A DNA stretch of 64,000 nucleotides, taken from contig NZ_JAERRK010000019.1 of assembly GCF_016741775.1 (NCBI RefSeq), positions 1 to 64,000 of the forward strand. Direction: 5' to 3'. The DNA comes from Streptomyces actinomycinicus (GTDB lineage Bacteria > Actinomycetota > Actinomycetes > Streptomycetales > Streptomycetaceae). The position numbers and the translations under genes were made by a program. Of the stretch, positions 1 to 64,000 are shown piece after piece (the stretch's first letter is position 1; every line of letters begins with the position of its first letter). The notes beneath the pieces were generated by a model. The model was not told the DNA's origin. It did not search any database and worked only from the letters and a program-made list of their open reading frames with translations.

Positions 1-19
1 CCCCCCCCCCCCCCCCCCC
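1..19. repeat. Run of 19 cytosines at the window edge
   Basis: The first 19 bases are all C. A homopolymer of this length is unusual even in high-GC DNA. It may be a contig edge or sequencing artefact, or a true slippage-prone tract upstream of the permease. Nothing else in the first 193 bases looks coding. Confidence 0.9.
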
Positions 20-193
20 GCGGCCGGCACCGGACATCTGGCGGCGCGAAGGCCGCCACGCGACGTTTTTTGCATGCTCAGGCCGTCTCCACGGGACAAG
101 AAGCGGCGATTTTGCGGCACATCGGTGCATCCCCGACCATGGCCCGGTCCCGGCGATCCCGGGAACGTCAGTTCCATGAGAGGCGCACCACCC

Positions 194-1612
194 ATGCACA
201 GCACCGGAACCGCCACGCAGCCGGCTCCGGCCTCCGCGGAGACCCCCGCGGCTCACATCGAGGAACCGCACGGCGACGCCGGAAGGCATGCCCGCAGGTT
301 CGGCCTGCCCGTCGCCACCGCGCTGGTCATGGGCAACATCATCGGCGGCGGCATCTTCCTGCTGCCCGCCTCCATCGCCCCGTACGGCACGGTCAGCCTG
401 GTCGCCTTCGTCGTCCTGACCGTGGGAGCCGTCGCGCTCGCCCTGGTCTTCGGCCGGCTCGCCGCCCGCGACCCCCGCACCGGCGGGCCCTACGTCTACG
501 CGCGTGAGGCGTTCGGCGACTTCGCGGGCTTCCTCGCGGCCTGGTCGTACTGGATCACCACCTGGGTGTCGAACGCGGCGCTCGCCGTCGCCGCCGTCGG
601 CTACCTGGACGTGCTGATCCCGGTCACCGGCCACCGCTGGACCGCCTGCCTGGCCGCCCTGACCCTCCAGTGGCTGCCCGCCCTCGCCAACTTCGCCGGC
701 ACCCGCTATGTGGGCGCCGTCCAGCTGGTGTCCACGGTGCTGAAGTTCGTGCCGCTGCTGCTGGTCGCGGTCGGCGGGCTGTTCTTCTTCGATCCGTCGC
801 GGCTCGGGCCGTTCAACGCCGGCGGGCACAGCGCGATCGGCGCGGTGTCGGCCTCCGCCGCCCTGCTGCTCTTCTCCTACCTGGGTGTGGAGTCGGCCGC
901 GGTCAGTGCCGGCGAGGTCCGGGACGCCCGCCGCAACGTGGGGCGCGCCACCGTCATCGGCACCGCGGGCGCCGCCCTGGTGTACCTGCTGGGCACGCTG
1001 TCCGTGTTCGGCACGGTCCCGCACGAGCGTCTGGTGGCCTCGGCCGCGCCGTTCTCGGACGCCGTGAACACCATGTTCGGCGGCAGCTGGGGCGGTACGG
1101 CCGTGGCGCTCGCCGCGCTCGTGTCGATGACCGGCTGCCTCAACGGCTGGACGCTGCTGAGCGCGCAGACGCCGTACGCGGCGGCCCGCGACGGGCTGTT
1201 CCCGAGCGCCTTCACCCGCAGGCGGCGGGGCGTTCCCACGGTCGGTGTCGGTGTGACCGTCGTCCTCGCCTCGCTGCTCACCGTCTACAACTACTGCTCG
1301 GGCTCGGGCAAGGTCTTCGAGATCCTGGTTCTGGTCACCACGTTCACCGCGACGGTGCCGTACCTGCTGGCCGCCGCCGCGCAGATCTTCCACCTCGTCG
1401 CCGGCCGGCCCGAGGCGGTCGACAAGGGACGGCTGGTGCGGGACTCGGTGATCACCGCGGTGGCCGCCGTGTTCTCGGTCTGGCTGATGGCGGGCGCCGG
1501 CTATGCGGCGGTCTACCAGGGCGTGCTGTTCCTGTTCGCCGGGATCATCGTCTACGCGGTGATGGCGGGGCGGCGCCGGCGCAAGCAGGCACCGGCGGTA
1601 GAGGTGCCGTGA
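194..1612 (+). CDS. APC-family amino acid permease
   Basis: A 472-aa integral membrane protein of the amino acid-polyamine-organocation superfamily, expected to bring in or exchange amino acids or amines at the cytoplasmic membrane. The first membrane segment carries the family's glycine-rich signature (GNIIGGGIFLLPAS), and about twelve hydrophobic segments follow, ending in a basic tail (GRRRRKQ). The length fits the family. I chose the ATG at 194 because GAGAGG lies about 10 bases upstream; an in-frame ATG at 176 would add six residues. It stands alone, converging on the kinase gene. The substrate cannot be read from sequence. Confidence 0.85.
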   Translation: MHSTGTATQPAPASAETPAAHIEEPHGDAGRHARRFGLPVATALVMGNIIGGGIFLLPASIAPYGTVSLVAFVVLTVGAVALALVFGRLAARDPRTGGPYVYAREAFGDFAGFLAAWSYWITTWVSNAALAVAAVGYLDVLIPVTGHRWTACLAALTLQWLPALANFAGTRYVGAVQLVSTVLKFVPLLLVAVGGLFFFDPSRLGPFNAGGHSAIGAVSASAALLLFSYLGVESAAVSAGEVRDARRNVGRATVIGTAGAALVYLLGTLSVFGTVPHERLVASAAPFSDAVNTMFGGSWGGTAVALAALVSMTGCLNGWTLLSAQTPYAAARDGLFPSAFTRRRRGVPTVGVGVTVVLASLLTVYNYCSGSGKVFEILVLVTTFTATVPYLLAAAAQIFHLVAGRPEAVDKGRLVRDSVITAVAAVFSVWLMAGAGYAAVYQGVLFLFAGIIVYAVMAGRRRRKQAPAVEVP

Positions 1613-1746
1613 TTCGCCGGCCCTCGCCGGGCGTGCGGCGGATGACTCTTCGACGCGACGCCCCGCCGTCCGTCACCGCCTGCCCGGACGAGACCTCCCG
1701 ACGGCTCTGGCGCGACCACCCGTTCACGGCGCCGCCGCTGCCCGTC

Positions 1747-2958
1747 TCATCGTGACGCGGTGTGCGGGGGCGCGCTGCGCACGCCCGGCCGGTACTTGGG
1801 AATGCGCATCGTGATCTTCATCCCGGCTCCGACGCCGGTCTCGATCACCAGACCGTGGTCGTCCCCGTAGACCTGCCGCAGCCGCTCGTCCACGTTCCGC
1901 AGCCCGGTGCCCGCCGGGGAGCCGTCCGCCCCGCGCAGGATCCGGCGGAGCCGGTCCGGTTCCATGCCGACCCCGTTGTCCTCGATGACGATGCGGGCCA
2001 GCGCCCCCTCGTCCCGCGCGGTGATGCCGATCCGGCTGCGCTCGACGCTCTCCTCCAGTCCGTGCTTGACCGCGTTCTCCACCAGCGGCTGCAGGCACAG
2101 GAAGGGCACCGCCACGGGCAGCACCTCGGGGGCGATCTGCAGGGTCACCTCCAGCCGCTGCCCGAAGCGGGCGCGGACCAGTTCCAGGAACTGCTCGATG
2201 GAGCGCAGCTCCTCGGCCAGCGTGGTGAAGTCACCGTGACGGCGGAAGGAGTAGCGGGTGAAGTCGGCGAACTCCAGCAGGAGTTCGCGGGCACGCTCGG
2301 GGTCGGTGCGGACGAACGAGGCGATCGCGGCCAGCGAGTTGTAGATGAAGTGCGGGGAGATCTGGGCGCGCAGGGCCCGGATCTCCGCCTCGATCAGTCC
2401 GGTGCGGGTCCGGTCGAGGTCGGCGAGTTCGAGCTGTACGGACACCCAGCGGGCCACCTCCTCGGTGGCCCGGACCGCGGACGCCGACTCCTCGACGCCG
2501 AGCACGACGAGGGCACCGAGCACGCGCCCGTCGACCGTGAGCGGCGCGGCCGCGCCCCTGCGCACCGGGCAGTCCGGGACCTGGCAGGTGACGGCGAAGG
2601 TCTGGGTGCGGCCGGTGTCCAGCACGTGGCGGACCCGTTCCAGGGCCGCCTCCTCGTGGTGCCGGCCCGGCCCGTCCCAGGCCAGCAGCCGGTCCTCGGC
2701 GGTGAGACCGAGCGCGGCCGGGCCGAACAGCGGGCGGAGCCGGCGTACCGCCTTGCGGGCCGCGTCCTCGGTGAGTCCGGCGCGCAGCGGGGGCGCGGCG
2801 GCGGAGGCGGTATGCAGGGTCTGGAAGGTGGCGCGTTCCACGGGCGTGCCGAGGTCCGCTCCGGCCTGGGCGGCCCGGTGTGCCAGGAGCCGTCCGGCGG
2901 CGAGTCCCGCGGCGAAGAGCAGTGCGCCGACCGCGGCGGCGAGGAGGAGCCCGGTCAC
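1747..2958 (-). CDS. LytS/YehU-type sensor histidine kinase
   Basis: A 403-aa sensor kinase. A short N-terminal hydrophobic segment (residues 4-24) anchors it. A GAF-like sensory region (about 60-170) holds two cysteine pairs. The His_kinase domain has the phospho-acceptor in SPHFIYNSL (His203), and the HATPase C-terminus shows the N box (VENAVKHG) and G box (DNGVGM, GTGLRN). These are the LytS/YehU hallmarks. The GTG start overlaps the TGA of the upstream 44-aa gene (GTGA), so it is probably coupled to the symporter operon. No LytTR response regulator lies in the window. The likely role is sensing the substrate of the neighbouring symporter; this is inferred. Confidence 0.85.
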   Translation of the reverse strand: MTGLLLAAAVGALLFAAGLAAGRLLAHRAAQAGADLGTPVERATFQTLHTASAAAPPLRAGLTEDAARKAVRRLRPLFGPAALGLTAEDRLLAWDGPGRHHEEAALERVRHVLDTGRTQTFAVTCQVPDCPVRRGAAAPLTVDGRVLGALVVLGVEESASAVRATEEVARWVSVQLELADLDRTRTGLIEAEIRALRAQISPHFIYNSLAAIASFVRTDPERARELLLEFADFTRYSFRRHGDFTTLAEELRSIEQFLELVRARFGQRLEVTLQIAPEVLPVAVPFLCLQPLVENAVKHGLEESVERSRIGITARDEGALARIVIEDNGVGMEPDRLRRILRGADGSPAGTGLRNVDERLRQVYGDDHGLVIETGVGAGMKITMRIPKYRPGVRSAPPHTASR

Positions 2959-3089
2959 GTACGGGTCCGGTAGGTGGCGGGCCGCTCCGGGATGACGGGT
3001 GGCCGAGCGGCGGGCTCCAGGGGGGTGGGCCGCACGGCGGACGGCTCCGCGGTGGTGGGCCGGAGGGCGGCGGGCAGGGGGGTCGTCAT
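2955..3089 (-). CDS. 44-aa proline-rich small protein, coupled at both ends
   Basis: A small frame of 44 residues lying exactly between the symporter and the kinase. Its ATG overlaps the symporter stop as ATGA, and its TGA overlaps the kinase GTG as GTGA. About 93 % of its third codon positions are G or C, as in real genes here. The product is rich in Pro, Ala, Thr and Arg, with no membrane segment or known domain. It may be a real small protein, or a relay frame that carries ribosomes from the symporter to the kinase. I do not recognise a homologue. Confidence 0.6.
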   Translation of the reverse strand: MTTPLPAALRPTTAEPSAVRPTPLEPAARPPVIPERPATYRTRT

Positions 3090-4840
3090 CGGGTCGTCAC
3101 TCCTCGGCGGGTGGCGGGCACGCCCCGGCCGGCCGGGCGTTCGGGCAGGTGGAGGCGGGCCATGGCCGCGTCGGTGCCGGCCGGGATCCGGTCCCGGGTG
3201 GCCAGCGAGACCAGGACCATGGTGAGAAAGCCGAGCGGCACCGACCACACCGCCGGCCAGGCGAGCAGCGTGTGCAGCCAGCCGTCGGCGAACGGCCCGG
3301 CGATGGTCAGGGCGACCGCGGTGAGGGCGCTGCCCCCTCCGGTGAGGAGTCCGGCGATCGCACCGGGCGCGGTGAGTCCGCGCCACCAGATGCCGAGCAC
3401 CAGCAGCGGGCAGAACGACGAGGCGGCCACCGCGAAGGCGAGCCCCACGGCGTTGGCGACGGGGAGCTTTCCGGCGGCGGTGCTCACGGTGAGGGGAACG
3501 GCGACGGCCAGCAGGGTCGCCAGCCGGAAGTGGCGGACGCCGAGCGAGGGCAGCACGTCCTGGCTGAGCACGCCCGCGACGGAGAGGGTGAGCCCCGATG
3601 CGGTGGAGAGGAAGGCGGCACAGGCACCGGCGGCGATCAGGGCGCCGAGCAGGTCGCCTGCGGCGCCGCCCACGAGACGTTCCGGCAGGACGAGGACCGC
3701 GGCGTCCGTGTTGCCGGTGAGCAGCAGGTCGGGGGCGTAGATCCGGCCCAGGAGGCCGTAGAGGGGCGGCAGCAGGTAGAAGCCGCCGACCAGGGCGAGC
3801 ACGATCACGGTGGTGCGCCGGGCGGCCCGGCCGTCGGGGTTGGTGTAGAAGCGGACGAGCACGTGGGGCAGCCCCATGGTGCCGAGGAAGGTGGCGAATA
3901 TCAGGCCGTACGTCGTGTACAGCGGGTGCTCGTCCCTGCCGCCCGACAGCGGTGCCGCCCAGCTGGAGGCGCCGCCGCCCCGGCCGTCGCCGCTCTCACG
4001 CGCCGGCACCGGGGCGCCCGGCGGGAAGCGGAGTGCCGTCCCGGCACGGACCTCGTGGACGCCCGGTTCGAGCGCCAGACGTTCGTCGTCGTAGCGCTTG
4101 CCGTCGACGGCGCCGGACGCGACGGCCCGCAGCGGTTCCCGGATCCTGAGGCGGACGGTGTCGTCGACGGTGACCTGGGTGTGCCGGCGGAAGGTCGGCG
4201 GTTCGTCGAGGGCGGCGCCGGGGTGCGGGTCGCCGTGCCAGGCGAGGACCAGGAAGAGGGCGGGCACGAGGAGCGCGGTCAGCTTCAGGCAGTACTGGAA
4301 CGCCTGCACGAAGGTGATGCTGCGCATGCCGCCGGCGGCCACGGCGAGGGCGACGACGACGGCGACGAGCGCTCCGCCGAGCCAGCGCGGCGCGCCGGTG
4401 ACGAGACCGAGGGTGAGGCCCGCGCCCTGGAGCTGGGGCAGCAGGTAGAGCCAGCCGACGCCGACGACGAGCACGCTGGCGACGCGCCGGGCGGCCCTGG
4501 ACTCCAGTCGCACGTCGGCGAAGTCGGGCAGCGTGTAGGCCCCGGAGCGGCGCAGCGGGGCGGCGACGAACGCGAGCAGCACGAGGTAGCCGGCGGCGTA
4601 ACCGACGGGGAACCAGAGCATCTCCACGCCCTGCGCCACGACGAGTCCGGCGATGCCGAGGAAGGAGGCCGCCGAGAGGTACTCGCCGCTGATGGCCATG
4701 GCGTTGAGGTACGGCGGGACCGTGCGCGAGGCGACGTAGAAGTCCGAGGTGGTGCGGGAGATGCGCAGGCCCGTCGAACCGATCACGAGGGTCACGACAA
4801 CGGCCGCGGACACGGCCACCACACCGTAGGTCTGGTTCAC
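3086..4840 (-). CDS. Sodium:solute symporter, acetate/monocarboxylate type
   Basis: A 584-aa transporter of the SSS family, closest in character to ActP-type cation:acetate symporters. Seen in the sequence: a first helix followed by TSDFYVASRTVPPYLNAMAISGEYLSAAS cut across residues 31-59 (the conserved helix 1-2 region), about thirteen helices, and GTMGLPHVLVRFYTNPDG later on. A roughly 90-residue hydrophilic, presumably external, loop sits around residues 205-300. Start is GTG at 4840. It follows the DUF485 gene by 52 bases, a pairing typical of this family, and is coupled to the 44-aa and kinase genes. The substrate is inferred, not shown. Confidence 0.85.
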   Translation of the reverse strand: MNQTYGVVAVSAAVVVTLVIGSTGLRISRTTSDFYVASRTVPPYLNAMAISGEYLSAASFLGIAGLVVAQGVEMLWFPVGYAAGYLVLLAFVAAPLRRSGAYTLPDFADVRLESRAARRVASVLVVGVGWLYLLPQLQGAGLTLGLVTGAPRWLGGALVAVVVALAVAAGGMRSITFVQAFQYCLKLTALLVPALFLVLAWHGDPHPGAALDEPPTFRRHTQVTVDDTVRLRIREPLRAVASGAVDGKRYDDERLALEPGVHEVRAGTALRFPPGAPVPARESGDGRGGGASSWAAPLSGGRDEHPLYTTYGLIFATFLGTMGLPHVLVRFYTNPDGRAARRTTVIVLALVGGFYLLPPLYGLLGRIYAPDLLLTGNTDAAVLVLPERLVGGAAGDLLGALIAAGACAAFLSTASGLTLSVAGVLSQDVLPSLGVRHFRLATLLAVAVPLTVSTAAGKLPVANAVGLAFAVAASSFCPLLVLGIWWRGLTAPGAIAGLLTGGGSALTAVALTIAGPFADGWLHTLLAWPAVWSVPLGFLTMVLVSLATRDRIPAGTDAAMARLHLPERPAGRGVPATRRGVTTR

Positions 4841-4892
4841 CCGGCGGCCCCGGGTCCGCGGCCGGGCCCGCGCGGCCGGGCGCCGGTCACCG

Positions 4893-5261
4893 TCAGGCCC
4901 TCTCGACCGGGTCCGCGGTGTCCCGCTCGTTGCGTTCGGCGCGTACGACGTACCAGCGGCCGATGAGGACGAGGGCGGGGTAGACGGCGACCCCGAGGAC
5001 GGCCCAGACGATCAGGGCGCTGCCCGGCCAGGCAGCGGGATCGGGCAGGGCGGTGAACGCGAGGGGCAGCAGTCCGACCAGGGCGACGAGCAGCCCGGAC
5101 GCCGAGGCGGACAGCCGGAACTGGCGGCGTATCAGGGCCCGGACGGCGGCGGTGTCGACGGCGGGGTCCTCCGCGTACGGGCGGACGGGCCCGGGGGCCG
5201 TGCGAGGGGGGCGCGGCGCCCCCGTGACCACTTCACGTCGAGGAGTCCCAGGTGCACCCAT
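4893..5261 (-). CDS. DUF485 small membrane protein
   Basis: A 122-aa protein with a hydrophilic, proline-rich N-terminus and two hydrophobic segments (about residues 53-72 and 80-103), matching DUF485 proteins that accompany acetate-type SSS symporters. It is the first gene of the operon, 52 bases before the symporter. A GGAGGG motif six to seven bases before the ATG supports the start. Its job is unknown; an accessory role in symporter assembly is usually assumed. Confidence 0.75.
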   Translation of the reverse strand: MGAPGTPRREVVTGAPRPPRTAPGPVRPYAEDPAVDTAAVRALIRRQFRLSASASGLLVALVGLLPLAFTALPDPAAWPGSALIVWAVLGVAVYPALVLIGRWYVVRAERNERDTADPVERA

Positions 5262-5431
5262 GCCGCGCCCTCCGGCCCGCGATGATCACACTTCGCAGTG
5301 GAGTGTACGCATCAAGAATGCCGAGGGACAGCTTCCGGTCACGCCTCACCGTCGGCCGTCGGCGCCAATGCCGGCGGCCACGGACCGGACGTGCGACCAC
5401 CCTGCGACCACCAGGGCTCCGGACACACGGA

Positions 5432-5463
5432 AGGCCGTCCTCCCATCTGTGAGAGAACGGCCT
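5432..5463 (-). terminator. Hairpin downstream of tRNA-Pro copy 1
   Basis: AGGCCGT at 5432-5438 pairs with ACGGCCT at 5457-5463, immediately 3' of the tRNA on the minus strand. A near-identical hairpin follows copy 3, so this is probably its terminator. Confidence 0.55.
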
Positions 5464-5480
5464 CCGACCTGCTGAAAGCA

Positions 5481-5557
<77 letters not shown>

Positions 5558-5602
5558 TTGCGGTCTCACGCAGGTCGATCCGCGTGATCACGCAGGTCAA
5601 CC

Positions 5603-7030
5603 CTACCGCACCCGCGCGGGTGCCCGTACCGCCTCCGGTGCGGCGGCCTCCGCCGGGTGGCCGGAGCGGCGGACCGGGACGAGGAGCGCGGCGCCCGACG
5701 CGGCGAGGCAGAGCAGGGCGAGCAGGGCCCAGCCGTGGGTGTAGCCGGATTCGTACGGCAGGCCCGAGGGCTGCAGCCGGCCGGTGACCAGGACGCTGGT
5801 GAGCGCGGCGCCGATGGAGCCGCCGATGGTGCGGATGTTGGCGTTCATGCCGGTCGCGGCGCCGGTCTGCTCGGGCGGCACGCTGCCCACGATGAGGTTG
5901 GCCATGGAGGCGAAGGCCAGGCCGATGCCGAGCCCGAACAGGCCCGCGACGACCGCGACCTGCCATTGCGCGTCATGCCAGAGGGTGAGGAATCCGCAGG
6001 CCAGCGCGCCGAGCGCGGCTCCCGTGGTGAGCAGCGCCTTCGCACCGACGCGGGGTTCCAGACGGCCCGAGAGGACACCGGAGAGGAACATCGCGACCAG
6101 CATCGGGAGCAGCAGCAGACCGGAGGCGGTGACGCCGGCGCCGAACCCGTAGCCGGCGGCGGTCGGCGTCTGGAGGAAGCCGGGCAGGAAGGACCAGATG
6201 GCGTACATGCCGGCACCGAACAGCAGGGCGGCCGCGTTGGTCGTCCACACCGCCGGCAGCCGCATCACACGCAGGTCGATGAGCGGGGTGCGGGACCGGG
6301 CCTCGGTGGTCAGCCACAGGGCGAACAGGAGGGCGGCGGCGGTGAACAGGCCGAGCACCTTCGGTGAGCCCCAGCCCCACTGACCGGCCTGGCTCAGCGG
6401 CAGCAACAGGGCCACCAGCCAGGCGGAGAGCAGCACGGCCCCCAGCCAACTGACCTTGCCCTGAGCCCTCTTGGGCGATTCGGGCACATAGCGCAGGGCG
6501 ATCAGGGCGGTGGCGGCGACGATGGCGACCGGTATCCAGAACAGCCAGCGGTAGTCCAGCGCGGAGACGATCGGGCCGGCGGCCACGATGCCGACACCGC
6601 CGCCCGCGGCGATCACCGCGGAGAGGTTGCTGATGCTGCCGGGCACCTCGGCCGGGGCGAACTCGTCGCGGATGATGCCGAAGGACAGCGGGAACAGTGC
6701 GCCGCCGACGCCCTGGACGACCCGGGCGACGATGAGGACGCCGATGTCCGGGGCCAGCGCGGCGATGAGGCATCCGGCGAGTACGGCCAGCAGCACGGCG
6801 ACGAGCGTGCGCTTCTTGCCGACGAGGTCGCCGACCCGGCCGAGGATCGGGGTGAAGACCGAGGCGGACAGCAGGTAGGCCGTCATCACCCAGGTCGCGG
6901 TGGACTGGGAGGTGTGCAGGGCGTGCTGGACGGTCGGCAGGGCCGGCGCGATCAGCGACTGCAGCATGGAGAAGACGCCGGCACCGGTCGCGAGGACCGC
7001 GAAGGTGAGGCGGGTGGAGGTGCGGGGCAT
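5603..7030 (-). CDS. MFS drug:H+ antiporter, DHA2 (EmrB/QacA) type
   Basis: A 475-aa exporter with about fourteen predicted membrane segments. The loop 2-3 motif A ([12 protein letters not shown]) and the motif C-like [14 protein letters not shown] in helix 5 mark a DHA2 drug:proton antiporter. It is divergent from the TetR gene at 7238, and two operator-like inverted repeats lie between them, so TetR repression relieved by an exported compound is the natural model. Start is the ATG at 7030. The substrate is unknown. Confidence 0.87.
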
Positions 7031-7167
7031 TCGGGAGCCTCTCCGAGATCAGGGAAGCGGAGGGTCGAGTACGAGGACACGGCACGGCCGTACGGGCCGT
7101 GCGCCGGTGCACGGAGGGGGCGAGCGGGCCGGGTAGGGCCACGGCGGAACCGCCCTCCACACGGTAA

Positions 7168-7187
7168 AGTGGAGGTACCCCTCCACT
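7168..7187. promoter_or_regulatory. Operator 1, AGTGGAGG-N4-CCTCCACT
   Basis: A perfect 8-bp inverted repeat with a TACC spacer in the mfs-tetR intergenic region. Its inner core (GGAGG-N4-CCTCC) recurs in operator 2, 22 bp away centre to centre, that is two helical turns. It is the probable site for the adjacent TetR protein. Confidence 0.65.
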
Positions 7188-7191
7188 GTAG

Positions 7192-7207
7192 CGGAGGTGA
7201 CCCTCCG
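7192..7207. promoter_or_regulatory. Operator 2, CGGAGG-N4-CCTCCG
   Basis: A 6-bp perfect inverted repeat with a TGAC spacer, sharing the GGAGG-N4-CCTCC core with operator 1. It lies 31 bases before the tetR start codon, which suggests autoregulation. Confidence 0.6.
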
Positions 7208-7237
7208 TTTCAATCCACGCCCCTCCGGGAGGCAGCA

Positions 7238-7816
7238 GTGACGGCAACGCCGTTCCCCGTCAGCGAGATCGTGGCGGCCCGCCGGCCGCACCGTAAGGAC
7301 GCCGCCCGCAACTACGACGCCCTGATCGACGCCGCGCGCGAGGCCTTCGCGGAGCACGGCTCCGACGCCGCCCTGGAGGACATCGCCCGCCGGGCCGGCG
7401 TCGGCGTCGGCACCCTGTACCGCAACTTCCCGACCCGCCGCGACCTCTTCGAGAGCGTCTACGCGGACGAGGTCAACACCCTGTGCGCGGCAGCGCTCGA
7501 GGTCGCGGACCGGGAGCCGTGGGAGGCACTGACGGCCTGGCTGAACCGGTTCGCCGGATACATGGTCACCAAGCGCGCCGTCCGGGAGGCCCTCGACGGC
7601 GAGTCGGACATCTTCCAGTCCTGCCGCGAGTCCATGTACGCGGCCGGCGGTCCGCTCCTGGAGCGCGCGCAGCAGGCCGGGGTCGCCCGGACGGACATGG
7701 ACTTCGGCGATCTGCTCCGCATGGTCGCCGGAATCACGGCGACGGCGTTCGAGGACAACGCCCAGCGCGACCGGGTCCTCGCGATCGCCCTGGACGGGGT
7801 CCGCACCCGCACCTGA
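7238..7816 (+). CDS. TetR-family transcriptional regulator
   Basis: A 192-aa repressor. The N-terminal helix-turn-helix is clear (ALEDIARRAGVGVGTLYRNF, about residues 45-64), followed by an all-helical ligand domain. The GTG start at 7238 is chosen for its GGGAGG ribosome site five bases upstream; the same reading frame extends further 5' without coding character. It is divergent from the DHA2 exporter and most likely represses it and itself through the paired GGAGG-N4-CCTCC sites. The 3' end lies in the first unit of a 48-bp tandem repeat. Confidence 0.85.
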   Translation: MTATPFPVSEIVAARRPHRKDAARNYDALIDAAREAFAEHGSDAALEDIARRAGVGVGTLYRNFPTRRDLFESVYADEVNTLCAAALEVADREPWEALTAWLNRFAGYMVTKRAVREALDGESDIFQSCRESMYAAGGPLLERAQQAGVARTDMDFGDLLRMVAGITATAFEDNAQRDRVLAIALDGVRTRT

Positions 7817-7930
7817 CCCACCCGGTGCCCCACACCCCCGGCCGGGGTCCGCACCGGCACCCGACCCGTCCGGTGCTCCACACCCCTGGCCGGGGTCCGC
7901 ACCGGCACCCGACCCGTCCGGTGCCGCGAG
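7796..7930. repeat. 48-bp tandem repeat at the tetR 3' end
   Basis: About 2.7 copies of a 48-bp unit begin at 7796, 7844 and 7892, each opening with GGGGTCCGCACC. The first copy contains the last codons and stop of tetR, and the others are non-coding duplicates of that end. Confidence 0.85.
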
Positions 7931-7959
7931 CCCGCGTCCCGGACGCGGGCTCGCGGCAC
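7921..7959. terminator. 39-bp perfect palindrome, bidirectional terminator
   Basis: GTGCCGCGAGCCCGCGTCC (7921-7939) is exactly inverted at 7941-7959, around a single C. It lies between the convergent tetR and 8007 genes, so a two-way terminator is the simplest reading. It overlaps the last repeat unit. Confidence 0.8.
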
Positions 7960-8006
7960 GCCCGCGCCGCGGGCGCCCGCTTTCCGTGGGCGTCCCCGTC
8001 GTTCGC

Positions 8007-8522
8007 CTACTTGATGAAGGCGTTGGCCACCACCACGACGAGCCCGAGCAGGGCGTCCCCGAGCCCCATCAGGACGGCGGCCGGCCAGCTCCGCGCCGAC
8101 CAGCGGGCGGTGAGGATGCCGAGCGCGAACAGGATGACGATGTTGAGCACGAACGCCGCGTACTCGACGCCGTTCGCGGTCCACCACTTCCACCGCGCTC
8201 CCGCGAGCAGGAAGACCGTGGGCACCACGGCCGCCACGAGCGACCACTCGTCGCGCATGGCGCGCAGGACGTCCCACCGCCGGTGCGGGGCACGCTCGGC
8301 GATGTAGTGGGCGTATCCGTGGGCCAGTGCGGAGGCGAACGCGGTCACCAGCACCCAGGCGGCGTCGTATCCGCGGACCTCGGCGGACGTGTGCCCGTAC
8401 CGGGTGAGCGCCGCGACCATCGAGCTGGCGAGGACGGCGCCGTACACGCCGCCGAAGAGGACGACCTCGCGCGTGTCGTGCTGCCGGTGCGGTGCACCGG
8501 CGGGCGCCGGTGAGTCAGCCAT
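8007..8522 (-). CDS. Hypothetical integral membrane protein
   Basis: A 171-aa protein with a hydrophilic N-terminal 25 residues and about five hydrophobic segments (near 26-45, 58-75, 95-115, 118-138, 148-168). It has an arginine/tryptophan-rich loop (GARWKWWTANG) and ends in a membrane helix and lysine. Start is the ATG at 8522, preceded closely by a run of five G. It does not match a family I can name with confidence. It is divergent from the cupin gene and convergent with tetR. Confidence 0.7.
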   Translation of the reverse strand: MADSPAPAGAPHRQHDTREVVLFGGVYGAVLASSMVAALTRYGHTSAEVRGYDAAWVLVTAFASALAHGYAHYIAERAPHRRWDVLRAMRDEWSLVAAVVPTVFLLAGARWKWWTANGVEYAAFVLNIVILFALGILTARWSARSWPAAVLMGLGDALLGLVVVVANAFIK

Positions 8523-8651
8523 TCCCCCACGATCGCCCGGCCCCCGCGCCCCCGCCAGCGGGCACACCGTCCGCCCCCGCCCGACGAAGTGTCCCGCGAC
8601 CAGGCACGATGCCCCACACACTGTCCACGGCGGCCCGGCTCGCGCGCCGAC

Positions 8652-8657
8652 TAGGGT
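8652..8657 (+). promoter_or_regulatory. -10 hexamer TAGGGT of a leaderless cupin transcript
   Basis: TAGGGT is followed by exactly seven bases and then the ATG at 8665. No ribosome site is present. This spacing places the transcription start at the A of the start codon. Confidence 0.5.
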
Positions 8658-8664
8658 CGGCCGC

Positions 8665-9009
8665 ATGACGCACAGTTTCGCGCTCCACATCCCGGACGCC
8701 GACCTCGAACCCGAGCCCCTCGCCCCGGAACAGATCGTCTCCGGGAACCCGGAGGTGACCGGGAAGGTGGTCTGGGAGTCGCCGGACGGCCGTCAGATCC
8801 GCGGGATCTGGCAGATCACCCCCGGCGTGGTCACCGACACGGAGGCGGACGAGCTGTTCGTGGTGGTCAGCGGCTCGGCGACGATCGAGTTCGAGGACGG
8901 CCCGACGCTCCGGGTGGGCCCCGGCGACATGGCGGTGCTCCGCGCCGGCGACCGTACGACGTGGACCGTGCACGAGACGCTGCGCAAGGCGTACGCGATC
9001 AACCTCTGA
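8665..9009 (+). CDS. Cupin-domain protein (DUF861/RmlC-like)
   Basis: A 114-aa single-domain beta-barrel protein. The second cupin motif is visible (GPGDMAVLRAGDRTTWTVHE) and the first is reduced (ELFVVVSGSATIEFED), lacking the usual metal-binding histidines, as is common in DUF861 proteins. This argues against a classical metalloenzyme and for a small-molecule-binding role. No Shine-Dalgarno is seen; the TAGGGT-N7-ATG arrangement suggests a leaderless transcript. It is divergent from the membrane-protein gene. Confidence 0.75.
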   Translation: MTHSFALHIPDADLEPEPLAPEQIVSGNPEVTGKVVWESPDGRQIRGIWQITPGVVTDTEADELFVVVSGSATIEFEDGPTLRVGPGDMAVLRAGDRTTWTVHETLRKAYAINL

Positions 9010-9072
9010 ACAGCCGGCGGCGGGCCGGGTTGCAGCCTGCGGCAGGTGGTGCGGCCCCGGACCACGACGGCC

Positions 9073-9178
9073 GGGCGTAGGGCCGCGGCGGCTACGGCAC
9101 AGCGCGGCCAGGACCGGACCGCCGCGGCCGGGGCGTACGGCCGCGGCGGCTACGGCACAGCGCGGCCGGGGCCGGACG
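9073..9178. repeat. 58-bp tandem duplication at the lacI 3' end
   Basis: Two copies begin at 9073 and 9131 with GGGCGTA and share GCCGCGGCGGCTACGGCAC. The second copy runs into the last codons of the LacI gene, whose C-terminal tail is low-complexity. Confidence 0.75.
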
Positions 9179-10211
9179 ACGCAGGGCGGTGCGCCTGGCG
9201 CCCCGGCCTGCCGGAGTCCTCGGCCGGCGGCCCCGTCGTCCCCCGTACCTGGAGCGTGGGCGGCGACAGGTGGACGGTCCCCGCGCCGCCGTGGCCGGCC
9301 AGGCGGTCCAGGAGGCAGCGGGCGGCGCGGCGGCCGGCCTCGTGCGGTGCCGTGTCGACGGTGGTCAGCCAGAGGTGCCGCAGCCGGGAGATGCTGGTGT
9401 TGTCGTACCCGGTGACCGACAGCTCGCGGGGCACCTCCAGGCCCAGTTCCCCGGCCGCGGAGAGGGCGCCCACCGCGGCCATGTCGTTGACGGCGAACAC
9501 CGCCGTGGGCGGCTCGGGGCGGCTGAGCAGGCGTACGGCCCCCCGGTGGCCGCCCTCCTCGGTCAGGTCGCCGGGCTCGACGAGCGGTTCCGCGCCGTGC
9601 GCCCGCATCGCCGTCTCGAATCCGCGCCTGCGCAGGGCGCCGACCTCGCCGTGCCCGGCGAGATGGGCGATCCGGCGGTGCCCGAGGCCGAGCAGATGTT
9701 CCGTGGCGAGCCGGGCGCCCTGCTCGTCGTCGCCGGCGACGACGTCCACGCCCGCCGGCTGCGGTTCGCGGGCACCCGCCACGACCACCGGCATCCGACG
9801 CGCGAGCGCGCCGAGCCCGCCCGCGTCCGGGACCGTGCCGACCACGACCAGGCCGTCGACGCCCAGGTCCAGGAAGGGCTCGGCGAGGTCGTGGCCCATC
9901 CGCCGGTTCAGGCGGGCGTCCGCCAGGAGCATGTGCAGACCGGCCGCGTGCAGCAGCGAGTTGAGGCCGTCGAGCAGCTCCACGAACCACGGATTGCGCA
10001 GATCGTCCAGGAGGACCCCGACGGTGCGGGTGCGCTGCTCGCTGAGGCTGCGCGCCGCCGCGTTGGGCCGGTAGCCCAGCTCGCGCACGGCCCGCAGGAC
10101 CGCCTCCCGCTTCTCGGGGCGCACCGGGCCGGAGCCGCGCAGCACCAGGGAGACCAGCGACTTCGAGACTCCGGCCCGTTCGGCCACGTCACGGATCGTC
10201 GGCGGTCTCAT
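9150..10211 (-). CDS. LacI-family regulator next to Gfo/Idh dehydrogenase
   Basis: A 353-aa LacI/GalR repressor. The N-terminal HTH and hinge are complete (TIRDVAERAGVSKSLVSLVL, then GYRPNAAARSL), followed by a periplasmic-binding-like sugar domain (about 60-330) and a proline/glycine-rich tail encoded by duplicated DNA. It is divergent from the dehydrogenase at 10333, and two LacI-type palindromes flank the shared promoter region. The effector is probably a sugar or polyol processed by the neighbours; its identity is unknown. Confidence 0.87.
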   Translation of the reverse strand: MRPPTIRDVAERAGVSKSLVSLVLRGSGPVRPEKREAVLRAVRELGYRPNAAARSLSEQRTRTVGVLLDDLRNPWFVELLDGLNSLLHAAGLHMLLADARLNRRMGHDLAEPFLDLGVDGLVVVGTVPDAGGLGALARRMPVVVAGAREPQPAGVDVVAGDDEQGARLATEHLLGLGHRRIAHLAGHGEVGALRRRGFETAMRAHGAEPLVEPGDLTEEGGHRGAVRLLSRPEPPTAVFAVNDMAAVGALSAAGELGLEVPRELSVTGYDNTSISRLRHLWLTTVDTAPHEAGRRAARCLLDRLAGHGGAGTVHLSPPTLQVRGTTGPPAEDSGRPGRQAHRPASSGPGRAVP

Positions 10212-10214
10212 GCC

Positions 10215-10228
10215 ATGGACCGTTCCAT
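10215..10228. promoter_or_regulatory. LacI-type operator ATGGACCGTTCCAT
   Basis: A near-palindrome with a central CG, three bases before the lacI start codon. Its TGGA-CCG core matches the perfect palindrome at 10298-10309, 82 bp away. Confidence 0.55.
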
Positions 10229-10242
10229 GCGGCGTGCCGACC

Positions 10243-10258
10243 TGTCAAAGGGTTGACA
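10243..10258. promoter_or_regulatory. Back-to-back -35 elements TGTCAA-N4-TTGACA
   Basis: A 6-bp inverted repeat reads as TTGACA on both strands, placing divergent -35 elements for the lacI and dehydrogenase genes between the two operators. Confidence 0.45.
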
Positions 10259-10297
10259 CCCAGCGCATGTCCGCACAAAGGTGGGCCGCACAGAAGA

Positions 10298-10309
10298 TGG
10301 ACCGGTCCA
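10298..10309. promoter_or_regulatory. Perfect LacI-type operator TGGACCGGTCCA
   Basis: A 12-bp perfect palindrome centred on CG, 23 bases before the dehydrogenase start. It is typical of LacI-family operators and is paired with 10215-10228. Confidence 0.65.
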
Positions 10310-10332
10310 AACAGACGGGAAAGAGGGCTGCC

Positions 10333-11484
10333 ATGGTGGATGCGCTCGGTGTCGCCGTCATCGGGTTCGGCTGGATGGGCCGGGTGCACACCCAGGCGTA
10401 CGCCCGGCTCCCGCACCACTACCCGCATCTCCCGCTGCGGCCCCGGCTGGTCACGGTCGCCGAGGAGGTGCCGGGGCGGGCCGAGGAGGCGGCCGAGCGG
10501 TTCGGGTTCGCCTCGGCTACCCGTGACTGGCGCGAGGTGGCAGCCGACCCGCGTGTGCGGGCCGTCAGCGTCACCGCGCCGAACTTCCTGCACCGGGAGA
10601 TCGGCGTGGCGATGGCCGAGGCCGGCAAGCACCTGTGGATCGAGAAGCCGGTCGGCCTGACCGCGGACGACGCCCGCGCGGTCGCCGCCGCTGTCGCCGA
10701 TGCCGGTGTGCAGGGCACGGTCGGCTTCAACTACCGCAACGCGCCCGCCGTGGAGGCCGCCCGCGACCTGATCGCCTCCGGCGAGATCGGCACGGTCACC
10801 CATGCCCGCATCCGTCTGTTCAGCGACTACGCGGCCCACCCGGACGGCGCCCTGACCTGGCGCTACGAGCGTGAACGCGGCGGCAGCGGGGTGCTCGGCG
10901 ACCTGGCCTCGCACGGCGCCGACCTGGCCCGGTTCCTGCTCGGAGACATCGCCTCGCTCACCGCCGACACCGCGGTGTTCCTCCCGGAGCGAGCCCGGCC
11001 GAGCGGTGCGACGGCCGGCCACGCCCTGGCCTCGGGCGGCGAGCCGGGCCCCGTCGAGAACGAGGACTACGTCAGCTGCCTGCTGCGGTTCTCCTCCGGT
11101 GCCCGCGGGGTGCTGGAGGCCTGCCGGGTCTCGGTCGGTGAGCAGAACGCCTACGGCTTCGAGGTGCACGGGACCAGGGGCGCGGTGTTCTGGGACTTCC
11201 GCCGCATGAACGAGCTGGGCGTGAGCCGCGGTACGACCTACCAGGACCAGCCGGTCAGCACGGTCTACGTCGGCCCGGGCGCCGGCGAGTTCGCCGCGTT
11301 CCAGCCGGGCGCGGCCAATGCGATGGGCTACGACGACCTGAAGGTGATCGAGGCCTACCGCTTCGTGCGCTCCGTCGCCGAGGGCACCCCGTACGGCACC
11401 ACCCTCGCCGACGCGGTGCACAGCGCGACCGTGCTCGACGCCATGGCGCAGTCGGCGGAGAGCGGCCGATGGGTCAGCCTGTAG
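10333..11484 (+). CDS. Gfo/Idh/MocA-family NAD(P)-dependent sugar dehydrogenase
   Basis: A 383-aa oxidoreductase. The N-terminal Rossmann fold shows VIGFGWMGRVHTQAY, and the family's catalytic signature appears as IEKPVGL near residue 105. The C-terminal half is the substrate domain (GFNYRNAP, LGDLASHGADLARFLLG). The ATG at 10333 is preceded by AAAGAGGG. Expected role: oxidation of a sugar or polyol hydroxyl in the cytoplasm. It is divergent from its probable LacI repressor, and its 3' end overlaps the next LacI gene by 11 bases tail to tail. The exact substrate is not readable. Confidence 0.83.
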   Translation: MVDALGVAVIGFGWMGRVHTQAYARLPHHYPHLPLRPRLVTVAEEVPGRAEEAAERFGFASATRDWREVAADPRVRAVSVTAPNFLHREIGVAMAEAGKHLWIEKPVGLTADDARAVAAAVADAGVQGTVGFNYRNAPAVEAARDLIASGEIGTVTHARIRLFSDYAAHPDGALTWRYERERGGSGVLGDLASHGADLARFLLGDIASLTADTAVFLPERARPSGATAGHALASGGEPGPVENEDYVSCLLRFSSGARGVLEACRVSVGEQNAYGFEVHGTRGAVFWDFRRMNELGVSRGTTYQDQPVSTVYVGPGAGEFAAFQPGAANAMGYDDLKVIEAYRFVRSVAEGTPYGTTLADAVHSATVLDAMAQSAESGRWVSL

Positions 11485-12496
11485 ACATGTTGTACGGCGT
11501 GACCACCTGGATCGCCGACGGCGGCAGCGGCCCCGCGGGCGGCAGCGCGCCGTGGAAGCGCATCACCTCGTGACAGGCCTCGCGCAGATCGTGCCGCAGG
11601 TCGTGGTGGAGCACGGCGGACAGCCGGTGCTCGCGCAGCAGGCGGGTGTTTTCGTGGTCGAGATCGTGGGCCACGAACACCGCGCATTCCCGTCCGAGGT
11701 CGGCGAACGCCCGGAGGGTCGCGTTGTTGCCGCCGCCGATGGAGTACACCGCCCGGATCTCCGGGTCGCGCTCGAGGGCCGCGCGCACCAGGTCGTACTG
11801 CGTGGCGTCCAGGCCCTGTCCCCCGGCGGTCTCCACGAGGGTGCGCTCGGGGTGGCGGGCGCGCATCACGCTGCGGAAGCCCATCTCACGCTCCTCCTCG
11901 TTGCGGAAGAAGCCGCTGCTGAGGCTGGTGAGGACATGGCCGGGCCGGTCGCCGAGCCACTGGCCGGTCAGGTACGCGGCGGTGGCGCCTGCGGCCCGGT
12001 TGTCGATGCCGGCATAGGCGACGCGCCCGCTCGCGGGCAGGTCGGTGACGAGGGTGACCACCGGGATGCCGGCGGCGGTGAGCCGGCCGACGGCGGCGGT
12101 GACCTCGGGGACGTCCGCCGCCTTGAGGATCACGCCCTGCGAGCCGCGCCGGGCGATCCGGTCCAGCGTCGCGATCTGCTCCCCGGCCGGGCCGGTCTCA
12201 CGGAAGTGGAACCGGGAGCGGACCACCGCCGGGTGCAGCGCCGGCAGCTCGGCCTCCAGGGCGGCACGCACGGCGGTGGTGAAGCGCTCGGGTGCCTGCA
12301 CCACGATGTCGACCATGAAGGAGCGGCCGGTCAGCCGGACCTGGGTGCGCTGCCGGTCCAGATCGGCGATGGCCCGGTGCACCTCCCGCGCGGTGCTCTC
12401 GCGCACCCCTCCCCTGCCGTTCAGCACCCGGTCGACGGTGGCCTCGCTGAGTCCGGCCTGACGCGCGATCTCCCGGATCGGGAACGGATGGCCCAT
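11474..12496 (-). CDS. LacI-family regulator of the sugar/inositol cluster
   Basis: A 340-aa regulator with a LacI HTH (IREIARQAGLSEATVDRVLNGR) and a type-1 sugar-binding effector domain of the ribose/DeoR-like kind (VTLVTDLPASGRVAYAGIDNRAAG, SIGGGNNATLRAF). The ATG at 12496 follows AAGGAG by seven bases. An operator-like element about 50 bases upstream (CTTTGTACTGACA) recurs before the ABC importer at 18.2 kb, suggesting that this protein controls itself, the dehydrogenase at 12819 and the importer operon. Confidence 0.83.
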   Translation of the reverse strand: MGHPFPIREIARQAGLSEATVDRVLNGRGGVRESTAREVHRAIADLDRQRTQVRLTGRSFMVDIVVQAPERFTTAVRAALEAELPALHPAVVRSRFHFRETGPAGEQIATLDRIARRGSQGVILKAADVPEVTAAVGRLTAAGIPVVTLVTDLPASGRVAYAGIDNRAAGATAAYLTGQWLGDRPGHVLTSLSSGFFRNEEEREMGFRSVMRARHPERTLVETAGGQGLDATQYDLVRAALERDPEIRAVYSIGGGNNATLRAFADLGRECAVFVAHDLDHENTRLLREHRLSAVLHHDLRHDLREACHEVMRFHGALPPAGPLPPSAIQVVTPYNMSTG

Positions 12497-12547
12497 GGAC
12501 CGGCTCCTTGAGGGGTTTTTGATGGCTGTGTGCTGGTTGTTCGAGGG

Positions 12548-12560
12548 CTTTGTACTGACA
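12548..12560 (+). promoter_or_regulatory. Cluster operator CTTTGTACTGACA
   Basis: This element matches CTTTGTTAAGACA (18267-18279) and the inverse-strand CTTTGTACTTACA (18302-18314) as CTTTGTNNNKACA. All three lie upstream of genes of the same sugar cluster. Confidence 0.5.
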
Positions 12561-12651
12561 AGAATGACAGGGCCGAGTCGCGCCCGTGACCGGAAGGCGC
12601 GGACCTCGGGCCGCCGCCGAGCGGAGCGGGAGCCGAAAGGGCGGAGGGGGC

Positions 12652-12804
12652 ATGGTCCTTCCCGACGACAAGGTCGTCGTGCTCTTGCTGCCGTCCGACC
12701 GGTCCGGGGTGGTCACCGGCCCGGTGACCGACTGGGACCGGAACGTCCTGGGCGCCCTCGACCGGCCCTTCTTCCCCGTCCCCTCGTCCTTGCCAGGAAC
12801 CTAG
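12652..12804 (+). CDS. Possible 50-aa small protein upstream of the dehydrogenase
   Basis: A short frame with a typical local codon pattern: GC content by my count is about 72, 42 and 94 % at codon positions 1, 2 and 3. It has GGAGGGGG just before its ATG. The product begins MVLPDDKVVVLLLP and has no domain I recognise. Its TAG stop overlaps the ribosome site (TAGGAG) of the following dehydrogenase, an operon-like arrangement. A longer in-frame start at 12586 adds only an arginine/glycine-rich, non-coding-like stretch. It could also be a leader peptide. Confidence 0.45.
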   Translation: MVLPDDKVVVLLLPSDRSGVVTGPVTDWDRNVLGALDRPFFPVPSSLPGT

Positions 12805-12818
12805 GAGTTGCACGCCCC

Positions 12819-13823
12819 ATGCGCATCGGAATTCTCGGTCTCGGCCGCATCGGCGCCTTCCACGCCGAAACCCTCTCCGGACTGGACGCCGTCGAGTCGC
12901 TCGTCGTCGCCGACCCGTTCGCGGACGCGGCCAAGGCCGCCGCGGAACGGTTCGGGGCCGAGGTGGCGGACTCACCGGAGGCCCTCCTGGCGGCCGGTGT
13001 CGACGGCCTCGTCGTCGCCGCGGCCACCGACGCCCATCCGGCGCTGATCCGGGCCGGTGTCGAGGCCGGGGTGCCGGTCTTCTGCGAGAAGCCGGTGGCC
13101 CGCACCATGGCGGAGGGCGTCGCGGTGCTGGAGTCCGTGCGGGACAGCGGCGTGCCGATCCAGATCGGCTACAACCGGCGCTTCGACGCGGGCTTCGCCG
13201 CCGCGCGGGCCGCCGTACGGGCCGGTGAGCTGGGCACGCTGCACACGGTCCGGTCCACGACCCTGGACCCGGCGCCGCCGCCGGCCGCGTACGTCGCCGC
13301 GTCCGGTGGCATCTTCCGGGACTGCTCCGTGCACGACTTCGACATCATCCGCTGGGTCACGGGCCGTGAGGTCACCGAGGTGTACGCGGTCGGCGGCAAC
13401 CGGGGCGCCGACTACATCCGGGCGGCGGGCGACGCCGACACCACCGGGGCGGTCCTCACCCTGGACGACGGCACGATCGCGGTGGTGTCCAACTCGCGGC
13501 ACAACGCCCGCGGTTACGACGTCCGCATGGAGGTGCACGGCTTCACGGACTCGATCGCCGTCGGCCTGGACGACAAGCTGCCGCTGCGCTCGGTCGAGCC
13601 CGGCGTGACCTTCCCGTCCGGTACCCCGCACGACTTCTTCATGGACCGCTTCACCGACGCCTACCGCGCCGAACTGACCGCGTTCACCGAGGTCGTGTCG
13701 GGCACCCGGCCCTCCCCCTGCACCGTCGAGGACGCGCTGGAGGCCGGCTGGATCGCGGAGGCCTGCACCCTGTCGCTGCACGAGCACCGGCCGGTGACAC
13801 TCGCGGAGGTGCGCCGGAGCTGA
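12819..13823 (+). CDS. Gfo/Idh/MocA dehydrogenase, inositol 2-dehydrogenase-like
   Basis: A 334-aa NAD-dependent oxidoreductase. It shows the Rossmann motif GILGLGRIGAFHAETL, the catalytic signature CEKPVA near residue 90, IGYNRRFD, and a substrate-domain histidine motif (FRDCSVHDFDIIRW) of the inositol dehydrogenase type. Start is the ATG at 12819 with TAGGAG upstream. Together with the importer, the TIM-barrel protein and the LacI regulator this points to myo-inositol or a related cyclitol or sugar, but substrate assignment by eye is uncertain. Confidence 0.82.
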   Translation: MRIGILGLGRIGAFHAETLSGLDAVESLVVADPFADAAKAAAERFGAEVADSPEALLAAGVDGLVVAAATDAHPALIRAGVEAGVPVFCEKPVARTMAEGVAVLESVRDSGVPIQIGYNRRFDAGFAAARAAVRAGELGTLHTVRSTTLDPAPPPAAYVAASGGIFRDCSVHDFDIIRWVTGREVTEVYAVGGNRGADYIRAAGDADTTGAVLTLDDGTIAVVSNSRHNARGYDVRMEVHGFTDSIAVGLDDKLPLRSVEPGVTFPSGTPHDFFMDRFTDAYRAELTAFTEVVSGTRPSPCTVEDALEAGWIAEACTLSLHEHRPVTLAEVRRS

Positions 13824-13831
13824 GCCCGCGG

Positions 13832-13884
13832 CGGGACGCGATGTGCGGCGCCGGGTATCCGCCCGGCGCCGCACCCGCGTCCCG
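13832..13884. terminator. Strong bidirectional hairpin terminator
   Basis: GTGCGGCGCCGGG (13843-13855) pairs perfectly with 13862-13874 around a six-base loop. The stem is extended by CGGGACGCG/CGCGTCCCG. It lies between the convergent dehydrogenase and 13921 genes. Confidence 0.8.
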
Positions 13885-13920
13885 GCGCAGTGGCGTGCCT
13901 CAGCCGTGGTCCCCCGCGGC

Positions 13921-14115
13921 TCAGCCGCAGTACCGGATGAGCCACTCGTCCGGGTTGTACGTGTCCCGCGCCGGGTCGGGCACGGTCGCCGCCTTGGTCT
14001 CCACCGTGTCCTCCGGGCGTATCCGCTCGGGCAGCGAGCCGAAGCGGTCGCGGCGCAAGGACGCCGCTTCGGCGGCGTCCTGGGGTGTCGTGCGAGGTTC
14101 CGTGCGGTGTGTCAT
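13921..14115 (-). CDS. 64-aa hypothetical protein
   Basis: A small acidic/basic soluble protein (begins MTHRTEPRTTPQDAAEA, ends EWLIRYCG) with no membrane segment. The ATG at 14115 is preceded by GGGAGG at good spacing. It resembles small conserved actinobacterial proteins of unknown function. It follows the isomerase-like gene on the same strand with a 139-base gap, so it may have its own promoter. Confidence 0.6.
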   Translation of the reverse strand: MTHRTEPRTTPQDAAEAASLRRDRFGSLPERIRPEDTVETKAATVPDPARDTYNPDEWLIRYCG

Positions 14116-14254
14116 CTCGTCCTCCCGTCTGCGCGGGCTCCCCCCGGTCATCCTCCACAACGCCCGCGTGCCCCGCTTGGTTCCCGGACGCGGGCGGGCC
14201 GAATCCGTCGCAACTGCGCAGGATCCGGCCCGTCCAGGTGTGCGCCGTGGTCCG

Positions 14255-15163
14255 TCAGGCCCCGCAGGACCGCAGGAAGCGCCGCGTGCGCACCGCGATC
14301 GGCAGCGGCTTGTCCGGCTCGCACGGGTACATGTCCTGCTCGACGATCGCGAACAGGTCCACGCCCAGTTTCTGCGCCGCCGCCAGCACCGGGCCCAGCT
14401 CCGGCACCCCGGAGGGCGGTTCGCACATCACCCCTCGCTGCACGGCCGGCCCGAACGGCACACCCTGCACGACGACCTCCGCGAGGATGTCCGGGTCGAC
14501 CTGCTTGAGGTGCAGGTAGCCGATGCGCTCGCCGTAGGTCTCGATCAGCTTGACGCTGTCGCCGCCGCAGTAGGCGTAGTGCCCGGTGTCGAGGCAGAGG
14601 TTGACCAGTTCGGAGTCGGTCGAGTCGAGGAAGCGCTCGACGTGCCGCTCGGTGTCGATGTGGGTGTCGGCGTGCGGGTGCACCACGATGTCGAGACCGT
14701 ACGTCTCCTTGACCTCGTGGCCGAGCCGTTCCATGCCCTTGGTCAGGTGCGCCCACTGCTCGGCGGTCAGCTCGGGCGGTTCGAGGATCTCGGCGGTCTT
14801 GTCGTCCCGCCAGAAGGAGGGGATCACCACCAGGTGCCGGGCGCCCATCGCCTGCGTGAGCGCGGCGACCTGGCCGACGTGTGCCCAGGTCTCCTCCCAG
14901 ACGGCGGGGCCGCGGTGCATGCCGGTGAAGACCGTGCCCGCCGAGACCTTCAGGTTCCGGCGGGCGACCTCCTCGGACAGCCGTGCCGGATCGGTGGGGA
15001 GGTAGCCGTAGGGGCCGAGTTCGATCCAGTCGTAGCCGGCCCCGGAGACCTCGTCCAGGAAGCGTTCCCAGGGGACCTGCTGCGGGTCGTCGGGGAACCA
15101 GACGCCCCAGGAGTCGGGGGCCGAACCGACCCGGATGCGGTCCAGCGGTGCGGAGTGCGCCAT
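14255..15163 (-). CDS. Sugar isomerase/epimerase-like TIM-barrel protein
   Basis: A 302-aa protein of the xylose-isomerase-like (AP endonuclease 2) TIM-barrel superfamily, the fold of IolE, IolI and related enzymes. Visible features: VGSAPDSWGVWFPDD at the start, a metal-site-like histidine stretch (VVHPHADTHIDT), and LCLDTGHYAYCGGD followed by GYLHLKQVDP. The ATG at 15163 lies two bases after the ATPase stop, so it is the last gene of the importer operon. An inosose dehydratase or isomerase role fits the context but is not proven. Confidence 0.78.
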   Translation of the reverse strand: MAHSAPLDRIRVGSAPDSWGVWFPDDPQQVPWERFLDEVSGAGYDWIELGPYGYLPTDPARLSEEVARRNLKVSAGTVFTGMHRGPAVWEETWAHVGQVAALTQAMGARHLVVIPSFWRDDKTAEILEPPELTAEQWAHLTKGMERLGHEVKETYGLDIVVHPHADTHIDTERHVERFLDSTDSELVNLCLDTGHYAYCGGDSVKLIETYGERIGYLHLKQVDPDILAEVVVQGVPFGPAVQRGVMCEPPSGVPELGPVLAAAQKLGVDLFAIVEQDMYPCEPDKPLPIAVRTRRFLRSCGA

Positions 15164-15165
15164 GG

Positions 15166-16077
<912 letters not shown>

Positions 16078-16080
16078 CGG

Positions 16081-17157
16081 TCACCTCCGGGTCGCCGTGC
16101 GCTGGACCCACAGATTGATCAGGACGGCGCCGAGCAGCATCACGCCGAGGAAGGCCTTGAACCAGTCGGGGTTCCAGTTGGCGTAGACGATGCCCTGCTG
16201 CACCATGCCGAACATGAACGCGCCGAAGACCGGGCCGATCGCGGAGCCGGCGCCGCCGGTGAGCAGACAGCCGCCGATGACGGCCGCGGCGATGTAGATC
16301 AGCTCCTGGCCGACGCCCTCGCCCGACTGCACGGTGTTGAACGAGAACAGGTTGTGCATGCCGATGAACCAGGCGCCGAAGCCGACCAGCATGAACAGGG
16401 TGATCTTGGTGAAGTTCACCGGGACGCCGACGGCGCGGGCGCTGTCCTTGTTGCCGCCGACGGCGAAGATCCAGTTGCCGTACTTGGTGCGCAGCAGCAC
16501 CCAGGTGGCGAGGGCCGCGAAGACCAGCCACCAGACCACGGTGATCTTCACCTGGACCCCGCCGACGTCGAAGGACGACGCGAAGATCTTCTTGGCCTGG
16601 TCGAAGCCGTCCATGTCGCTGATGTCGTCGGTGGCGACGTTGCCGGTGATCAGTTTGGTCACGGCGAGGTTGACCCCTTGGAGGATCAGGAAGGTGCCGA
16701 GGGTGACCAGGAAGCTGGGCAACCCGGTCCTGACCACCATCCAGCCGTTGAAGGCCCCGATGGCGAGGGAGACGATCAGGGCGACGACGACACCGGTCCA
16801 CACGTTGACGGTCAGCTGGTAGCTGAGCATGCTCGCGGTGAGCGCCGAGGTGATCACCGCGACGCCGGACGAGAGGTCGAACTCGCCGCCGATCATCAGC
16901 AGGGCCACTGGGAGGGCCATGATGCCGATGGTCGAGGACTGGTAGAGCACCGTGGCCATCGAACTGCCCTGGCGGACCGTGGGCGCCGCGATCAGGAAGA
17001 AGACCAGTACGGCGACGGCGCCGAGGAAGACGCCGACCTCGGGCCGGGCCAGCAGCCTGAGGGCCAGCGGGCGCCGGGCGGTGCGGCCGTCCTTGTCCTT
17101 CGGACCGGACGCCGGCGGCCTGTCCACCGCCGGACCAGCCTGCTGGGTCATGCTCAT
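16081..17157 (-). CDS. Sugar ABC transporter permease, RbsC/FrcC type
   Basis: A 358-aa membrane protein of the BPD_transp_2 family with about nine to ten helices; GGEFDLSSGVAVITSAL and the FLVTLGTFLILQGV region are characteristic. Its ATG overlaps the TGA of the binding-protein gene by one base (TGATG), so translation is coupled. The N-terminal 30 residues are charged and cytoplasmic. It forms the channel of the importer. Confidence 0.86.
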   Translation of the reverse strand: MSMTQQAGPAVDRPPASGPKDKDGRTARRPLALRLLARPEVGVFLGAVAVLVFFLIAAPTVRQGSSMATVLYQSSTIGIMALPVALLMIGGEFDLSSGVAVITSALTASMLSYQLTVNVWTGVVVALIVSLAIGAFNGWMVVRTGLPSFLVTLGTFLILQGVNLAVTKLITGNVATDDISDMDGFDQAKKIFASSFDVGGVQVKITVVWWLVFAALATWVLLRTKYGNWIFAVGGNKDSARAVGVPVNFTKITLFMLVGFGAWFIGMHNLFSFNTVQSGEGVGQELIYIAAAVIGGCLLTGGAGSAIGPVFGAFMFGMVQQGIVYANWNPDWFKAFLGVMLLGAVLINLWVQRTATRR

Positions 17158-18176
17158 CACCGGGTGCCCTTCGCGGCGAACTCGGCGACCTTGCCGACGT
17201 TGGACTTGTCGACGAAGGCGGGGCCGGTCAGCACCGGCTGCTCGCCGCCGCCGCTGTAGTTGCCGTTGTTCTCGTAGAGCCACAGCGAGTCGACCGCCAG
17301 GTAGCCCTGGAGGTACGGCTGCTGGTCGACGGCGAACTCGATCGTGCCGTTCTTGACGGCCTTGACCAGGTCCTTGTTGAGGTCGAAGGTGGCCACCTTC
17401 GCCTTGCTGCCCGCGTCGCCCACCGACTGCGTCGCGGTGAGGGCGAAGGGCGCGCCGAGGGTGACGACGGTGTCGATGGAGTTGTCCTGCTTCAGCTTCG
17501 CCGTGATGGTCGACTTCACGGAGGGCATGTCGGTGCCGTTCACGTACAGGATGTCAGTGGTGCCCTCGAACGTCTTCTTCACGCCGTCGCAGCGCTGGGT
17601 GAGGCCCACGTTGCCCTGTTCCTGGATCACGCAGACGATCTTCTTCGCGCCGGTGGTGTTGAGCTTCTTGCCGAACGCCTCCCCGGCCACGCTCTCGTCC
17701 TGGCCGAAGAACTCCAGCAGACCGAGTTGCTTCCAGTCGCTCAGTCCCGAGTTGAGGCCGACCACGGGTATGCCGGCCTGCTGCGCCTTGGCGATCACAC
17801 CCTTCATCGCGTCCGGCTTGGCCAGCGTGACCGCGATGCCGTCCACCTTCTGGTCGATGGCGTTCTGCACCCAGTTGGCCTGGTTGCCGGCGTTGGGGTC
17901 GGCGGAGTAGACGAGCTTGACGTTGTCCTTGGCCGCCGCGGCCTCGGCGCCCTTGCGGACGGTGTCCCAGAAGGTGTCGCCGGGCGCCTGGTGGGTGACC
18001 AGCGCGACGGTCATGCGAGGCGTGTCGGCCTTGCCCGCGGAGGCGTTCGCCGCTCCCTCCTCGGCCTTCTTGCCGCCGGAGCTGCTGGAGCAGCCGGCGA
18101 GGGTGAGGGCTGCCGCGGCGGCCATGGCGACGACGGGGGCCAGTCCGCGGGAGCGGGGACGAGAAGAGCGGTCCAT
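17157..18176 (-). CDS. Sugar-binding lipoprotein of the ABC importer
   Basis: A 339-aa substrate-binding protein. It has a signal peptide with basic n-region and lipobox LAGC (Cys28-29 region), then a serine/glycine linker and a type-1 periplasmic-binding fold (VALVTHQAPGDTFWDTVRKG, GIAVTLAKPDAM, GIPVVGLNSG). It is lipid-anchored outside the membrane and delivers substrate to the permease encoded next. It is the first gene of a four-gene operon. Two CTTTGTNNNKACA operator-like elements lie 90-140 bases upstream. Confidence 0.87.
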   Translation of the reverse strand: MDRSSRPRSRGLAPVVAMAAAAALTLAGCSSSSGGKKAEEGAANASAGKADTPRMTVALVTHQAPGDTFWDTVRKGAEAAAAKDNVKLVYSADPNAGNQANWVQNAIDQKVDGIAVTLAKPDAMKGVIAKAQQAGIPVVGLNSGLSDWKQLGLLEFFGQDESVAGEAFGKKLNTTGAKKIVCVIQEQGNVGLTQRCDGVKKTFEGTTDILYVNGTDMPSVKSTITAKLKQDNSIDTVVTLGAPFALTATQSVGDAGSKAKVATFDLNKDLVKAVKNGTIEFAVDQQPYLQGYLAVDSLWLYENNGNYSGGGEQPVLTGPAFVDKSNVGKVAEFAAKGTR

Positions 18177-18266
18177 CTTTCCTGCACCTCACTGTGCGTG
18201 CGACGGGGCAAGGGACGCTGTTGCGTTGGGACGGGATACAAGCCTCTGCCGAGCCCGCTGTCAATA

Positions 18267-18279
18267 CTTTGTTAAGACA
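18267..18279 (+). promoter_or_regulatory. Cluster operator CTTTGTTAAGACA
   Basis: A match to the CTTTGTNNNKACA element in front of the LacI gene at 12.5 kb. It is followed 35 bases on by an inverted copy at 18302-18314. Confidence 0.5.
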
Positions 18280-18301
18280 TCATTTCACGCGGTGGTAAGA
18301 A

Positions 18302-18314
18302 TGTAAGTACAAAG
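18302..18314 (-). promoter_or_regulatory. Cluster operator CTTTGTACTTACA (inverted)
   Basis: On the minus strand it shares the ten bases GCTTTGTACT with the site at 12.5 kb. With 18267-18279 it forms an inverted pair upstream of the binding-protein operon. Confidence 0.5.
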
Positions 18315-18504
18315 CATGGGACGGCCGGCCCCGCCTTGCCGGACCCGCAGCCGAGTGGCACGAGCCCAGTACACCGCACGCCGCAGCGAACGGCACCGGC
18401 TGATCGCGCACCCGACTCCTCCGGTTACCCGTCGCCCCAGGGGGCCCGGACGTCCCGCCGCTGGTCAGAACCCGAAACGGAACCACCTCTTTCACACAGC
18501 CCCC

Positions 18505-18529
18505 GCGGCCCCCGTGCCACGGGGGCCGC
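18505..18529. terminator. GC-rich hairpin upstream of the CUT1 importer
   Basis: GCGGCCCCCGTG pairs perfectly with CACGGGGGCCGC around one C. No T-run follows. It could end transcripts entering from the left or insulate the two divergent operons. Confidence 0.5.
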
Positions 18530-18611
18530 TTCGCCTGTCGTGCGCCCAACGGTGCAGGTGACAGTGACGATTACGTTTCGGGCAAGAGACACACCAGTGC
18601 GACCGGAGCTA

Positions 18612-18641
18612 TTGACGCGTGCGCGGACGTGGGGCTGTTAT
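18612..18641 (+). promoter_or_regulatory. Possible promoter TTGACG-N18-TGTTAT
   Basis: A near-consensus -35 and a weak -10 lie about 100 bases before the binding-protein start, in an AT-richer stretch. The spacing is acceptable; the -10 is imperfect. Confidence 0.35.
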
Positions 18642-18744
18642 TACGCCCACGATGTTCGGTCGAGTTGGTTTCTGAGCGGTTTCGAAGACCTTTCGTTGAT
18701 CAACTCATCCCCTTGGCCGAACCCTGTACCCCTCAGGAGCCGCC

Positions 18745-20058
18745 ATGCGCCTCTCCCCCTCAGGTCTCTCCGTCACGGGTCCCAGCCGTCGCGCCCTGCT
18801 GCGCGGAGCGGGCGGCGCCGCCCTGCTCACCGGAGCCGGCATACCCTTGCTGTCCGCGTGCGGAAGCAGCGGTTCCTCCTCCGACCCGAAGACCGTCACC
18901 CTGGGCTCCAACGCCTCCGACGCGGTGCCGAAGAAGGCCTTCGAAAGTGTCTACGCGGCCTTCAAGAAGCAGTCCGGCATCACCGTCGACGTGAACACGA
19001 AGGACCACAACACCTTCCAGGAACAGATCAACTCGTACCTGCAGGGCACTCCGGACGACGTGTTCAACTGGTTCGCCGGCTACCGCATGCAGTTCTTCGC
19101 CGCGAAGAAGCTGGCCACGCCGGTCGACGACGTCTGGGCGAAGATCGGGGACAACTTCCCCGAGGCGATGAAGAAGCTCAGCAAGGGCGAGGACGGCAAG
19201 TACTACTTCGTGCCGCTGACGACGTACCCCTGGGCCGTCTTCTACCGCAAGAGCGTCTTCCGGCAGCACGGGTACGAAGTCCCCGGCACCTGGGACGACT
19301 TCGTCGGCCTGCTGAAGCGGATGAAGAAGGACGGCCTGGTGCCGCTCGCGTTCGGCGACAAGGACGCCTGGCCCGCGATGGGCACCTTCGACCAGATCAA
19401 CTTCCGCCTCAACGGCTACGACTTCCACGTCGAGCTGATGGCGGGCAAGGCCTCCTGGACCGACGCCAAGGTGAAGGACGTCTTCGACCACTGGGCCGAG
19501 ATCCTCCCCTATCACCAGGACGGCTTCATGGGCCGCACCTGGCAGGACGCCGCACAGACGCTGGTGTCCAAGAAGGCGGGCATGTACCTCCTGGGCTCCT
19601 TCGTGGCCCAGCAGTTCACGGACAAGGCCGACCTGGACGACCTCGACTTCTTCCCCTTCCCGGAGATCAACCCCGCGTACGGCCAGGACACCGTGGAGGC
19701 GCCGACCGACGGCTTCATGGTCAGCAGGTCCCCGAAGAACCACGCCGGGGTCGTGAAGCTGCTGGAGTACCTCGGCGGCCCGGCCGCCGAGGGGCTGTAC
19801 CTCAAGACCGACCCGAGCGTGGTCGCCGCCTCGAGCAAGGCAGACACGTCCTCGTACTCGGCACTGCAGAAGAAGGCGTTCGAGATGATCGGTGGCGCCA
19901 AGAGCCTCACCCAGTTCATGGACCGTGACAGCCGCCCCGACTTCACCTCCACGGTGATGCAGCCCGGCCTGCAGAAGTTCCTCCAGAACCCCAAGGGCGT
20001 GGACGGCCTGCTGTCGTCCGTCGAACGCCAGAAGAAGACGATCTTCGCATCCTCGTGA
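18745..20058 (+). CDS. Extracellular sugar-binding lipoprotein (CUT1), Tat-type signal
   Basis: A 437-aa family-1 solute-binding protein. The signal carries a twin arginine (SRRALLRGAGG) and a lipobox LSAC, so it is probably a Tat-exported lipoprotein. The mature part has the type-2 binding fold, with aromatic residues (FNWFAGYRMQFF, TYPWAVFYRKS) of the kind that stack on sugars. It overlaps the first permease by four bases (GTGA). No ATPase gene is present; streptomycetes usually share MsiK among CUT1 systems. Confidence 0.85.
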   Translation: MRLSPSGLSVTGPSRRALLRGAGGAALLTGAGIPLLSACGSSGSSSDPKTVTLGSNASDAVPKKAFESVYAAFKKQSGITVDVNTKDHNTFQEQINSYLQGTPDDVFNWFAGYRMQFFAAKKLATPVDDVWAKIGDNFPEAMKKLSKGEDGKYYFVPLTTYPWAVFYRKSVFRQHGYEVPGTWDDFVGLLKRMKKDGLVPLAFGDKDAWPAMGTFDQINFRLNGYDFHVELMAGKASWTDAKVKDVFDHWAEILPYHQDGFMGRTWQDAAQTLVSKKAGMYLLGSFVAQQFTDKADLDDLDFFPFPEINPAYGQDTVEAPTDGFMVSRSPKNHAGVVKLLEYLGGPAAEGLYLKTDPSVVAASSKADTSSYSALQKKAFEMIGGAKSLTQFMDRDSRPDFTSTVMQPGLQKFLQNPKGVDGLLSSVERQKKTIFASS

Positions 20059-21047
20059 GCGGCCCGATGACGACCGATACGACGACGAAGAGCCCGCAGG
20101 CGGCGGCCGTGCCGCCGCCGGGCACCACCCCCGGGCGGGAGCAGGTCACGCACGGCCGGCGGCGCCTGCTGACCCGCCGTGACCGGTTCACGCTCGCCGT
20201 GATGGCGGGCGTGCCCACCGTCCTGCACGTGATCCTGGTCTGGGTCACCGCGATCGCCTCGATCTTCCTCGCCTTCACCACCTGGGACGGCATCGGGTTC
20301 GACTCGATCACCTGGGTCGGGCTCGACAACTTCCGGCAACTCTTCAGCGACAACCCGCAGTTCTGGCCGGCCGTCCAGCACAACGTCATCTGGTTCGTGG
20401 TGCTGATCCTGATCCCGACGCCGTTCGGCCTGTTCCTCGCCGTCCAGCTGGACAAGCGGATCCGGTTCACCCGGGTCTACCAGACCGCGTTCTTCCTGCC
20501 CGTCGTCATCTCGATGGCGTGCATCGGCTTCGTCTGGCAGCTGGTGTACAACCCCGACACGGGCCTGATCAACAGCATCATGGGCGCCAACGAGCCCGGC
20601 CACTACATCGACTGGATCGGCGACCCGGACCTCAACCTCTGGGCGGTCCTGATCGCCGCCTCGTGGCGGCACACCGGCTACATGATGATCCTTTACCTGG
20701 CCGGCCTGAAGAGCGTCGACCCGTCGCTGCGGGAGGCGTCCGCGCTGGACGGCGCCAACGAGTGGCAGACGTTCAAGAACGTCATCTTCCCCACCCTGCG
20801 CCCGACCAACACGGTCGTCCTGGTGGTCACCATCATCGAGGCGCTGCGCGCCTTCGACCTGGTCTTCGTCTTCAACAAGGGTGCTCAGGGCACCGAGTTG
20901 CTCTCGATCCTGGTCACCAACAACATCATCGGCGAGTCCAGCCGGATCGGTTACGGGTCGGCCATCGCGGTCGTCCTGCTGGTCATCTCCCTCGCGGTGA
21001 TCATCCCGTATCTGATCGCCACCTTCCGGAAGGAGCGGCGCGCATGA
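20055..21047 (+). CDS. Sugar ABC permease, MalF/UgpA type
   Basis: A 330-aa membrane protein with six helices and the EAA loop typical of binding-protein-dependent permeases (EASALDGANEWQTFKNVIFPTL). The GTG start is within the stop of the binding-protein gene (GTGA), and it ends in an ATGA overlap with the second permease. It forms one half of the CUT1 channel. Confidence 0.87.
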   Translation: MSGPMTTDTTTKSPQAAAVPPPGTTPGREQVTHGRRRLLTRRDRFTLAVMAGVPTVLHVILVWVTAIASIFLAFTTWDGIGFDSITWVGLDNFRQLFSDNPQFWPAVQHNVIWFVVLILIPTPFGLFLAVQLDKRIRFTRVYQTAFFLPVVISMACIGFVWQLVYNPDTGLINSIMGANEPGHYIDWIGDPDLNLWAVLIAASWRHTGYMMILYLAGLKSVDPSLREASALDGANEWQTFKNVIFPTLRPTNTVVLVVTIIEALRAFDLVFVFNKGAQGTELLSILVTNNIIGESSRIGYGSAIAVVLLVISLAVIIPYLIATFRKERRA

Positions 21048-21931
21048 GCAGCACCGCCGTCCCGCTGAAGCGGCGCGCCCCGGTCCGCCCCGCCCGCGTC
21101 CTGCTGCACGTCTTCCTCGCGGGCACCGCCCTGGCCTGGCTGGCTCCCCTGCTGTGGGCCGTCTTCTCGGCCCTGCGCCCGTACAGCGAGACCAGTGCCA
21201 AGGGCTACGTCTCCTGGCCCGACAAGCTGAGCTTCGAGAACTTCACGAACGCCTTCCAGCAGTCGGACATGATGCACTACTTCGGCAACACGCTGATCAT
21301 CGCGGTCCCGGCCGTGCTGCTGACGCTCTTCCTGTCCTCCTGTGTGGCCTTCTACGTCAGCCGGTTCGACTTCCGCCTCAGCCTCGCCCTGCTGCTGGTG
21401 TTCACGGCCGGCAACCTGCTGCCGCAGCAGGTCATCATCACACCCCTGTACCGGCTGTACCTGCTCACGGACCTGCCGGGCATCACGGCGAGCGGCAAGC
21501 TGTACGACTCCGCGCTGGGCCTGGTCCTGATCCACGTGGCGTTCCAGTCGGGGTTCTGCGCGTTCGTGCTGAGCAACTACATGCGCTCGCTGCCCCAGGA
21601 GCTGACGGAGGCCGCCCTGGTCGACGGCGCCTCGGTGTGGCGGCTGTACTGGCAGATCACGCTGCCGCTGTGCAAGCCGGCGATGGCGGCCCTGGCGACC
21701 CTGCTGTCGATCTGGATCTACAACGACTTCTTCTGGGCGCTGGTACTGATCTCCACCGGCGAGAACATGCCGATCACCTCGGCCCTGAACAACCTCTCCG
21801 GCCAGTACTTCACCGACCCGAACCTGATCGCCGCCGGCGCCCTGCTGACCGCGATCCCGACCCTGATCGTGTACTTCGTGCTCCAGCGCCAGTTCGTCAG
21901 CGGCCTCACCCTGGGCTCCAACAAGGGCTGA
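21044..21931 (+). CDS. Sugar ABC permease, MalG/UgpE type
   Basis: A 295-aa membrane protein with six helices and an EAA motif (EAALVDGASVWRLYWQITLPL). The ATG overlaps the upstream stop (ATGA). It is the second half of the CUT1 channel. It is followed after 140 bases by the secreted GH5 gene on the same strand, suggesting that the importer takes up a product of that enzyme. Confidence 0.87.
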   Translation: MSSTAVPLKRRAPVRPARVLLHVFLAGTALAWLAPLLWAVFSALRPYSETSAKGYVSWPDKLSFENFTNAFQQSDMMHYFGNTLIIAVPAVLLTLFLSSCVAFYVSRFDFRLSLALLLVFTAGNLLPQQVIITPLYRLYLLTDLPGITASGKLYDSALGLVLIHVAFQSGFCAFVLSNYMRSLPQELTEAALVDGASVWRLYWQITLPLCKPAMAALATLLSIWIYNDFFWALVLISTGENMPITSALNNLSGQYFTDPNLIAAGALLTAIPTLIVYFVLQRQFVSGLTLGSNKG

Positions 21932-22071
21932 GCGCACCCCACTCGACGAGGCGCCCGAGAGCCCGTCGCTCCGGGCGCCGGGGCCCGTCGGGCCCGCCGG
22001 GGGACTTGATTACTTCAGCGGCTGCTGATGGGATGCGCGACGCCAAGAACACGTCGGCCCGGAGGTTTCCC

Positions 22072-23457
22072 GTGCTGCGAGCGTTTCTGACGGCGAGCGC
22101 GCTCGTCACCGCGCTGCTCGCCCCCGCAACGGCCCGTGCCGGGGAGGCCGGGAACACCGGCGGGCCCGGGCAGGACATACCCCGGCTCACCGACCGTCAG
22201 GGCCGGACGCTCACCCTGCACGGCTGGAACATCGAGGACAAGACGCACCGCGGCGACGAGGCCCTGACCGCCGTCACCGAACGTCATCTGCGGGACATGC
22301 GGGCCAAGGGCTTCGACTTCGCCCGGCTGCTGGTCTTCTGGGACGACCTGGAACCGGAGCCGGGCCGGTTCAGCCGCGGTTACCTGCGCCGGATCGAGCG
22401 CATCCTCGACTGGGCCGAGCGCTACGACGTCAAGGTCGTCATCGACGCGCACCAGGACGTCTTCGGCCCCCGGTTCGGCCACCGCGGCATCCCCGACTGG
22501 GCCACCAGGACCGACGGTCTGCCCTTCGAGAAACACCCGGACGACTGGTTCGCCGAATACTTCGAGCCCGCCGTACAGCGCGCCTTCACGCACCTCTACG
22601 ACGACCCCGACCTCCGCACGGCCCAGGCCCGGATGTGGCGGACCCTCGCCGCCCGCCTCGCCCGCCACCCCGCGGTCCTCGGCTACGACCTCGTCAACGA
22701 GCCGATGGGAGAGCTCCAGCCGGGCGAGGACCTGGCGTCGGCCGCCCGCCGCATCGAACGCGACCAGCTCACCCCGATGTACAACCGCCTCGCGGACGCC
22801 GTCCGCTCGGCCGACGACGACGCCTGGGTGTTCGTCGAACCGACCCCGATCGTGGGCGAGGGCGTGCCGACCGGTCTCGGCCGCATCCGTGATCCCCGGG
22901 TCGTGTACGCGCCGCACTTCTACAACGGCACCATGGAGGCGGGGGGCGACTACGATCCCGGCGCCGGCTGGATGGAGGCGTACGAGCGGGCGGTCACCGC
23001 GTACCCGGAGCGGTACCGGGTCCCGGTCGTGGTCGGTGAATGGGGCCCCCTGAACAGCACCCTGCCGAACATGAACCGCTTCTACCGCGACGCGATGGCC
23101 TCCCTCGGCCGCTACTCCTCCGGCTGGGCGGCGTACGTGTGGTGCTACGGCGGCGGGTACTGCGCGGTGGACGACACCGGCGCCTTCCGCACCAACAAGG
23201 ACCTGACCGCCGAGCCCTACGCGGAGGCGGTGGCAGGCACGGTCCGCTCGGCGGCGTACGACTCGGTGACGGGCGTGTACCGGCTGGCCTACCGAGCGGC
23301 TTCCCACGGCTCCCGGACGACCGTCCTGTCGCTGCCGCCGGGCACCTGGCGGATCACGGCCGGCGGCGGCGCGACCGTCGTGCGCAGGACGGCGGGGCGG
23401 GCGTGGGTGCTGGCGGCCCCGGGCAGCCGGGCGACGGTCACGGCCGAACGCGGCTGA
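22072..23457 (+). CDS. Secreted GH5 hydrolase, endoglycoceramidase-like
   Basis: A 461-aa secreted protein with a Sec signal (residues 1-23, cleavage near ARA). The GH5 barrel has the acid/base in DLVNEPMG (Glu210) and the nucleophile in VVVGEWGP (Glu323). The wording HGWNIEDKTH, DAHQDVF and YDLVNEP resembles endoglycoceramidases and related glycolipid hydrolases. A small C-terminal beta domain follows. I chose the GTG at 22072 because GGAGG lies six bases before it; an ATG at 22033 would add 13 residues. It is probably co-expressed with the CUT1 importer. Confidence 0.82.
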   Translation: MLRAFLTASALVTALLAPATARAGEAGNTGGPGQDIPRLTDRQGRTLTLHGWNIEDKTHRGDEALTAVTERHLRDMRAKGFDFARLLVFWDDLEPEPGRFSRGYLRRIERILDWAERYDVKVVIDAHQDVFGPRFGHRGIPDWATRTDGLPFEKHPDDWFAEYFEPAVQRAFTHLYDDPDLRTAQARMWRTLAARLARHPAVLGYDLVNEPMGELQPGEDLASAARRIERDQLTPMYNRLADAVRSADDDAWVFVEPTPIVGEGVPTGLGRIRDPRVVYAPHFYNGTMEAGGDYDPGAGWMEAYERAVTAYPERYRVPVVVGEWGPLNSTLPNMNRFYRDAMASLGRYSSGWAAYVWCYGGGYCAVDDTGAFRTNKDLTAEPYAEAVAGTVRSAAYDSVTGVYRLAYRAASHGSRTTVLSLPPGTWRITAGGGATVVRRTAGRAWVLAAPGSRATVTAERG

Positions 23458-23564
23458 CCCGCCGGGTCTCCCGGACACGGCCGGGACCGGACGCGCCTCC
23501 CGGACACGGCGGGGCCGTACCGGATGCCCCGGCACCGCCCCGGCCTGCGTGCCGGCACGTCGTG

Positions 23565-24692
23565 TCATGCGGTGGCGCCGGGCGCCAGAGCGCGGGCCTT
23601 GGCCGCCCACTCCCCCATGCACGTGATGGCCGAGGTCATCTGCTTCACGGCGGCGGAGATGTCCTGCACCGGCTTGCGGAGGTGCCGGCTCACGCGGACC
23701 ATGCCGCCCGCGGAGGTACCGAAGAAGCCGAGCTGTGCCAGGCTTTCGTGAGCGGACTCGTCCAAGGACACGAGCTGTTCCAGGAACTCCTCCGCTCCCT
23801 CGCCGCGCTCGCCGGGCGGAGTCACCTCGATCAGGCCCAGCGCCGCCCTCACCCCGCTGTCCAGTGTCACCATCCGTTCCGCGAAAGTCCCCGCGACGGC
23901 CTTCAGTTCGCCGGTCGGCACGCTGATCGACTGTGCGTACCGGGCCACCGAAGCGAGCCGTGCGCCGGCGGGCGCGTTCGCCTGGCCGAGGTCGAGCATC
24001 TCGGCACCGGCCTGTTCGGTCAGCGCTCCGATCGTCTCGATCGTCTTGCTGATCGCCTCCATGTCCGCGGTCATCGCGTCCAGCCCGTCCTCGATCGCCG
24101 CGAAGTCGTCGAGCAGACCGGGCGTGTCCTCGTCCTCCGCGTTCCCGCTCTCCGTGGCGGGGGACGGTCCGTCGCCGGGCTGGAGTCCGCGCAGCACCCG
24201 CGCCGGGGTGAGGGGTTCGAAACCGTCCCGGAGTCCGGCTTCCAGCGCGCCCTCGATCTCCCTGCGCGCGTCGGCGAGGTGGCTGCGCGTCCGTCGATAC
24301 CGGATCGTCCTGATCGACGCGATGTCGAAGGGCAGCTGCCCGGCCTCCCCGATGTGGATCGTCGGCCTGCCCGTGATGTGACGCAGTCCCAGCTCGTACA
24401 TCACGTTGGGGTTGCCGCCGCTGACGTCCGCGATGACCAGGTCCGACTCGATGACGTGGCGGCAGATCTGCTCGTTCATGTCACCGGCGTGCGCGATGCC
24501 GTCCGCGCGCACGGCGGTGATCCCGTACCTCTCGCAGGCGGGGGCGATCACCTGCTCGAAGATCCCGAGGTGATGCTCGTACGCCGCACGTTCGGGGCTG
24601 CCGTGCGCGGCGTACGAGTCGCCGATGGGGCCGATGACGAAACACTTGCGGGGCTGGTGCGGCTCCTGCCGGTGAGCCGGTGGCGTGATCAT
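23565..24692 (-). CDS. Effector-like protein: deoxyribosyltransferase/TIR-like domain plus helical tail
   Basis: A 375-aa protein. Residues about 15-140 form a Rossmann-like domain with CFVIGPIGD, a central SDLVIADVSGGNPNVMYELG stretch and RHITGRPTIHI. This is the signature of nucleoside-2-deoxyribosyltransferase/TIR-related domains that often act as NAD- or nucleotide-cleaving effectors; the Glu of YELG is the likely catalytic residue. After an acidic linker (about 200-215), residues 215-375 are long amphipathic helices resembling a sensor or coiled-coil scaffold. Its ATG overlaps the HTH gene (ATGA). It is the last gene of a five-gene operon. Activity is inferred. Confidence 0.72.
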   Translation of the reverse strand: MITPPAHRQEPHQPRKCFVIGPIGDSYAAHGSPERAAYEHHLGIFEQVIAPACERYGITAVRADGIAHAGDMNEQICRHVIESDLVIADVSGGNPNVMYELGLRHITGRPTIHIGEAGQLPFDIASIRTIRYRRTRSHLADARREIEGALEAGLRDGFEPLTPARVLRGLQPGDGPSPATESGNAEDEDTPGLLDDFAAIEDGLDAMTADMEAISKTIETIGALTEQAGAEMLDLGQANAPAGARLASVARYAQSISVPTGELKAVAGTFAERMVTLDSGVRAALGLIEVTPPGERGEGAEEFLEQLVSLDESAHESLAQLGFFGTSAGGMVRVSRHLRKPVQDISAAVKQMTSAITCMGEWAAKARALAPGATA

Positions 24693-24991
24693 GCGGGGTC
24701 CTCCGTTCCACGGGTGTCGTCGAGGCGGGCGGCGTTGGCGGCACCGGCTTCCAGGTCGACGGCGTACACCGGCCGCTCCTCGATGCCGAGGGCGCGCAAC
24801 AGGTACGCGGTCGGGATGCGGTAGCGCCGGCCGAGACGGAGCACCGGGCAGGGGAAGGCGCCGAGACGGATCAGCCTGTACGCCGTACCGGGGCAGACTC
24901 CGAAGGCGCGGGCAGCCGTCCGCAGGTCGACGCTCAAGGGCAGGTCGAAGGCCTCCGCGAAGCCGAGGGGCGGGCCGGACCGCGCGCTCAC
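24689..24991 (-). CDS. Small excisionase/MerR-like HTH protein
   Basis: A 100-aa protein with one helix-turn-helix (VDLRTAARAFGVCPGTAYRL) followed by a wing (RLGRRYRIPTAYLLRALGI) as in excisionase-type DNA-binding proteins. The short C-terminal part is acidic. I chose the GTG at 24991 because it overlaps the preceding stop (GTGA); the longer upstream frame is a shadow of the neighbouring gene. It may regulate the operon or dock its products on DNA. Confidence 0.68.
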   Translation of the reverse strand: MSARSGPPLGFAEAFDLPLSVDLRTAARAFGVCPGTAYRLIRLGAFPCPVLRLGRRYRIPTAYLLRALGIEERPVYAVDLEAGAANAARLDDTRGTEDPA

Positions 24992-25788
24992 CGCGGGGCT
25001 CCCGCGGGACGGAGAGCCAGCGTGCCGATGCGCACGGCCTCCTCGTGGCGCCGGGCCCGGAACACCAGCTCGGGCAGGCCCGCGCAGTGGGCGAGCGCTC
25101 CGAGGCGTTCCCCTTCCCGCCCGGTGCGCGACTCGGCGAAGCGAATCGTCGCGGACAGCCCGTCGTGCCGGGGCGGCGGCGTCAGGTGCAGTTCCCACCC
25201 GTCGGCCGGCCCTTCAAGCTCCTCCGGCGGGACGGGGGCGTTGCGGGCCGCGGCGAAGGCCGCGATGTCCACGACGGGGACCTCCCGTCCGACGCGGTCC
25301 GCGTGGGCCCACATCCGGTTCACCGCCTGCCTGATCAGGTGGCCGCCGGTGCCCGGGCTGTCCGGGTCGGCCGTGTCGAGGGCGGCGAGTACCGCGAGGA
25401 CGGCCTCCGCCTCGAGGTCGGCCCGCTCGACCCGCCGCCGGCGCAGGATCCGGTGCAGGTTCCGGTACGTCCCGGGCAGCGCCAGCCAGACGACGAGCAG
25501 CCGCCGGCTGCCGTCGCCGTGGACGGGCTCGCGCCGCGCCTCGGTGACCGCCTGACGCCACACCGCCGTCCGCAGCGCCTCGTCGCGTCGCGGCCCGTAC
25601 AGCGCCTGCCGTGCCGCCTGCGGTGACAGCTGGACCGAGCGGTCGCCGGCGCGCACGACGAGGTGCGACCGCACGTCGTCCTGTGGTGGCGCGAACCGTG
25701 GTGCCGCGAACCGTGGTGCCGCGAACCGTGGTGCCACGAAGTTCTCCTCGATCAGGGCGAAGACGCCCCGGGATTCAGTGGATGTCAT
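24988..25788 (-). CDS. Helical protein with sigma-region-2-like core
   Basis: A 266-aa protein of unknown function. The N-terminus carries a threefold APRFA repeat encoded by 15-bp DNA repeats. Residues about 85-165 (LLVVWLALPGTYRNLHRILR, then LEAEAVLAVLAAL and HLIRQAVNRMWAHADRV) look like the helices of sigma-70 region 2, but I see no region 4. The C-terminus is beta-rich. The ATG at 25788 lies inside the end of the 90-aa gene (14-base overlap); an upstream in-frame extension is arginine/proline-rich and not coding-like. Confidence 0.6.
   Translation of the reverse strand: MTSTESRGVFALIEENFVAPRFAAPRFAAPRFAPPQDDVRSHLVVRAGDRSVQLSPQAARQALYGPRRDEALRTAVWRQAVTEARREPVHGDGSRRLLVVWLALPGTYRNLHRILRRRRVERADLEAEAVLAVLAALDTADPDSPGTGGHLIRQAVNRMWAHADRVGREVPVVDIAAFAAARNAPVPPEELEGPADGWELHLTPPPRHDGLSATIRFAESRTGREGERLGALAHCAGLPELVFRARRHEEAVRIGTLALRPAGAPR
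25691..25735. repeat. Three 15-bp tandem repeats
   Basis: GCGAACCGTGGTGCC is repeated three times without change and encodes the APRFA repeats of the overlapping gene. The perfect identity suggests recent expansion. Confidence 0.9.
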
Positions 25789-26047
25789 CGCTGCTCCTGT
25801 CCTGCCCCGGCAGGCCGGCCGCCGCGAGCGCCGCCACCGCCCGTGCGCAGGCGCGTGCCAGGGCGGCCAGCGCGGCACGCGCGGCGGCGTGCCGCGTGGC
25901 CGAGAGCGGGCGCGTCCGTCCGTCCGGGAACCGGGCTGCCGCACCTGCCGGGGCCGCCGGGTAGATGTTGATGGTGCCGAGCACGTCGCCACCGACGTTC
26001 ACCCCGTAGTCCGCCCACTGGGTGCGGTCGGCGCCGAGGGCCGTCAC
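25775..26047 (-). CDS. 90-aa protein with N-terminal GVxVGGDVxG motif
   Basis: A small protein. Residues 11-31 contain GVNVGGDVLGTINIYPA, closely matching the C-terminal motif of the preceding cyclase-like protein (GVAVGGDVSGGITVGLPA): nine identities in fourteen positions. The rest (about 45-80) is an alanine/arginine-rich helix. GTG overlaps the upstream stop (GTGA). The paired short beta motif suggests homotypic assembly between the two products, as with bacterial amyloid signalling motifs; this is inference. Confidence 0.62.
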   Translation of the reverse strand: MTALGADRTQWADYGVNVGGDVLGTINIYPAAPAGAAARFPDGRTRPLSATRHAAARAALAALARACARAVAALAAAGLPGQDRSSDDIH

Positions 26048-26844
26048 CGGGCAGGGTCCGGGCCGGCCGGCGGAAGGTGCGCCGGAAGGCCGACCGTGAT
26101 TCCTCCGGAGACGTCACCGCCGACGGCGACGCCCCGGTGGACGTACTGGGAGAGGGCGGCGCCGGTCGCCCTGTCCGGGGTGGGTGGGTCCGGTGCCGGC
26201 CGCGGTCCGGCCGCCCCCTCCACCCACGGCCGCAGCTCCTGGGGCCCGTGGCCCGGCACACGGATCCAGCCGTAGCCGCCGAAGTCCTTCACCCGCACAT
26301 GGGCCCGGACGTACGGGGCCGGGTCGAGCCCGGGGTGCCCGAACCGTACGACGTCCTGGTACAGCCGGTCCGCCACGATGACGGCGAGGTCCGCCGAGGT
26401 GAGGGCGGCCAGTACGGATCTGAGCTGGGGGGCGTTCACCAGACGTGCCACGGCGACCGGCGTGGGTCCGGCGTGGCCGAGGGCGGCGTCCGCCACGACG
26501 CCTTTGTCGACGGCCAGCCGCAACCTGACGCGGGGGGCGGCCGGACGGGCGTTGAGGACGCGGAGCCGGGCCGCCAGATGGTGTACGAAGGGTCCCAGCA
26601 CCGTGGCCTCCGAGGTGGCCTCGGGGAGGACGGCGAACTCCTGGTCGCCCTGCGGCTGGCGGGTCCAGGCGGCGCGGTCCAGGCCGGTCAGCGACGCCGC
26701 CTCGTCCAGCAGCCGGACGAGATCGGACTGGACAGCCTTCTGGGTCCGGGTGTCGAGGCGGCTGTACTGCTCCACGTCCGCCGCCAGGCACAGCCGGCGG
26801 TGCGCGGAGACGTCCGAAGGCCAGGGGCAGGAGGGTTCGTTCAC
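26044..26844 (-). CDS. Degenerate class III nucleotidyl-cyclase-fold protein
   Basis: A 266-aa protein. The cyclase-like core shows both metal-site aspartates: one in LCLAADVEQYSRL (Asp23) and one in QPQGDQEFAVLPE (Asp67). The later PTPVAVARLVNA stretch keeps the arginine of the class III signature but lacks the transition-state asparagine, and the adenine-selecting lysine is a Gln, so cyclase activity is doubtful. After a proline-rich linker (about 210-230) comes a GVAVGGDVSG motif at 238-247. It is the first gene of the overlapping five-gene operon, 110 bases after a Crp-type gene. It may be a nucleotide-sensing switch. Confidence 0.68.
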   Translation of the reverse strand: MNEPSCPWPSDVSAHRRLCLAADVEQYSRLDTRTQKAVQSDLVRLLDEAASLTGLDRAAWTRQPQGDQEFAVLPEATSEATVLGPFVHHLAARLRVLNARPAAPRVRLRLAVDKGVVADAALGHAGPTPVAVARLVNAPQLRSVLAALTSADLAVIVADRLYQDVVRFGHPGLDPAPYVRAHVRVKDFGGYGWIRVPGHGPQELRPWVEGAAGPRPAPDPPTPDRATGAALSQYVHRGVAVGGDVSGGITVGLPAHLPPAGPDPAR

Positions 26845-26924
26845 GACAACTCGCCACCTTCCAGGGGTCGTTGAGTGCGATGCACGCCAACTGTGCGGGG
26901 AAGGAACCGAGGGCGTCGAACTAC

Positions 26925-26938
26925 CCGCATTAATGCGG
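26925..26938. promoter_or_regulatory. Palindrome CCGCATTAATGCGG before the operon
   Basis: A 14-bp perfect palindrome in the 110-base gap between the Crp gene and the cyclase-like gene, 80 bases before the latter's start. It is the only perfect dyad there and a plausible operator for the adjacent Crp-type or HTH protein. There is no loop, so a terminator is less likely. Confidence 0.55.
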
Positions 26939-26954
26939 CTTCGTGGTCATGGCG

Positions 26955-27656
26955 CTAGCCGACCGGCACACTCAGCCGGGCTGCCTTCCGCAGTCGGGCC
27001 AGGTCCCGCACGTGCGTCTGCCGGATGCCGGTGGTGATGAGTCCGTCCTTGCGCAGCTGGGCGAGCGCCTTGTGCACGGTGTGGGTGGTGGAGCCGGTGA
27101 GGGCGGCGAACTCGGACTGGGACAGGTTCACGTCGATGCGCACCGTGTTCCGGTCCGGCCGCCCGTACGACACCGCCAGTTCCACGAGTACGCGGGCCAG
27201 CCGGACCGGGACCGGGTAGCCGCCGAACTCCAGACGCCACCGGTCGGAGCGGCGCAGACGACCGCAGAGCAGCCGGTTGAGCGCCAGGGACGTCTCGGGG
27301 TTGGCGAGGAGGAAGGGCACCAGTTCGTGCCCCGGGACGACGGTGGCGACCACGTCGCCGCAGGCGGTGACCGTGGCCGATCGCGGTCCGAGGTCCATCG
27401 CCGCCAACTCGCCCACGACGTCACCGGCGATCTTGATGTCCATGAGCGACTCCCGGTCACCGTCCAGTCGGGCGGTCACCTTCACCAGCCCTTCGTGGAG
27501 CACCACCAACTCCTGTGCGTGGTCTCCCTCGTTGATGAGTACGTCCCCCACGGCGTAGCGGCGCCGGACGCCGAGCAGGGTGAAGGCCGCGCGCGCCCCG
27601 TCGGGCAGCATGTCGAGAAACCGGGCGCGATCGTCAGGGTTCGAGCCGTGCGTCAT
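26955..27656 (-). CDS. Crp/Fnr-family transcriptional regulator
   Basis: A 233-aa regulator. Residues about 15-125 form a cyclic-nucleotide-binding beta roll (YAVGDVLINEGDHAQELVVLHEG, then IAGDVVGELAAMD). The C-terminal winged helix contains the HTH LSQSEFAALTGSTTHTVHKAL. The phosphate-binding cassette is partial (GELAAMDLGPRSATV keeps the Glu and an Arg). The ATG at 27656 is preferred; an upstream extension is non-coding-like. It lies directly before the cyclase-fold operon on the same strand, so it may sense a nucleotide linked to that system. Confidence 0.82.
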   Translation of the reverse strand: MTHGSNPDDRARFLDMLPDGARAAFTLLGVRRRYAVGDVLINEGDHAQELVVLHEGLVKVTARLDGDRESLMDIKIAGDVVGELAAMDLGPRSATVTACGDVVATVVPGHELVPFLLANPETSLALNRLLCGRLRRSDRWRLEFGGYPVPVRLARVLVELAVSYGRPDRNTVRIDVNLSQSEFAALTGSTTHTVHKALAQLRKDGLITTGIRQTHVRDLARLRKAARLSVPVG

Positions 27657-27808
27657 GTGCACAGCAGAGCACTTCCGCGACGCAGTGGTGCGTGTTTCCG
27701 CCCGGTCCGCCGGTGCGCCGAACGCACGCCGGGGCGCGCCACGGCGCACAGCCGGAGCACCCGTGGTTCCCCGGTGCAGACCGGCCCCGGGGTCCACGGC
27801 GGTGCTGG

Positions 27809-30800
27809 TCAGCCCCGCGCGCCCCGGTCGGCCTTGCCGACCGCCTCGGCCACGCCGTAGGAGCCCAGCAGGAGCAGCCGGTCCAAGAGGTCGAGGATCT
27901 CGGACCGGCGTGCGGCCGAGGGGGCCTGGGCGTGTGCGCGGACCAGCAGCTCACCGATGTGATGCGCGTCCGCCGCCGCACCGCTCGCCCGGTCGGCGGA
28001 GGCGGCGCCGAGCACGGTGAGGAATCGCCTCACACACGCCAGCACCAGCTCGTCCACCCGGTCCGGGGCATCCTCCAGCGTGATCAGCAACTGGGGCAGG
28101 GCGGGCACGAAGGCACCGGCGTCGATCAGCGCGGTGACCGTCCGGCGGAAGGGCGTCAGGCGCCGGCCCCTCAGCGCGACGGCTACCGCGGCAGCGGCTT
28201 CGCGTACGTCCTCCTCGGGGTCGTGGAAGAACCGGACGAGTGCGTGGTGGGCCAGGGCGGCGTCCCCGGTGTTCACCAGGCGCCGGGCGCAGACGTCCGC
28301 GGCCCCCTGCCGCTGTGCCCCGTCGTTCCCGGCGAGCACCTTCGCGAGGAGATCCGTCATCTCCCACTCCATCGCCGCGAGCGCGGCGACCTGTCCGCCG
28401 ACCCGGCGGACCGCCGGCACCGAGGAGCCCGACATGCGTTCCACGACCGGCCTGCCCGACACCGGGTCCCCGTGGCACAGGGCCACCACCAGGCGGGTCA
28501 CGTGCGGGGAGGCCAGAAGCTGATCGGGGGCCGCGGTGAGGACCGCGAAAGCGTCGGCCACGGCGAGGCGGTCGTGGCGCACCGCGGCGTGCAGCACATG
28601 CGCCACGCACGCCCGGACGGCCAGGGAAGGGTCGGCCGCCAGCCGGCCCAGGTGGGGGACGACCAGGGCGGCCCGAGACCCGTCCGTATCGTGCACGAGC
28701 AGGTCACCCAGGCATTCGGCCGCGCTGCCCCGTACGGTGTTGAGGCCCGCGGTGAGCAGGTCGCGCTCCACGTCTCCTGCGTCATCACCGGACCCGTCAC
28801 CGCCGTCGTCCGAGCCGAGGGCCCGGCTCAGCAGCGTCTCCACCAGGTCGAGGGGCGCACGGGTGAGGTGCCTGCGCAGCGCCCACCCGAGCCAGCGGTC
28901 GTGCTGCGGCCTCCCCTGGCCGGCGAAATGACGGACCGCGGCGAAAACGGCGTCCGGTACGTCCTGTGGCTCGGCGTCACCGAGGCCGAGGAGCAGCGAC
29001 GCTCCGTATGCCGGGTGCGTCCCTGCGTCCATCCGCAGGGCGAGCCGCGCGAAGCGGCCGGGGTCCGCCGCCGTCATGCTCCGCAGCACGTGGGACAGCT
29101 CCCGGGCCCCGCCGGTGAACGTCGCCCAGTCGGTACGGTCCCGGCTGTGCTTCCGCATGGCTCTCAGCCACTGGTCGTCGCTCATGTGCCGGGCCGCGTC
29201 CGCCGGGATGGGTGATCCGATGAACCCGGCCGACCTGCCCCGCGGTTCGTCCGGCTCCCGCAGGTCGGCGTGACGTCTGCGGAGTTCCCCGAGCCGACGC
29301 GCCGCCCGCTCCGTCAGACGCCCCTCGGGGAGCGCCGTCAGCAGGGTGAACTCGTGCCAGGGCGAGAACTCCTCGTCCGGGGGAAGGCGCAGGTGGAGGA
29401 GGGTGTTCTCCAGCCGCCCGAGGGTGTCGTCGGGCAGTGCGCCACCGACGGCGCGGAGGACCTCTCGTGCGCCCCACACGACGTTGGCCCCGTAGCCCGA
29501 CAACAGGCGGTGTCCGCCCTGCAGAAGGATCTCGGCGGCCCAGGGGGCGAGAGCCGGCCCCGCCCCGGCGAGCGCTTGGTAGAGCAGCCATTGCGCCGCC
29601 TCGTACGGCACGTCCACGAGCCCCTTCACGAGTGCGCGCACCCGAGCGGCGTCTCGGCCCGCCACGGTCCGCAGCGCCCCGGCCGCCCCCTGGAACAGGG
29701 CCTCGCCCAGGTCGCCGGGTTCGTCGTCGGGGTAGCGGAACGCGAAGTGCCGGTCGAAGACCAGCCGGGCCGCCCGCGGCGGGCAGGCGGTCGCGGCCAT
29801 GACGTCCAGCAGCACGGGGAGAAGCCGGGCACAGAACTCCTCGGGAGCGCCCAGGGCTGCGGCCGCCACCAGACGGAGTGCCCAGTGGTCCCGGGACAGC
29901 AGCACGGCGACCCTGCCCTGATCATCGAGTTGCAGGGCGTCCGGGCGTTCTGTCAGCAGCACACCGAGCAACTCGACCGCCCATGCGGGCTCCTGGGCCG
30001 CGAGGTCGCACGCCGACGTCCAGAGGTCGTGCTCGCGGCCGGTGAAGAGGCCGGAACGTACGCTGTCGAGCAGGAGATCGAAAAGCCGGCGGCTCCCTGC
30101 GAGGCGGGCGAAGCGAAGGATCCAGGCGAACCTGGAGCCGTGGCCGGGGTCCGAAGTGTGCGGTTCCAGGAGGCGGGCCAACCGGTCGGGGAAGGTGCCG
30201 GCGGCTGCGGCCATCATCCGTACCGCCCAGTCCCGTTCCCTGGCGTCGGGGCTGGTCAGCCAGTTCTCCAGCACCGCCTCGTCGTCGGCGCGACGGAACC
30301 ATGCCGCGGTGCTGACCGCGTTCACCAGCTGGTCCTGGAAGGCGGGGCGGGTGTCCAGCACCCGCACGACGGCATCCCACTCGGCCGCGGTGGGAGCTTC
30401 GAGGCCGCGCAGGACGGCCATGGTGACGTCCTTCAGGTGGTAGCGGATGCCGGGGCTGGTCAGCAGCGCCTCGACCTCGGCGGTGAACCGCTGCGGGTCC
30501 AGGTCCCGCAAGTGGTCGAGGACCTGGCGCACCTGACCGCGGCGGAAGAGTTCCTGTTCCCCGCCGGTGAGGAACGCGACCAGGCTCTCGTCGCGCCGGA
30601 GCCAGTCCCGCGCGAAGGCGTAGTCGAAGAAGCTCTCGTGGAAGAAGGCCAGTTGCCGGCCGTCGAGCACGCAGACGTGTTCCGAGACCAGCACGTCTCC
30701 GGTCGCGGCGAGGTCGTCCGTGTCGAGCAGGCTGTGCGGTACGAACAGCTGCTGCCGGGCGCTCATGGCCGCCACGACGGCCGACACCGCCTCGTGGAAG

Positions 30801-32260
30801 CGCGCGGCGGGCTGGCGACGCACGCACTCCTTCCGCTTGGTGTCCCAGAAGGCGTCGAAGAGCTGTCGGGTGGTGCGGAAGGAGAGGGCTGACTCCTGAC
30901 CGGCGACCTGTGCCAGGAGGACCAGGTGCAGCGGTGACCGCAGCAGTGCCCGCTGTGGTGGGGCCACTCGGGAGGGGTCCAGGCCCATGTCCGTGACCGC
31001 GGTGTCGACGCAGGCGTCGGAGAGTGACCCGACCGTCATGCGGGCACAGCGGTCGGATGCGGTGAGCTGGCGGATGCGGGGATCGGCCTGGGCGTCGAAC
31101 GCACGGCACACCAGCACGACGCGCAGGGCAGGGTGTGTCACCGCCTCGGTCACGAGGTCGGCCACCACGTCGAAGGTGTCCGGGATGCGTCCCGACGCGA
31201 GGCTCACCGCGTCGAGCTGGTCGATGATCAGTACGGCGGGCCGTCCGTCGGCGACGGCTCCGAGGGCGCTGACCGGGGACATGGCCAGACCGATGCGCCG
31301 GCCCAGTTCGTGGGTCGAGGTGAAGGGGTCCAACCGGTCGAGACGGAAGGCGAGCACCGGTACGGCTCGCTCGACGAGCGCGTGCAGGGCCTGATGCAGC
31401 ACGGCGGTCTTCCCGCCACCCGCGGCACCCGTCAGCAGGACGAGCTGCTCGGTTCCCGTCGTGACCTGCTCCACCAGGCGGTCGGCTTCGTCCCGGGGGA
31501 TCGTGGGCCGCAGGAGAGCACGTTCGACGCTCGCCGCCCACTGACGCGTGGCCCTGGCCACCGCGTCGGTCACCGCGTCACCGTCCACCCTGCTGACCCG
31601 CCGCAGTCCGTACGGGGCCAGCCGGGCGATGATGCCCGATGCGTCGAGAGTGGTGCCCAGGCTGTTCAGCAGGAGGTCGCCGAGTCCGGCCGCCGCGAGC
31701 CGGCCCGCCGCCCCCGCGAGGGCCTGTTCGGCCAGGACCGCGTTGGTGCTCATGACGTCCCGTTCGTCGTGCCACTCCACCCAGAGCCCTCTCAGCATGC
31801 GCCAGGCGGTCGCGGCCGAACCGTAGATGCCGGCCGCGGCGAGGGCGGCGAAGGGGCCTCGGAGTTCATCGGTCAGCCACTCGGCTTCGAACGAGGCACA
31901 GTCGTCGGAGCGACGGGCCCGGTCGGCGAGTTCGTCGAGGGAACGGGCGGGGACCAGGGAGACGAAGTGGAACGCGCGGCCCGCCTCGACGTGGGAACGC
32001 AGGTTCCTCCACACGTCCTTGTCGCGGAGGGAGGCCACGTTCCAGCTGTTCGCGTTCCGGTTCTGCCGCTTGACCTGGTGCACCTCCGTTCCGCCGTGGT
32101 GGCGGTAGACGAACTCGACACCGTCACCGGAGGCGGGGCCCGGCTCCAGGGTGATCGACGTCCCCATGCCCAGGAGCACGTACAGGGCGTGCCTGACCGT
32201 CCAGGCTCCTTCGTAGCGGTTGCCGAACTTGTCCGCCTCGCCTCCGGGCCGTGGTACCAC
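27809..32260 (-). CDS. Large STAND-type NTPase with N-terminal QxK nuclease-like domain
   Basis: About 1,483 residues. The N-terminal 120 residues look like a Cap4/Mrr-type PD-(D/E)xK nuclease: a helix (RYEGAWTVRHALYVLLG), then GDGVEFVYRH with Asp46, then EVHQVKRQ with Q62xK64. An NTPase follows: Walker A GAAGGGKT (278-285), Walker B VLIIDQLD (343-350) and a sensor-like VVLVCRAFDA. The remaining thousand residues are alpha-helical HEAT/TPR-like repeats. This is the layout of Avs-type antiphage sensors. The start is uncertain: GTG at 32260 is taken, and GTG at 32272 or the ATG at 32431 are possible. Confidence 0.75.
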   Translation of the reverse strand: MVPRPGGEADKFGNRYEGAWTVRHALYVLLGMGTSITLEPGPASGDGVEFVYRHHGGTEVHQVKRQNRNANSWNVASLRDKDVWRNLRSHVEAGRAFHFVSLVPARSLDELADRARRSDDCASFEAEWLTDELRGPFAALAAAGIYGSAATAWRMLRGLWVEWHDERDVMSTNAVLAEQALAGAAGRLAAAGLGDLLLNSLGTTLDASGIIARLAPYGLRRVSRVDGDAVTDAVARATRQWAASVERALLRPTIPRDEADRLVEQVTTGTEQLVLLTGAAGGGKTAVLHQALHALVERAVPVLAFRLDRLDPFTSTHELGRRIGLAMSPVSALGAVADGRPAVLIIDQLDAVSLASGRIPDTFDVVADLVTEAVTHPALRVVLVCRAFDAQADPRIRQLTASDRCARMTVGSLSDACVDTAVTDMGLDPSRVAPPQRALLRSPLHLVLLAQVAGQESALSFRTTRQLFDAFWDTKRKECVRRQPAARFHEAVSAVVAAMSARQQLFVPHSLLDTDDLAATGDVLVSEHVCVLDGRQLAFFHESFFDYAFARDWLRRDESLVAFLTGGEQELFRRGQVRQVLDHLRDLDPQRFTAEVEALLTSPGIRYHLKDVTMAVLRGLEAPTAAEWDAVVRVLDTRPAFQDQLVNAVSTAAWFRRADDEAVLENWLTSPDARERDWAVRMMAAAAGTFPDRLARLLEPHTSDPGHGSRFAWILRFARLAGSRRLFDLLLDSVRSGLFTGREHDLWTSACDLAAQEPAWAVELLGVLLTERPDALQLDDQGRVAVLLSRDHWALRLVAAAALGAPEEFCARLLPVLLDVMAATACPPRAARLVFDRHFAFRYPDDEPGDLGEALFQGAAGALRTVAGRDAARVRALVKGLVDVPYEAAQWLLYQALAGAGPALAPWAAEILLQGGHRLLSGYGANVVWGAREVLRAVGGALPDDTLGRLENTLLHLRLPPDEEFSPWHEFTLLTALPEGRLTERAARRLGELRRRHADLREPDEPRGRSAGFIGSPIPADAARHMSDDQWLRAMRKHSRDRTDWATFTGGARELSHVLRSMTAADPGRFARLALRMDAGTHPAYGASLLLGLGDAEPQDVPDAVFAAVRHFAGQGRPQHDRWLGWALRRHLTRAPLDLVETLLSRALGSDDGGDGSGDDAGDVERDLLTAGLNTVRGSAAECLGDLLVHDTDGSRAALVVPHLGRLAADPSLAVRACVAHVLHAAVRHDRLAVADAFAVLTAAPDQLLASPHVTRLVVALCHGDPVSGRPVVERMSGSSVPAVRRVGGQVAALAAMEWEMTDLLAKVLAGNDGAQRQGAADVCARRLVNTGDAALAHHALVRFFHDPEEDVREAAAAVAVALRGRRLTPFRRTVTALIDAGAFVPALPQLLITLEDAPDRVDELVLACVRRFLTVLGAASADRASGAAADAHHIGELLVRAHAQAPSAARRSEILDLLDRLLLLGSYGVAEAVGKADRGARG

Positions 32261-32382
32261 CGTCCCCCTCACCCTCCCCCGGGGCGGCCTCGTCCGTCCG
32301 CCCACGAGCGCGGACGCTACCGCACGGTCCGGGGTACCGGGCGCGGTCAACGAGGCTTCACGTAGCCGGCCGCCCCCCGGCG

Positions 32383-32997
32383 CTATGTGTTGCAACTGGT
32401 GACGCCCAGGGCCACCAGGCCCTCTTGCCACTGCGAGAGCAGGGGGTCCACTTTCTTGATTTCGCTGTCGGCGGCGTTGAGAACCCGTAGTGACTGAGTA
32501 GGGTTCGCCAAGCTGACCTGACTCAGATCTCCCGCGACTCGCGACATCGCATTACTCGCGCCCACCCCGCCGTCCACCACCTTGTCCACATCCCCCTTGA
32601 TGCTTTCCGGACGCTCGATGCTCCTGATCTCCCCGTTGATGCTGCGCAGCGCTCCGGCCGCTGCGTCGAAATACCACGCGGCGTTTTTGATCTGCTGATC
32701 GGTCAGAGTGCCGGCCCGCAGGCTCGTCTGCATGGCACTGAGCGAAGAACGCGAGTTGAGAGTCGCACTGCTCAGTGTGCCGATCTCGCGCTCACAGACC
32801 GCGTTTGCCTCAGACACCCAGTCTGCTTTCGTCCAGGGTTCAGGACGGTCCACAAGCGTGACAACCAGGCCGATGATCCCCGCGATTCCCGCAAGCGCCG
32901 CAATGAGGCCGCCGATCCGCTTGGCAAGTCCGTGTCGGGGGCCTTCGGATTGTCCATTACCGCCTGCAGGGTTCTGCCCTCGATCGCCATCTGGCAT
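32383..32997 (-). CDS. Single-pass membrane protein with extracellular helical domain
   Basis: A 204-aa protein. The first 26 residues are hydrophilic, a membrane helix spans about 27-50 (IGGLIAALAGIAGIIGLVVTLV), and the outer part is helical with conserved-looking WVSEANAVCE. Two cysteines (in AVCERE and VTSCNT near the C-terminus) could pair. Codon use is less GC-rich than its neighbours, suggesting transfer or low expression. Family unknown. The ATG at 32997 has no strong ribosome site; function cannot be assigned. Its 3' end lies upstream of the large NTPase start on the same strand. Confidence 0.65.
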   Translation of the reverse strand: MPDGDRGQNPAGGNGQSEGPRHGLAKRIGGLIAALAGIAGIIGLVVTLVDRPEPWTKADWVSEANAVCEREIGTLSSATLNSRSSLSAMQTSLRAGTLTDQQIKNAAWYFDAAAGALRSINGEIRSIERPESIKGDVDKVVDGGVGASNAMSRVAGDLSQVSLANPTQSLRVLNAADSEIKKVDPLLSQWQEGLVALGVTSCNT

Positions 32998-33280
32998 GTC
33001 GTGCCCCCGTTTCGTGCGGTCCCCCCTCTCGGGTCCGGGGCCGGCGGAGACGGCTTGCGAAGTCCTTGACGGATCTCTGGAGACGGGTTCCGGGGCTCGA
33101 CGCGGGTAGGTGCTGGTTCAGTAGGCGATAGCCCCATGAAGCAGCTGTGTGCGCCTGTCCACACTCCGAGGATCTCGCTTTTCCTCGCAGATCGCTACTT
33201 GGAGTGACGCAGAATCCGGCTGCCCGCGGGAAACCTGTCCGGCACCCGAGGAATCGGGGGACGAGTACCCGAAACGATCA
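32998..33280. other. Non-coding stretch before tRNA-Pro copy 2
   Basis: I see no gene. It is lower in GC than the surroundings and presumably carries the promoter of the membrane-protein gene. No tRNA-end direct repeat or integrase remnant was found. Confidence 0.5.
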
Positions 33281-33315
33281 AGGGCCTCGCGTCACATGAA
33301 GTGATGCGAGGCCCT
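33281..33315 (-). terminator. Hairpin terminator after tRNA-Pro copy 2
   Basis: AGGGCCTCGC-G-TCAC pairs with GTGA-T-GCGAGGCCCT around a five-base loop; only one G-T wobble breaks the 15-bp stem. It directly follows the tRNA on the minus strand. Confidence 0.75.
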
Positions 33316-33342
33316 GACCTGCGACTACGGAGCGAACTCCAG

Positions 33343-33416
<74 letters not shown>

Positions 33417-33518
33417 ATGCCCTCACGCGCGGTGTCCCGCGTGATCGTGCGGACAGCACTTTACCCCACGACCCGGGCTGTGCCGAAGAAGGCTTGGGCG
33501 GAGGGGGACAATCTGCGT

Positions 33519-34025
33519 ATGACGAACGCGGGCGCATCGGAGGGCAGGGACCGGGACACGGCCGGGCGGGCCCGGAACGCGCGGCCCCGGGACGGGCTGG
33601 GGCGGCCTATGCCGTACGGCGCCGAGGGCGTGCCGCGGCAGCCGGAGGGGGTGGTGCGGGCGCCGGCCGAGACGGTCGCCCAGGCGCAGGCGCTGCTGGC
33701 CGCGGGCCGGCCGTTCCACGCGCACGAGGTGTTCGAGGACGCCTGGAAGTCGGGTCCGGAGGACGAGCGCACCCTGTGGCGTGGGCTGGCGCAGCTGGCG
33801 GTGGGGCTCACCCACGCGGCCCGCGGGAACACCGTCGGCGGTGCGCGCCTGCTGCGGCGGGGCGCGGGTGCGGTCGAGGACTGGGAGACCGAGCGGGGCG
33901 AGGACCGGCCGTACGGACTGGATCTGGCGGGCCTCGCCCGGTGGGCGCGGGAGTTGGCCGGGCGGGTGGAGCAGGACCCGGCGCCGGTGGATGCGCGCAC
34001 CGAGGCACCACGGCTGGGCCCCTGA
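33519..34025 (+). CDS. DUF309 domain protein
   Basis: A 168-aa protein. After a charged N-terminal stretch of about 45 residues, the DUF309 core is recognisable: LLAAGRPFHAHEVFEDAWKS, then WRGLAQLAVGLTHAARGN. The HxxHE-like FHAHEVFE is the family's signature. GGAGGGGG lies 11 bases before the ATG at 33519. Function unknown. It is followed by cobF after 97 bases on the same strand. Confidence 0.78.
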   Translation: MTNAGASEGRDRDTAGRARNARPRDGLGRPMPYGAEGVPRQPEGVVRAPAETVAQAQALLAAGRPFHAHEVFEDAWKSGPEDERTLWRGLAQLAVGLTHAARGNTVGGARLLRRGAGAVEDWETERGEDRPYGLDLAGLARWARELAGRVEQDPAPVDARTEAPRLGP

Positions 34026-34122
34026 ACGGGACCGCGGGGCGGGCCGCTGCTGACCGGGGTGCCGTCGCAGCGCGTGCGGAGGTGGGGGACGCGCTGTCAG
34101 TGGCATACGGCAGACTCGGGGC

Positions 34123-34956
34123 GTGCGAAAGATTCATGTCATCGGTATCGGCGCGGGCGACCCCGACCAGCTGACCCTCCAGGCGGTCAAGGCGCTGCAG
34201 GGCACGGACGTGTTCTTCCTGCTGGACAAGGGCGAGGTGAAGAGCGATCTGACGCAGCTCCGCCGGGACATGCTGGACGCGCATCTGCCGGCGGGGTCGT
34301 ACCGGGTCGTGGAGGCACGGGACCCGGAGCGGGACAGGAAGGCGGGCGGCACGGCCTACTCGCCGGCCGTCGGGGACTGGCGCAGCGCGCGCGCCGGGAT
34401 CTACGAGCGGCTGATCGCCGACGAGCTGGCCGAGGACGGCACCGGCGCCTTCCTGGTGTGGGGGGACCCCGCGCTGTACGACAGCACCCTGGCGATCCTG
34501 GAGGAGGTGCTGGAGCGCGGCGCGGTGGAGTTCTCGTACGACGTGGTGCCCGGCATCAGCAGTGTCTCCGCGCTGGTCGCCCGGCACCGCACGGGCCTGA
34601 ACCGGGTGGCGCGGCCGGTGCAGATCACCACCGGGCGGCGGCTGGCCGAGGGCTTTCCGCAGGGGGTGGACGACGTGGTCGTGATGCTGGACGCGCACCA
34701 GGCCTTCCGGCGGTACGCCGAGGAGGACATGGACATCTACTGGGGCGCCTACATAGGCACGCCGGACGAGATCCTCGTCTCCGGGCCGATCGCCGAGGCC
34801 GGCCCGCGCATCGAGCGGCTGCGGGCCGAGGCGCGGGAGCGCAAGGGCTGGATCATGGACACGTATCTCCTGCGCCGGCATCCCCTGGAGGACGGTCCGG
34901 CACAGGACCGGCCGAACCAGGACGGTCCGGCACAGGACCGGCCCGCCCGGGACTGA
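34123..34956 (+). CDS. cobF: Precorrin-6A synthase (deacetylating)
   Basis: A 277-aa SAM-dependent tetrapyrrole methylase acting in the aerobic corrin pathway (C-1 methylation with loss of acetate). It shows the methylase motifs VIGIGAGDPDQLTLQA and VWGDPALYDSTL, and a VVPGISSVSALVARH loop. The GTG start lies six bases after CAGACT, a possible -10 for a leaderless transcript. The C-terminal 20 residues (a repeated GPAQDRP) are encoded by a 30-bp repeat array and overlap the cobK end by 104 bp. No other corrin genes or cobalamin riboswitch are seen nearby. Confidence 0.87.
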   Translation: MRKIHVIGIGAGDPDQLTLQAVKALQGTDVFFLLDKGEVKSDLTQLRRDMLDAHLPAGSYRVVEARDPERDRKAGGTAYSPAVGDWRSARAGIYERLIADELAEDGTGAFLVWGDPALYDSTLAILEEVLERGAVEFSYDVVPGISSVSALVARHRTGLNRVARPVQITTGRRLAEGFPQGVDDVVVMLDAHQAFRRYAEEDMDIYWGAYIGTPDEILVSGPIAEAGPRIERLRAEARERKGWIMDTYLLRRHPLEDGPAQDRPNQDGPAQDRPARD

Positions 34957-36082
34957 CCGCTGCCGAACCGGCCCGCCCGGGACTGACCGGTGCCGGACCG
35001 GCCGGCCCACGGCTGACCGGCGCAGGACCGTCCTGTCCGGCGGCGGTCGGTGCCGGGGTGAGACCCAGGGTTCGCAGCACGGCCGCCACGTCCGGTACCG
35101 CCCGGACGCCCGCCGGCAGCGGCGGCCGGCGTACGACGACCACCGGCAGCCCGAGGTCGCGCGCGGCCGTGAGTTTGGCGGACGTGGCCTCCCCTCCGCT
35201 GTCCTTCGTGACGAGGACGTCGATCCGGTGGGCGCGCAGGAGTTCCGTCTCGTCGGTCGTCGTGAACGGGCCGCGGGCCAGGAGCACCCGGGTGTCCGGC
35301 GGCAGGGGCGGCTCGGGCGGCTCCACCGAGCGGACGACGAAGTGCAGGCCGGTCAGATGGGCGAAGGCCGCCAGGCCGAGGCGGCCGGTGCTGAGGAACA
35401 CCCGGCGGCCGAGGGCGGGCAGGGCCTCGGCGGCACCGGCCAGGGTCGGGACGTCGTACCAGCGGTCGCCGGGGCCCGGGCGCCAGCCGGGGCGGCGCAG
35501 GACGACCGCGGGGATCCCGGTGGCCCGCGCCGCGCGGGCCGCGTTGGCCGTGATGGACCCGGCGAAGGGGTGGGTGGCGTCCACCAGGGCGTCCACGTGG
35601 TGCGTGCGCAGCCAGTCCGCCAGGCCCTCCGGGCCGCCGAAGCCGCCGGTCCGCACCTCGCCGGGCAGCGCCGCGGGCCGGGTGACCCGGCCGGCGAGCG
35701 ACGTGGTGACCCGGACACCGGGGCGTGCGGCGAGGTCGGCGGCGAGACGGCGGGCCTCGGTGGTGCCGCCGAGGACCAGAACGTGCGCGGGCACAGGGGG
35801 CGACACAGGGGACGCCGGAACAGCGGGGAGCGGGAGAACGGGCGGCCGGACAGCGGGCAGCTGAAGAGCCGGCGGCGGAACAGGGACCACCGGCACGAGA
35901 GGCTCGGAGGGCTCGTGCGGCTGGGACAGCTCGGACAGCTCGGACGGTTCGGAGGGCTCAGACGACTCGTGCGGCTCGGACAGCTCAGACGGCCCGTGCG
36001 GCTCGGACAGCTCGGACGGCCCGTGCGGCTCGGACAGCTCGTGCGGCTCGGACAGCTCGGACGGCTCGTGCGGCTCGGGCAT
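34853..36082 (-). CDS. cobK: Precorrin-6A reductase with repetitive N- and C-terminal extensions
   Basis: A 409-aa protein. The catalytic part runs from about residue 97 (HVLVLGGTTEARRLAADLA) to 345 and includes DATHPFAGSITANA and VTKDSGG, typical of CobK/CbiJ. The first 60 residues are a Ser-Glu-Leu-Pro-His repeat, followed by a proline/valine stretch to about 96. The last 60 are a proline/glycine repeat read antisense through the cobF tail. TACGCT-N7-ATG upstream suggests leaderless expression from 36082 and so supports translation of the extension. The reaction is NADPH-dependent reduction of precorrin-6A. Confidence 0.83.
   Translation of the reverse strand: MPEPHEPSELSEPHELSEPHGPSELSEPHGPSELSEPHESSEPSEPSELSELSQPHEPSEPLVPVVPVPPPALQLPAVRPPVLPLPAVPASPVSPPVPAHVLVLGGTTEARRLAADLAARPGVRVTTSLAGRVTRPAALPGEVRTGGFGGPEGLADWLRTHHVDALVDATHPFAGSITANAARAARATGIPAVVLRRPGWRPGPGDRWYDVPTLAGAAEALPALGRRVFLSTGRLGLAAFAHLTGLHFVVRSVEPPEPPLPPDTRVLLARGPFTTTDETELLRAHRIDVLVTKDSGGEATSAKLTAARDLGLPVVVVRRPPLPAGVRAVPDVAAVLRTLGLTPAPTAAGQDGPAPVSRGPAGPAPVSPGRAGSAAVSPGRAGPVPDRPGSAGPVPDRPPGDAGAGDTCP
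34891..35040. repeat. Five 30-bp tandem repeats shared by cobF and cobK ends
   Basis: Units begin at 34891, 34921, 34951, 34981 and 35011; the first two are almost identical and the others diverge. The plus strand encodes the CobF tail up to its stop in unit 3, and the minus strand encodes the CobK tail through all units. Confidence 0.85.
35901..36078. repeat. Degenerate 9/27-bp repeats encoding the CobK N-terminus
   Basis: Repeats of GCTCGGACAGCTCGGACGG and GTGCGG give the SELSEPHGP protein repeat on the minus strand. Two 27-bp units near 35980-36035 are almost identical. Confidence 0.85.
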
Positions 36083-36089
36083 AGGGGTG

Positions 36090-36095
36090 AGCGTA
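36090..36095 (-). promoter_or_regulatory. -10 TACGCT for leaderless cobK
   Basis: TACGCT on the minus strand is seven bases before the cobK ATG; no ribosome site is present. The divergent HAD gene has the same geometry. Confidence 0.5.
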
Positions 36096-36152
36096 CGAGG
36101 TCGTCCGGGGTGGGCGGTCGTCCGGGTCGGCTCGATCGGGCCTTCGGGTCGT

Positions 36153-36158
36153 TACGGT
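36153..36158 (+). promoter_or_regulatory. -10 TACGGT for leaderless HAD gene
   Basis: TACGGT is seven bases before the ATG at 36166, with no Shine-Dalgarno. Confidence 0.5.
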
Positions 36159-36165
36159 CGGGGTC

Positions 36166-36966
36166 ATGGAGTCCTTGGCGTCCGTGCGTGCCGTCCTGAT
36201 CGACATCGACGGCGTTCTGACCGTGTCGTGGAGGCCGCTGCCCGGTGCGGTGGAGGCGCTGCGTGCCCTCCGCGCGGCGGGGCTCGGCGTGGCCCTGGTG
36301 ACCAACACGACCTCCCGGTCCCGGGCCTCGATCGCCGGGGCGCTCTCGGAGGCCGGTTTCGCGGTCGACGCGGAGGACGTGCTGACCGCGCCCGCCGTCA
36401 CCGCCGCCCATCTCGCCGAGCACTTCCCGGGCGCCCGGGTCGCCCTGCTCAACAGCGGGGACATCGGGGCGGATCTGGGTGACATCACACTGGTCGAGGA
36501 CGGGGCCGATGTGGTCGTGGTCGGCGGGGCCGGGCCCGGGTTCGACTACGCGGCGCTCAACCGGGCCTTCGGCCTGCTGCAGCGCGGTGCGCGGCTGGTC
36601 GCCATGCACCGCAACCTCTACTGGCGGACAGACGCCGGGCTGCAGCTGGACTCCGGCGCCTTCCTGCTGGGGCTGGAGAGGGCGGCGCGGGTGGAGGCCG
36701 AGGTCACGGGCAAACCGTCCCGGGCGTTCTTCGAAACGGCGCTGGCCCGGCTCGGGGTGGGCGCGGAGCAGGCGCTGATGGTGGGCGACGACATCGAGTC
36801 GGACGTGCTGGCGGCCCAGCGCGCCGGGATCACCGGGGTGCTGGTGAGAACGGGCAAGTACCAGGCGGGCACGCTCGAGAACGCGAGTGGCGCCCCGGAC
36901 CACGTGGTGGACTCCTTCGCAGGTGTCCCGGAGCTGCTGGGACTGGAGCCCGGCGGGGCGGGCTAG
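36166..36966 (+). CDS. HAD-superfamily phosphatase, subfamily IIA (NagD-like)
   Basis: A 266-aa cytoplasmic hydrolase. Motif I is LIDIDGVLTVSW with the Asp nucleophile, motif II VALVTNTTSRS, motif III the lysine of GKPSRAFFETAL, and motif IV MVGDDIESDVLAAQRAG. The cap between motifs II and III is the IIA type. It is related to the mammalian LHPP-like TIGR01458 group. It is expressed divergently from cobK, apparently from a leaderless promoter. Substrate unknown. Confidence 0.85.
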   Translation: MESLASVRAVLIDIDGVLTVSWRPLPGAVEALRALRAAGLGVALVTNTTSRSRASIAGALSEAGFAVDAEDVLTAPAVTAAHLAEHFPGARVALLNSGDIGADLGDITLVEDGADVVVVGGAGPGFDYAALNRAFGLLQRGARLVAMHRNLYWRTDAGLQLDSGAFLLGLERAARVEAEVTGKPSRAFFETALARLGVGAEQALMVGDDIESDVLAAQRAGITGVLVRTGKYQAGTLENASGAPDHVVDSFAGVPELLGLEPGGAG

Positions 36967-37016
36967 CGGTCGGCGGCCAGCGGGCCGGCCAGCGGCCAGT
37001 GGCCAGCGGCCAGCGG
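36967..37016. repeat. Short GGCCAGC repeats between convergent genes
   Basis: Several 7-bp GGCCAGC/GGCCAGT units fill the gap between the HAD and TauE stops, flanked by inverted CGGCTAG ends. They could form a terminator. Confidence 0.55.
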
Positions 37017-37796
37017 CTAGCGCAGGACCAGTTGTACGCCGCCCACGATCGTCGCGGCGATCACCAGTTGCTCGAAGAGTCGCTGGTTGATCCGGTTCAC
37101 GGCCCACTTGCCGAACAACGCACCGGGTACGACGAACACCACGAGCGCCGCGTCAAGGAGCAATGAGCGGCCGTCGATGAGGCCCAGGCCCGCGCTGAAC
37201 GGGACCTTGGCGACGTTCACGATGAGGAAGAAGAAGGCCGACGTGCCAAGGAAGCCCAGCTTCCGGAAGCCGGCGGACAGCAGGTACAAGGACATCACCG
37301 GCCCGCCCGCGTTGGCGACCATCGTCGTGAACCCGCCGAGCACGCCGTACGACCGCGCCTTCATCCGGCCCGTCCGGGTCGTCACCGCATCCGGCTCGTC
37401 CGCCGTACCGCCGTCCTCGCGGCGCCGCCGCCACAGGGTGACACCCGCCATGAACAGCAGGATGGCGCCGATCGAGGTCCGTACGACCGCGTCGTCGGCC
37501 CACATCAGGAACACCGTGCCGGCCACCACGCCCGCGGCGACGGCCGGGAACAGCCGCCACAGGGTGGGCCAGTGGGCATGTCGCCGGTAGGTGAGGACGG
37601 CGAGCACGTCGCCGGCGATCAGGACGGGCAGCAGGACGCCGGTCGAGGCGCGGGCGGGCAGGACGGCCGCGAAGACGGCGAGGCTGATCGTGTTGGCACC
37701 GCTGACCGCGGTCTTGGAGAAGCCGACGAGCAGCGCCGCGAAGGCGAGGGCGGCGAACTCCCAGCCGGTCAGGTGCCAGGGCGTCATCGTGTTCAT
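37017..37796 (-). CDS. TauE/SafE-family membrane transporter
   Basis: A 259-aa membrane protein with about eight helices. The two half-domains carry family-typical GFSKTAVSGANTISLAVFAAVLPARAS and GGFTTMVANAGGPVMSLYLL stretches (quoted in part; residues about 20-45 and 150-170). These proteins export sulfite, sulfoacetate or other small anions. The ATG at 37796 lies ten bases after TAAGAT, so the leader would be very short. It converges on the HAD gene. Confidence 0.8.
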   Translation of the reverse strand: MNTMTPWHLTGWEFAALAFAALLVGFSKTAVSGANTISLAVFAAVLPARASTGVLLPVLIAGDVLAVLTYRRHAHWPTLWRLFPAVAAGVVAGTVFLMWADDAVVRTSIGAILLFMAGVTLWRRRREDGGTADEPDAVTTRTGRMKARSYGVLGGFTTMVANAGGPVMSLYLLSAGFRKLGFLGTSAFFFLIVNVAKVPFSAGLGLIDGRSLLLDAALVVFVVPGALFGKWAVNRINQRLFEQLVIAATIVGGVQLVLR

Positions 37797-37871
37797 GCGG
37801 GGACCGATCTTATGTGCGAGCGCGCGGGGCGCGTAAGGAGCGTCTCGCGGTTCGGTCCCCACACTGGGTGG

Positions 37872-39383
37872 CTAGCGGCCCGTGTACCGCGCCCGCAGCT
37901 CCCGCTTGAGCACCTTCATGCTCGGTCCGAGCGGCAGCGCGTCCGTGAACTCCACGCGCCGCGGGTACTTGTGCCGGCCCAGGTGTTCCTTGGACCACTC
38001 GGTGACCGCGGCGGCGTCCGGGGCGGTGCCCTGTGTGGGGACGACGACGGCGCACACCTCCTCGCCGTGCAGGTCGTCGGGCAGGCCGATGACGGCGACC
38101 TGGGCGATCTCCGGGTGGCGCATCAGGGCCTCCTCGACCTCCCTCGGGTAGACGTTGTAGCCGCCGCGGATGATGACGTCCCTCTTGCGGTCGACGATCC
38201 GCAGGAAGCCGTCGTCGTCCTTGGTGCCGAGGTCACCGGTGCGGAACCAGCCGTCCACCAGGGCCTCGGCGGTGGCCTCGGGCCGGCCGAGGTAGCCGGA
38301 GAAGACGTTGTGGCCGCGGATGACGACCTCGCCCAGTTCGCCGGGCGGCAGCAGTTCGACGCGGCCCTCCACCTCGGCGCGCGCGATCTCCGCCTCGACG
38401 CCCCACAGCGGATGTCCGATGGTGCCGGCCCTGGTGCCGAAGTCGGGCTGGTTGACGGTGGCCGCCGGAGAGGTCTCCGACAGTCCGTACCCCTCGTAGA
38501 CCGGCGCGCCGAACGCGGCCTCGAACCGCTCCAGCACGGCGACGGGCAGCGAAGCCCCGCCCGACACGCAGACGTCCAGCTTCGGCAGGGCGGGGGCGTC
38601 GGCGGCCGCGGCGGCGAGGGCGACGAACATGGTCGGCACGCCGTGGAAGGTGTTCACCCCTTCCCGCACCATCAGCTCGATCGCGCGGGCCGCGTCGAAG
38701 CGGGGCAGCAGCACGAGCGTGGCACCGGCCCGCCAGGTGGAGTTGAGCGACACCGTCTGGCCGAAGGCGTGGAACAGGGGCAGCGCGCCGAGGGTGATGT
38801 GGTCGGCGCGGACGTCGTGGGCGTCGAAGGCGTTGACGGTCGCGTTCATCACCAGGTTGAAGTGGCTGAGGACGGCGCCCTTGGGGACACCGGTCGTGCC
38901 GCTGGTGTAGAAGATCACCGCAGGGTCGTCGGCGGCCCGGCTGACGTACGACGCGAGCGGCTCGGTGCCGGCCGCGCGCTTCTCCAGCTCGCCGCCAAGG
39001 GTGACCACCGGGACGCCCACCGCCTCGGCGGCGGCGCGGCCGGTCTCCTCCTTGGCCGGGTGGACGAGCAGCAGGGTCGCCCCGCTGTCCTCGAGCACGT
39101 GCTGGACCTCGCCCGGCGACAGCAGCAGGTGCACGGGGACGACGACACCGCCGGCCGCGGCGATCGCGTAGTAGGCGAGCGGGAACTCGGCGGTGTTGGG
39201 GGCCATCAGGGCGACCCGGTCACCGGGCCGTACGCCGAGGCCGGCGAGTGCGCCTGCCTGGGCCAGGGCCCTGCGCCACGCCTCGGCGAAGGTCAGTCGC
39301 AGTTCTCCCTCGACGAGGGCGGTCTTGTCGGGGCGGCGCCGGGCGTTCTCGGCGAGGATGGCGGCGACGGACAGGGTGGCCAT
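37872..39383 (-). CDS. Fatty acyl-CoA ligase (AMP-forming)
   Basis: A 503-aa acyl-adenylate-forming enzyme. The P-loop is IFYTSGTTGVPKGAVLSH, followed by YGLSETSPA, WFRTGDLG and the C-terminal GGYNVYPREVEEAL hinge with catalytic lysine (LGPSMKVLKREL). It activates a carboxylic acid to its CoA ester for degradation or lipid synthesis. It lies 124 bases after the thiolase, with a GC hairpin between them, probably as an operon. Confidence 0.86.
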   Translation of the reverse strand: MATLSVAAILAENARRRPDKTALVEGELRLTFAEAWRRALAQAGALAGLGVRPGDRVALMAPNTAEFPLAYYAIAAAGGVVVPVHLLLSPGEVQHVLEDSGATLLLVHPAKEETGRAAAEAVGVPVVTLGGELEKRAAGTEPLASYVSRAADDPAVIFYTSGTTGVPKGAVLSHFNLVMNATVNAFDAHDVRADHITLGALPLFHAFGQTVSLNSTWRAGATLVLLPRFDAARAIELMVREGVNTFHGVPTMFVALAAAAADAPALPKLDVCVSGGASLPVAVLERFEAAFGAPVYEGYGLSETSPAATVNQPDFGTRAGTIGHPLWGVEAEIARAEVEGRVELLPPGELGEVVIRGHNVFSGYLGRPEATAEALVDGWFRTGDLGTKDDDGFLRIVDRKRDVIIRGGYNVYPREVEEALMRHPEIAQVAVIGLPDDLHGEEVCAVVVPTQGTAPDAAAVTEWSKEHLGRHKYPRRVEFTDALPLGPSMKVLKRELRARYTGR

Positions 39384-39430
39384 GTGGTGGTGCTCCGTTT
39401 CTCTGCTGCGCTCGGTGTTGCCCGGCCGTC

Positions 39431-39452
39431 CCCGGGGGCCGCCGCCCCCGGG
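39431..39452 (-). terminator. Intercistronic hairpin between thiolase and ligase
   Basis: CCCGGGGGC and GCCCCCGGG pair around CGCC. No T-run follows, so it may partly stop or stabilise the two-gene message rather than end it. Confidence 0.45.
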
Positions 39453-39507
39453 CCCCCGCTGCGGCCCGCACGGCCTCGTCCGTACGCGCCGGACGGGGCT
39501 GCTCGTC

Positions 39508-40695
<1,188 letters not shown>

Positions 40696-40763
40696 GGCTG
40701 AGGACTCCTGACCTACGGCTGACCCACGACGCTGTGGTTCAGACGGACCGGCACAGCACCATT

Positions 40764-40780
40764 AATTAGCACTGCTAGTT
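40764..40780. promoter_or_regulatory. TetR-like operator AATTAGCACTGCTAGTT
   Basis: TAGCA and TGCTA form a perfect dyad around one C, with flanking AA/TT also matching. It sits in a markedly AT-rich 38-base stretch upstream of the thiolase gene. No regulator gene is adjacent. Confidence 0.55.
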
Positions 40781-40983
40781 TTTGACTATAGACCTCCGGA
40801 CGGCTCCCTGGGAAGACGTCCAGGATCCTCCACCGGGACGGCCGCAGGAGAGATGCGCCACGCCCGCGCGCATGCCCCCGTCGGCACGCCACCCGGCTGA
40901 TCAGCCTGTTTGCCGCCCATGACGCGGGGCACCCGCCCTTTCGGACAGACCGCAGACAGCTGACGAAAGGGGACCTGCCCACC

Positions 40984-41475
40984 ATGACCGTGGTCAAGAG
41001 CACGCTGCCCGAGGAGGCCCTCGGCGTCACCGGGACCGCCCTGCAGGAGACGCTCGTCGACCTGCTCGGACTGTCGCTGGTCGGCAAGCAGGCGCACTGG
41101 AACGTGGTCGGCCCGCGGTTCCGGTCGGTCCACCTCCAGCTGGACGAGGTGGTCGCCACCGCCCGGACCCACTCCGACACGGTCGCCGAGCGGGCCGCCG
41201 CGCTGGGCGTGCCGCCGGACGGCCGGCCGGAGACCGTCGCCGCGGCCTTCGCGTTGCCCGGCGCCAAGGACGGCTGGCTGCGCGACACGGAGGCCGTGGA
41301 GCTGATGGTGCGGTCACTGGAGGCGGCGGTCACCCGGTTGCGCGAGCGGATCGCCGCGACCGAGAAGGCCGACCCGGTCACCCAGGACCTGCTGATCTCC
41401 ATCACGGCCGACCTGGAGAAGCAGCGCTGGATGTTCGAGGCCGAGAACCACCCGCGCGACCGCGAGTCCAGCTAG
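40984..41475 (+). CDS. Dps-family ferritin-like protein
   Basis: A 163-aa protein of the Dps/bacterioferritin-like fold. The ferroxidase-site histidine lies in SLVGKQAHWNVVGPRF, and the matching acidic residues in LDEVVATARTHSDTVAER. It probably forms a dodecamer that stores iron and shields DNA during stress. The ATG at 40984 has GAAAGGGG upstream. It begins a series of close plus-strand genes. Confidence 0.87.
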   Translation: MTVVKSTLPEEALGVTGTALQETLVDLLGLSLVGKQAHWNVVGPRFRSVHLQLDEVVATARTHSDTVAERAAALGVPPDGRPETVAAAFALPGAKDGWLRDTEAVELMVRSLEAAVTRLRERIAATEKADPVTQDLLISITADLEKQRWMFEAENHPRDRESS

Positions 41476-41505
41476 TACGCCCGTCTTCGCACGGAAGGAA
41501 AACCC

Positions 41506-41850
41506 ATGGCCGACGCCCTGGAGATCGAGGCGCTGTGGGAGGATTTCCACCGCGTGGTGAACATGACCTCCGCCGAACTCGCGGCCTGGCTGAGGGTCCG
41601 GGACGCCCACGAGGAGACGGAACCGCTGCCGGAGGAGTCGGGCTCGCCCACGGGGCAGCACGTCCTGGCGATCCTCCAGAAGCGCCGCACCGACCTCACC
41701 GACGACGACGTCCGCGTGATGTACAGGGTCGTCGACACGGTCGAAGACCTCGTGGACTTGGAGAACGAGCCCGAGCCGGAGAGCACGCCGGAGGACACCC
41801 GCCGCCGGCACCGGCTGATGACGCTCGGCCACGATCCGCTCAAGCCGTAG
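41506..41850 (+). CDS. DUF3140 family protein
   Basis: A 114-aa acidic protein of the DUF3140 type. It contains LWEDFHRVVNMTSAELAAWL, then GQHVLAILQKRRTDLTDDD and VMYRVVDTVEDL. DUF3140 proteins are predicted small DNA-associated or stress proteins; function is unproven. A GGAAGGAAA sequence precedes the ATG. It lies 30 bases after Dps. Confidence 0.78.
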   Translation: MADALEIEALWEDFHRVVNMTSAELAAWLRVRDAHEETEPLPEESGSPTGQHVLAILQKRRTDLTDDDVRVMYRVVDTVEDLVDLENEPEPESTPEDTRRRHRLMTLGHDPLKP

Positions 41851-41854
41851 CCCC

Positions 41855-42502
41855 ATGAACCGGGACGAACGGGTCGTGCACGAGCTGGTGTCCGAGTACG
41901 GGCGGACGTACGCCGAGGAAGCGGACATCCGCCTGAAGGACACCCCGCAGCCGCTGTACCGGCTGCTCGTGCTGTCCCTGCTGCTCAGCGCCCGGATCCG
42001 GACCTCGGTCGCGGTGGCCGCCGCCCGGGCGCTGCACGAGGACCACCTGGACAGTCCCCGCCGGATGGCGGACGCCGACTGGCAGCAGCGGGTGGATGCT
42101 CTCGGCCGCGGCGGCTACCGGCGCTACGACGAGCGGACCGCCACCCAGCTCGGTGACGGCGCCGAGCTGCTGACCGAGCGGTGGGGCGGGGACCTGCGCC
42201 GCCTGCACCGGGAGGCGGAGGGCGACACCGCCGCACTCAAGCGGCTGCTCCAGGAGGAGCCGGGCATCGGGCCGGCCGGCGCCGACATCTTCCTGCGCGA
42301 GGCGCAGCGGGTGTGGCCCGACGTCGCGCCGTACCTGGACGGCAAGGCGCTGTCCGGCGCCGGGCGGCTCGGCCTGCCGAAGGACCCCCGCAAGCTCGCC
42401 GGGCTGGCCGGTGACACCGAACCGGCCGTGCTGGCCGCCGCGTTGGTACGCGCGGCGCTCGACGAGCAGGTGGCCGAGGACTGTCTGCGCCGCGCCGGCT
42501 GA
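41855..42502 (+). CDS. Endonuclease III-like HhH protein
   Basis: A 215-aa helical protein resembling the HhH-GPD fold: LLVLSLLLSARIRTSVAVAAARAL near residue 35, and a helix-hairpin-helix LLQEEPGIGPAGADIFLRE near 135. It lacks the C-terminal four-cysteine iron-sulfur cluster and a clear catalytic lysine. Repair activity is therefore uncertain. It begins four bases after the DUF3140 stop, so it may be co-translated with the stress genes. Confidence 0.72.
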   Translation: MNRDERVVHELVSEYGRTYAEEADIRLKDTPQPLYRLLVLSLLLSARIRTSVAVAAARALHEDHLDSPRRMADADWQQRVDALGRGGYRRYDERTATQLGDGAELLTERWGGDLRRLHREAEGDTAALKRLLQEEPGIGPAGADIFLREAQRVWPDVAPYLDGKALSGAGRLGLPKDPRKLAGLAGDTEPAVLAAALVRAALDEQVAEDCLRRAG

Positions 42503-42570
42503 CCGTGCAAGACTGCTCCCCGCACGTCCCGGGGTGACCGCCGGGACCGGACGGGGCGGAGGAGCAGCAC

Positions 42571-43365
42571 GTGACGGGGACCGGGGCGGACATCCAGGAC
42601 ATCGACACCACGCGGCCGCATCCGGCCCGGGTGTACGACTGGTTCCTCGGCGGCAAGGACAACTATCCGGTCGACGAGCGGCTGGGCCGGCAGATCGCGG
42701 CGATCGACGGGGGTGCCCCGAAGGCCGCGCGCGCCAACCGGGCCTTCATGCGCCGGACCACGCGCGCGCTGGCCGCGGAGGCGGGAATCCGCCAGTTCCT
42801 GGACATCGGCACCGGCATACCGACCGAGCCGAACCTGCACCAGATCGCGCAGTCCGCCGCCCCGGACGCCCGCGTGGTCTACGTCGACAACGACCCCATC
42901 GTGCTGGCCCACGCGAACGCGCTGCTGCGCGGCACCCCCGAGGGCGTGACGGAGTACGTGCAGGCCGACGCCCGCGATCCGCGCACCATCCTCGAACAGG
43001 CAGCCCGCGTACTGGACTTCGGCCGGCCGGTGGCCCTCTCCCTCATCGCCCTGCTGCACTTCGTCGCCGACGAGGACGGCGCCCATGAGCTGGTCACCAC
43101 CCTGGTCGAGGCGCTGGCACCGGGCAGCGCGCTGGTGCTGTCCACCATGACCGCCGACTTCGAGCCGGAGAACGTCCACAAGGGCATCGCCATGTACGCG
43201 GCGGGCCGGGTGACCCTGGTGGCCCGTTCGCACGCCGAGGTCGGCACGTTCTTCACCGGGCTCGACCTGATCGAGCCGGGCATCGTCTCGGTGGCCGACT
43301 GGCGCCCCGAGAGTCCGTCCGACGGGCCGGTCTCCCTGTACGGCGGGGCCGCGCTCAAGCCCTGA
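42571..43365 (+). CDS. DUF574-type SAM-dependent methyltransferase, copy 1
   Basis: A 264-aa protein of the actinobacterial Methyltransf_19/DUF574 family. The family's N-terminal signature ARVYDWFLGGKDNYPVDE is present, with the SAM-binding motif RQFLDIGTGIPT and VVYVDNDPIVLAHA. GTG start with GGAGGAGC upstream. A closely related copy follows at 43469. Targets of these proteins are unknown. Confidence 0.83.
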   Translation: MTGTGADIQDIDTTRPHPARVYDWFLGGKDNYPVDERLGRQIAAIDGGAPKAARANRAFMRRTTRALAAEAGIRQFLDIGTGIPTEPNLHQIAQSAAPDARVVYVDNDPIVLAHANALLRGTPEGVTEYVQADARDPRTILEQAARVLDFGRPVALSLIALLHFVADEDGAHELVTTLVEALAPGSALVLSTMTADFEPENVHKGIAMYAAGRVTLVARSHAEVGTFFTGLDLIEPGIVSVADWRPESPSDGPVSLYGGAALKP

Positions 43366-43468
43366 CCGGCCTTCCGCCTCCTCCCGGTGGTCCACGTGCC
43401 CTCTCGCCCGTGGGTTCCGGCCTGCGCGACAATGACGGCGGACGACCCCCCGTGGGAAGGGCGGATAC

Positions 43469-44281
43469 GTGAGTGAGGGCCACCTGCCGCCGGCCGGGCC
43501 GGCGCGGCTGAACACCTCCGTGGCGCACAACGCTAGGGTGTGGAACTACTGGATCGGCGGCAAGGACAACTACGAGGTCGACCAGCAGGTCGGCGAGCAG
43601 GTCGCCGGAATGTTCCCGGTGATCCGGGCGGTGGCCCGCGCGGACCGGGACTTCCTGGGGCGCGCGGTGCGGTTCCTGGCGGGCGAACGGGGCATCCGCC
43701 AGTTCCTGGACATCGGCACGGGCCTGCCGACGGCCGACAACACGCACGAGATGGCCCAGCACATCGCCCCCGAGTCCCGGGTCGTGTACGTGGACAACGA
43801 CCCGATCGTGCTCGTGCACGCCCGCTCGCTGCTCACCAGCTCCCCCGAGGGCGTCACGGACTACATCGACGCCGATGTGCGCGACCCGGACGCGATCATG
43901 CAGCGCGCCGCCGAGACCCTGGACCTCACCCGGCCGGTCGCGCTGATGATGCTCGGCATCCTCAACTTCGTGCTGGACACGGCCGAGGCCCGGGACATCG
44001 TGCGGCGGCTGACGGCGACGCTGCCCGCGGGCAGCCATCTCGCGCTGACCCATCCGACGTACGACGCGGACGTGGGCGGCGAGGGCAACGTGGCCGCCAT
44101 GGAGTTCTGGAACGCCCACGCCACCCCGCCGATCACGGCCCGCGGCCGGGAGGAGATCGCCGGTTTCCTGGAGGGTCTCGAGCCGGTCGAACCGGGGCTG
44201 GTGCCGTGCTCGCAGTGGCGCGCCGAGTCGGCGCCGGCGGCCCCGGTGCCCCAGTTCGGCGCGGTGGCCGTGAAACCCTGA
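43469..44281 (+). CDS. DUF574-type SAM-dependent methyltransferase, copy 2
   Basis: A 270-aa paralogue of the preceding gene. It shares VWNYWIGGKDNYEVDQ, RQFLDIGTGLPT and VVYVDNDPIVLVHA. GTG start with GGAAGGG upstream. The C-terminal part (DLIEPGIV in copy 1, LEPVEPGLV here) also aligns. It probably arose by tandem duplication; divergence along the whole length suggests it is old and that the two have separate targets. Confidence 0.83.
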   Translation: MSEGHLPPAGPARLNTSVAHNARVWNYWIGGKDNYEVDQQVGEQVAGMFPVIRAVARADRDFLGRAVRFLAGERGIRQFLDIGTGLPTADNTHEMAQHIAPESRVVYVDNDPIVLVHARSLLTSSPEGVTDYIDADVRDPDAIMQRAAETLDLTRPVALMMLGILNFVLDTAEARDIVRRLTATLPAGSHLALTHPTYDADVGGEGNVAAMEFWNAHATPPITARGREEIAGFLEGLEPVEPGLVPCSQWRAESAPAAPVPQFGAVAVKP

Positions 44282-44319
44282 ACACTCCAGCACCGGGCGG
44301 ATTCCGCCGAGGAGGACGC

Positions 44320-45723
44320 ATGACCACCCTTGCCGATCCCGTGCCCGGCGGGCGTCCCGACGATCTGCGCCGGGTCGCCGCGCTCACCGCCGGCCTGGCC
44401 GCCGGCGGCGTGCGCGGCATCGTGCTGGCGTACGTCGACACGGCGGGCGTCACCCGGGTGAAGACCATCCCGACGGCACGGCTGGAGGCTGCCGTGGCCT
44501 GGGGGGTCGGCATGTCCCCGGTGTTCGACACGTTCCTCGCCCACGACTCGGTCGTCACCACCGACGTCCTCGGCTCCCCCGACGGTGACCTGCGGCTCTA
44601 CCCGGACCTGGACCGGCTGGTGGCACTGGCCGGGCAACCCGGGTGGGCGTGGGCGCCGGTGGACCGGATCACCCAGGAGGGCGCCCGGCACCCCGGCTGC
44701 GCCCGGACCTTCCTGCGCCGGGTCGTCGCCGACGCCGCCCAGCGGTACGGCCTCGCCTTCAAGGCGGCGGTCGAGGTCGAGTGGGCGGTCGGGCTCGGCT
44801 CGGCGCCCGCCGGGGAGTTCGAGCCGGCGGTGTCCGGTCCGGCGTACGGCGCGATCCGGCAGGTCGAGCTGAGCGACTACACCGCCGACCTGCTGGCCGC
44901 ACTCGACGCCCAGGACGTGGACGTCGACCAGGTGCACCCCGAGTACGCGGCCGGCCAGTTCGAGATCTCGGTGGGCGCGCTGGACCCGGTGGCTGCGGCC
45001 GACCGCAGCGTGCTGGTGCGGCAGACCGTCCGGGCGGTGGCGCAGCGGCACCGGCTGCGGGTCTCCTTCGCGCCCGCGTACCTTCCCGAGGGGGTCGGCA
45101 ACGGCGGCCACCTGCACCTGTCCTGCTGGCGCGGCGGAAGGAACCTGCACGCCGGCGGCGACCGCCGGTACGGCATGACGGCCGAGGCGGAAGGCTTCGC
45201 GGCCGGAATCCTCGCCCGCCTCCCCGCTCTGACGGCGGTCACCGCCCCGAGCCCGGCCAGCTATCTGCGCCTCAGGCCGTCCCAGTGGGCGGGCGTGTTC
45301 ACGGCCTGGGGCCGCGAGACGCGCGAGGCGGCGCTGCGGCTGATCACGGGCATGGCGGGGCGCCACGACCGGGACGCCAACCTGGAGGTCAAGCCGGTCG
45401 ACCTGGCGGCCAACCCGTATCTGGCCCTCGGCTGCGTGATCGCCGCCGGACTCGACGGCATCACGGCGGAGCGCGCCCTGCCCGACGAGATCACCGGCGA
45501 CCCGGCCCGCTACGGCCCCGACGAGGCGGCGGCCCTCGGCCTGCGGCGGCTGCCGCGGTCGCTGCCGGAGGCCGTGGAGGAGTTCCGCGCGGACCCGGTG
45601 CTGCGGGCCGCGCTGGGCCCCGTGCTGGCGGACGCGGTGAGCGCAGTACGGCTCGGCGAGGCGGCGGCCGCCCGTGACCTCGACGACGCCCAGGTGGCGG
45701 CGGCCTACCGCTGGACGTACTGA
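44320..45723 (+). CDS. Glutamine synthetase-like ligase (FluG C-terminal type)
   Basis: A 467-aa GS-I-like enzyme. The N-terminal beta-grasp has IVLAYVDTAGVTRVKTIP. The catalytic barrel shows VEVEWAVG, GQFEISVGALDP, GNGGHLHLS and RPSQWAGVFTAWGRETREA. Such divergent enzymes ligate glutamate to amines or other nucleophiles (gamma-glutamyl polyamine or ethanolamine synthetases). GAGGAGG precedes the ATG. The amidohydrolase starts two bases after its stop; the two together match the two halves of fungal FluG. Confidence 0.82.
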   Translation: MTTLADPVPGGRPDDLRRVAALTAGLAAGGVRGIVLAYVDTAGVTRVKTIPTARLEAAVAWGVGMSPVFDTFLAHDSVVTTDVLGSPDGDLRLYPDLDRLVALAGQPGWAWAPVDRITQEGARHPGCARTFLRRVVADAAQRYGLAFKAAVEVEWAVGLGSAPAGEFEPAVSGPAYGAIRQVELSDYTADLLAALDAQDVDVDQVHPEYAAGQFEISVGALDPVAAADRSVLVRQTVRAVAQRHRLRVSFAPAYLPEGVGNGGHLHLSCWRGGRNLHAGGDRRYGMTAEAEGFAAGILARLPALTAVTAPSPASYLRLRPSQWAGVFTAWGRETREAALRLITGMAGRHDRDANLEVKPVDLAANPYLALGCVIAAGLDGITAERALPDEITGDPARYGPDEAAALGLRRLPRSLPEAVEEFRADPVLRAALGPVLADAVSAVRLGEAAAARDLDDAQVAAAYRWTY

Positions 45724-45725
45724 CG

Positions 45726-46901
45726 ATGGCCGCTCCGGGACCGGTCCACGAGGCCCTCGCCGCGCTGCCGCTGGTGGATCACCACTGCCACGGTGCGGTG
45801 ACCGCCGACCTGAGCGCCGGGGAGTTCGAGTCACTGATCACCGAGGGCGAGGCCTGGCCCGGCGTCTCGGCCTTCGACAGCCCCGCCGGGGTGGCCGTCC
45901 GCCGCCACTGCGCCCCGCTGCTGGACCTCCCCCGGCACGCACCGCCCGCCGAATACGTGGCCCGCCGGGCGGAACTCGGCTGGCAGGAGGTCAACCGGCG
46001 CTTCCTGACCGCCGCCGGAGCCGAGGTCTTCTGCCTGGACACGGGCTACGCCCCGCACCCCGTGACCTCCCCGGCGCACCTGGCGGCGGCGGCCGGTGCC
46101 ACCGCGTGCGAGGTCGTACGGCTGGAGCAGATCGCGGAGTCGGTGGCCGAGCGGGGCGTGGAGGCGGGCGAGTACGCGGCCGTGTTCCGCGCCGCCGCCG
46201 AGGAGGCCGTTCGCCGGCCGGGCGTGGTGGCGGTGAAGTCGGTCGCCGCGTACCGCACCGGCTTCGCCCTCGCTCCCGGGCGCCCGACGGACGCCGAGGT
46301 GACGCGGGCGGCCCGGCGCTGGCAGGCGCGGGGCGGCCGGCTCACCGACCCGGTCCTGGTCCGGCACCTGCTGTGGACCGCCGTCGACCTGGGCCTGCCG
46401 CTGCAGTTGCACACCGGGTTCGGCGACGCGGACCTACGGCTGCACCGCGCCGATCCCGCGCTGCTCACCGACTGGCTGCACCGGACGGCCGGCACCGTCC
46501 CGGTGCTGCTGCTGCACTGCTGGCCCTACCACCGCCAGGCCGCCTACCTGTCGGCGGTGTTCGAGCAGGTGTACCTGGACGTCGGCCTCGCCCTGCACTA
46601 CACCGGCCCGGCCCGCTGCCGTGCCGTACTGGAGGAGGCACTGGAGATCACCCCGTTCCGCAAACTGCTGTACAGCTCCGACGCCTACGGTGTGGCCGAG
46701 TTCCACCACCTGGGTGCCCTGTGCTTCCGGCAGGGCCTCGCCGATCTGCTGCAGGACCGCGTGGACGCCGACGAGTTGAGCCTGGCCGACGCCCTGCGGA
46801 TCGCGGCCTGGACGGGCCGCGACAACGCCCGCCGACTGTACGGGCCGCCCGTATCCGAACCGGCCCGCGAACCCTGCGGACGCCCCGCCCGGAAAGTATG
46901 A
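45726..46901 (+). CDS. Amidohydrolase-2 family metal hydrolase (FluG N-terminal type)
   Basis: A 391-aa TIM-barrel metal-dependent hydrolase. The metal site starts with LVDHHCHG (residues 16-23), followed by VKSVAAYRTG with a lysine, LQLHTGFGDAD, LLLHCWPYH and YSSDAYGVAE. It resembles the amidohydrolase half of FluG and nodulin/GS fusions. It is immediately downstream of the GS-like gene and almost certainly co-translated. The likely job is hydrolysis of a gamma-glutamyl or related amide made or used by its partner. Confidence 0.82.
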   Translation: MAAPGPVHEALAALPLVDHHCHGAVTADLSAGEFESLITEGEAWPGVSAFDSPAGVAVRRHCAPLLDLPRHAPPAEYVARRAELGWQEVNRRFLTAAGAEVFCLDTGYAPHPVTSPAHLAAAAGATACEVVRLEQIAESVAERGVEAGEYAAVFRAAAEEAVRRPGVVAVKSVAAYRTGFALAPGRPTDAEVTRAARRWQARGGRLTDPVLVRHLLWTAVDLGLPLQLHTGFGDADLRLHRADPALLTDWLHRTAGTVPVLLLHCWPYHRQAAYLSAVFEQVYLDVGLALHYTGPARCRAVLEEALEITPFRKLLYSSDAYGVAEFHHLGALCFRQGLADLLQDRVDADELSLADALRIAAWTGRDNARRLYGPPVSEPAREPCGRPARKV

Positions 46902-46902
46902 T
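46897..46902 (+). promoter_or_regulatory. -10 TATGAT for leaderless NUDIX-like gene
   Basis: TATGAT ends six bases before the ATG at 46909 and overlaps the stop of the amidohydrolase gene. No ribosome site is seen. Confidence 0.55.
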
Positions 46903-46908
46903 CAAGCA

Positions 46909-47445
46909 ATGTCTGACATGACCGAGACCACGCCCGGCTGGCTGACCACGGACGAGCTGGAAATGGCCAGGGCCCGGATGCCGATCCTGTACGTCGAGGC
47001 CGTGCCCGTGCGCGTGGACGACAGCGGCGAAGTCACCAGTATCGGACTGCTGCTGCGCATCGGCCCGGACGGAACGGTCAGCCGGACCCTGGTCTCCGGG
47101 CGCGTCCTGCACCACGAGCGGGTCCGCGACGCGCTGCTGCGCCACCTGGAGAAGGACCTCGGCCCGGTCGCCCTGCCGCGCGTCCCCGCCTCCCTGCAGC
47201 CCTTCACGGTCGCCGAGTACTTCCCCACGGCCGGTATCACCCCGTACCACGACCCGCGCCAGCACGCGGTGTCCCTGGCCTACATCGTGCCCGTCACCGG
47301 GGACTGCCGGCCCCGCCAGGACGCGCTGGACCTCGTCTGGTTCAGCCCCCAGGAGGCCGCCTCACCGGCCGTGCAGAACGAGATGCCGGGCGGCCACGGC
47401 GTCCTGCTCAAGCAGGCGCTCGCGCACGTGGGCCTGACCTTCTGA
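46909..47445 (+). CDS. NUDIX-like DUF4916 protein
   Basis: A 178-aa protein resembling DUF4916/NUDIX-fold proteins. It begins with WLTTDELEMARARMPILYVEAVPVRV (residues 11-36) and has TAGITPYHDPRQHAVSLAYIVPV and LDLVWFSPQEAA, but a canonical Nudix box (GX5EX7REUXEEXGU) is not seen, so hydrolase activity is doubtful. A near-consensus -10 six bases before the ATG suggests its own leaderless transcript despite the close spacing to the upstream operon. Confidence 0.72.
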   Translation: MSDMTETTPGWLTTDELEMARARMPILYVEAVPVRVDDSGEVTSIGLLLRIGPDGTVSRTLVSGRVLHHERVRDALLRHLEKDLGPVALPRVPASLQPFTVAEYFPTAGITPYHDPRQHAVSLAYIVPVTGDCRPRQDALDLVWFSPQEAASPAVQNEMPGGHGVLLKQALAHVGLTF

Positions 47446-47627
47446 CCGCTGGGGATCAGCGCACACCGATGCCACAATCGAGAACGACACAGTGCACGGG
47501 GGTCGTGTCAGGAGGCCCGAATGTGCGGCTCGATCGAGAGGCTCGCAAAGCCGATCCGCGGTGACCCGTGCACGGACGGCCCGGCCCGGTCCCCGGGCTG
47601 TCCGGCGCTCGCGGACGGGGCGCAGTG

Positions 47628-48962
47628 ATGGCGGTGGGGCGGGAGGGGAGACGACCGCGGCAGCCCCTTCCCGACCTGCACGTGCGGCTGCGTTCCGAAC
47701 TGGGCCGGATCGACGAGCAGCTGCGTGCCCTGGTGTCCTCCATGGACCGGCTGCAAGGCCTGCTGGACGCGGTGGTGGCCATCAGCCGTGAGGTGGAACT
47801 GCCCGCGGTGCTCCGCCGCATCGTGACCACCGCCATGGACCTGGTCGGCGCCCGTTACGGGGCGCTGGGGGTACTCAACGAGTCCGGGGAGCGGCTGGAG
47901 CAGTTCATCTCGGCCGGTCTGTCCGAGCAGGAACGCCGTGATCTGGCCGAGGTGGGACTGCCTCGCGGTCGCGGTGTCCTCGGCCACCTGATCCGCTACC
48001 CCGACCCCCTGCGGGTCACCGACATCCTGGCCCACCCGTCCTCCGTCGGGTTCCCGCCCGGCCATCCGCGCCTGCACTCCCTGCTCGGGGTCGCCATCTC
48101 CGTGCGCGGCGAGATCTACGGCGACCTCTACCTCTCCGAGCGCCTCGACGGGCGGTCCTTCGACGTGCACGACGAGAACGTGGTCGTCGCCCTGGCCAGC
48201 GCCGCCGGCATCGCGATCGAGAACGTCCGCCTCTTCGAACGGGTGCGGGTCGGAGCCGAGCAGTTCCAGCGGCTGCTGCTGCCCACCCTGCCCGACCTGC
48301 GGCCCTTCACCGCCGCCGCCATCTACCGGCCCGCCGCCGAGCCCAGCCAGCTCGGCGGGGACTGGTACGACGCCGTCCCCCTGCCCGACAACGTGGTCGC
48401 GGTCGTCATCGGTGACGTGGTCGGCCATGATCTGCGGGCCGCCGCCGCGATGGCCGCCACCCGCAACATGCTCCGCGCGCTCCTGCTTCACCCGGCCGCC
48501 CCTCCGCCCGGCGCGGTCCTCACCCAGCTCGACCGGGCCCTCGAGGCCGTCACCGACCATCCCGTCACGACCACCACCCTGGCCCGCATCGAACCGGCCG
48601 AAACGGGCTGGCGGCTGCGCTGGAGCACCGCGGGCCACGTCCCGCCCCTGGTGATCACCCATGAGCGCCGCGCCGCATACCTGCTCGCCGAGCCCGGGCT
48701 GCCGCTCGGCGTCGACACCGCTCAGCCCCGGCCCGACCACTCCCGCTTCCTGCCCCCGCAGGCCACCGTGGTCTTCTTCACCGACGGGCTGATCGAACAC
48801 CCGCGCCACCCCATCGACCAGAGCCTGAACGACCTCGCCGAACTCGCCTCGGCGCACGCCTCGCTCCCCCTCCCGGAGTTCGTCCGGGTACTGGCCGACC
48901 AGCACCCCAGCGACGGGCACGACGACATGGCCGTCCTCGCCCTGCGCACCCCGGCCCCCTGA
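47628..48962 (+). CDS. GAF-domain PP2C (SpoIIE) phosphatase
   Basis: A 444-aa Ser/Thr phosphatase. After a coiled segment (about 15-50), a GAF domain spans about 55-205 (LVGARYGALGVLNESG, then FDVHDENVVVALASAAG). The SpoIIE domain (about 230-440) carries LGGDWYDAVPLPDN, VIGDVVGHDLRAAAAM and the C-terminal GHDDMAVLAL metal site. Such proteins dephosphorylate anti-anti-sigma factors. The next gene encodes a MASE1 membrane sensor without output domain, a possible partner. Confidence 0.86.
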   Translation: MAVGREGRRPRQPLPDLHVRLRSELGRIDEQLRALVSSMDRLQGLLDAVVAISREVELPAVLRRIVTTAMDLVGARYGALGVLNESGERLEQFISAGLSEQERRDLAEVGLPRGRGVLGHLIRYPDPLRVTDILAHPSSVGFPPGHPRLHSLLGVAISVRGEIYGDLYLSERLDGRSFDVHDENVVVALASAAGIAIENVRLFERVRVGAEQFQRLLLPTLPDLRPFTAAAIYRPAAEPSQLGGDWYDAVPLPDNVVAVVIGDVVGHDLRAAAAMAATRNMLRALLLHPAAPPPGAVLTQLDRALEAVTDHPVTTTTLARIEPAETGWRLRWSTAGHVPPLVITHERRAAYLLAEPGLPLGVDTAQPRPDHSRFLPPQATVVFFTDGLIEHPRHPIDQSLNDLAELASAHASLPLPEFVRVLADQHPSDGHDDMAVLALRTPAP

Positions 48963-49043
48963 CCGCCCGCCCGGTGCCGTGGAGGATCCCCCGGATCCGG
49001 CGGATGATGGGCCTCGGGGCGATGTCGAGACGGAGGTCGCCCG

Positions 49044-50081
49044 ATGGCTGACGCCCGGCACGAACGGTTGCGGCGCACGGGCCTGACCGCCCTGGAGATC
49101 TGTGTCGTGGCGGCCCTGTACTTCGGTTCGGCCAGGGCGGGGCTGGTGCAGCAGCTGGTGCGCAGCCAGGTCACCCCCCTGTGGCCGCCCAGTGGTATCG
49201 CGCTGACGAGTCTGCTGCTCGGCGGATCGCGGATCTGGCCGGGCATCGCCCTCGGCGCCTTCCTGGCCAACATCTGGCTCGGGCCGTCGCTCGCCGCCGT
49301 GCTCGCGATCACGGCCGGGAACACCTTGGCGCCCGTCTGTTCCTACGCGCTGCTGCGCCGGGCGGGGTTCCGCAAGGAACTGGACCGTCTGCGGGACGCG
49401 CTCTCGCTGATCTTCCTGGGTGCCTTCACCGGAATGCTGGTCAGCGCCACGACGGGCAGCACGACGCTGCTCCTCGCGGACGCGCTGAGCAGTCACGGCT
49501 TCTGGCCGACGTGGTCGGTCTGGTGGACCGGCGACGCGATGGGCGTGCTGGTCGTGACGCCGTTCCTGCTCGTCCTGCGCTCGGCGCGATGGCCGAAGCA
49601 CGCGTCGCCGTCCCGGTGGGTGGAGGGGCTGCTGCTCACGGCGGCCACCGCCTGTGTCGGCTTGGTCGAGACCAGCAGCACGCCCCTGCTGTTCCTCGGC
49701 TTTCCGCTGCTGATCTGGGCCGCCTTCCGCTTCCAGCTGGCCGGGGCCGCACCGTGCGCGCTGGCCGTGTCGACCTTCGCGATCGTCTCCGCCGCCCGGC
49801 GGACGGGCCCGTTCGCGGGACACGACCTGCTCACCAACATGATCACCCTGCAGGCGTTCAACACCTCCGCCGCGCTGACCGCGCTGCTGCTCGCCACGGT
49901 CATCAGTCAGCGGAACCAGACCGAGCGGGAGATCGCGCGGGCCTGCACCCAGCTCGCCCAGATGGTCGCCAGGATCACCACCGGCGATCAGCGCCCGATG
50001 TTCCCCGGCCGGGAGAGCGACCACGACGAGCCGGCCGGGCAGAGCCGGCAGACACAGCAAAGGCCGTCTCCTCAAAGTTGA
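49044..50081 (+). CDS. Stand-alone MASE1 membrane sensor
   Basis: A 345-aa protein with about eight to ten membrane helices. The MASE1 signature is present ([36 protein letters not shown] in part, residues 45-80; [14 protein letters not shown] near 160). Usually MASE1 is fused to GGDEF, histidine kinase or SpoIIE domains; here only a 50-residue hydrophilic tail follows. The neighbouring GAF-PP2C phosphatase is 81 bases upstream. The stop codon lies within the terminator hairpin of tRNA-Pro copy 3. Confidence 0.82.
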
Positions 50082-50092
50082 GAAGACGGCCT
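50061..50092. terminator. Hairpin shared by MASE1 gene and tRNA-Pro copy 3
   Basis: AGGCCGTCT pairs with AGACGGCCT, with an inner CTCAA/TTGAG stem. It follows the tRNA on the minus strand and covers the last codons of the MASE1 gene on the plus strand, so it can serve both convergent units. Confidence 0.7.
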
Positions 50093-50109
50093 CCGACCGG
50101 CATCAAAGC

Positions 50110-50186
<77 letters not shown>

Positions 50187-50273
50187 GTGCCGTTTGACCT
50201 GGGCTTTCCCCGGGCCGAACGCGCACAGAAACAATACCGCACTCGGATCGGTGGTCGCGCGCCCCTTTCCTCG

Positions 50274-50304
50274 TTGACCTCAAGCTTGGTTGAGGTTGCA
50301 CGAT
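50274..50304 (+). promoter_or_regulatory. MerR/SoxR-type promoter with 18-bp dyad in a 19-bp spacer
   Basis: The -35 TTGACC and -10 CACGAT are separated by 19 bases that contain most of CCTCAAGCTTGGTTGAGG (50278-50295). Both the dyad and the over-long spacer are hallmarks of MerR-family control; the outer arms match the SoxR box. The -10 ends seven bases before the ATG at 50312. Confidence 0.65.
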
Positions 50305-50311
50305 CGTCCGT

Positions 50312-51019
50312 ATGACGATCACAGCGGACGAAAGCCGCGTGTACGGCTACGACGACCTGTCCCGGCTGATGGGCATGATGACCGGCGACGAGAAACACGG
50401 CCCCGCGGCGACCTCCACCCTCGACGTGCTGTGGGTGCTCTACGACCGCGTGCTCCGGGTCACCCCCGAGCGGCGCGACGACCCGGCCCGGGACCGCTTC
50501 CTGCTGAGCAAGGGGCACGGGCCCATGGCCTACTACGCCGTGCTGGCCGCCAAGGGCTTCGTGCCGGTGGAGTGGCTGCCGGGCTTCGGGTCGTACGACT
50601 CCCCGCTCGGGCATCACCCCGACCGTGTGCTGGTGCCGGGGGCCGAGATCGGCAGCGGGTCGCTCGGGCACGGGCTGCCCATCGCCGTGGGCACCGCGCT
50701 GGGCCTGCGGGCGCGGGGGCTGGGCGATCCCGCGGTCTGGGTGCTGATCGGGGACGCCGAGCTGGACGAGGGCAGCAACCACGAGGCGATCGCCTTCGCC
50801 GGGCCGGCCGGTCTTGACCGGCTGCACACGGTGGTGATCGACAACTCTTCCGCCAGTCATGCGCTGCCCGGCGGGATCGCCGCCCGGTTCGAGGCCGCGG
50901 GCTGGTCCGCGGTGACCGTCGACGGGCGGGACCACGAGGCGCTGTCCGCCGCGTTCACCGCGCCGCATCCGGGCCGGCCGCGCGTGGTCGTGGCCCGCGT
51001 CGAACCGAAGAACGCCTGA
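50312..51019 (+). CDS. Transketolase-like, N-terminal subunit
   Basis: A 235-aa protein equal to the thiamine-diphosphate-binding half of transketolase. It shows FLLSKGHGPMAYYAVLAAKG, GSGSLGHGLPIAVGTALG and the ThDP motif GDAELDEGSNHEAIAFAG. The other half is encoded by the next plus-strand gene after 144 bases. It is probably leaderless and controlled by a MerR/SoxR-like operator, so its pentose-phosphate or related ketol transfer may be part of a redox or toxic-compound response. Confidence 0.85.
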   Translation: MTITADESRVYGYDDLSRLMGMMTGDEKHGPAATSTLDVLWVLYDRVLRVTPERRDDPARDRFLLSKGHGPMAYYAVLAAKGFVPVEWLPGFGSYDSPLGHHPDRVLVPGAEIGSGSLGHGLPIAVGTALGLRARGLGDPAVWVLIGDAELDEGSNHEAIAFAGPAGLDRLHTVVIDNSSASHALPGGIAARFEAAGWSAVTVDGRDHEALSAAFTAPHPGRPRVVVARVEPKNA

Positions 51020-51163
51020 CCCTCCTGCCGCCGCCGTGAAACGCCGTGGCCCGTGTGACCCCGTGGCCGCGGCCCGATGACTCGGCCTCACGGCGCTGAC
51101 GGCCTCACGGCCGCGCGGCCGCACAGAATCACGGCCTCACTGACTCATGGAAAGGGCCCTTCG

Positions 51164-52084
51164 ATGGACACCATGCGTGACCGCTTCGCCCCCGTCGTCT
51201 CCCGGATGCTGGACGAGGACCCGCGGGTCGCCGTCGTCCTCGCCGAGATCGGTGCCGCCGGATTCCAGGAGGCCGCGCGCCGGCATCCCGAACGCGTGAT
51301 CAACGTGGGCATCCGGGAACAACTGATGATCGGAACGGCGGCGGGGCTGGCGCTCACCGGGCTGCGGCCCGTCGTGCACACCTTCGCCAGCTTCCTCGTG
51401 GAGCGGCCGTTCGAGCAGGTCAAGCTGGATCTGGGGCACCAGGACACGGGGGCGGTGCTGGTCAGCGCCGCCGCTTCCTTCGACTGGCCGGCCGGCGGCT
51501 TCACCCACATGGCCCCGGGCGACGTGGCAATCCTGGACACGCTGGACGGCTGGACCGTGCACGTGCCCGGACATCCGGACGAGGCCGAGACACTGCTGCA
51601 CCACGCGGTCGCCGCGGGCGACGACAAGGTGTACGTGCGGCTGTCCGTGCAGTCCAACCGGGCGGGCCGGGTGATCGACGGGCAGCACCTCCGCACGGTC
51701 CGCGGGGGCCGCTCCGGGGTGGTCGTCGCCGTCGGGCCGATGCTGGACGCGGTCCTCGACGCCACGGAGGGCCTGGACGTGACCGTGCTGTACGCGACGA
51801 CCGTACGGCCCTTCGACGCGGCCGGCCTGCGCCGGGCGACGGAAGCCGCGGGCACGGACGTCGTGCTGGTCGAGCCGTACCTCGCCGGGACGTCGACGGC
51901 CGCGGTGAACGAGGCGCTCTCCGACGTCCCGCACCGCGTGCTCGGCCTCGGCGTGGGCCGCCGCGAGCTGCGCCGCTACGGCACGATCGAGGAACACGTC
52001 GCCGCCCACGGCCTGGACCCGGCGGCCTTGCGGGAACGGATCGGCGGCTTCACGGGCGCTGGACGAGCGGCGGCTGCGGGGTGA
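51164..52084 (+). CDS. Transketolase-like, C-terminal subunit
   Basis: A 306-aa protein with the pyrimidine-binding domain and C-terminal domain of transketolase. It shows RVINVGIREQLMIGTAAGLAL, the conserved Glu in this stretch, HTFASFLVERPFEQVKLDLG and a C-terminal VVVAVGPMLDAVLDA. The ATG at 51164 has GGAAAGGG upstream. The gap to the N-subunit contains GGCCTCACGGC repeats. Split transketolases form alpha2-beta2 enzymes. Confidence 0.85.
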   Translation: MDTMRDRFAPVVSRMLDEDPRVAVVLAEIGAAGFQEAARRHPERVINVGIREQLMIGTAAGLALTGLRPVVHTFASFLVERPFEQVKLDLGHQDTGAVLVSAAASFDWPAGGFTHMAPGDVAILDTLDGWTVHVPGHPDEAETLLHHAVAAGDDKVYVRLSVQSNRAGRVIDGQHLRTVRGGRSGVVVAVGPMLDAVLDATEGLDVTVLYATTVRPFDAAGLRRATEAAGTDVVLVEPYLAGTSTAAVNEALSDVPHRVLGLGVGRRELRRYGTIEEHVAAHGLDPAALRERIGGFTGAGRAAAAG

Positions 52085-52178
52085 GCACCGGGGCCGGGGG
52101 CCGGGCGGCCGGCAGGTGCACACCGGAGGCCGGACGAGCGGCTGCTGCCGGGTGAGCACCGGGGTCAGGGGGCGGGGG
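52061..52178. repeat. 71-bp partial tandem duplication at the transketolase 3' end
   Basis: GGACGAGCGGC starts at 52061 and again at 52132. Both copies continue into GGGTGAGCACCGGGG. Copy 1 holds the transketolase stop; copy 2 reaches the end of the convergent MFS gene. Confidence 0.75.
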
Positions 52179-53454
52179 TGTTCGTGTCCGTGCGGATCAG
52201 GTTGCGTATCGCCGGGACGGCGAGCAGGGCGGCGGCCACGACCAGGCTCGTCGCCGCGGCGATGAGCAGCACCCGGTCGGCACCCAGGGCTCCGGCCGCC
52301 GGACCGGCGAGGGCCTGGCCGACCGGCATCATGGCGAGCGAGCCCGCGACGTCGTAGGCGTGGATGCGGTTGAGGACGTCGGCCGGTACCTGGGTCTGGA
52401 CGGTGGTCGCCCACATGACGCTCCAGAACGACAGGCCGACGCCGGCGACGGCGGCCGCGGCCGCCATGGCGGGTACGCCGAGGCCGGCCCCGACGGCCGC
52501 CGGGAGGGCGAAGAAGAGGAAGAGGGAGACCGCACCCGCGCGGAGCATGCGGCGGGGCCGGAGCCGGAGCGCGAACAGGCCGCCGACCACCGTGCCCGCC
52601 CCCAGCGCCGAGTTGATCAGGCCGTAGGCTCCCGGACCGTGGTTGCGGACCACCTCGGTCGCCACCAGCGGGACGGTCGGCCCCCATGCGGCGATCATGT
52701 AGAGACACCAGATCGCGATCACACCCCACAGCCACGTGCGGGAGCGGAACTCCCGCCAGCCGTCGACGAGATCGGCGCGGAAGGCACGCGGTCCGGAGCC
52801 GGTGGCGGCGCGGCCGCCCGGGGGGAGCGGGGGCAGCCGGAGCAGCAGCAGGCACAGCGCGCTGACCGCGTAGGTGGCGGCGTGCGCGGCGAAGACACCG
52901 CCGGGCGAGGCCAGACCGACCAGGACACCGGCGACGGCCGGGCCGGCCAGCTGAGCGGCGGACTCCGCGATGCGGATCGCCCCGTTCGCGCCCTGGACGT
53001 CGGCGGCGAGACGGGGCACCGTGCTGGCCACGCCGGGCTGGAACACGGCTCCGGCCATGCCGTTGACGACACCTGTGGCACAGATCTGCCAGAGCACCAC
53101 GTGACCGGTGAAGAACAGGCCCGCGGCGAGGGCCTGGGTGCCGAGCCGGACGAGGTCGGCGCCGATCATCAGTCTGCGGGTGCTGAACCGGTCGGCGATC
53201 ACCCCGCCGAAGACGACCAGTCCGGCGAACGCGGCTGCCGTGGAGGCCATGGCGAGGCCGACGGCGCCCGCGCCGTACCCGTGCTCCAGCAGGCCGGCGG
53301 CGAGGGCCACGGGCAGCATGGTGTCGCCGAGGCGGGCGACGGCCCGGGCCGCGAAGAACAGCGCGAAGTCCCGCGACCAGACGGGCGGGGCCCCGCCCGC
53401 TTCCCCGCGTACCCGCTGGGCGGCGGTGCCGCGCCGTGCACCCGTTCCGGTCAT
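52165..53454 (-). CDS. MFS exporter, MefA/DHA3-like
   Basis: A 429-aa membrane protein with about twelve helices. It shows FFAARAVARLGDTMLPVALA in helix 1, GGVIADRFSTRRLMIGADLVR as motif A, and a long loop between helices 6 and 7. This is the layout of the macrolide-efflux-like DHA3 group. GGGGAG precedes the ATG at 53454. No regulator is adjacent. Substrate unknown. Confidence 0.82.
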   Translation of the reverse strand: MTGTGARRGTAAQRVRGEAGGAPPVWSRDFALFFAARAVARLGDTMLPVALAAGLLEHGYGAGAVGLAMASTAAAFAGLVVFGGVIADRFSTRRLMIGADLVRLGTQALAAGLFFTGHVVLWQICATGVVNGMAGAVFQPGVASTVPRLAADVQGANGAIRIAESAAQLAGPAVAGVLVGLASPGGVFAAHAATYAVSALCLLLLRLPPLPPGGRAATGSGPRAFRADLVDGWREFRSRTWLWGVIAIWCLYMIAAWGPTVPLVATEVVRNHGPGAYGLINSALGAGTVVGGLFALRLRPRRMLRAGAVSLFLFFALPAAVGAGLGVPAMAAAAAVAGVGLSFWSVMWATTVQTQVPADVLNRIHAYDVAGSLAMMPVGQALAGPAAGALGADRVLLIAAATSLVVAAALLAVPAIRNLIRTDTNTPAP

Positions 53455-53700
53455 GCCGAGTTCTCCCCTCCCTGTCCCCGCGTGGCCCGGCCACACTGCC
53501 GTCCGGCGAGCGGCGCGAGGAGACGGTGGCGCCGTACGGGGCGGATGCACCCCGCAGACGGCCCGGCCCTCGGGCCGTCGACCCCACAGCTCCTCAGGGC
53601 CGTCGACCTCACAGTTCCTCAGGCCTCCCGCCCCGCCCTGTGTCGCGCGCCGCCGACGCGCGGGATCATGCCACGCCGCGGCCCCTGCCCACCGGGGTTT

Positions 53701-54060
53701 TCACTCCCCGGGCGGCATCCCCAACTCGGGGTGGGCGTCCAGGAGTCGGGGCGGGGCGGCCTGGCGCCAGGAGTCGGCGAGGATGTCCCGCAGCTCGCCC
53801 TCGTCCTCCAAGGCGCCCAGTCTCACCCGCACCCAGGCGAACTGGGCCTCGTGACCGGCGATCCAGAACTTGTCCGGCTCCGCCAGCACCAGTTCGTCGC
53901 GTTCCTCCTTGGGGCACCGCACCGCGATGGACGTCTCGTCCTCGGGCAGGGTCGCGAACATCTTGGCGGCCACCCGGAACGTGGGCATGCTCCAGGCGGT
54001 CTTCTCCGTGGTGTCCGGCAGGGACAGGGCGATTCGGCGTACGTCTTCGGCATCCGGCAT
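53701..54060 (-). CDS. MmcQ/YjbR family DNA-binding-fold protein
   Basis: A 119-aa protein of the YjbR (DUF419) family: RIALSLPDTTEKTAWSMPTFRVAAKMFATLP, quoted across residues 8-38, and ELVLAEPDKFWIAGH, AQFAWVRVRLG. I chose the ATG at 54060 because TACGGT lies exactly seven bases upstream, a leaderless arrangement; an ATG at 54084 is also in frame. The family has a cyanophage-like DNA-binding fold, but its role is unclear. Confidence 0.8.
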   Translation of the reverse strand: MPDAEDVRRIALSLPDTTEKTAWSMPTFRVAAKMFATLPEDETSIAVRCPKEERDELVLAEPDKFWIAGHEAQFAWVRVRLGALEDEGELRDILADSWRQAAPPRLLDAHPELGMPPGE

Positions 54061-54067
54061 GCCACGC

Positions 54068-54073
54068 ACCGTA
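54068..54073 (-). promoter_or_regulatory. -10 TACGGT for leaderless yjbR
   Basis: The minus-strand TACGGT ends seven bases before the ATG at 54060, as for the HAD gene. Confidence 0.5.
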
Positions 54074-54140
54074 GCCCCTGCCACTGACAGTCACTCCGCC
54101 GAAGCCCCAGGCCGCTCGCGGAAGGAGGCGGCCGGGGCTG

Positions 54141-55043
54141 TCACGCCTGTGCCGCCTCCCCCAGGGCCTGCAGCACCGGGCGGATCAGCGGGTGTTCCTC
54201 GGCACCCCGGCGTACGGCCGCGAAGACCCTGCGGGTCGGGGCGACGCCGTCGACGGGGCGTACGACCACGCCGCTGAGGTCCATGCCGCGCAGCGCCGAG
54301 CGCGGCACGAGGGCCACGCCGACGTCGGCCGAGGCGAGGGCGACGACGGCCCTGAAGTCGTCGGAGGAGTGCTCCAGGCGGGGCTCGAACCCGGCACTCT
54401 CACAGGCGAGGACCACCACGTCGTGGCAGGGATTGCCCGGGTACGGGCCGATCCAGGGGTCCTTGGCCAGTTCGGCGAGCGGCACCTCGGGTGCGTCCGC
54501 CAGGCGGTGCCCCACGGGTACGACCGCGTCGAACGGCTCGGCGTAGAGCGGTACGTGGGTCAGGCGGGGGTCGTCGGCGGGCGGCGCACCCCGGTACTCG
54601 ACGGCCACCGCCACGTCCACCTGCCGGTCCAGGACCATGGGGAGGCTGGCGTCGCCCTCGGCGTCCTGGACCCGGATCCGTATCCCCGGCGCGGCGGCGA
54701 CGAGGCGGGCCACCGCCGGGGCCACCACCTGGGCGATGCCGGTGGCGAAGGCAGCCACGGTGACCGTGCCGGCCTCGCCCGAGCCGTACGCGGCCAGCTC
54801 GGCCTCGGCCCGCTCCAGCTGGGCCAGGACGGCATGGGTGTGGTTGAGCAGGATCTCGCCGGCCGGGGTGAGCCGTACGCCCTTCGCGCCGCGCTCGACC
54901 AGGCGGTGCCCGGTCTCCTGCTCCAGGGCCGTGAGCTGCTGGGAGACGGCGGAGGGGGTGAGGTAGAGCGCGGCGGCCGCCGCCGTGACCGTGCGGTGGT
55001 CGGCCACCGCACGGAGGATGTGGAGCCGCCGTGCTTCGATCAT
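54141..55043 (-). CDS. LysR-family transcriptional regulator
   Basis: A 300-aa regulator with the winged HTH at the N-terminus (VTAAAAALYLTPSAVSQQLTALEQETG, residues about 19-43) and a two-lobed effector-binding domain (about 90-290). It starts 31 bases after the kbl stop on the same strand, so it may be co-transcribed with the threonine catabolic pair or have its own promoter. Its target is unknown. Confidence 0.85.
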   Translation of the reverse strand: MIEARRLHILRAVADHRTVTAAAAALYLTPSAVSQQLTALEQETGHRLVERGAKGVRLTPAGEILLNHTHAVLAQLERAEAELAAYGSGEAGTVTVAAFATGIAQVVAPAVARLVAAAPGIRIRVQDAEGDASLPMVLDRQVDVAVAVEYRGAPPADDPRLTHVPLYAEPFDAVVPVGHRLADAPEVPLAELAKDPWIGPYPGNPCHDVVVLACESAGFEPRLEHSSDDFRAVVALASADVGVALVPRSALRGMDLSGVVVRPVDGVAPTRRVFAAVRRGAEEHPLIRPVLQALGEAAQA

Positions 55044-55074
55044 GCCTTCCAGTATCCCAGGGCGGCCGCCCTGG

Positions 55075-56268
55075 TCAGGCCTCCAGCTGGGCGCGCGCCG
55101 CGATGAAGGCGTCGACCGCGCGGTCGACGTCCGCCGTGGAGTGCGCGGCGGACAGCTGGACGCGGATGCGGGCCTGTCCCTGCGGGACGACCGGGTAGGA
55201 GAAGCCGATCACGTAGACCCCGCGCTCCAGGAGCAGCTCGGCCATGCGGCCCGCCTTCGCCGCGTCGCCGATCATGACGGGCGCGATGGCGTGGTCGCCG
55301 GGGAGGACGTCGAAGCCCGCCTCGGTCATCCGGCTGCGGAACAGCTTGGTGTTCTCGGCGAGCCGGACGCGCAGGTCGTCGGCGGACTCCAGCAGGTCGA
55401 GGACCTTCAGGGAGGCGGCGGCGATCACCGGGGCCAGCGTGTTGGAGAACAGGTACGGGCGGGAGCGCTGGCGCAGCAGGGCGACGATCTCGGCGCGGGC
55501 GGCGACGTAACCGCCGGACGCGCCGCCGAGGGCCTTGCCGAGGGTGCCGGTGATGATGTCGACGCGGTCCATGACGCCGTGCAGCTCGGGGGTGCCCCGG
55601 CCGGTCGGGCCGACGAAGCCGACGGCGTGCGAGTCGTCGACCATGACCATCGCGTCGTACCGGTCGGCGAGGTCGCAGATCTCGGCGAGCGGGGCCACGT
55701 AGCCGTCCATGGAGAAGACGCCGTCGGTGACGATCAGGCGGCGGCGGGCGTCGGACGCCTCCTTGAGCTTCGCCTCCAGGTCCGCGAGGTCCCGGTTGGC
55801 GTAGCGGTAACGGCGGGCCTTGGACAGCCGGATGCCGTCGATGATGGAGGCGTGGTTGAGGGCGTCGGAGATCACCGCGTCCTCCTCGCCGAGCAGGGTC
55901 TCGAAGACGCCGCCGTTGGCGTCGAAGCAGGAGGAGTACAGGATCGTGTCCTCCTGGCCGAGGAACGCCGACAGCCGGGCCTCCAGCTCCTTGTGCACTT
56001 CCTGGGTGCCGCAGATGAAGCGGACCGACGCCATGCCGTAGCCCCAGCGGTCCAGGGCCTGGTGCGCGGCGGCGATCACCTCGGGGTGGTCGGCGAGGCC
56101 GAGGTAGTTGTTGGCGCAGAAGTTGAGGACCTCGCCGGGACGGCCGCCGGCGGTGACGTTCACGGTCGCGGACTGCGGGGTGCCGATGACGCGCTCGGGC
56201 TTGTGCAGGCCGGCGGCGCGGATCTCGTCGAGGGTGGCGCGCAGGTCGTCACGGACGGTTTCGAACAT
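55075..56268 (-). CDS. kbl: 2-amino-3-ketobutyrate CoA ligase (glycine C-acetyltransferase)
   Basis: A 397-aa PLP enzyme of the alpha-oxoamine synthase family. It converts 2-amino-3-ketobutyrate plus CoA to glycine plus acetyl-CoA. Conserved stretches are [42 protein letters not shown] and the PLP-lysine [12 protein letters not shown]. The ATG at 56268 follows GGAGCACCC. It lies 66 bases after tdh and completes the two-step threonine-to-glycine route. Confidence 0.92.
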
Positions 56269-56334
56269 GGGTGCTCCTGAAAGTGCTGACGGGGTGAGGG
56301 CGTTCGCGTTCCACGGCTCGTGCCGTGCCACGGC

Positions 56335-57363
56335 TCACGCGGTCCAGTCGAGGATGACCTTGCCGCCCTTGCCGCTCGCGGCGTCGGCGAACGCGGTCTC
56401 GAAGTCCCGGTAGTCGTACCGGCCGGTGATCACCGGGGCGAGGTCCAGGCCGCCCTCCAGCAGCACGGACATCGCGTACCAGGTCTCGAACATCTCACGG
56501 CCGTAGATGCCCTTGATGGTGATCATCGAGGTGACGATCCGGGCCCAGTCGACGGGGAACTCCTGCGCGGGCAGGCCGAGCATGGCGATCCGGCCGCCGT
56601 GCGTCATGTTGGCGATCATGTCGCGCATGGCCTCGGGCCGGCCGGACATCTCCAGGCCGATGTCGAAGCCCTCGCGCAGGCTCAGCTCCCGCTGCCCGTC
56701 GGCGATGGTGGACTCGGCGACGTTCAGGGCGAGGCTCACCCCTATCTTGCGGGCGATCTCCAGGCGCTCCTCGCTGACGTCGGTGATGACGACGTTGCGG
56801 GCGCCGGCGTGCCGGGCCACCGCGGCGGCCATCAGGCCGATCGGTCCGGCACCGGTGATCAGCACGTCCTCGCCGACCAGCGGGAAGGACAGGGCGGTGT
56901 GCACGGCGTTGCCGAAGGGGTCGAAGATCGCGGCGACGTCGAGGTCGACGGGGATGCGGTGCACCCAGACATTGGACGCGGGCAGGGCGACGTACTCGGC
57001 GAAGGCGCCGTCACGGCCGACTCCGAGGCCCACGGTGGCCCGGCACAGGTGGCGGCGGCCGGCCAGGCAGTTGCGGCACTTGCCGCACACGAGGTGGCCC
57101 TCTCCGCTGACGCGGTCGCCGATGCGGATGTCGGTGACGTCGCGACCGGTCTCGACGACCTGCCCGACGAACTCGTGCCCCACCACGAGCGGCGTGCTGA
57201 TCGCCTGCTGGGCCCAGCCGTCCCAGGCCCGGATGTGCAGGTCGGTACCGCAGATACCGGTCCGCATGACCTTGATCAGTACGTCACCGGGTCCGATGGC
57301 GGGCTCCGGGACGTCCGTCAGCCAGAGTCCCGGCTCCGCCTTCTGCTTGACCAGCGCCTTCAC
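56335..57363 (-). CDS. tdh: L-threonine 3-dehydrogenase
   Basis: A 342-aa zinc-dependent medium-chain dehydrogenase. It shows catalytic-zinc residues in GICGTDLH and GHEFVG, a structural-zinc cysteine set ([15 protein letters not shown]), and the NAD-binding [21 protein letters not shown] in the second half. It oxidises threonine to 2-amino-3-ketobutyrate, which Kbl then cleaves. The start is a GTG (57363). The 207 bases upstream hold the operon promoter; no clear operator was identified. Confidence 0.92.
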
Positions 57364-57570
57364 GCAACGGCTCCTGAGGGTGAGGCCCGGGCCGCGGGCA
57401 TGCCGAAGAAGCCCGCACCGGGTCAGAGGGGTGGAATCACTCCGCAATCTGCCGTATGTGCGGACCGGGGTCCATCGAGCTTTTCTTAACCGCCGCCTCA
57501 GCTTTCCTTCAGGCCCCGCGCAGAGCCCTTGGCACAGCCGCGTTCCGTGCCTCTTTCGATGTCCGCCGCG

Positions 57571-58146
57571 TCAGAGGGGCAGGCCGCCCTCCGTACTCCG
57601 TTCGAGGCGTAGGACGAGGTCGGCGGCGAGCGTCTTGATGGTCTCCAGGCCCGCCCTGCCCCAGGCCCGGGGCTGGATGTCGGCGGCGCACACGGTGCCG
57701 AGCGTCATGCCGGAGCTGTCGATGAGCGGGGCGCCGAGATAGGACCGGATGCCGTACTCGTCGACGACCGGGTTGCCCGCGAACCGGGGATAGTCGCGGA
57801 CGTCCTCCAGCACCAGCGCTTTGTGGCGGACTACCACATGGGGGCAGAAGCCATAGTCGCGCGGCAGCGTCCGGCCGATCTCGGCTCTGCTGCCGTCGTC
57901 CCGTACGACCGGGGCGGTGGCGGGGGTACTCAGGCCCGCGAAGTACTGGTGGTCCTCGCCGATGAAGTTGACCATGGCGTAGAGCGCGCCGGTGAGCTGG
58001 GCCAGGTGGCCTGCGAACGCGTCGAGCACCGGATCGGGCCGGTCCGCCAGGCCGAGTCGGCGCAGCCGGTGCACGCGGGCGGGGGCCTCCTTGTCCTCGG
58101 GGGTGAGCAGCAGACCCCGGACCGGCCGGGGCGGCTCGTAGCTCAT
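57571..58146 (-). CDS. GAF-domain protein linked to the conservon
   Basis: A 191-aa soluble protein with one GAF domain (about 30-180; FAGHLAQLTGALYAMVNFIG, YGFCPHVVVRH, YLGAPLIDSSGMTLGTVCA). A cysteine in FCPH could bind a ligand or cofactor. It lies 61 bases after cvnD on the same strand, so it is probably the fifth product of the conservon, perhaps a downstream sensor. No output domain is present. Confidence 0.78.
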   Translation of the reverse strand: MSYEPPRPVRGLLLTPEDKEAPARVHRLRRLGLADRPDPVLDAFAGHLAQLTGALYAMVNFIGEDHQYFAGLSTPATAPVVRDDGSRAEIGRTLPRDYGFCPHVVVRHKALVLEDVRDYPRFAGNPVVDEYGIRSYLGAPLIDSSGMTLGTVCAADIQPRAWGRAGLETIKTLAADLVLRLERSTEGGLPL

Positions 58147-58207
58147 GACCGGGCTCCGTCGCTGTGGACGTCTCTCATATAGCGGCTCCGTGGGCGGTAG
58201 GGCGGGA

Positions 58208-58807
58208 TCACATGTGGGCGCCATGGCTGGGCATGGTCGCCGGGGCGTGGGCGAGGAGGTGGCGTACGAGGGTGAGCAGGGTCTGCACGCCGGAACTGGA
58301 GATCCGGGCGTCACAGCGCACCACCGGCACCTCCGGATCGAGGTCGATGGCGGCCCGCACCTCGTCGGGGTCGTAGCGCAGGGAGCCGTCGAACTCGTTG
58401 ACGGCGATGATGAAGGCGAGCCCGCGCTCCTCGAAGAAGTCCACGGCGGCGAAGCAGTCCTGCAGGCGCCGGGTGTCGGCGAGGATCACCGCGCCGAGCG
58501 CGCCCTCGGACAGCTCGTCCCACATGAACCAGAACCGCTCCTGTCCCGGCGTGCCGAACAGGTAGAGCACGTGTTCCGGATCGAGGGTGATCCGGCCGAA
58601 GTCCATGGCGACCGTGGTCTCCATCTTGTTCTCGATGCCGTCGAGACTGTCCGTGCCGACACTGACCGTGGTGAGCAGCTCCTCCGTGCTGAGCGGCGCG
58701 ATCTCGCTGACCGCGCCCACGAAGGTCGTCTTGCCGACTCCGAACCCGCCCGCCACAAGGATCTTGAGCGCGGTGGGGAACGGGTCAGAGCTGTCGTCGT
58801 AGTCCAT
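58208..58807 (-). CDS. cvnD: Conservon small GTPase-like protein CvnD
   Basis: A 199-aa P-loop protein of the Ras-like conservon type. The P-loop is GGFGVGKTTFV (20-30), switch II is YLFGTPGQERFWFMW and the guanine-specifying motif appears as AVNEFDG rather than NKxD. It probably cycles nucleotides on the membrane complex formed with CvnA-C. It overlaps cvnC by 23 bases. Confidence 0.9.
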   Translation of the reverse strand: MDYDDSSDPFPTALKILVAGGFGVGKTTFVGAVSEIAPLSTEELLTTVSVGTDSLDGIENKMETTVAMDFGRITLDPEHVLYLFGTPGQERFWFMWDELSEGALGAVILADTRRLQDCFAAVDFFEERGLAFIIAVNEFDGSLRYDPDEVRAAIDLDPEVPVVRCDARISSSGVQTLLTLVRHLLAHAPATMPSHGAHM

Positions 58808-59162
58808 CGAGCACTGCCTCCAGCAGAGACCGGTCAGTGGGGATGTGGTGGTAGGCGGGCGGCTTGGTGGTCAGCGCGCCGCAGTCGACGAGGTCCGACA
58901 GCAGCACCTTGGTGACCACGGCGGGCAGTTTCAGCTGGGCGGCGACCTCGGCTACGGAGACGGGTGCGCGGCACAGGTCGAGAGCCTGTGCGTGCTCGGG
59001 CCCGAGGTAGCCCAGTGGGGTGACGCCGGTGGCCATCACCTGCGACATCAGGTCGAGGGCGATGCTCGGCTCGGTGCGGCCGTTGCTGATCGTGAAGGGG
59101 CGCACCAGCCGCCCGGCAGCGTCGTCCAGCCAGGGCCCGTCGCCGGCTGCGGCCACGCTCAA
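58785..59162 (-). CDS. cvnC: Conservon protein CvnC (DUF742)
   Basis: A 125-aa DUF742 protein: RLVRPFTISNGRTEPS, VAEVAAQLKLPAVVTKVLLSDLVDCGALTTK, ending in LLEAVLDGLRRQL. It contains a winged-helix-like core. Start choice: the TTG at 59162 gives a four-base overlap with cvnB, and GTG at 59156 is the alternative. Confidence 0.88.
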   Translation of the reverse strand: MSVAAAGDGPWLDDAAGRLVRPFTISNGRTEPSIALDLMSQVMATGVTPLGYLGPEHAQALDLCRAPVSVAEVAAQLKLPAVVTKVLLSDLVDCGALTTKPPAYHHIPTDRSLLEAVLDGLRRQL

Positions 59163-59593
59163 GTCCTCGTCGCCGTGGCATCGACGGCGTGCTGCCGGGG
59201 TGCGGTGACCAGGTAGGGGCGGACGCTCTTGACCAGCATCGCCATCTCGTAGCCGAGCACCGCCGCGTCGGCCTCCCGGCCGGCGAGCACCGCGAGGCAG
59301 GTCCCGGAGCCGGCCGTGGTGACGAACAGCAGCGTCTTGTCGAGTTCGACGACGACCTGGCGGACGTCGCCGCCGTCCCCGAACCGGACGCCCGCGCTGC
59401 GGCCGAGGGAGTACAGACCGGAGGCCAGGGCCGCCATGTGGTCGGCGCTGTCGAGGTCCAGGCCGTGTACGGACTTCACCAGTCCGTCGCAGGACAGGAG
59501 CACCGCGCTGGAGGTGTGCGGTACGCGCTGCACGAGGCCGCTCAGCAGCCAGTCGAGGTCGGTTGCGTGGGCGGTCGGCGCATCGCTGGCCAT
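59159..59593 (-). CDS. cvnB: Conservon protein CvnB (Roadblock/LC7)
   Basis: A 144-aa Roadblock/LC7 protein with DLDWLLSGLVQRVPHTSSAVLLSCDGL, residues 12-38, and ELDKTLLFVTTAGSGTCLAVLAG. It is thought to regulate the CvnD GTPase. It follows cvnA after 91 bases. The start is the ATG at 59593; the longer upstream frame is tyrosine-repeat-like and not coding. Confidence 0.88.
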   Translation of the reverse strand: MASDAPTAHATDLDWLLSGLVQRVPHTSSAVLLSCDGLVKSVHGLDLDSADHMAALASGLYSLGRSAGVRFGDGGDVRQVVVELDKTLLFVTTAGSGTCLAVLAGREADAAVLGYEMAMLVKSVRPYLVTAPRQHAVDATATRT

Positions 59594-59684
59594 GGTGGAT
59601 CGACTCCTTGGGGTACGAACGTCTGAGGGAGCGCTGGGGCGGGGGTACGACATACGGGGGTACGACATACGGGTGCGGGGGCGG

Positions 59685-61862
59685 TCATCCGGCCGGTGCG
59701 CTCCCTTCGGGCCGGCCGGTGCCGCGGGTGCCGTCGGATGCGGGCACATGAGCGGGTGCCTGGGGTATGGGGGCGGGCACCATGTGTTCCGAGGCCCCGT
59801 GTTCGGGGCGGGTGCGTGTGGGTTCGGCGGATTCCGGTGCGGCGGACTGGAGGTGGCCGGTGTACTCCGGGTAGTCCGACTCCAGGTGCTGCTGGGCTTC
59901 GGCGAGTCCGATCCCGCGCTGGAAGGCGGCCATCAGGCCGGGGTCGTGGCCGGCGACGGTGTCGGTGTCCTGGCGGGGCGCGGGACCGCCGCGCAGCTGG
60001 GGCACGATGTGCTGCTGGGCGCGGCGGCGCGGGAGTTGGGGCTTGTCCATCGTGCCGCGTACGGTGCCGTCGCGCGGGGTGGGTGCGATGCCCGCGTGCG
60101 CCTCCACCACCGGCCGGTCCGCGGCGCTGACGCCGGGCACCGCGTCGGCGGGGGTGGGCCGGGTCTCATGGGCGCCGCGCACGGGGAGCGGGGCGGGGGC
60201 ACCTCCGTGCCGCCCACCGTTCTCCGTGCCGTGCGGGCCGGATCCGCTGTCGGCACCGGGGCGCCCGGCTCCGGCGTCCGCGCCACGCCGTCCCGGACCG
60301 CGCTGGGCGTGCCGCCGCCGGCCGGTTGCCGGAGCCTGCCCGCCACCCGCCACGCCCTCGGCACCGGCACCAGCACCAGCACCAGCACCAGCACCAGCAC
60401 CAGCACCAGCACCAGCACCAGCAGGGGAACTGCCCATGCCCCCGGCCGCGGAACCGACGCCCGGTCCGCTGGCCCCGCCGCCCGCGCCCGGCGGCCCGGC
60501 CTGGAGAGGAACGTGGCCGCCCCGGGGCGCTTCCGCCGGCTGCGCGGGCGCGGGCGGCGGTGCCACGGCGGCCCCCGGCTGCTGCGGCTGCCCGGCTCCC
60601 GCCGGATCCTGCGGCTGCGCCGCGCCGGCTCCGGCACCCGCGCCCGCCGTACCCGGTGCGTTCCCCGACAGCGCCTGGGGGACGACGAGTACGGCCTGCA
60701 CACCGCCGTAGATGTTGGTCTGCAGCCGCACGTGGATGCCGTGCCGGCGGGCGAGCTGGGAGACGACGTAGAGGCCGATGCGGCCGTCGGCCAGCAGGCT
60801 GGCGACGTTGACCTGGTCGGGGTCGGCGAGCAGGGCGTTCATCCGGTTCTGCTCGCCGACGGGCATGCCGAGCCCGCGGTCCTCGACCTCCACGGCGAGC
60901 CCGGAGGTGACGAGGTTGACGCGGAGCAGCACCTGGGTGTGCGGGGCGGAGAACACCGTGGCGTTCTCGATGAGTTCGGCGAGCAGGTGGATGACGTCGG
61001 CGACGGCGTGGCCGCGCAGTTCGCCGTCGATCGGCGGGACGAGCTTCACCCGGGAGTACTGTTCCACCTCGGCGATGGCCGAGCGCAGCACCTCGGTCAT
61101 GCTGACCGGATTGCTCCACTGCCGCCGGGAGACCGCGCCGCCGAGCACGGCGAGGTTCTCGGCGTGCCGTCGGATACGGGTGGCCAGGTGGTCCACGTGG
61201 AACAGACCCTTGAGCAGGTCGGGGTCCTCGATCTCGTTCTCCAGGTCGTCCAGGATCGAGATCTCCCGGTGCACGAGGGACTGCAGCCGGCGCGCCAGGT
61301 TGACGAAGACCTCCAGCTTCTGTTCGCTGCCCGTCTGACTGGAGAGCTGGGCGGCACGCACGACGGCGGTGACGGCGCCGTCGTGCGCGCGGGCCAGGTC
61401 GGCGGCGAGCAGCTCGAAGTCGTCGGCGTCCACCGGCGGCCGGCGGCGCTGGCTGCGCTGGGGCGGGGCCTCGCCCTGCCGGAGCGCGTCGACCAGCGCG
61501 TGCAGGTCGGCCTCGCCGTGGGCGGCGGTGCGGCGCAGCGCGTCGACGCGGTCGGTGACCGAGCGGGCGGCGCGGTCGGCGGCCACACCCGCGATCAGGA
61601 TGCCGGCGACGGCCACGCTGACCGCTCCGGCGAGCACGGCCCACAGGGTGGGGGCGGGGCGCACGCCGGAGGAACGGATGCTGAACAGGACAGCGGCGGT
61701 GCCGCTGAGCGCGACCGCGAGGGGCGGCAGCACGGCGAGCCGCATGAGCTGGGGCCGTATGTGCCTTTCGGGCAGTGCGGGAGCGGGTCGGGCGACCGGT
61801 CGCCCGTGCCGGCCGCCCTCGCGGCGGTCGGCGCGGGCGGCCGGTGCTCGGAGGTGAGACAT
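59685..61862 (-). CDS. cvnA: Conservon sensor-kinase-like protein CvnA
   Basis: A 725-aa membrane protein. Two hydrophobic helices (about 40-60 and 70-95) are followed by a HAMP-like and helical region, then a HATPase domain (IHLLAELIENATVFS, EDRGLGMPVGEQN, DGRIGLYVVSQLARRHG). There is no conserved phospho-acceptor histidine box of the classic type. The C-terminal 300 residues are disordered, rich in Pro, Gly and Ala, and include a run of about ten Gly-Ala repeats encoded by a hexanucleotide tract. Confidence 0.88.
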   Translation of the reverse strand: MSHLRAPAARADRREGGRHGRPVARPAPALPERHIRPQLMRLAVLPPLAVALSGTAAVLFSIRSSGVRPAPTLWAVLAGAVSVAVAGILIAGVAADRAARSVTDRVDALRRTAAHGEADLHALVDALRQGEAPPQRSQRRRPPVDADDFELLAADLARAHDGAVTAVVRAAQLSSQTGSEQKLEVFVNLARRLQSLVHREISILDDLENEIEDPDLLKGLFHVDHLATRIRRHAENLAVLGGAVSRRQWSNPVSMTEVLRSAIAEVEQYSRVKLVPPIDGELRGHAVADVIHLLAELIENATVFSAPHTQVLLRVNLVTSGLAVEVEDRGLGMPVGEQNRMNALLADPDQVNVASLLADGRIGLYVVSQLARRHGIHVRLQTNIYGGVQAVLVVPQALSGNAPGTAGAGAGAGAAQPQDPAGAGQPQQPGAAVAPPPAPAQPAEAPRGGHVPLQAGPPGAGGGASGPGVGSAAGGMGSSPAGAGAGAGAGAGAGAGAGAGAEGVAGGGQAPATGRRRHAQRGPGRRGADAGAGRPGADSGSGPHGTENGGRHGGAPAPLPVRGAHETRPTPADAVPGVSAADRPVVEAHAGIAPTPRDGTVRGTMDKPQLPRRRAQQHIVPQLRGGPAPRQDTDTVAGHDPGLMAAFQRGIGLAEAQQHLESDYPEYTGHLQSAAPESAEPTRTRPEHGASEHMVPAPIPQAPAHVPASDGTRGTGRPEGSAPAG
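60361..60423. repeat. GCACCA hexanucleotide microsatellite in cvnA
   Basis: Nine perfect GCACCA units (60367-60420) with degenerate flanks encode (GA)n on the minus strand. Gain or loss of units would keep the reading frame. Confidence 0.9.
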
Positions 61863-62173
61863 CTGCGTCCTCGTACTGGTCCGTCGGGCTCGATTCCTCG
61901 TGCGGTGCGCGCAGCGGGCGTGGCGCCGGTGCCGGGCACGCGTCATCGCGGCGTCGGCCGACGGGACCGGTGCATCCGGCCGCGCGTCGTCCGACGGACA
62001 CTCACAGTAGTTGCCTGCGCATCATGTGCGGTGGGCAGTTGCCAAACTCCCCCGCACAGCATCCCGCTCTGGTATGAGGCCTCGTACGAAGGTCCGATGA
62101 CCCCGACCCGCACCTCGAACCGATCCGAAAGAACAACGATAGGACCTGGTCAGAACCGACCCGAAAGGGAAAA
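61863..62173. other. cvnA upstream region
   Basis: No convincing gene. It is AT-richer between 62000 and 62170 and should hold the conservon promoter; I cannot point to a clear -10/-35 pair. Confidence 0.45.
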
Positions 62174-62218
62174 GGGCGGATGACGGTCCGGCGCACTCGC
62201 GCCTCTCGTCATCCGCCC
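62174..62218 (-). terminator. Intrinsic terminator of the metallo-hydrolase gene
   Basis: GGGCGGATGACG pairs perfectly with CGTCATCCGCCC over a 21-base loop. On the minus strand it is followed by TTTTCCCTTTC, fitting the end of the 62369 transcript. Confidence 0.75.
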
Positions 62219-62368
62219 GTTTCCGGCAGTCACCTGCTCGCGGCCCCGGCTCGGACCGCCTCCCTCGAACGCCGGACCCCTCCCGCCACAAACACGCAGA
62301 GTCATGCCCTTGGCCTGACCTGCGGTCGGACCAGCGCTTTCCCGGCGAGGGGTCGCCGGTCCCGCGCG

Positions 62369-63535
62369 TCAGCCGCGCTTGGGCGGCTCGGCGACGAACG
62401 CCCCGACCGAGCGCCAGGTCCGCCGGGCGCTCCCGGAGGCGCTCCGCCACCACGCCTCCGCGGGCAGCTTCCCGGCCGGTTCGAAGGGCTCGCCGGGGCG
62501 GGGCAGGGCCACGGCCTGGCCGGCCTCCTCGGCGGCCTCCTTGGTCCACTCCCCCGGCTCGGCCCAGGGGTGCGGGGCGAGGTTGAAGGTGCCCCAGTGG
62601 ATCGGCAGCAGCACACCGTGGGGCGCTCCGCCCTGCAGATCGAGGTGGGCGCGCAGACCTTCCTCCGGGGTCATGTGGATGTCTGGCCAGAACTCGCTGT
62701 ACGCCCCGATCTGGATCATCGTGGCGTCGAACGGGCCGTGCGCGGCGCCGATCTCCGCGAAGCCGTCGAAGTAGCCGGTGTCACCGCTGTGGTAGATCCG
62801 GTGTTCCTCGCCGGCGACGACCCAGGAAGCCCACAGGGTGTGCTGGGTGTTGCGCAGGCCGCGGCCGCAGAAGTGGCGGGCCGGGGTCGCGGTGAGAGTG
62901 AGGCCGCCGACCCGGGTGGACTCGTGCCAGTCCAGCTCGCGCAGCCGGTCCGGGGAGACGCCCCAGTGCTCGAGGTGGGCGCCGACACCGAGCGGTACGG
63001 CGAACAGGGTGTCCGTGCCGGCCAGGGCCTTGATCGTGGGAAGGTCCAGGTGGTCGTAGTGGTCGTGCGAGATGACGACGACGTCGACCGGGCCGAGGGC
63101 GGCCAGCGACAGCGGCACCGGATGCAGCCGCTTGGGCCCGGCGAACGGGAACGGGGAACAGCGCTCGCCCCAGACAGGGTCGAACAGGACCCGGTGGCCG
63201 TCGATCTCCGCGAGCACGCTGGAATGGCCCGTCCAGGTCAGCCGGAGCCCGGTGGCGGGCACCTCGGCCAGGTCGGCGTAGGTCGTGGGATGCACCGGGA
63301 CGGTGCCCCGGGGCGCGCGCAGGGGCCGGGTGTCCTTGTCCAGGAAGACCTTGGCGAGGTCCAGCGAGGAACCGGAGGGGCGGGTGCGCGCGGGACCGCC
63401 GGGATTCTGGAAGACACCGTCCTTGAAGTGCGGCGAACGGCGGATCCGCGCCAGGCGCTCACCGCCCGGGTCCGCGCCGAAGGCCGCGGGCCGCAGCGCA
63501 CGGAACCCGGAGTTCGGGGAACGCAGTCCGGACAC
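62369..63535 (-). CDS. Metallo-beta-lactamase-fold hydrolase, NAPE-PLD-like
   Basis: A 388-aa enzyme. The metal motif SHDHYDHLD lies at 156-164, with further ligands in TPARHFCGRG, IYHSGDTGYF and LPIHWGTF. The TWTGHSSVLAEIDGHRVLFDP entry strand is typical of UlaG/NAPE-PLD-like phosphodiesterases. The N-terminal 90 residues precede the fold without signal peptide. GTG start at 63535. It may hydrolyse a phosphodiester lipid; the substrate is unproven. Confidence 0.83.
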   Translation of the reverse strand: MSGLRSPNSGFRALRPAAFGADPGGERLARIRRSPHFKDGVFQNPGGPARTRPSGSSLDLAKVFLDKDTRPLRAPRGTVPVHPTTYADLAEVPATGLRLTWTGHSSVLAEIDGHRVLFDPVWGERCSPFPFAGPKRLHPVPLSLAALGPVDVVVISHDHYDHLDLPTIKALAGTDTLFAVPLGVGAHLEHWGVSPDRLRELDWHESTRVGGLTLTATPARHFCGRGLRNTQHTLWASWVVAGEEHRIYHSGDTGYFDGFAEIGAAHGPFDATMIQIGAYSEFWPDIHMTPEEGLRAHLDLQGGAPHGVLLPIHWGTFNLAPHPWAEPGEWTKEAAEEAGQAVALPRPGEPFEPAGKLPAEAWWRSASGSARRTWRSVGAFVAEPPKRG

Positions 63536-63641
63536 GGTACCTCCCGGTGGAGTGGATGAGGCCCTCCATTATGGTCGGCCCCTCCGACAGTCCGGACGCG
63601 GCGGGTGCGGCGCCTGTGTCCCGAACGCTCCGATCAGCGCG

Positions 63642-63686
63642 TTGACAGTCCCGGGACGGCTCCAGATACTGACTCGCGATTCAGTA
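63642..63686 (+). promoter_or_regulatory. Promoter TTGACA-N17-GATACT with overlapping palindromic operator
   Basis: A near-consensus promoter with ideal spacing. TACTGACTCGCGATTCAGTA (63667-63686) is an 18-of-20 palindrome that starts inside the -10, so a repressor bound there would block initiation of the dehydrogenase gene. Confidence 0.7.
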
Positions 63687-63771
63687 ATCGTCCTCGTCGC
63701 ACTCTCCCTGGAGCAGCGCGCTGCTCCACTCCCGGCCGCCACCCCCTGAACACCGTCCCCGAGGAGAGCCC

Positions 63772-64000
63772 ATGACCACCCCCCTGATGTCGCTCGTCTG
63801 GACCGACCACGTCACCGGAAGGCAGGGCTTCCTCGTCGTGGACCGGCTGGTGCGGGGCGTGGCCAGCGGCGGTCTGCGCATGCGGCCCGGCTGCACGCTG
63901 GAGGAGGTGGCGGGGCTCGCCCGCGGGATGACGATGAAGGAGGCCCTGCACTACAACCCCGAGGGCCGGTACGTCCCGCTCGGCGGCGCGAAGGGCGGCA
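63772..64000 (+). CDS. Glu/Leu/Phe/Val dehydrogenase, N-terminal part (cut by window end)
   Basis: The first 76 residues of an amino-acid dehydrogenase. GGLRMRPGCTLEEVAGLARGMTMKEALH (about residues 34-60) and PLGGAKGG match the dimerisation domain, with the catalytic-site lysine of GGAKGG. GAGGAG precedes the ATG. It would deaminate glutamate or branched-chain or aromatic amino acids to the 2-oxoacid with NAD(P). The rest lies beyond 64000. Confidence 0.85.
   Translation, partial: MTTPLMSLVWTDHVTGRQGFLVVDRLVRGVASGGLRMRPGCTLEEVAGLARGMTMKEALHYNPEGRYVPLGGAKGG

Follow-up and report, generated by a model that had tools for sequence, protein, structure and literature searches.

A large reading frame in a contig of Streptomyces actinomycinicus raises two questions: whether its product is an immune receptor of the STAND class, and whether the genes beside it belong to the same system. 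The frame lies in a stretch of DNA of 64,000 nucleotides, which is referred to here as the window. A sequence-only reading of this DNA had proposed an Avs-like STAND NTPase with an N-terminal nuclease domain, lying next to an operon and its regulator.

The receptor gene and its relatives

The gene encoding the STAND/NACHT receptor with its N-terminal Cap4-like nuclease (minus strand, 27809-32260; 1,483 amino acids, GTG start at 32260) is held in a minus-strand open frame at 27809-32431, and the plus-strand reading of the receptor stretch is interrupted by four stops. The G+C content of the frame, 0.88 at codon position 3 and 0.52 at position 2, is gene-like, and an uninterrupted, nearly full-length frame is present in 65 of the 76 loci fetched. 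Conservation in the alignment of the receptors starts at residues 3-7, which together with the intact relatives supports both the gene and its start. The sequence-only reading, which gave no strand, had taken 27809-32260 to be a real gene; the GTG at 32260 fits, and the reality and extent of the gene are confirmed. A search of its own 8.79 Mb genome, on contig 18 of which the window lies, gives a single match for the receptor within E 0.001.

The 76 loci with relatives come from a scan of one genome per species with short peptide patterns, by which relatives are missed. The alignment comprises 66 sequences, namely the window protein and those from 65 loci with one uninterrupted frame spanning the query from residue 8 or less to residue 1340 or more. 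The 11 loci left out, in which the gene is broken, split or incomplete over the stretch covered, are L024, L029, L031, L032, L034, L043, L048, L070, L072, L075 and L076. Two of them, from Rubrobacteraceae bins (L031, 9196-13735 and L034, 3158-8018), share a break near residue 1045, where the receptor divides into two frames that overlap, which resembles the NTPase part and the sensor end as separate genes.

Streptomyces proteins share 71-81% identity with the receptor and those of other actinobacteria and streptomycetes 35-60%, while relatives at 25-34% are encoded in Cyanobacteria, Chloroflexi, Planctomycetes, Proteobacteria and others, most of the matches being whole-length. Within the genus, 7 of 150 genomes match at E 1e-100 or better. 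They are the own genome, two at 75-81%, one at 53% and three at 30-32%, one of these last without the nuclease part in the match. Among 61 relatives searched at E 1e-20 three match, the own included, one of them over residues 316-506 only. A tree of the 66 sequences was obtained by a quick method with SH-aLRT support, many rows failing the composition test; by record titles it covers eight phyla, and in it the Actinomycetota are found together, as are the Cyanobacteriota, most Pseudomonadota and most Chloroflexota. The window protein and eight Streptomyces rows form a fully supported clade, hereafter the close clade. Seven partial matches to the receptor are on plasmids. A relative on a conjugative plasmid of Sinorhizobium numidicum (L101, 6857-14716) adjoins an integrase and a multiubiquitin-ThiF-DUF6527 operon. 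No phage record matches at E 1e-5, so that no counter-defence or prophage clue is available for the receptor.

The distribution of the receptor is thus patchy, which bears on whether its nuclease might cut the DNA of its own cell for a purpose other than defence against phages, such as programmed death in development or the control of plasmids or gene transfer. Crp-family regulators, one of which is encoded beside the receptor, are common in Streptomyces development. The STAND protein MalT acts in the control of transcription, as stated in PMC10427625, and gene transfer agents are reported in PMC13236601 to be under the control of an NLR-like system. Presence in so few genomes of the genus yet in eight phyla is unusual for a developmental gene, and we consider such a purpose unlikely.

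N-terminal nuclease domain

Residues 1-120 (31901-32260, minus strand) are predicted to form the core of a PD-(D/E)xK nuclease, as suggested by a model of residues 1-235 that was built with the 66-sequence alignment (mean pLDDT 90.3) and by its Foldseek and VIA-align matches. The model consists of a helix (15-29), three strands (35-38, 50-54 and 57-64), helices (75-92), a further strand (96-101) and a helix (106-117), which is the order of the PD-(D/E)xK nucleases and supports this fold. Foldseek lists 15 PDB rows with an E-value of at most 0.001, and each is a chain of Avs3, Hachiman, LmuA or Cap4; Avs3 (8dgc, E 3.7e-6) comes first, followed by chains of the other three. VIA-align superposes the model on chain A of Hachiman 8zue, presumably HamA (Z 13.6, 4.8 A, 202 residues), Cap4 7yib (Z 13.2, 3.8 A, 215 residues), Avs3 8dgc (Z 13.1, 3.9 A, 204 residues) and HerA-DUF4297 9c1m (Z 12.8, 3.5 A, 173 residues), against a Z of 5.5-8 for unrelated or more general nucleases. 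A Cap4-type PD-(D/E)xK fold is therefore found on the predicted model. The sequence-only reading was to be given up if the N-terminal residues did not adopt a PD-(D/E)xK fold; that fold is not refuted, because the model is a confident Cap4/Avs3-like one. The domain is accordingly predicted to be a nuclease of the Cap4/Avs3 type.

The Q62-V-K64 motif (32069-32077, minus strand) that had been read from the sequence is present, with the lysine in 66 of 66 aligned sequences and the first position occupied by Gln in 51 and Ser in 15. The catalytic acid proposed with it, Asp46, does not hold up, being kept in just 12 of the 66. The conserved acids are Glu39 (32144-32146, minus strand; 65 of 66) and Glu49 (32114-32116, minus strand; Glu in 62 and Asp in 4), and Trp73 is invariant in all 66. 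Glu39 stands directly past strand 35-38, Glu49 directly ahead of strand 50-54 and Lys64 within strand 57-64, so that the acids and the (Q)xK motif sit in the strands expected of a nuclease of the Cap4/DUF4297 type. From this conservation Glu39, Glu49 and Lys64 are the likely catalytic residues, in place of Asp46. With an E-value limit of 1, the Pfam family Cap4_nuclease (PF14130) matches 18 of the 66 N-terminal domains, the best of them at 2.1e-8; the window protein is not among the 18.

The substitution of Gln62 by Ser in 15 sequences might be taken to indicate a catalytically dead Cap4-like fold that serves in oligomerisation and leaves the killing to another protein, for example the TIR-like neighbour described below. 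The invariance of Lys64 and the near invariance of Glu39 and Glu49 (or Asp) argue against this, and we hold it to be highly improbable.

NTPase, winged-helix domain and solenoid

The Walker A and B motifs of the sequence-only reading are borne out by the alignment: GAAGGGKT at residues 278-285 (31406-31429, minus strand) and the Walker B region PAVLIIDQLDAV at residues 341-352 (31205-31240, minus strand), with the core LIIDQLD that includes D347 and D350. A stretch FFHESFFDY at residues 539-547 (30620-30646, minus strand), which we take to be the winged-helix histidine motif of NACHT proteins, has its first eight residues (539-546) invariant in the 66 sequences, as are Gly281, Gly283, Lys284, Gln348, Asp350 and Arg386. 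The region from residue 241 to about 680 (30221-31540, minus strand) is assigned to nucleotide-binding, helical and winged-helix domains of NACHT-like kind from the model and its fold matches, the NACHT domains of NLRP9, NLRC4 and NLRP3 being matched over residues of about 240-650.

A model of residues 240-1439, outside which residues 1440-1483 lie, has a mean pLDDT of 90.4 and a pTM of 0.66. In VIA-align its first match is NLRP9 (Z 19.8, 4.3 A, 377 residues), with NLRC4 (Z 18.8, 390 residues aligned) and NLRP3 (Z 18.7) close behind and NOD2, NLRP1, plant NRC1, Avs4, Apaf-1 and AVAST5 in lower rows; model residues 441-776 (680-1015 of the protein) are barely covered by these alignments. The first Foldseek rows for the same model are Avs4 (E 2.9e-12), at a TM-score of just 0.38 over the long model. 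No Pfam nSTAND or NACHT model passes its cut-off for the window protein, nSTAND_NTPase5 reaching 25 bits against a curated cut-off of 34. A P-loop, a Walker B motif and a winged-helix domain of NACHT type are recognised from the fold match together with the motifs, and they support a NACHT-type STAND NTPase as the predicted centre of the receptor.

The remainder of the protein, from about residue 681 to 1483 (27812-30220, minus strand), is predicted to be a helical solenoid and is presumed to be the sensor. The tail of helical repeats proposed earlier is present in the model, mostly as helix, at a length of about 800 residues instead of about 1,000. Its end matches HEAT proteins such as PP2A-A in VIA-align, a kind of match often given by long helical repeats, and profile matches to the designed HEAT-like alphaRep proteins (best 3.5e-8) also point to HEAT. 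A helical solenoid, HEAT-like where tested, is thus supported by the model. When the close clade is set aside, the remaining 57 sequences are better conserved in the nuclease core, the NTPase and the winged helix than in the solenoid, as expected for a receptor with a more variable sensor. The most conserved block of the solenoid, residues 1001-1100, is intermediate.

Relation to known immune receptors

The models and the fold searches agree with a plan of N-terminal effector, central STAND NTPase and C-terminal helical sensor. To this extent the description as Avs-like stands. With E-values of up to 1 allowed, the window protein is matched by none of the PADLOC models for Avs1-5, which makes it Avs-like but outside Avs1-5 as PADLOC defines them. 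The comparison with Avs and Cap4 profiles that had been suggested gives nothing for the window protein; relatives match an Avs2 model in 11 of 31 cases and Cap4 in the 18 mentioned above. The 31 family members were scanned with PADLOC at E up to 0.1, where the best Avs2 match has an E-value of 4.2e-8 and 22 members match the defence candidate PDC-M54A. The latter matches the window protein at E 1.1e-14 over residues 268-563, that is 319 of the 1,657 model positions and the NTPase part alone, not its full length. Single-sequence PDB searches with the receptor yielded chance matches or nothing, so that profiles are needed, and a search of NCBIfam gave no useful match.

In the family profile search one solved chain stands far above all others. 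It is the 1,523-residue 'AAA family ATPase' of PDB entries 9n00, 9n01 and 9yix, which is matched over the nuclease (E 4.6e-8) and, in two stretches (E 1.1e-58), over the NTPase and residues of about 890-1347 of the solenoid, the conserved block 1001-1100 included. The chain has a Q-x-K at the place matching that of the receptor, and pieces of it match the PADLOC LmuA and PDC-M54A models, but it is too distant for a single-sequence match with the window protein. These profile matches imply that the architecture of the receptor is already represented in the PDB. No paper was found under the codes 9N00, 9N01 and 9YIX; 9n00 is absent among the best 50 Foldseek rows of either model, which is uninformative on its fold. 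Cyanobacterial plasmids (AP018182.1, NZ_CP063786.1 and others) also encode an NTPase of the 9n00 type, there within proteins whose annotation reads caspase family or pentapeptide-repeat, which suggests swapping of effectors.

Avs3 (8dgc) and Avs4 (8dgf) have in common with the receptor the order of nuclease, STAND NTPase and helical sensor. Avs3 has a nuclease fold like that of the receptor in a longer chain of 2,028 residues. For residues 240-1439 Foldseek ranks Avs4 first, although the family profile matches the Avs4 sequence with an E-value of just 0.061. The animal NLRs NLRP9, NLRC4 and NLRP3 resemble the receptor in their NACHT, helical and winged-helix domains (Z of about 19). They carry a death-fold effector and leucine-rich repeats, whereas the receptor has a nuclease and HEAT-like helices. 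As reported in PMC12931631, the nucleases of Avs1-4 cut phage and host DNA once they sense the terminase, the portal or some other protein of the phage; the same domain plan is described in PMC10286901. A literature search found no experiment with a member of the present family. The receptor probably represents a branch, as yet without a name, of immune receptors whose general kind is known.

A five-gene unit in one clade

Four genes follow the receptor gene on the same strand, in the order Crp regulator, cyclase-like protein, unassigned protein and TIR-like protein, the frames of the unit being separated by about 50-300 bp. The regulator (26955-27797, minus strand; possible start at the ATG at 27656) is of the Crp/Fnr type with cNMP_binding and HTH_Crp_2 domains. 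The cyclase-like protein (26044-26844, minus strand) resembles class III nucleotide cyclases by eye. It retains two Asp residues, in the contexts AADVEQYS and QGD, an Arg and a Lys, and apparently lacks the Asn that usually precedes the Arg of class III. Neither a meaningful Pfam match nor, with E-values of up to 1 allowed, a PDB match backs its putative identity as a cyclase, and judged from its residues it may be inactive. The third protein (24988-25992, minus strand), to which no function is assigned, is conserved from about residue 60 in its alignment, from which the rows L009 and L078 are excluded. A 15-base tandem repeat at 25683-25740 lies inside the variable start of its gene. The TIR-like protein (23565-24692, minus strand) matches a PADLOC TIR effector over residues 34-147 (E 1.6e-11) and retains GNPNVMYELGLRH in 10 of 10 aligned proteins, its PDB search giving two chance matches only.

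All eight loci of the close clade with enough flank (the window, L002, L003, L004, L006, L007, L008 and L009) have the complete unit, while L005 ends too early and the broken copy L024 has the first two neighbours before its contig end. None of the other window genes is shared around these units except through weak matches, of which L007 has one and L008 two, at 26-38% identity. No such cassette was found in the flanks examined, some of them short, of the sister locus L017 (60%) or of more distant loci. In a comparison of neighbouring ORFs of at least 80 amino acids within 7 kb of 65 loci, as far as the flanks reached, no family recurred at more than 3 of the 57 loci that do not belong to the close clade. 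A general partner gene is therefore not found, which counts also against a dead N-terminal domain that relies on another protein for killing. The cassette occurs without the receptor in L078 and L079, two of the five genomes of the genus with a TIR-like gene at 60% identity or more, and the Crp-cyclase pair occurs alone in L080. In the sequence-only reading the receptor gene had an operon of five genes, with the regulator of that operon, as its neighbour. The Crp regulator and the three genes downstream are conserved with the receptor, and the 'five genes' of that reading remain unmatched.

These observations are relevant to the possibility of a unit working in two tiers, where the cyclase-like protein would make a nucleotide signal, the Crp protein would read it and induce the five genes more strongly, and a second, NAD-degrading effector would be provided by the TIR-like protein, the STAND nuclease being one arm. 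The constant order and strand of the five genes in a fully supported branch, among other window genes that are hardly shared, speaks for such an arrangement, as conserved co-travel argues for a role of the neighbours in the function of the receptor. The four-gene part without a STAND gene and the flanks of other relatives without the cassette speak against it, since each half found alone argues that neither needs the other. The poor support for the cyclase and its missing Asn detract further, and given the gaps between the frames the genes may or may not be co-transcribed. We regard the two-tier scheme as possible, at the level of a tentative proposal. The simplest reading is that receptor and cassette are two modules joined once and kept together. 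Beyond this it is conceivable, if rather doubtful, that the receptor and the cyclic-nucleotide/TIR cassette, each viable alone, form a composite unit that was joined in one Streptomyces clade and moves as a set of five, and that a nucleotide signal acts by way of the Crp regulator to arm the receptor. Cyclases of cyclic nucleotides, TIR domains and Crp-like regulators are described in other conflict systems of multicellular bacteria in the sections of PMC7159879 consulted, and a receptor with Crp, cyclase-like and TIR-like neighbours is not found in those sections.

Genomic site

In the close relative G003 (L096) the genes to the left (ABC genes and PBP) and to the right (DUF309, methylase and CbiJ) are encoded in the same order at 63-89% identity, and all five genes of the unit are lacking. 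The interval between PBP and DUF309 is 3.3 kb there against 15.2 kb in the window. Part of the difference comes from an adjacent sugar transporter that aligns in remnants only, which implies more than one event at the site. The gene of the window's sugar-binding protein (18745-20058) borders the five-gene unit. A gene with 79% identity to it (L011, 23538-24416) lies about 9 kb from another family member.

A tRNA-Pro(GGG) gene (33342-33416, minus strand) is situated to the right of the receptor gene at a distance of about 1.1 kb. The interval holds an ORF of 204 amino acids (32383-32997, minus strand) that is not conserved, and a tRNA-Pro(GGG) is present by DUF309 at the matching place in L096, L095 and L097. 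The window has three identical genes of this tRNA in 45 kb (5481-5557, 33342-33416 and 50110-50186). The receptor-less cassette of L078 also adjoins a tRNA-Pro(GGG), the other flank of which corresponds to that of the third copy of the window, near 50.1 kb; the cassette is thus seen near different copies in the two genomes. A tRNA border is not a general rule, as the examined stretches of L004, L006, L007, L008 and L009 have no tRNA, and among the loci checked the window and L078 are the only ones near tRNA-Pro. A tRNA-Pro(CGG) called by ARAGORN at 21900 looks spurious from its sequence. Among the 20 repeat families listed of 22, none consists of direct repeats that might serve the unit as attachment sites. 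The 'small defence island' suggested previously is better described as one five-gene unit whose order is kept in differing genomic surroundings.

Proposed mechanism

We consider it probable, by analogy, that the receptor is a phage-triggered, NTP-switched and oligomeric NLR-like nuclease that causes abortive infection. In the resting state the solenoid and the winged-helix domain would keep the NTPase closed and nucleotide-bound. Binding of a phage protein made during infection by the solenoid would lead the NTPase to exchange its nucleotide and the receptor to oligomerise, which would gather the N-terminal Cap4-like domains. These would cut DNA by means of Glu39, Glu49 and Lys64 and halt the multiplication of the phage, probably through killing or arrest of the cell. 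The predicted three-part architecture, the conserved residues, the family with its patchy spread and the five-gene unit in differing surroundings form the basis of this proposal; from Avs1-4 and the NLR proteins we infer that the receptor would sense a ligand, oligomerise, cleave DNA and abort the infection. The Sinorhizobium plasmid relative beside its integrase and multiubiquitin-ThiF-DUF6527 operon counts for an immune reading. The plasmid relatives of Rhizobium phaseoli and Isosphaeraceae, whose neighbours are not recognisable defence genes, count against it.

Significance

Defence in Streptomyces has been little tested in comparison with that of E. coli. The alignment and the tree outline an unnamed family of nuclease-NACHT receptors in eight bacterial phyla and, within it, a clade where the receptor is always found with the Crp/cyclase-like/TIR-like cassette at loci with enough flank. 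The conserved set of neighbours in this clade is unusual. Natural loci with and without each half exist for comparison, and this clade makes it possible to test whether nucleotide signals arm the NLR-like receptors of bacteria.
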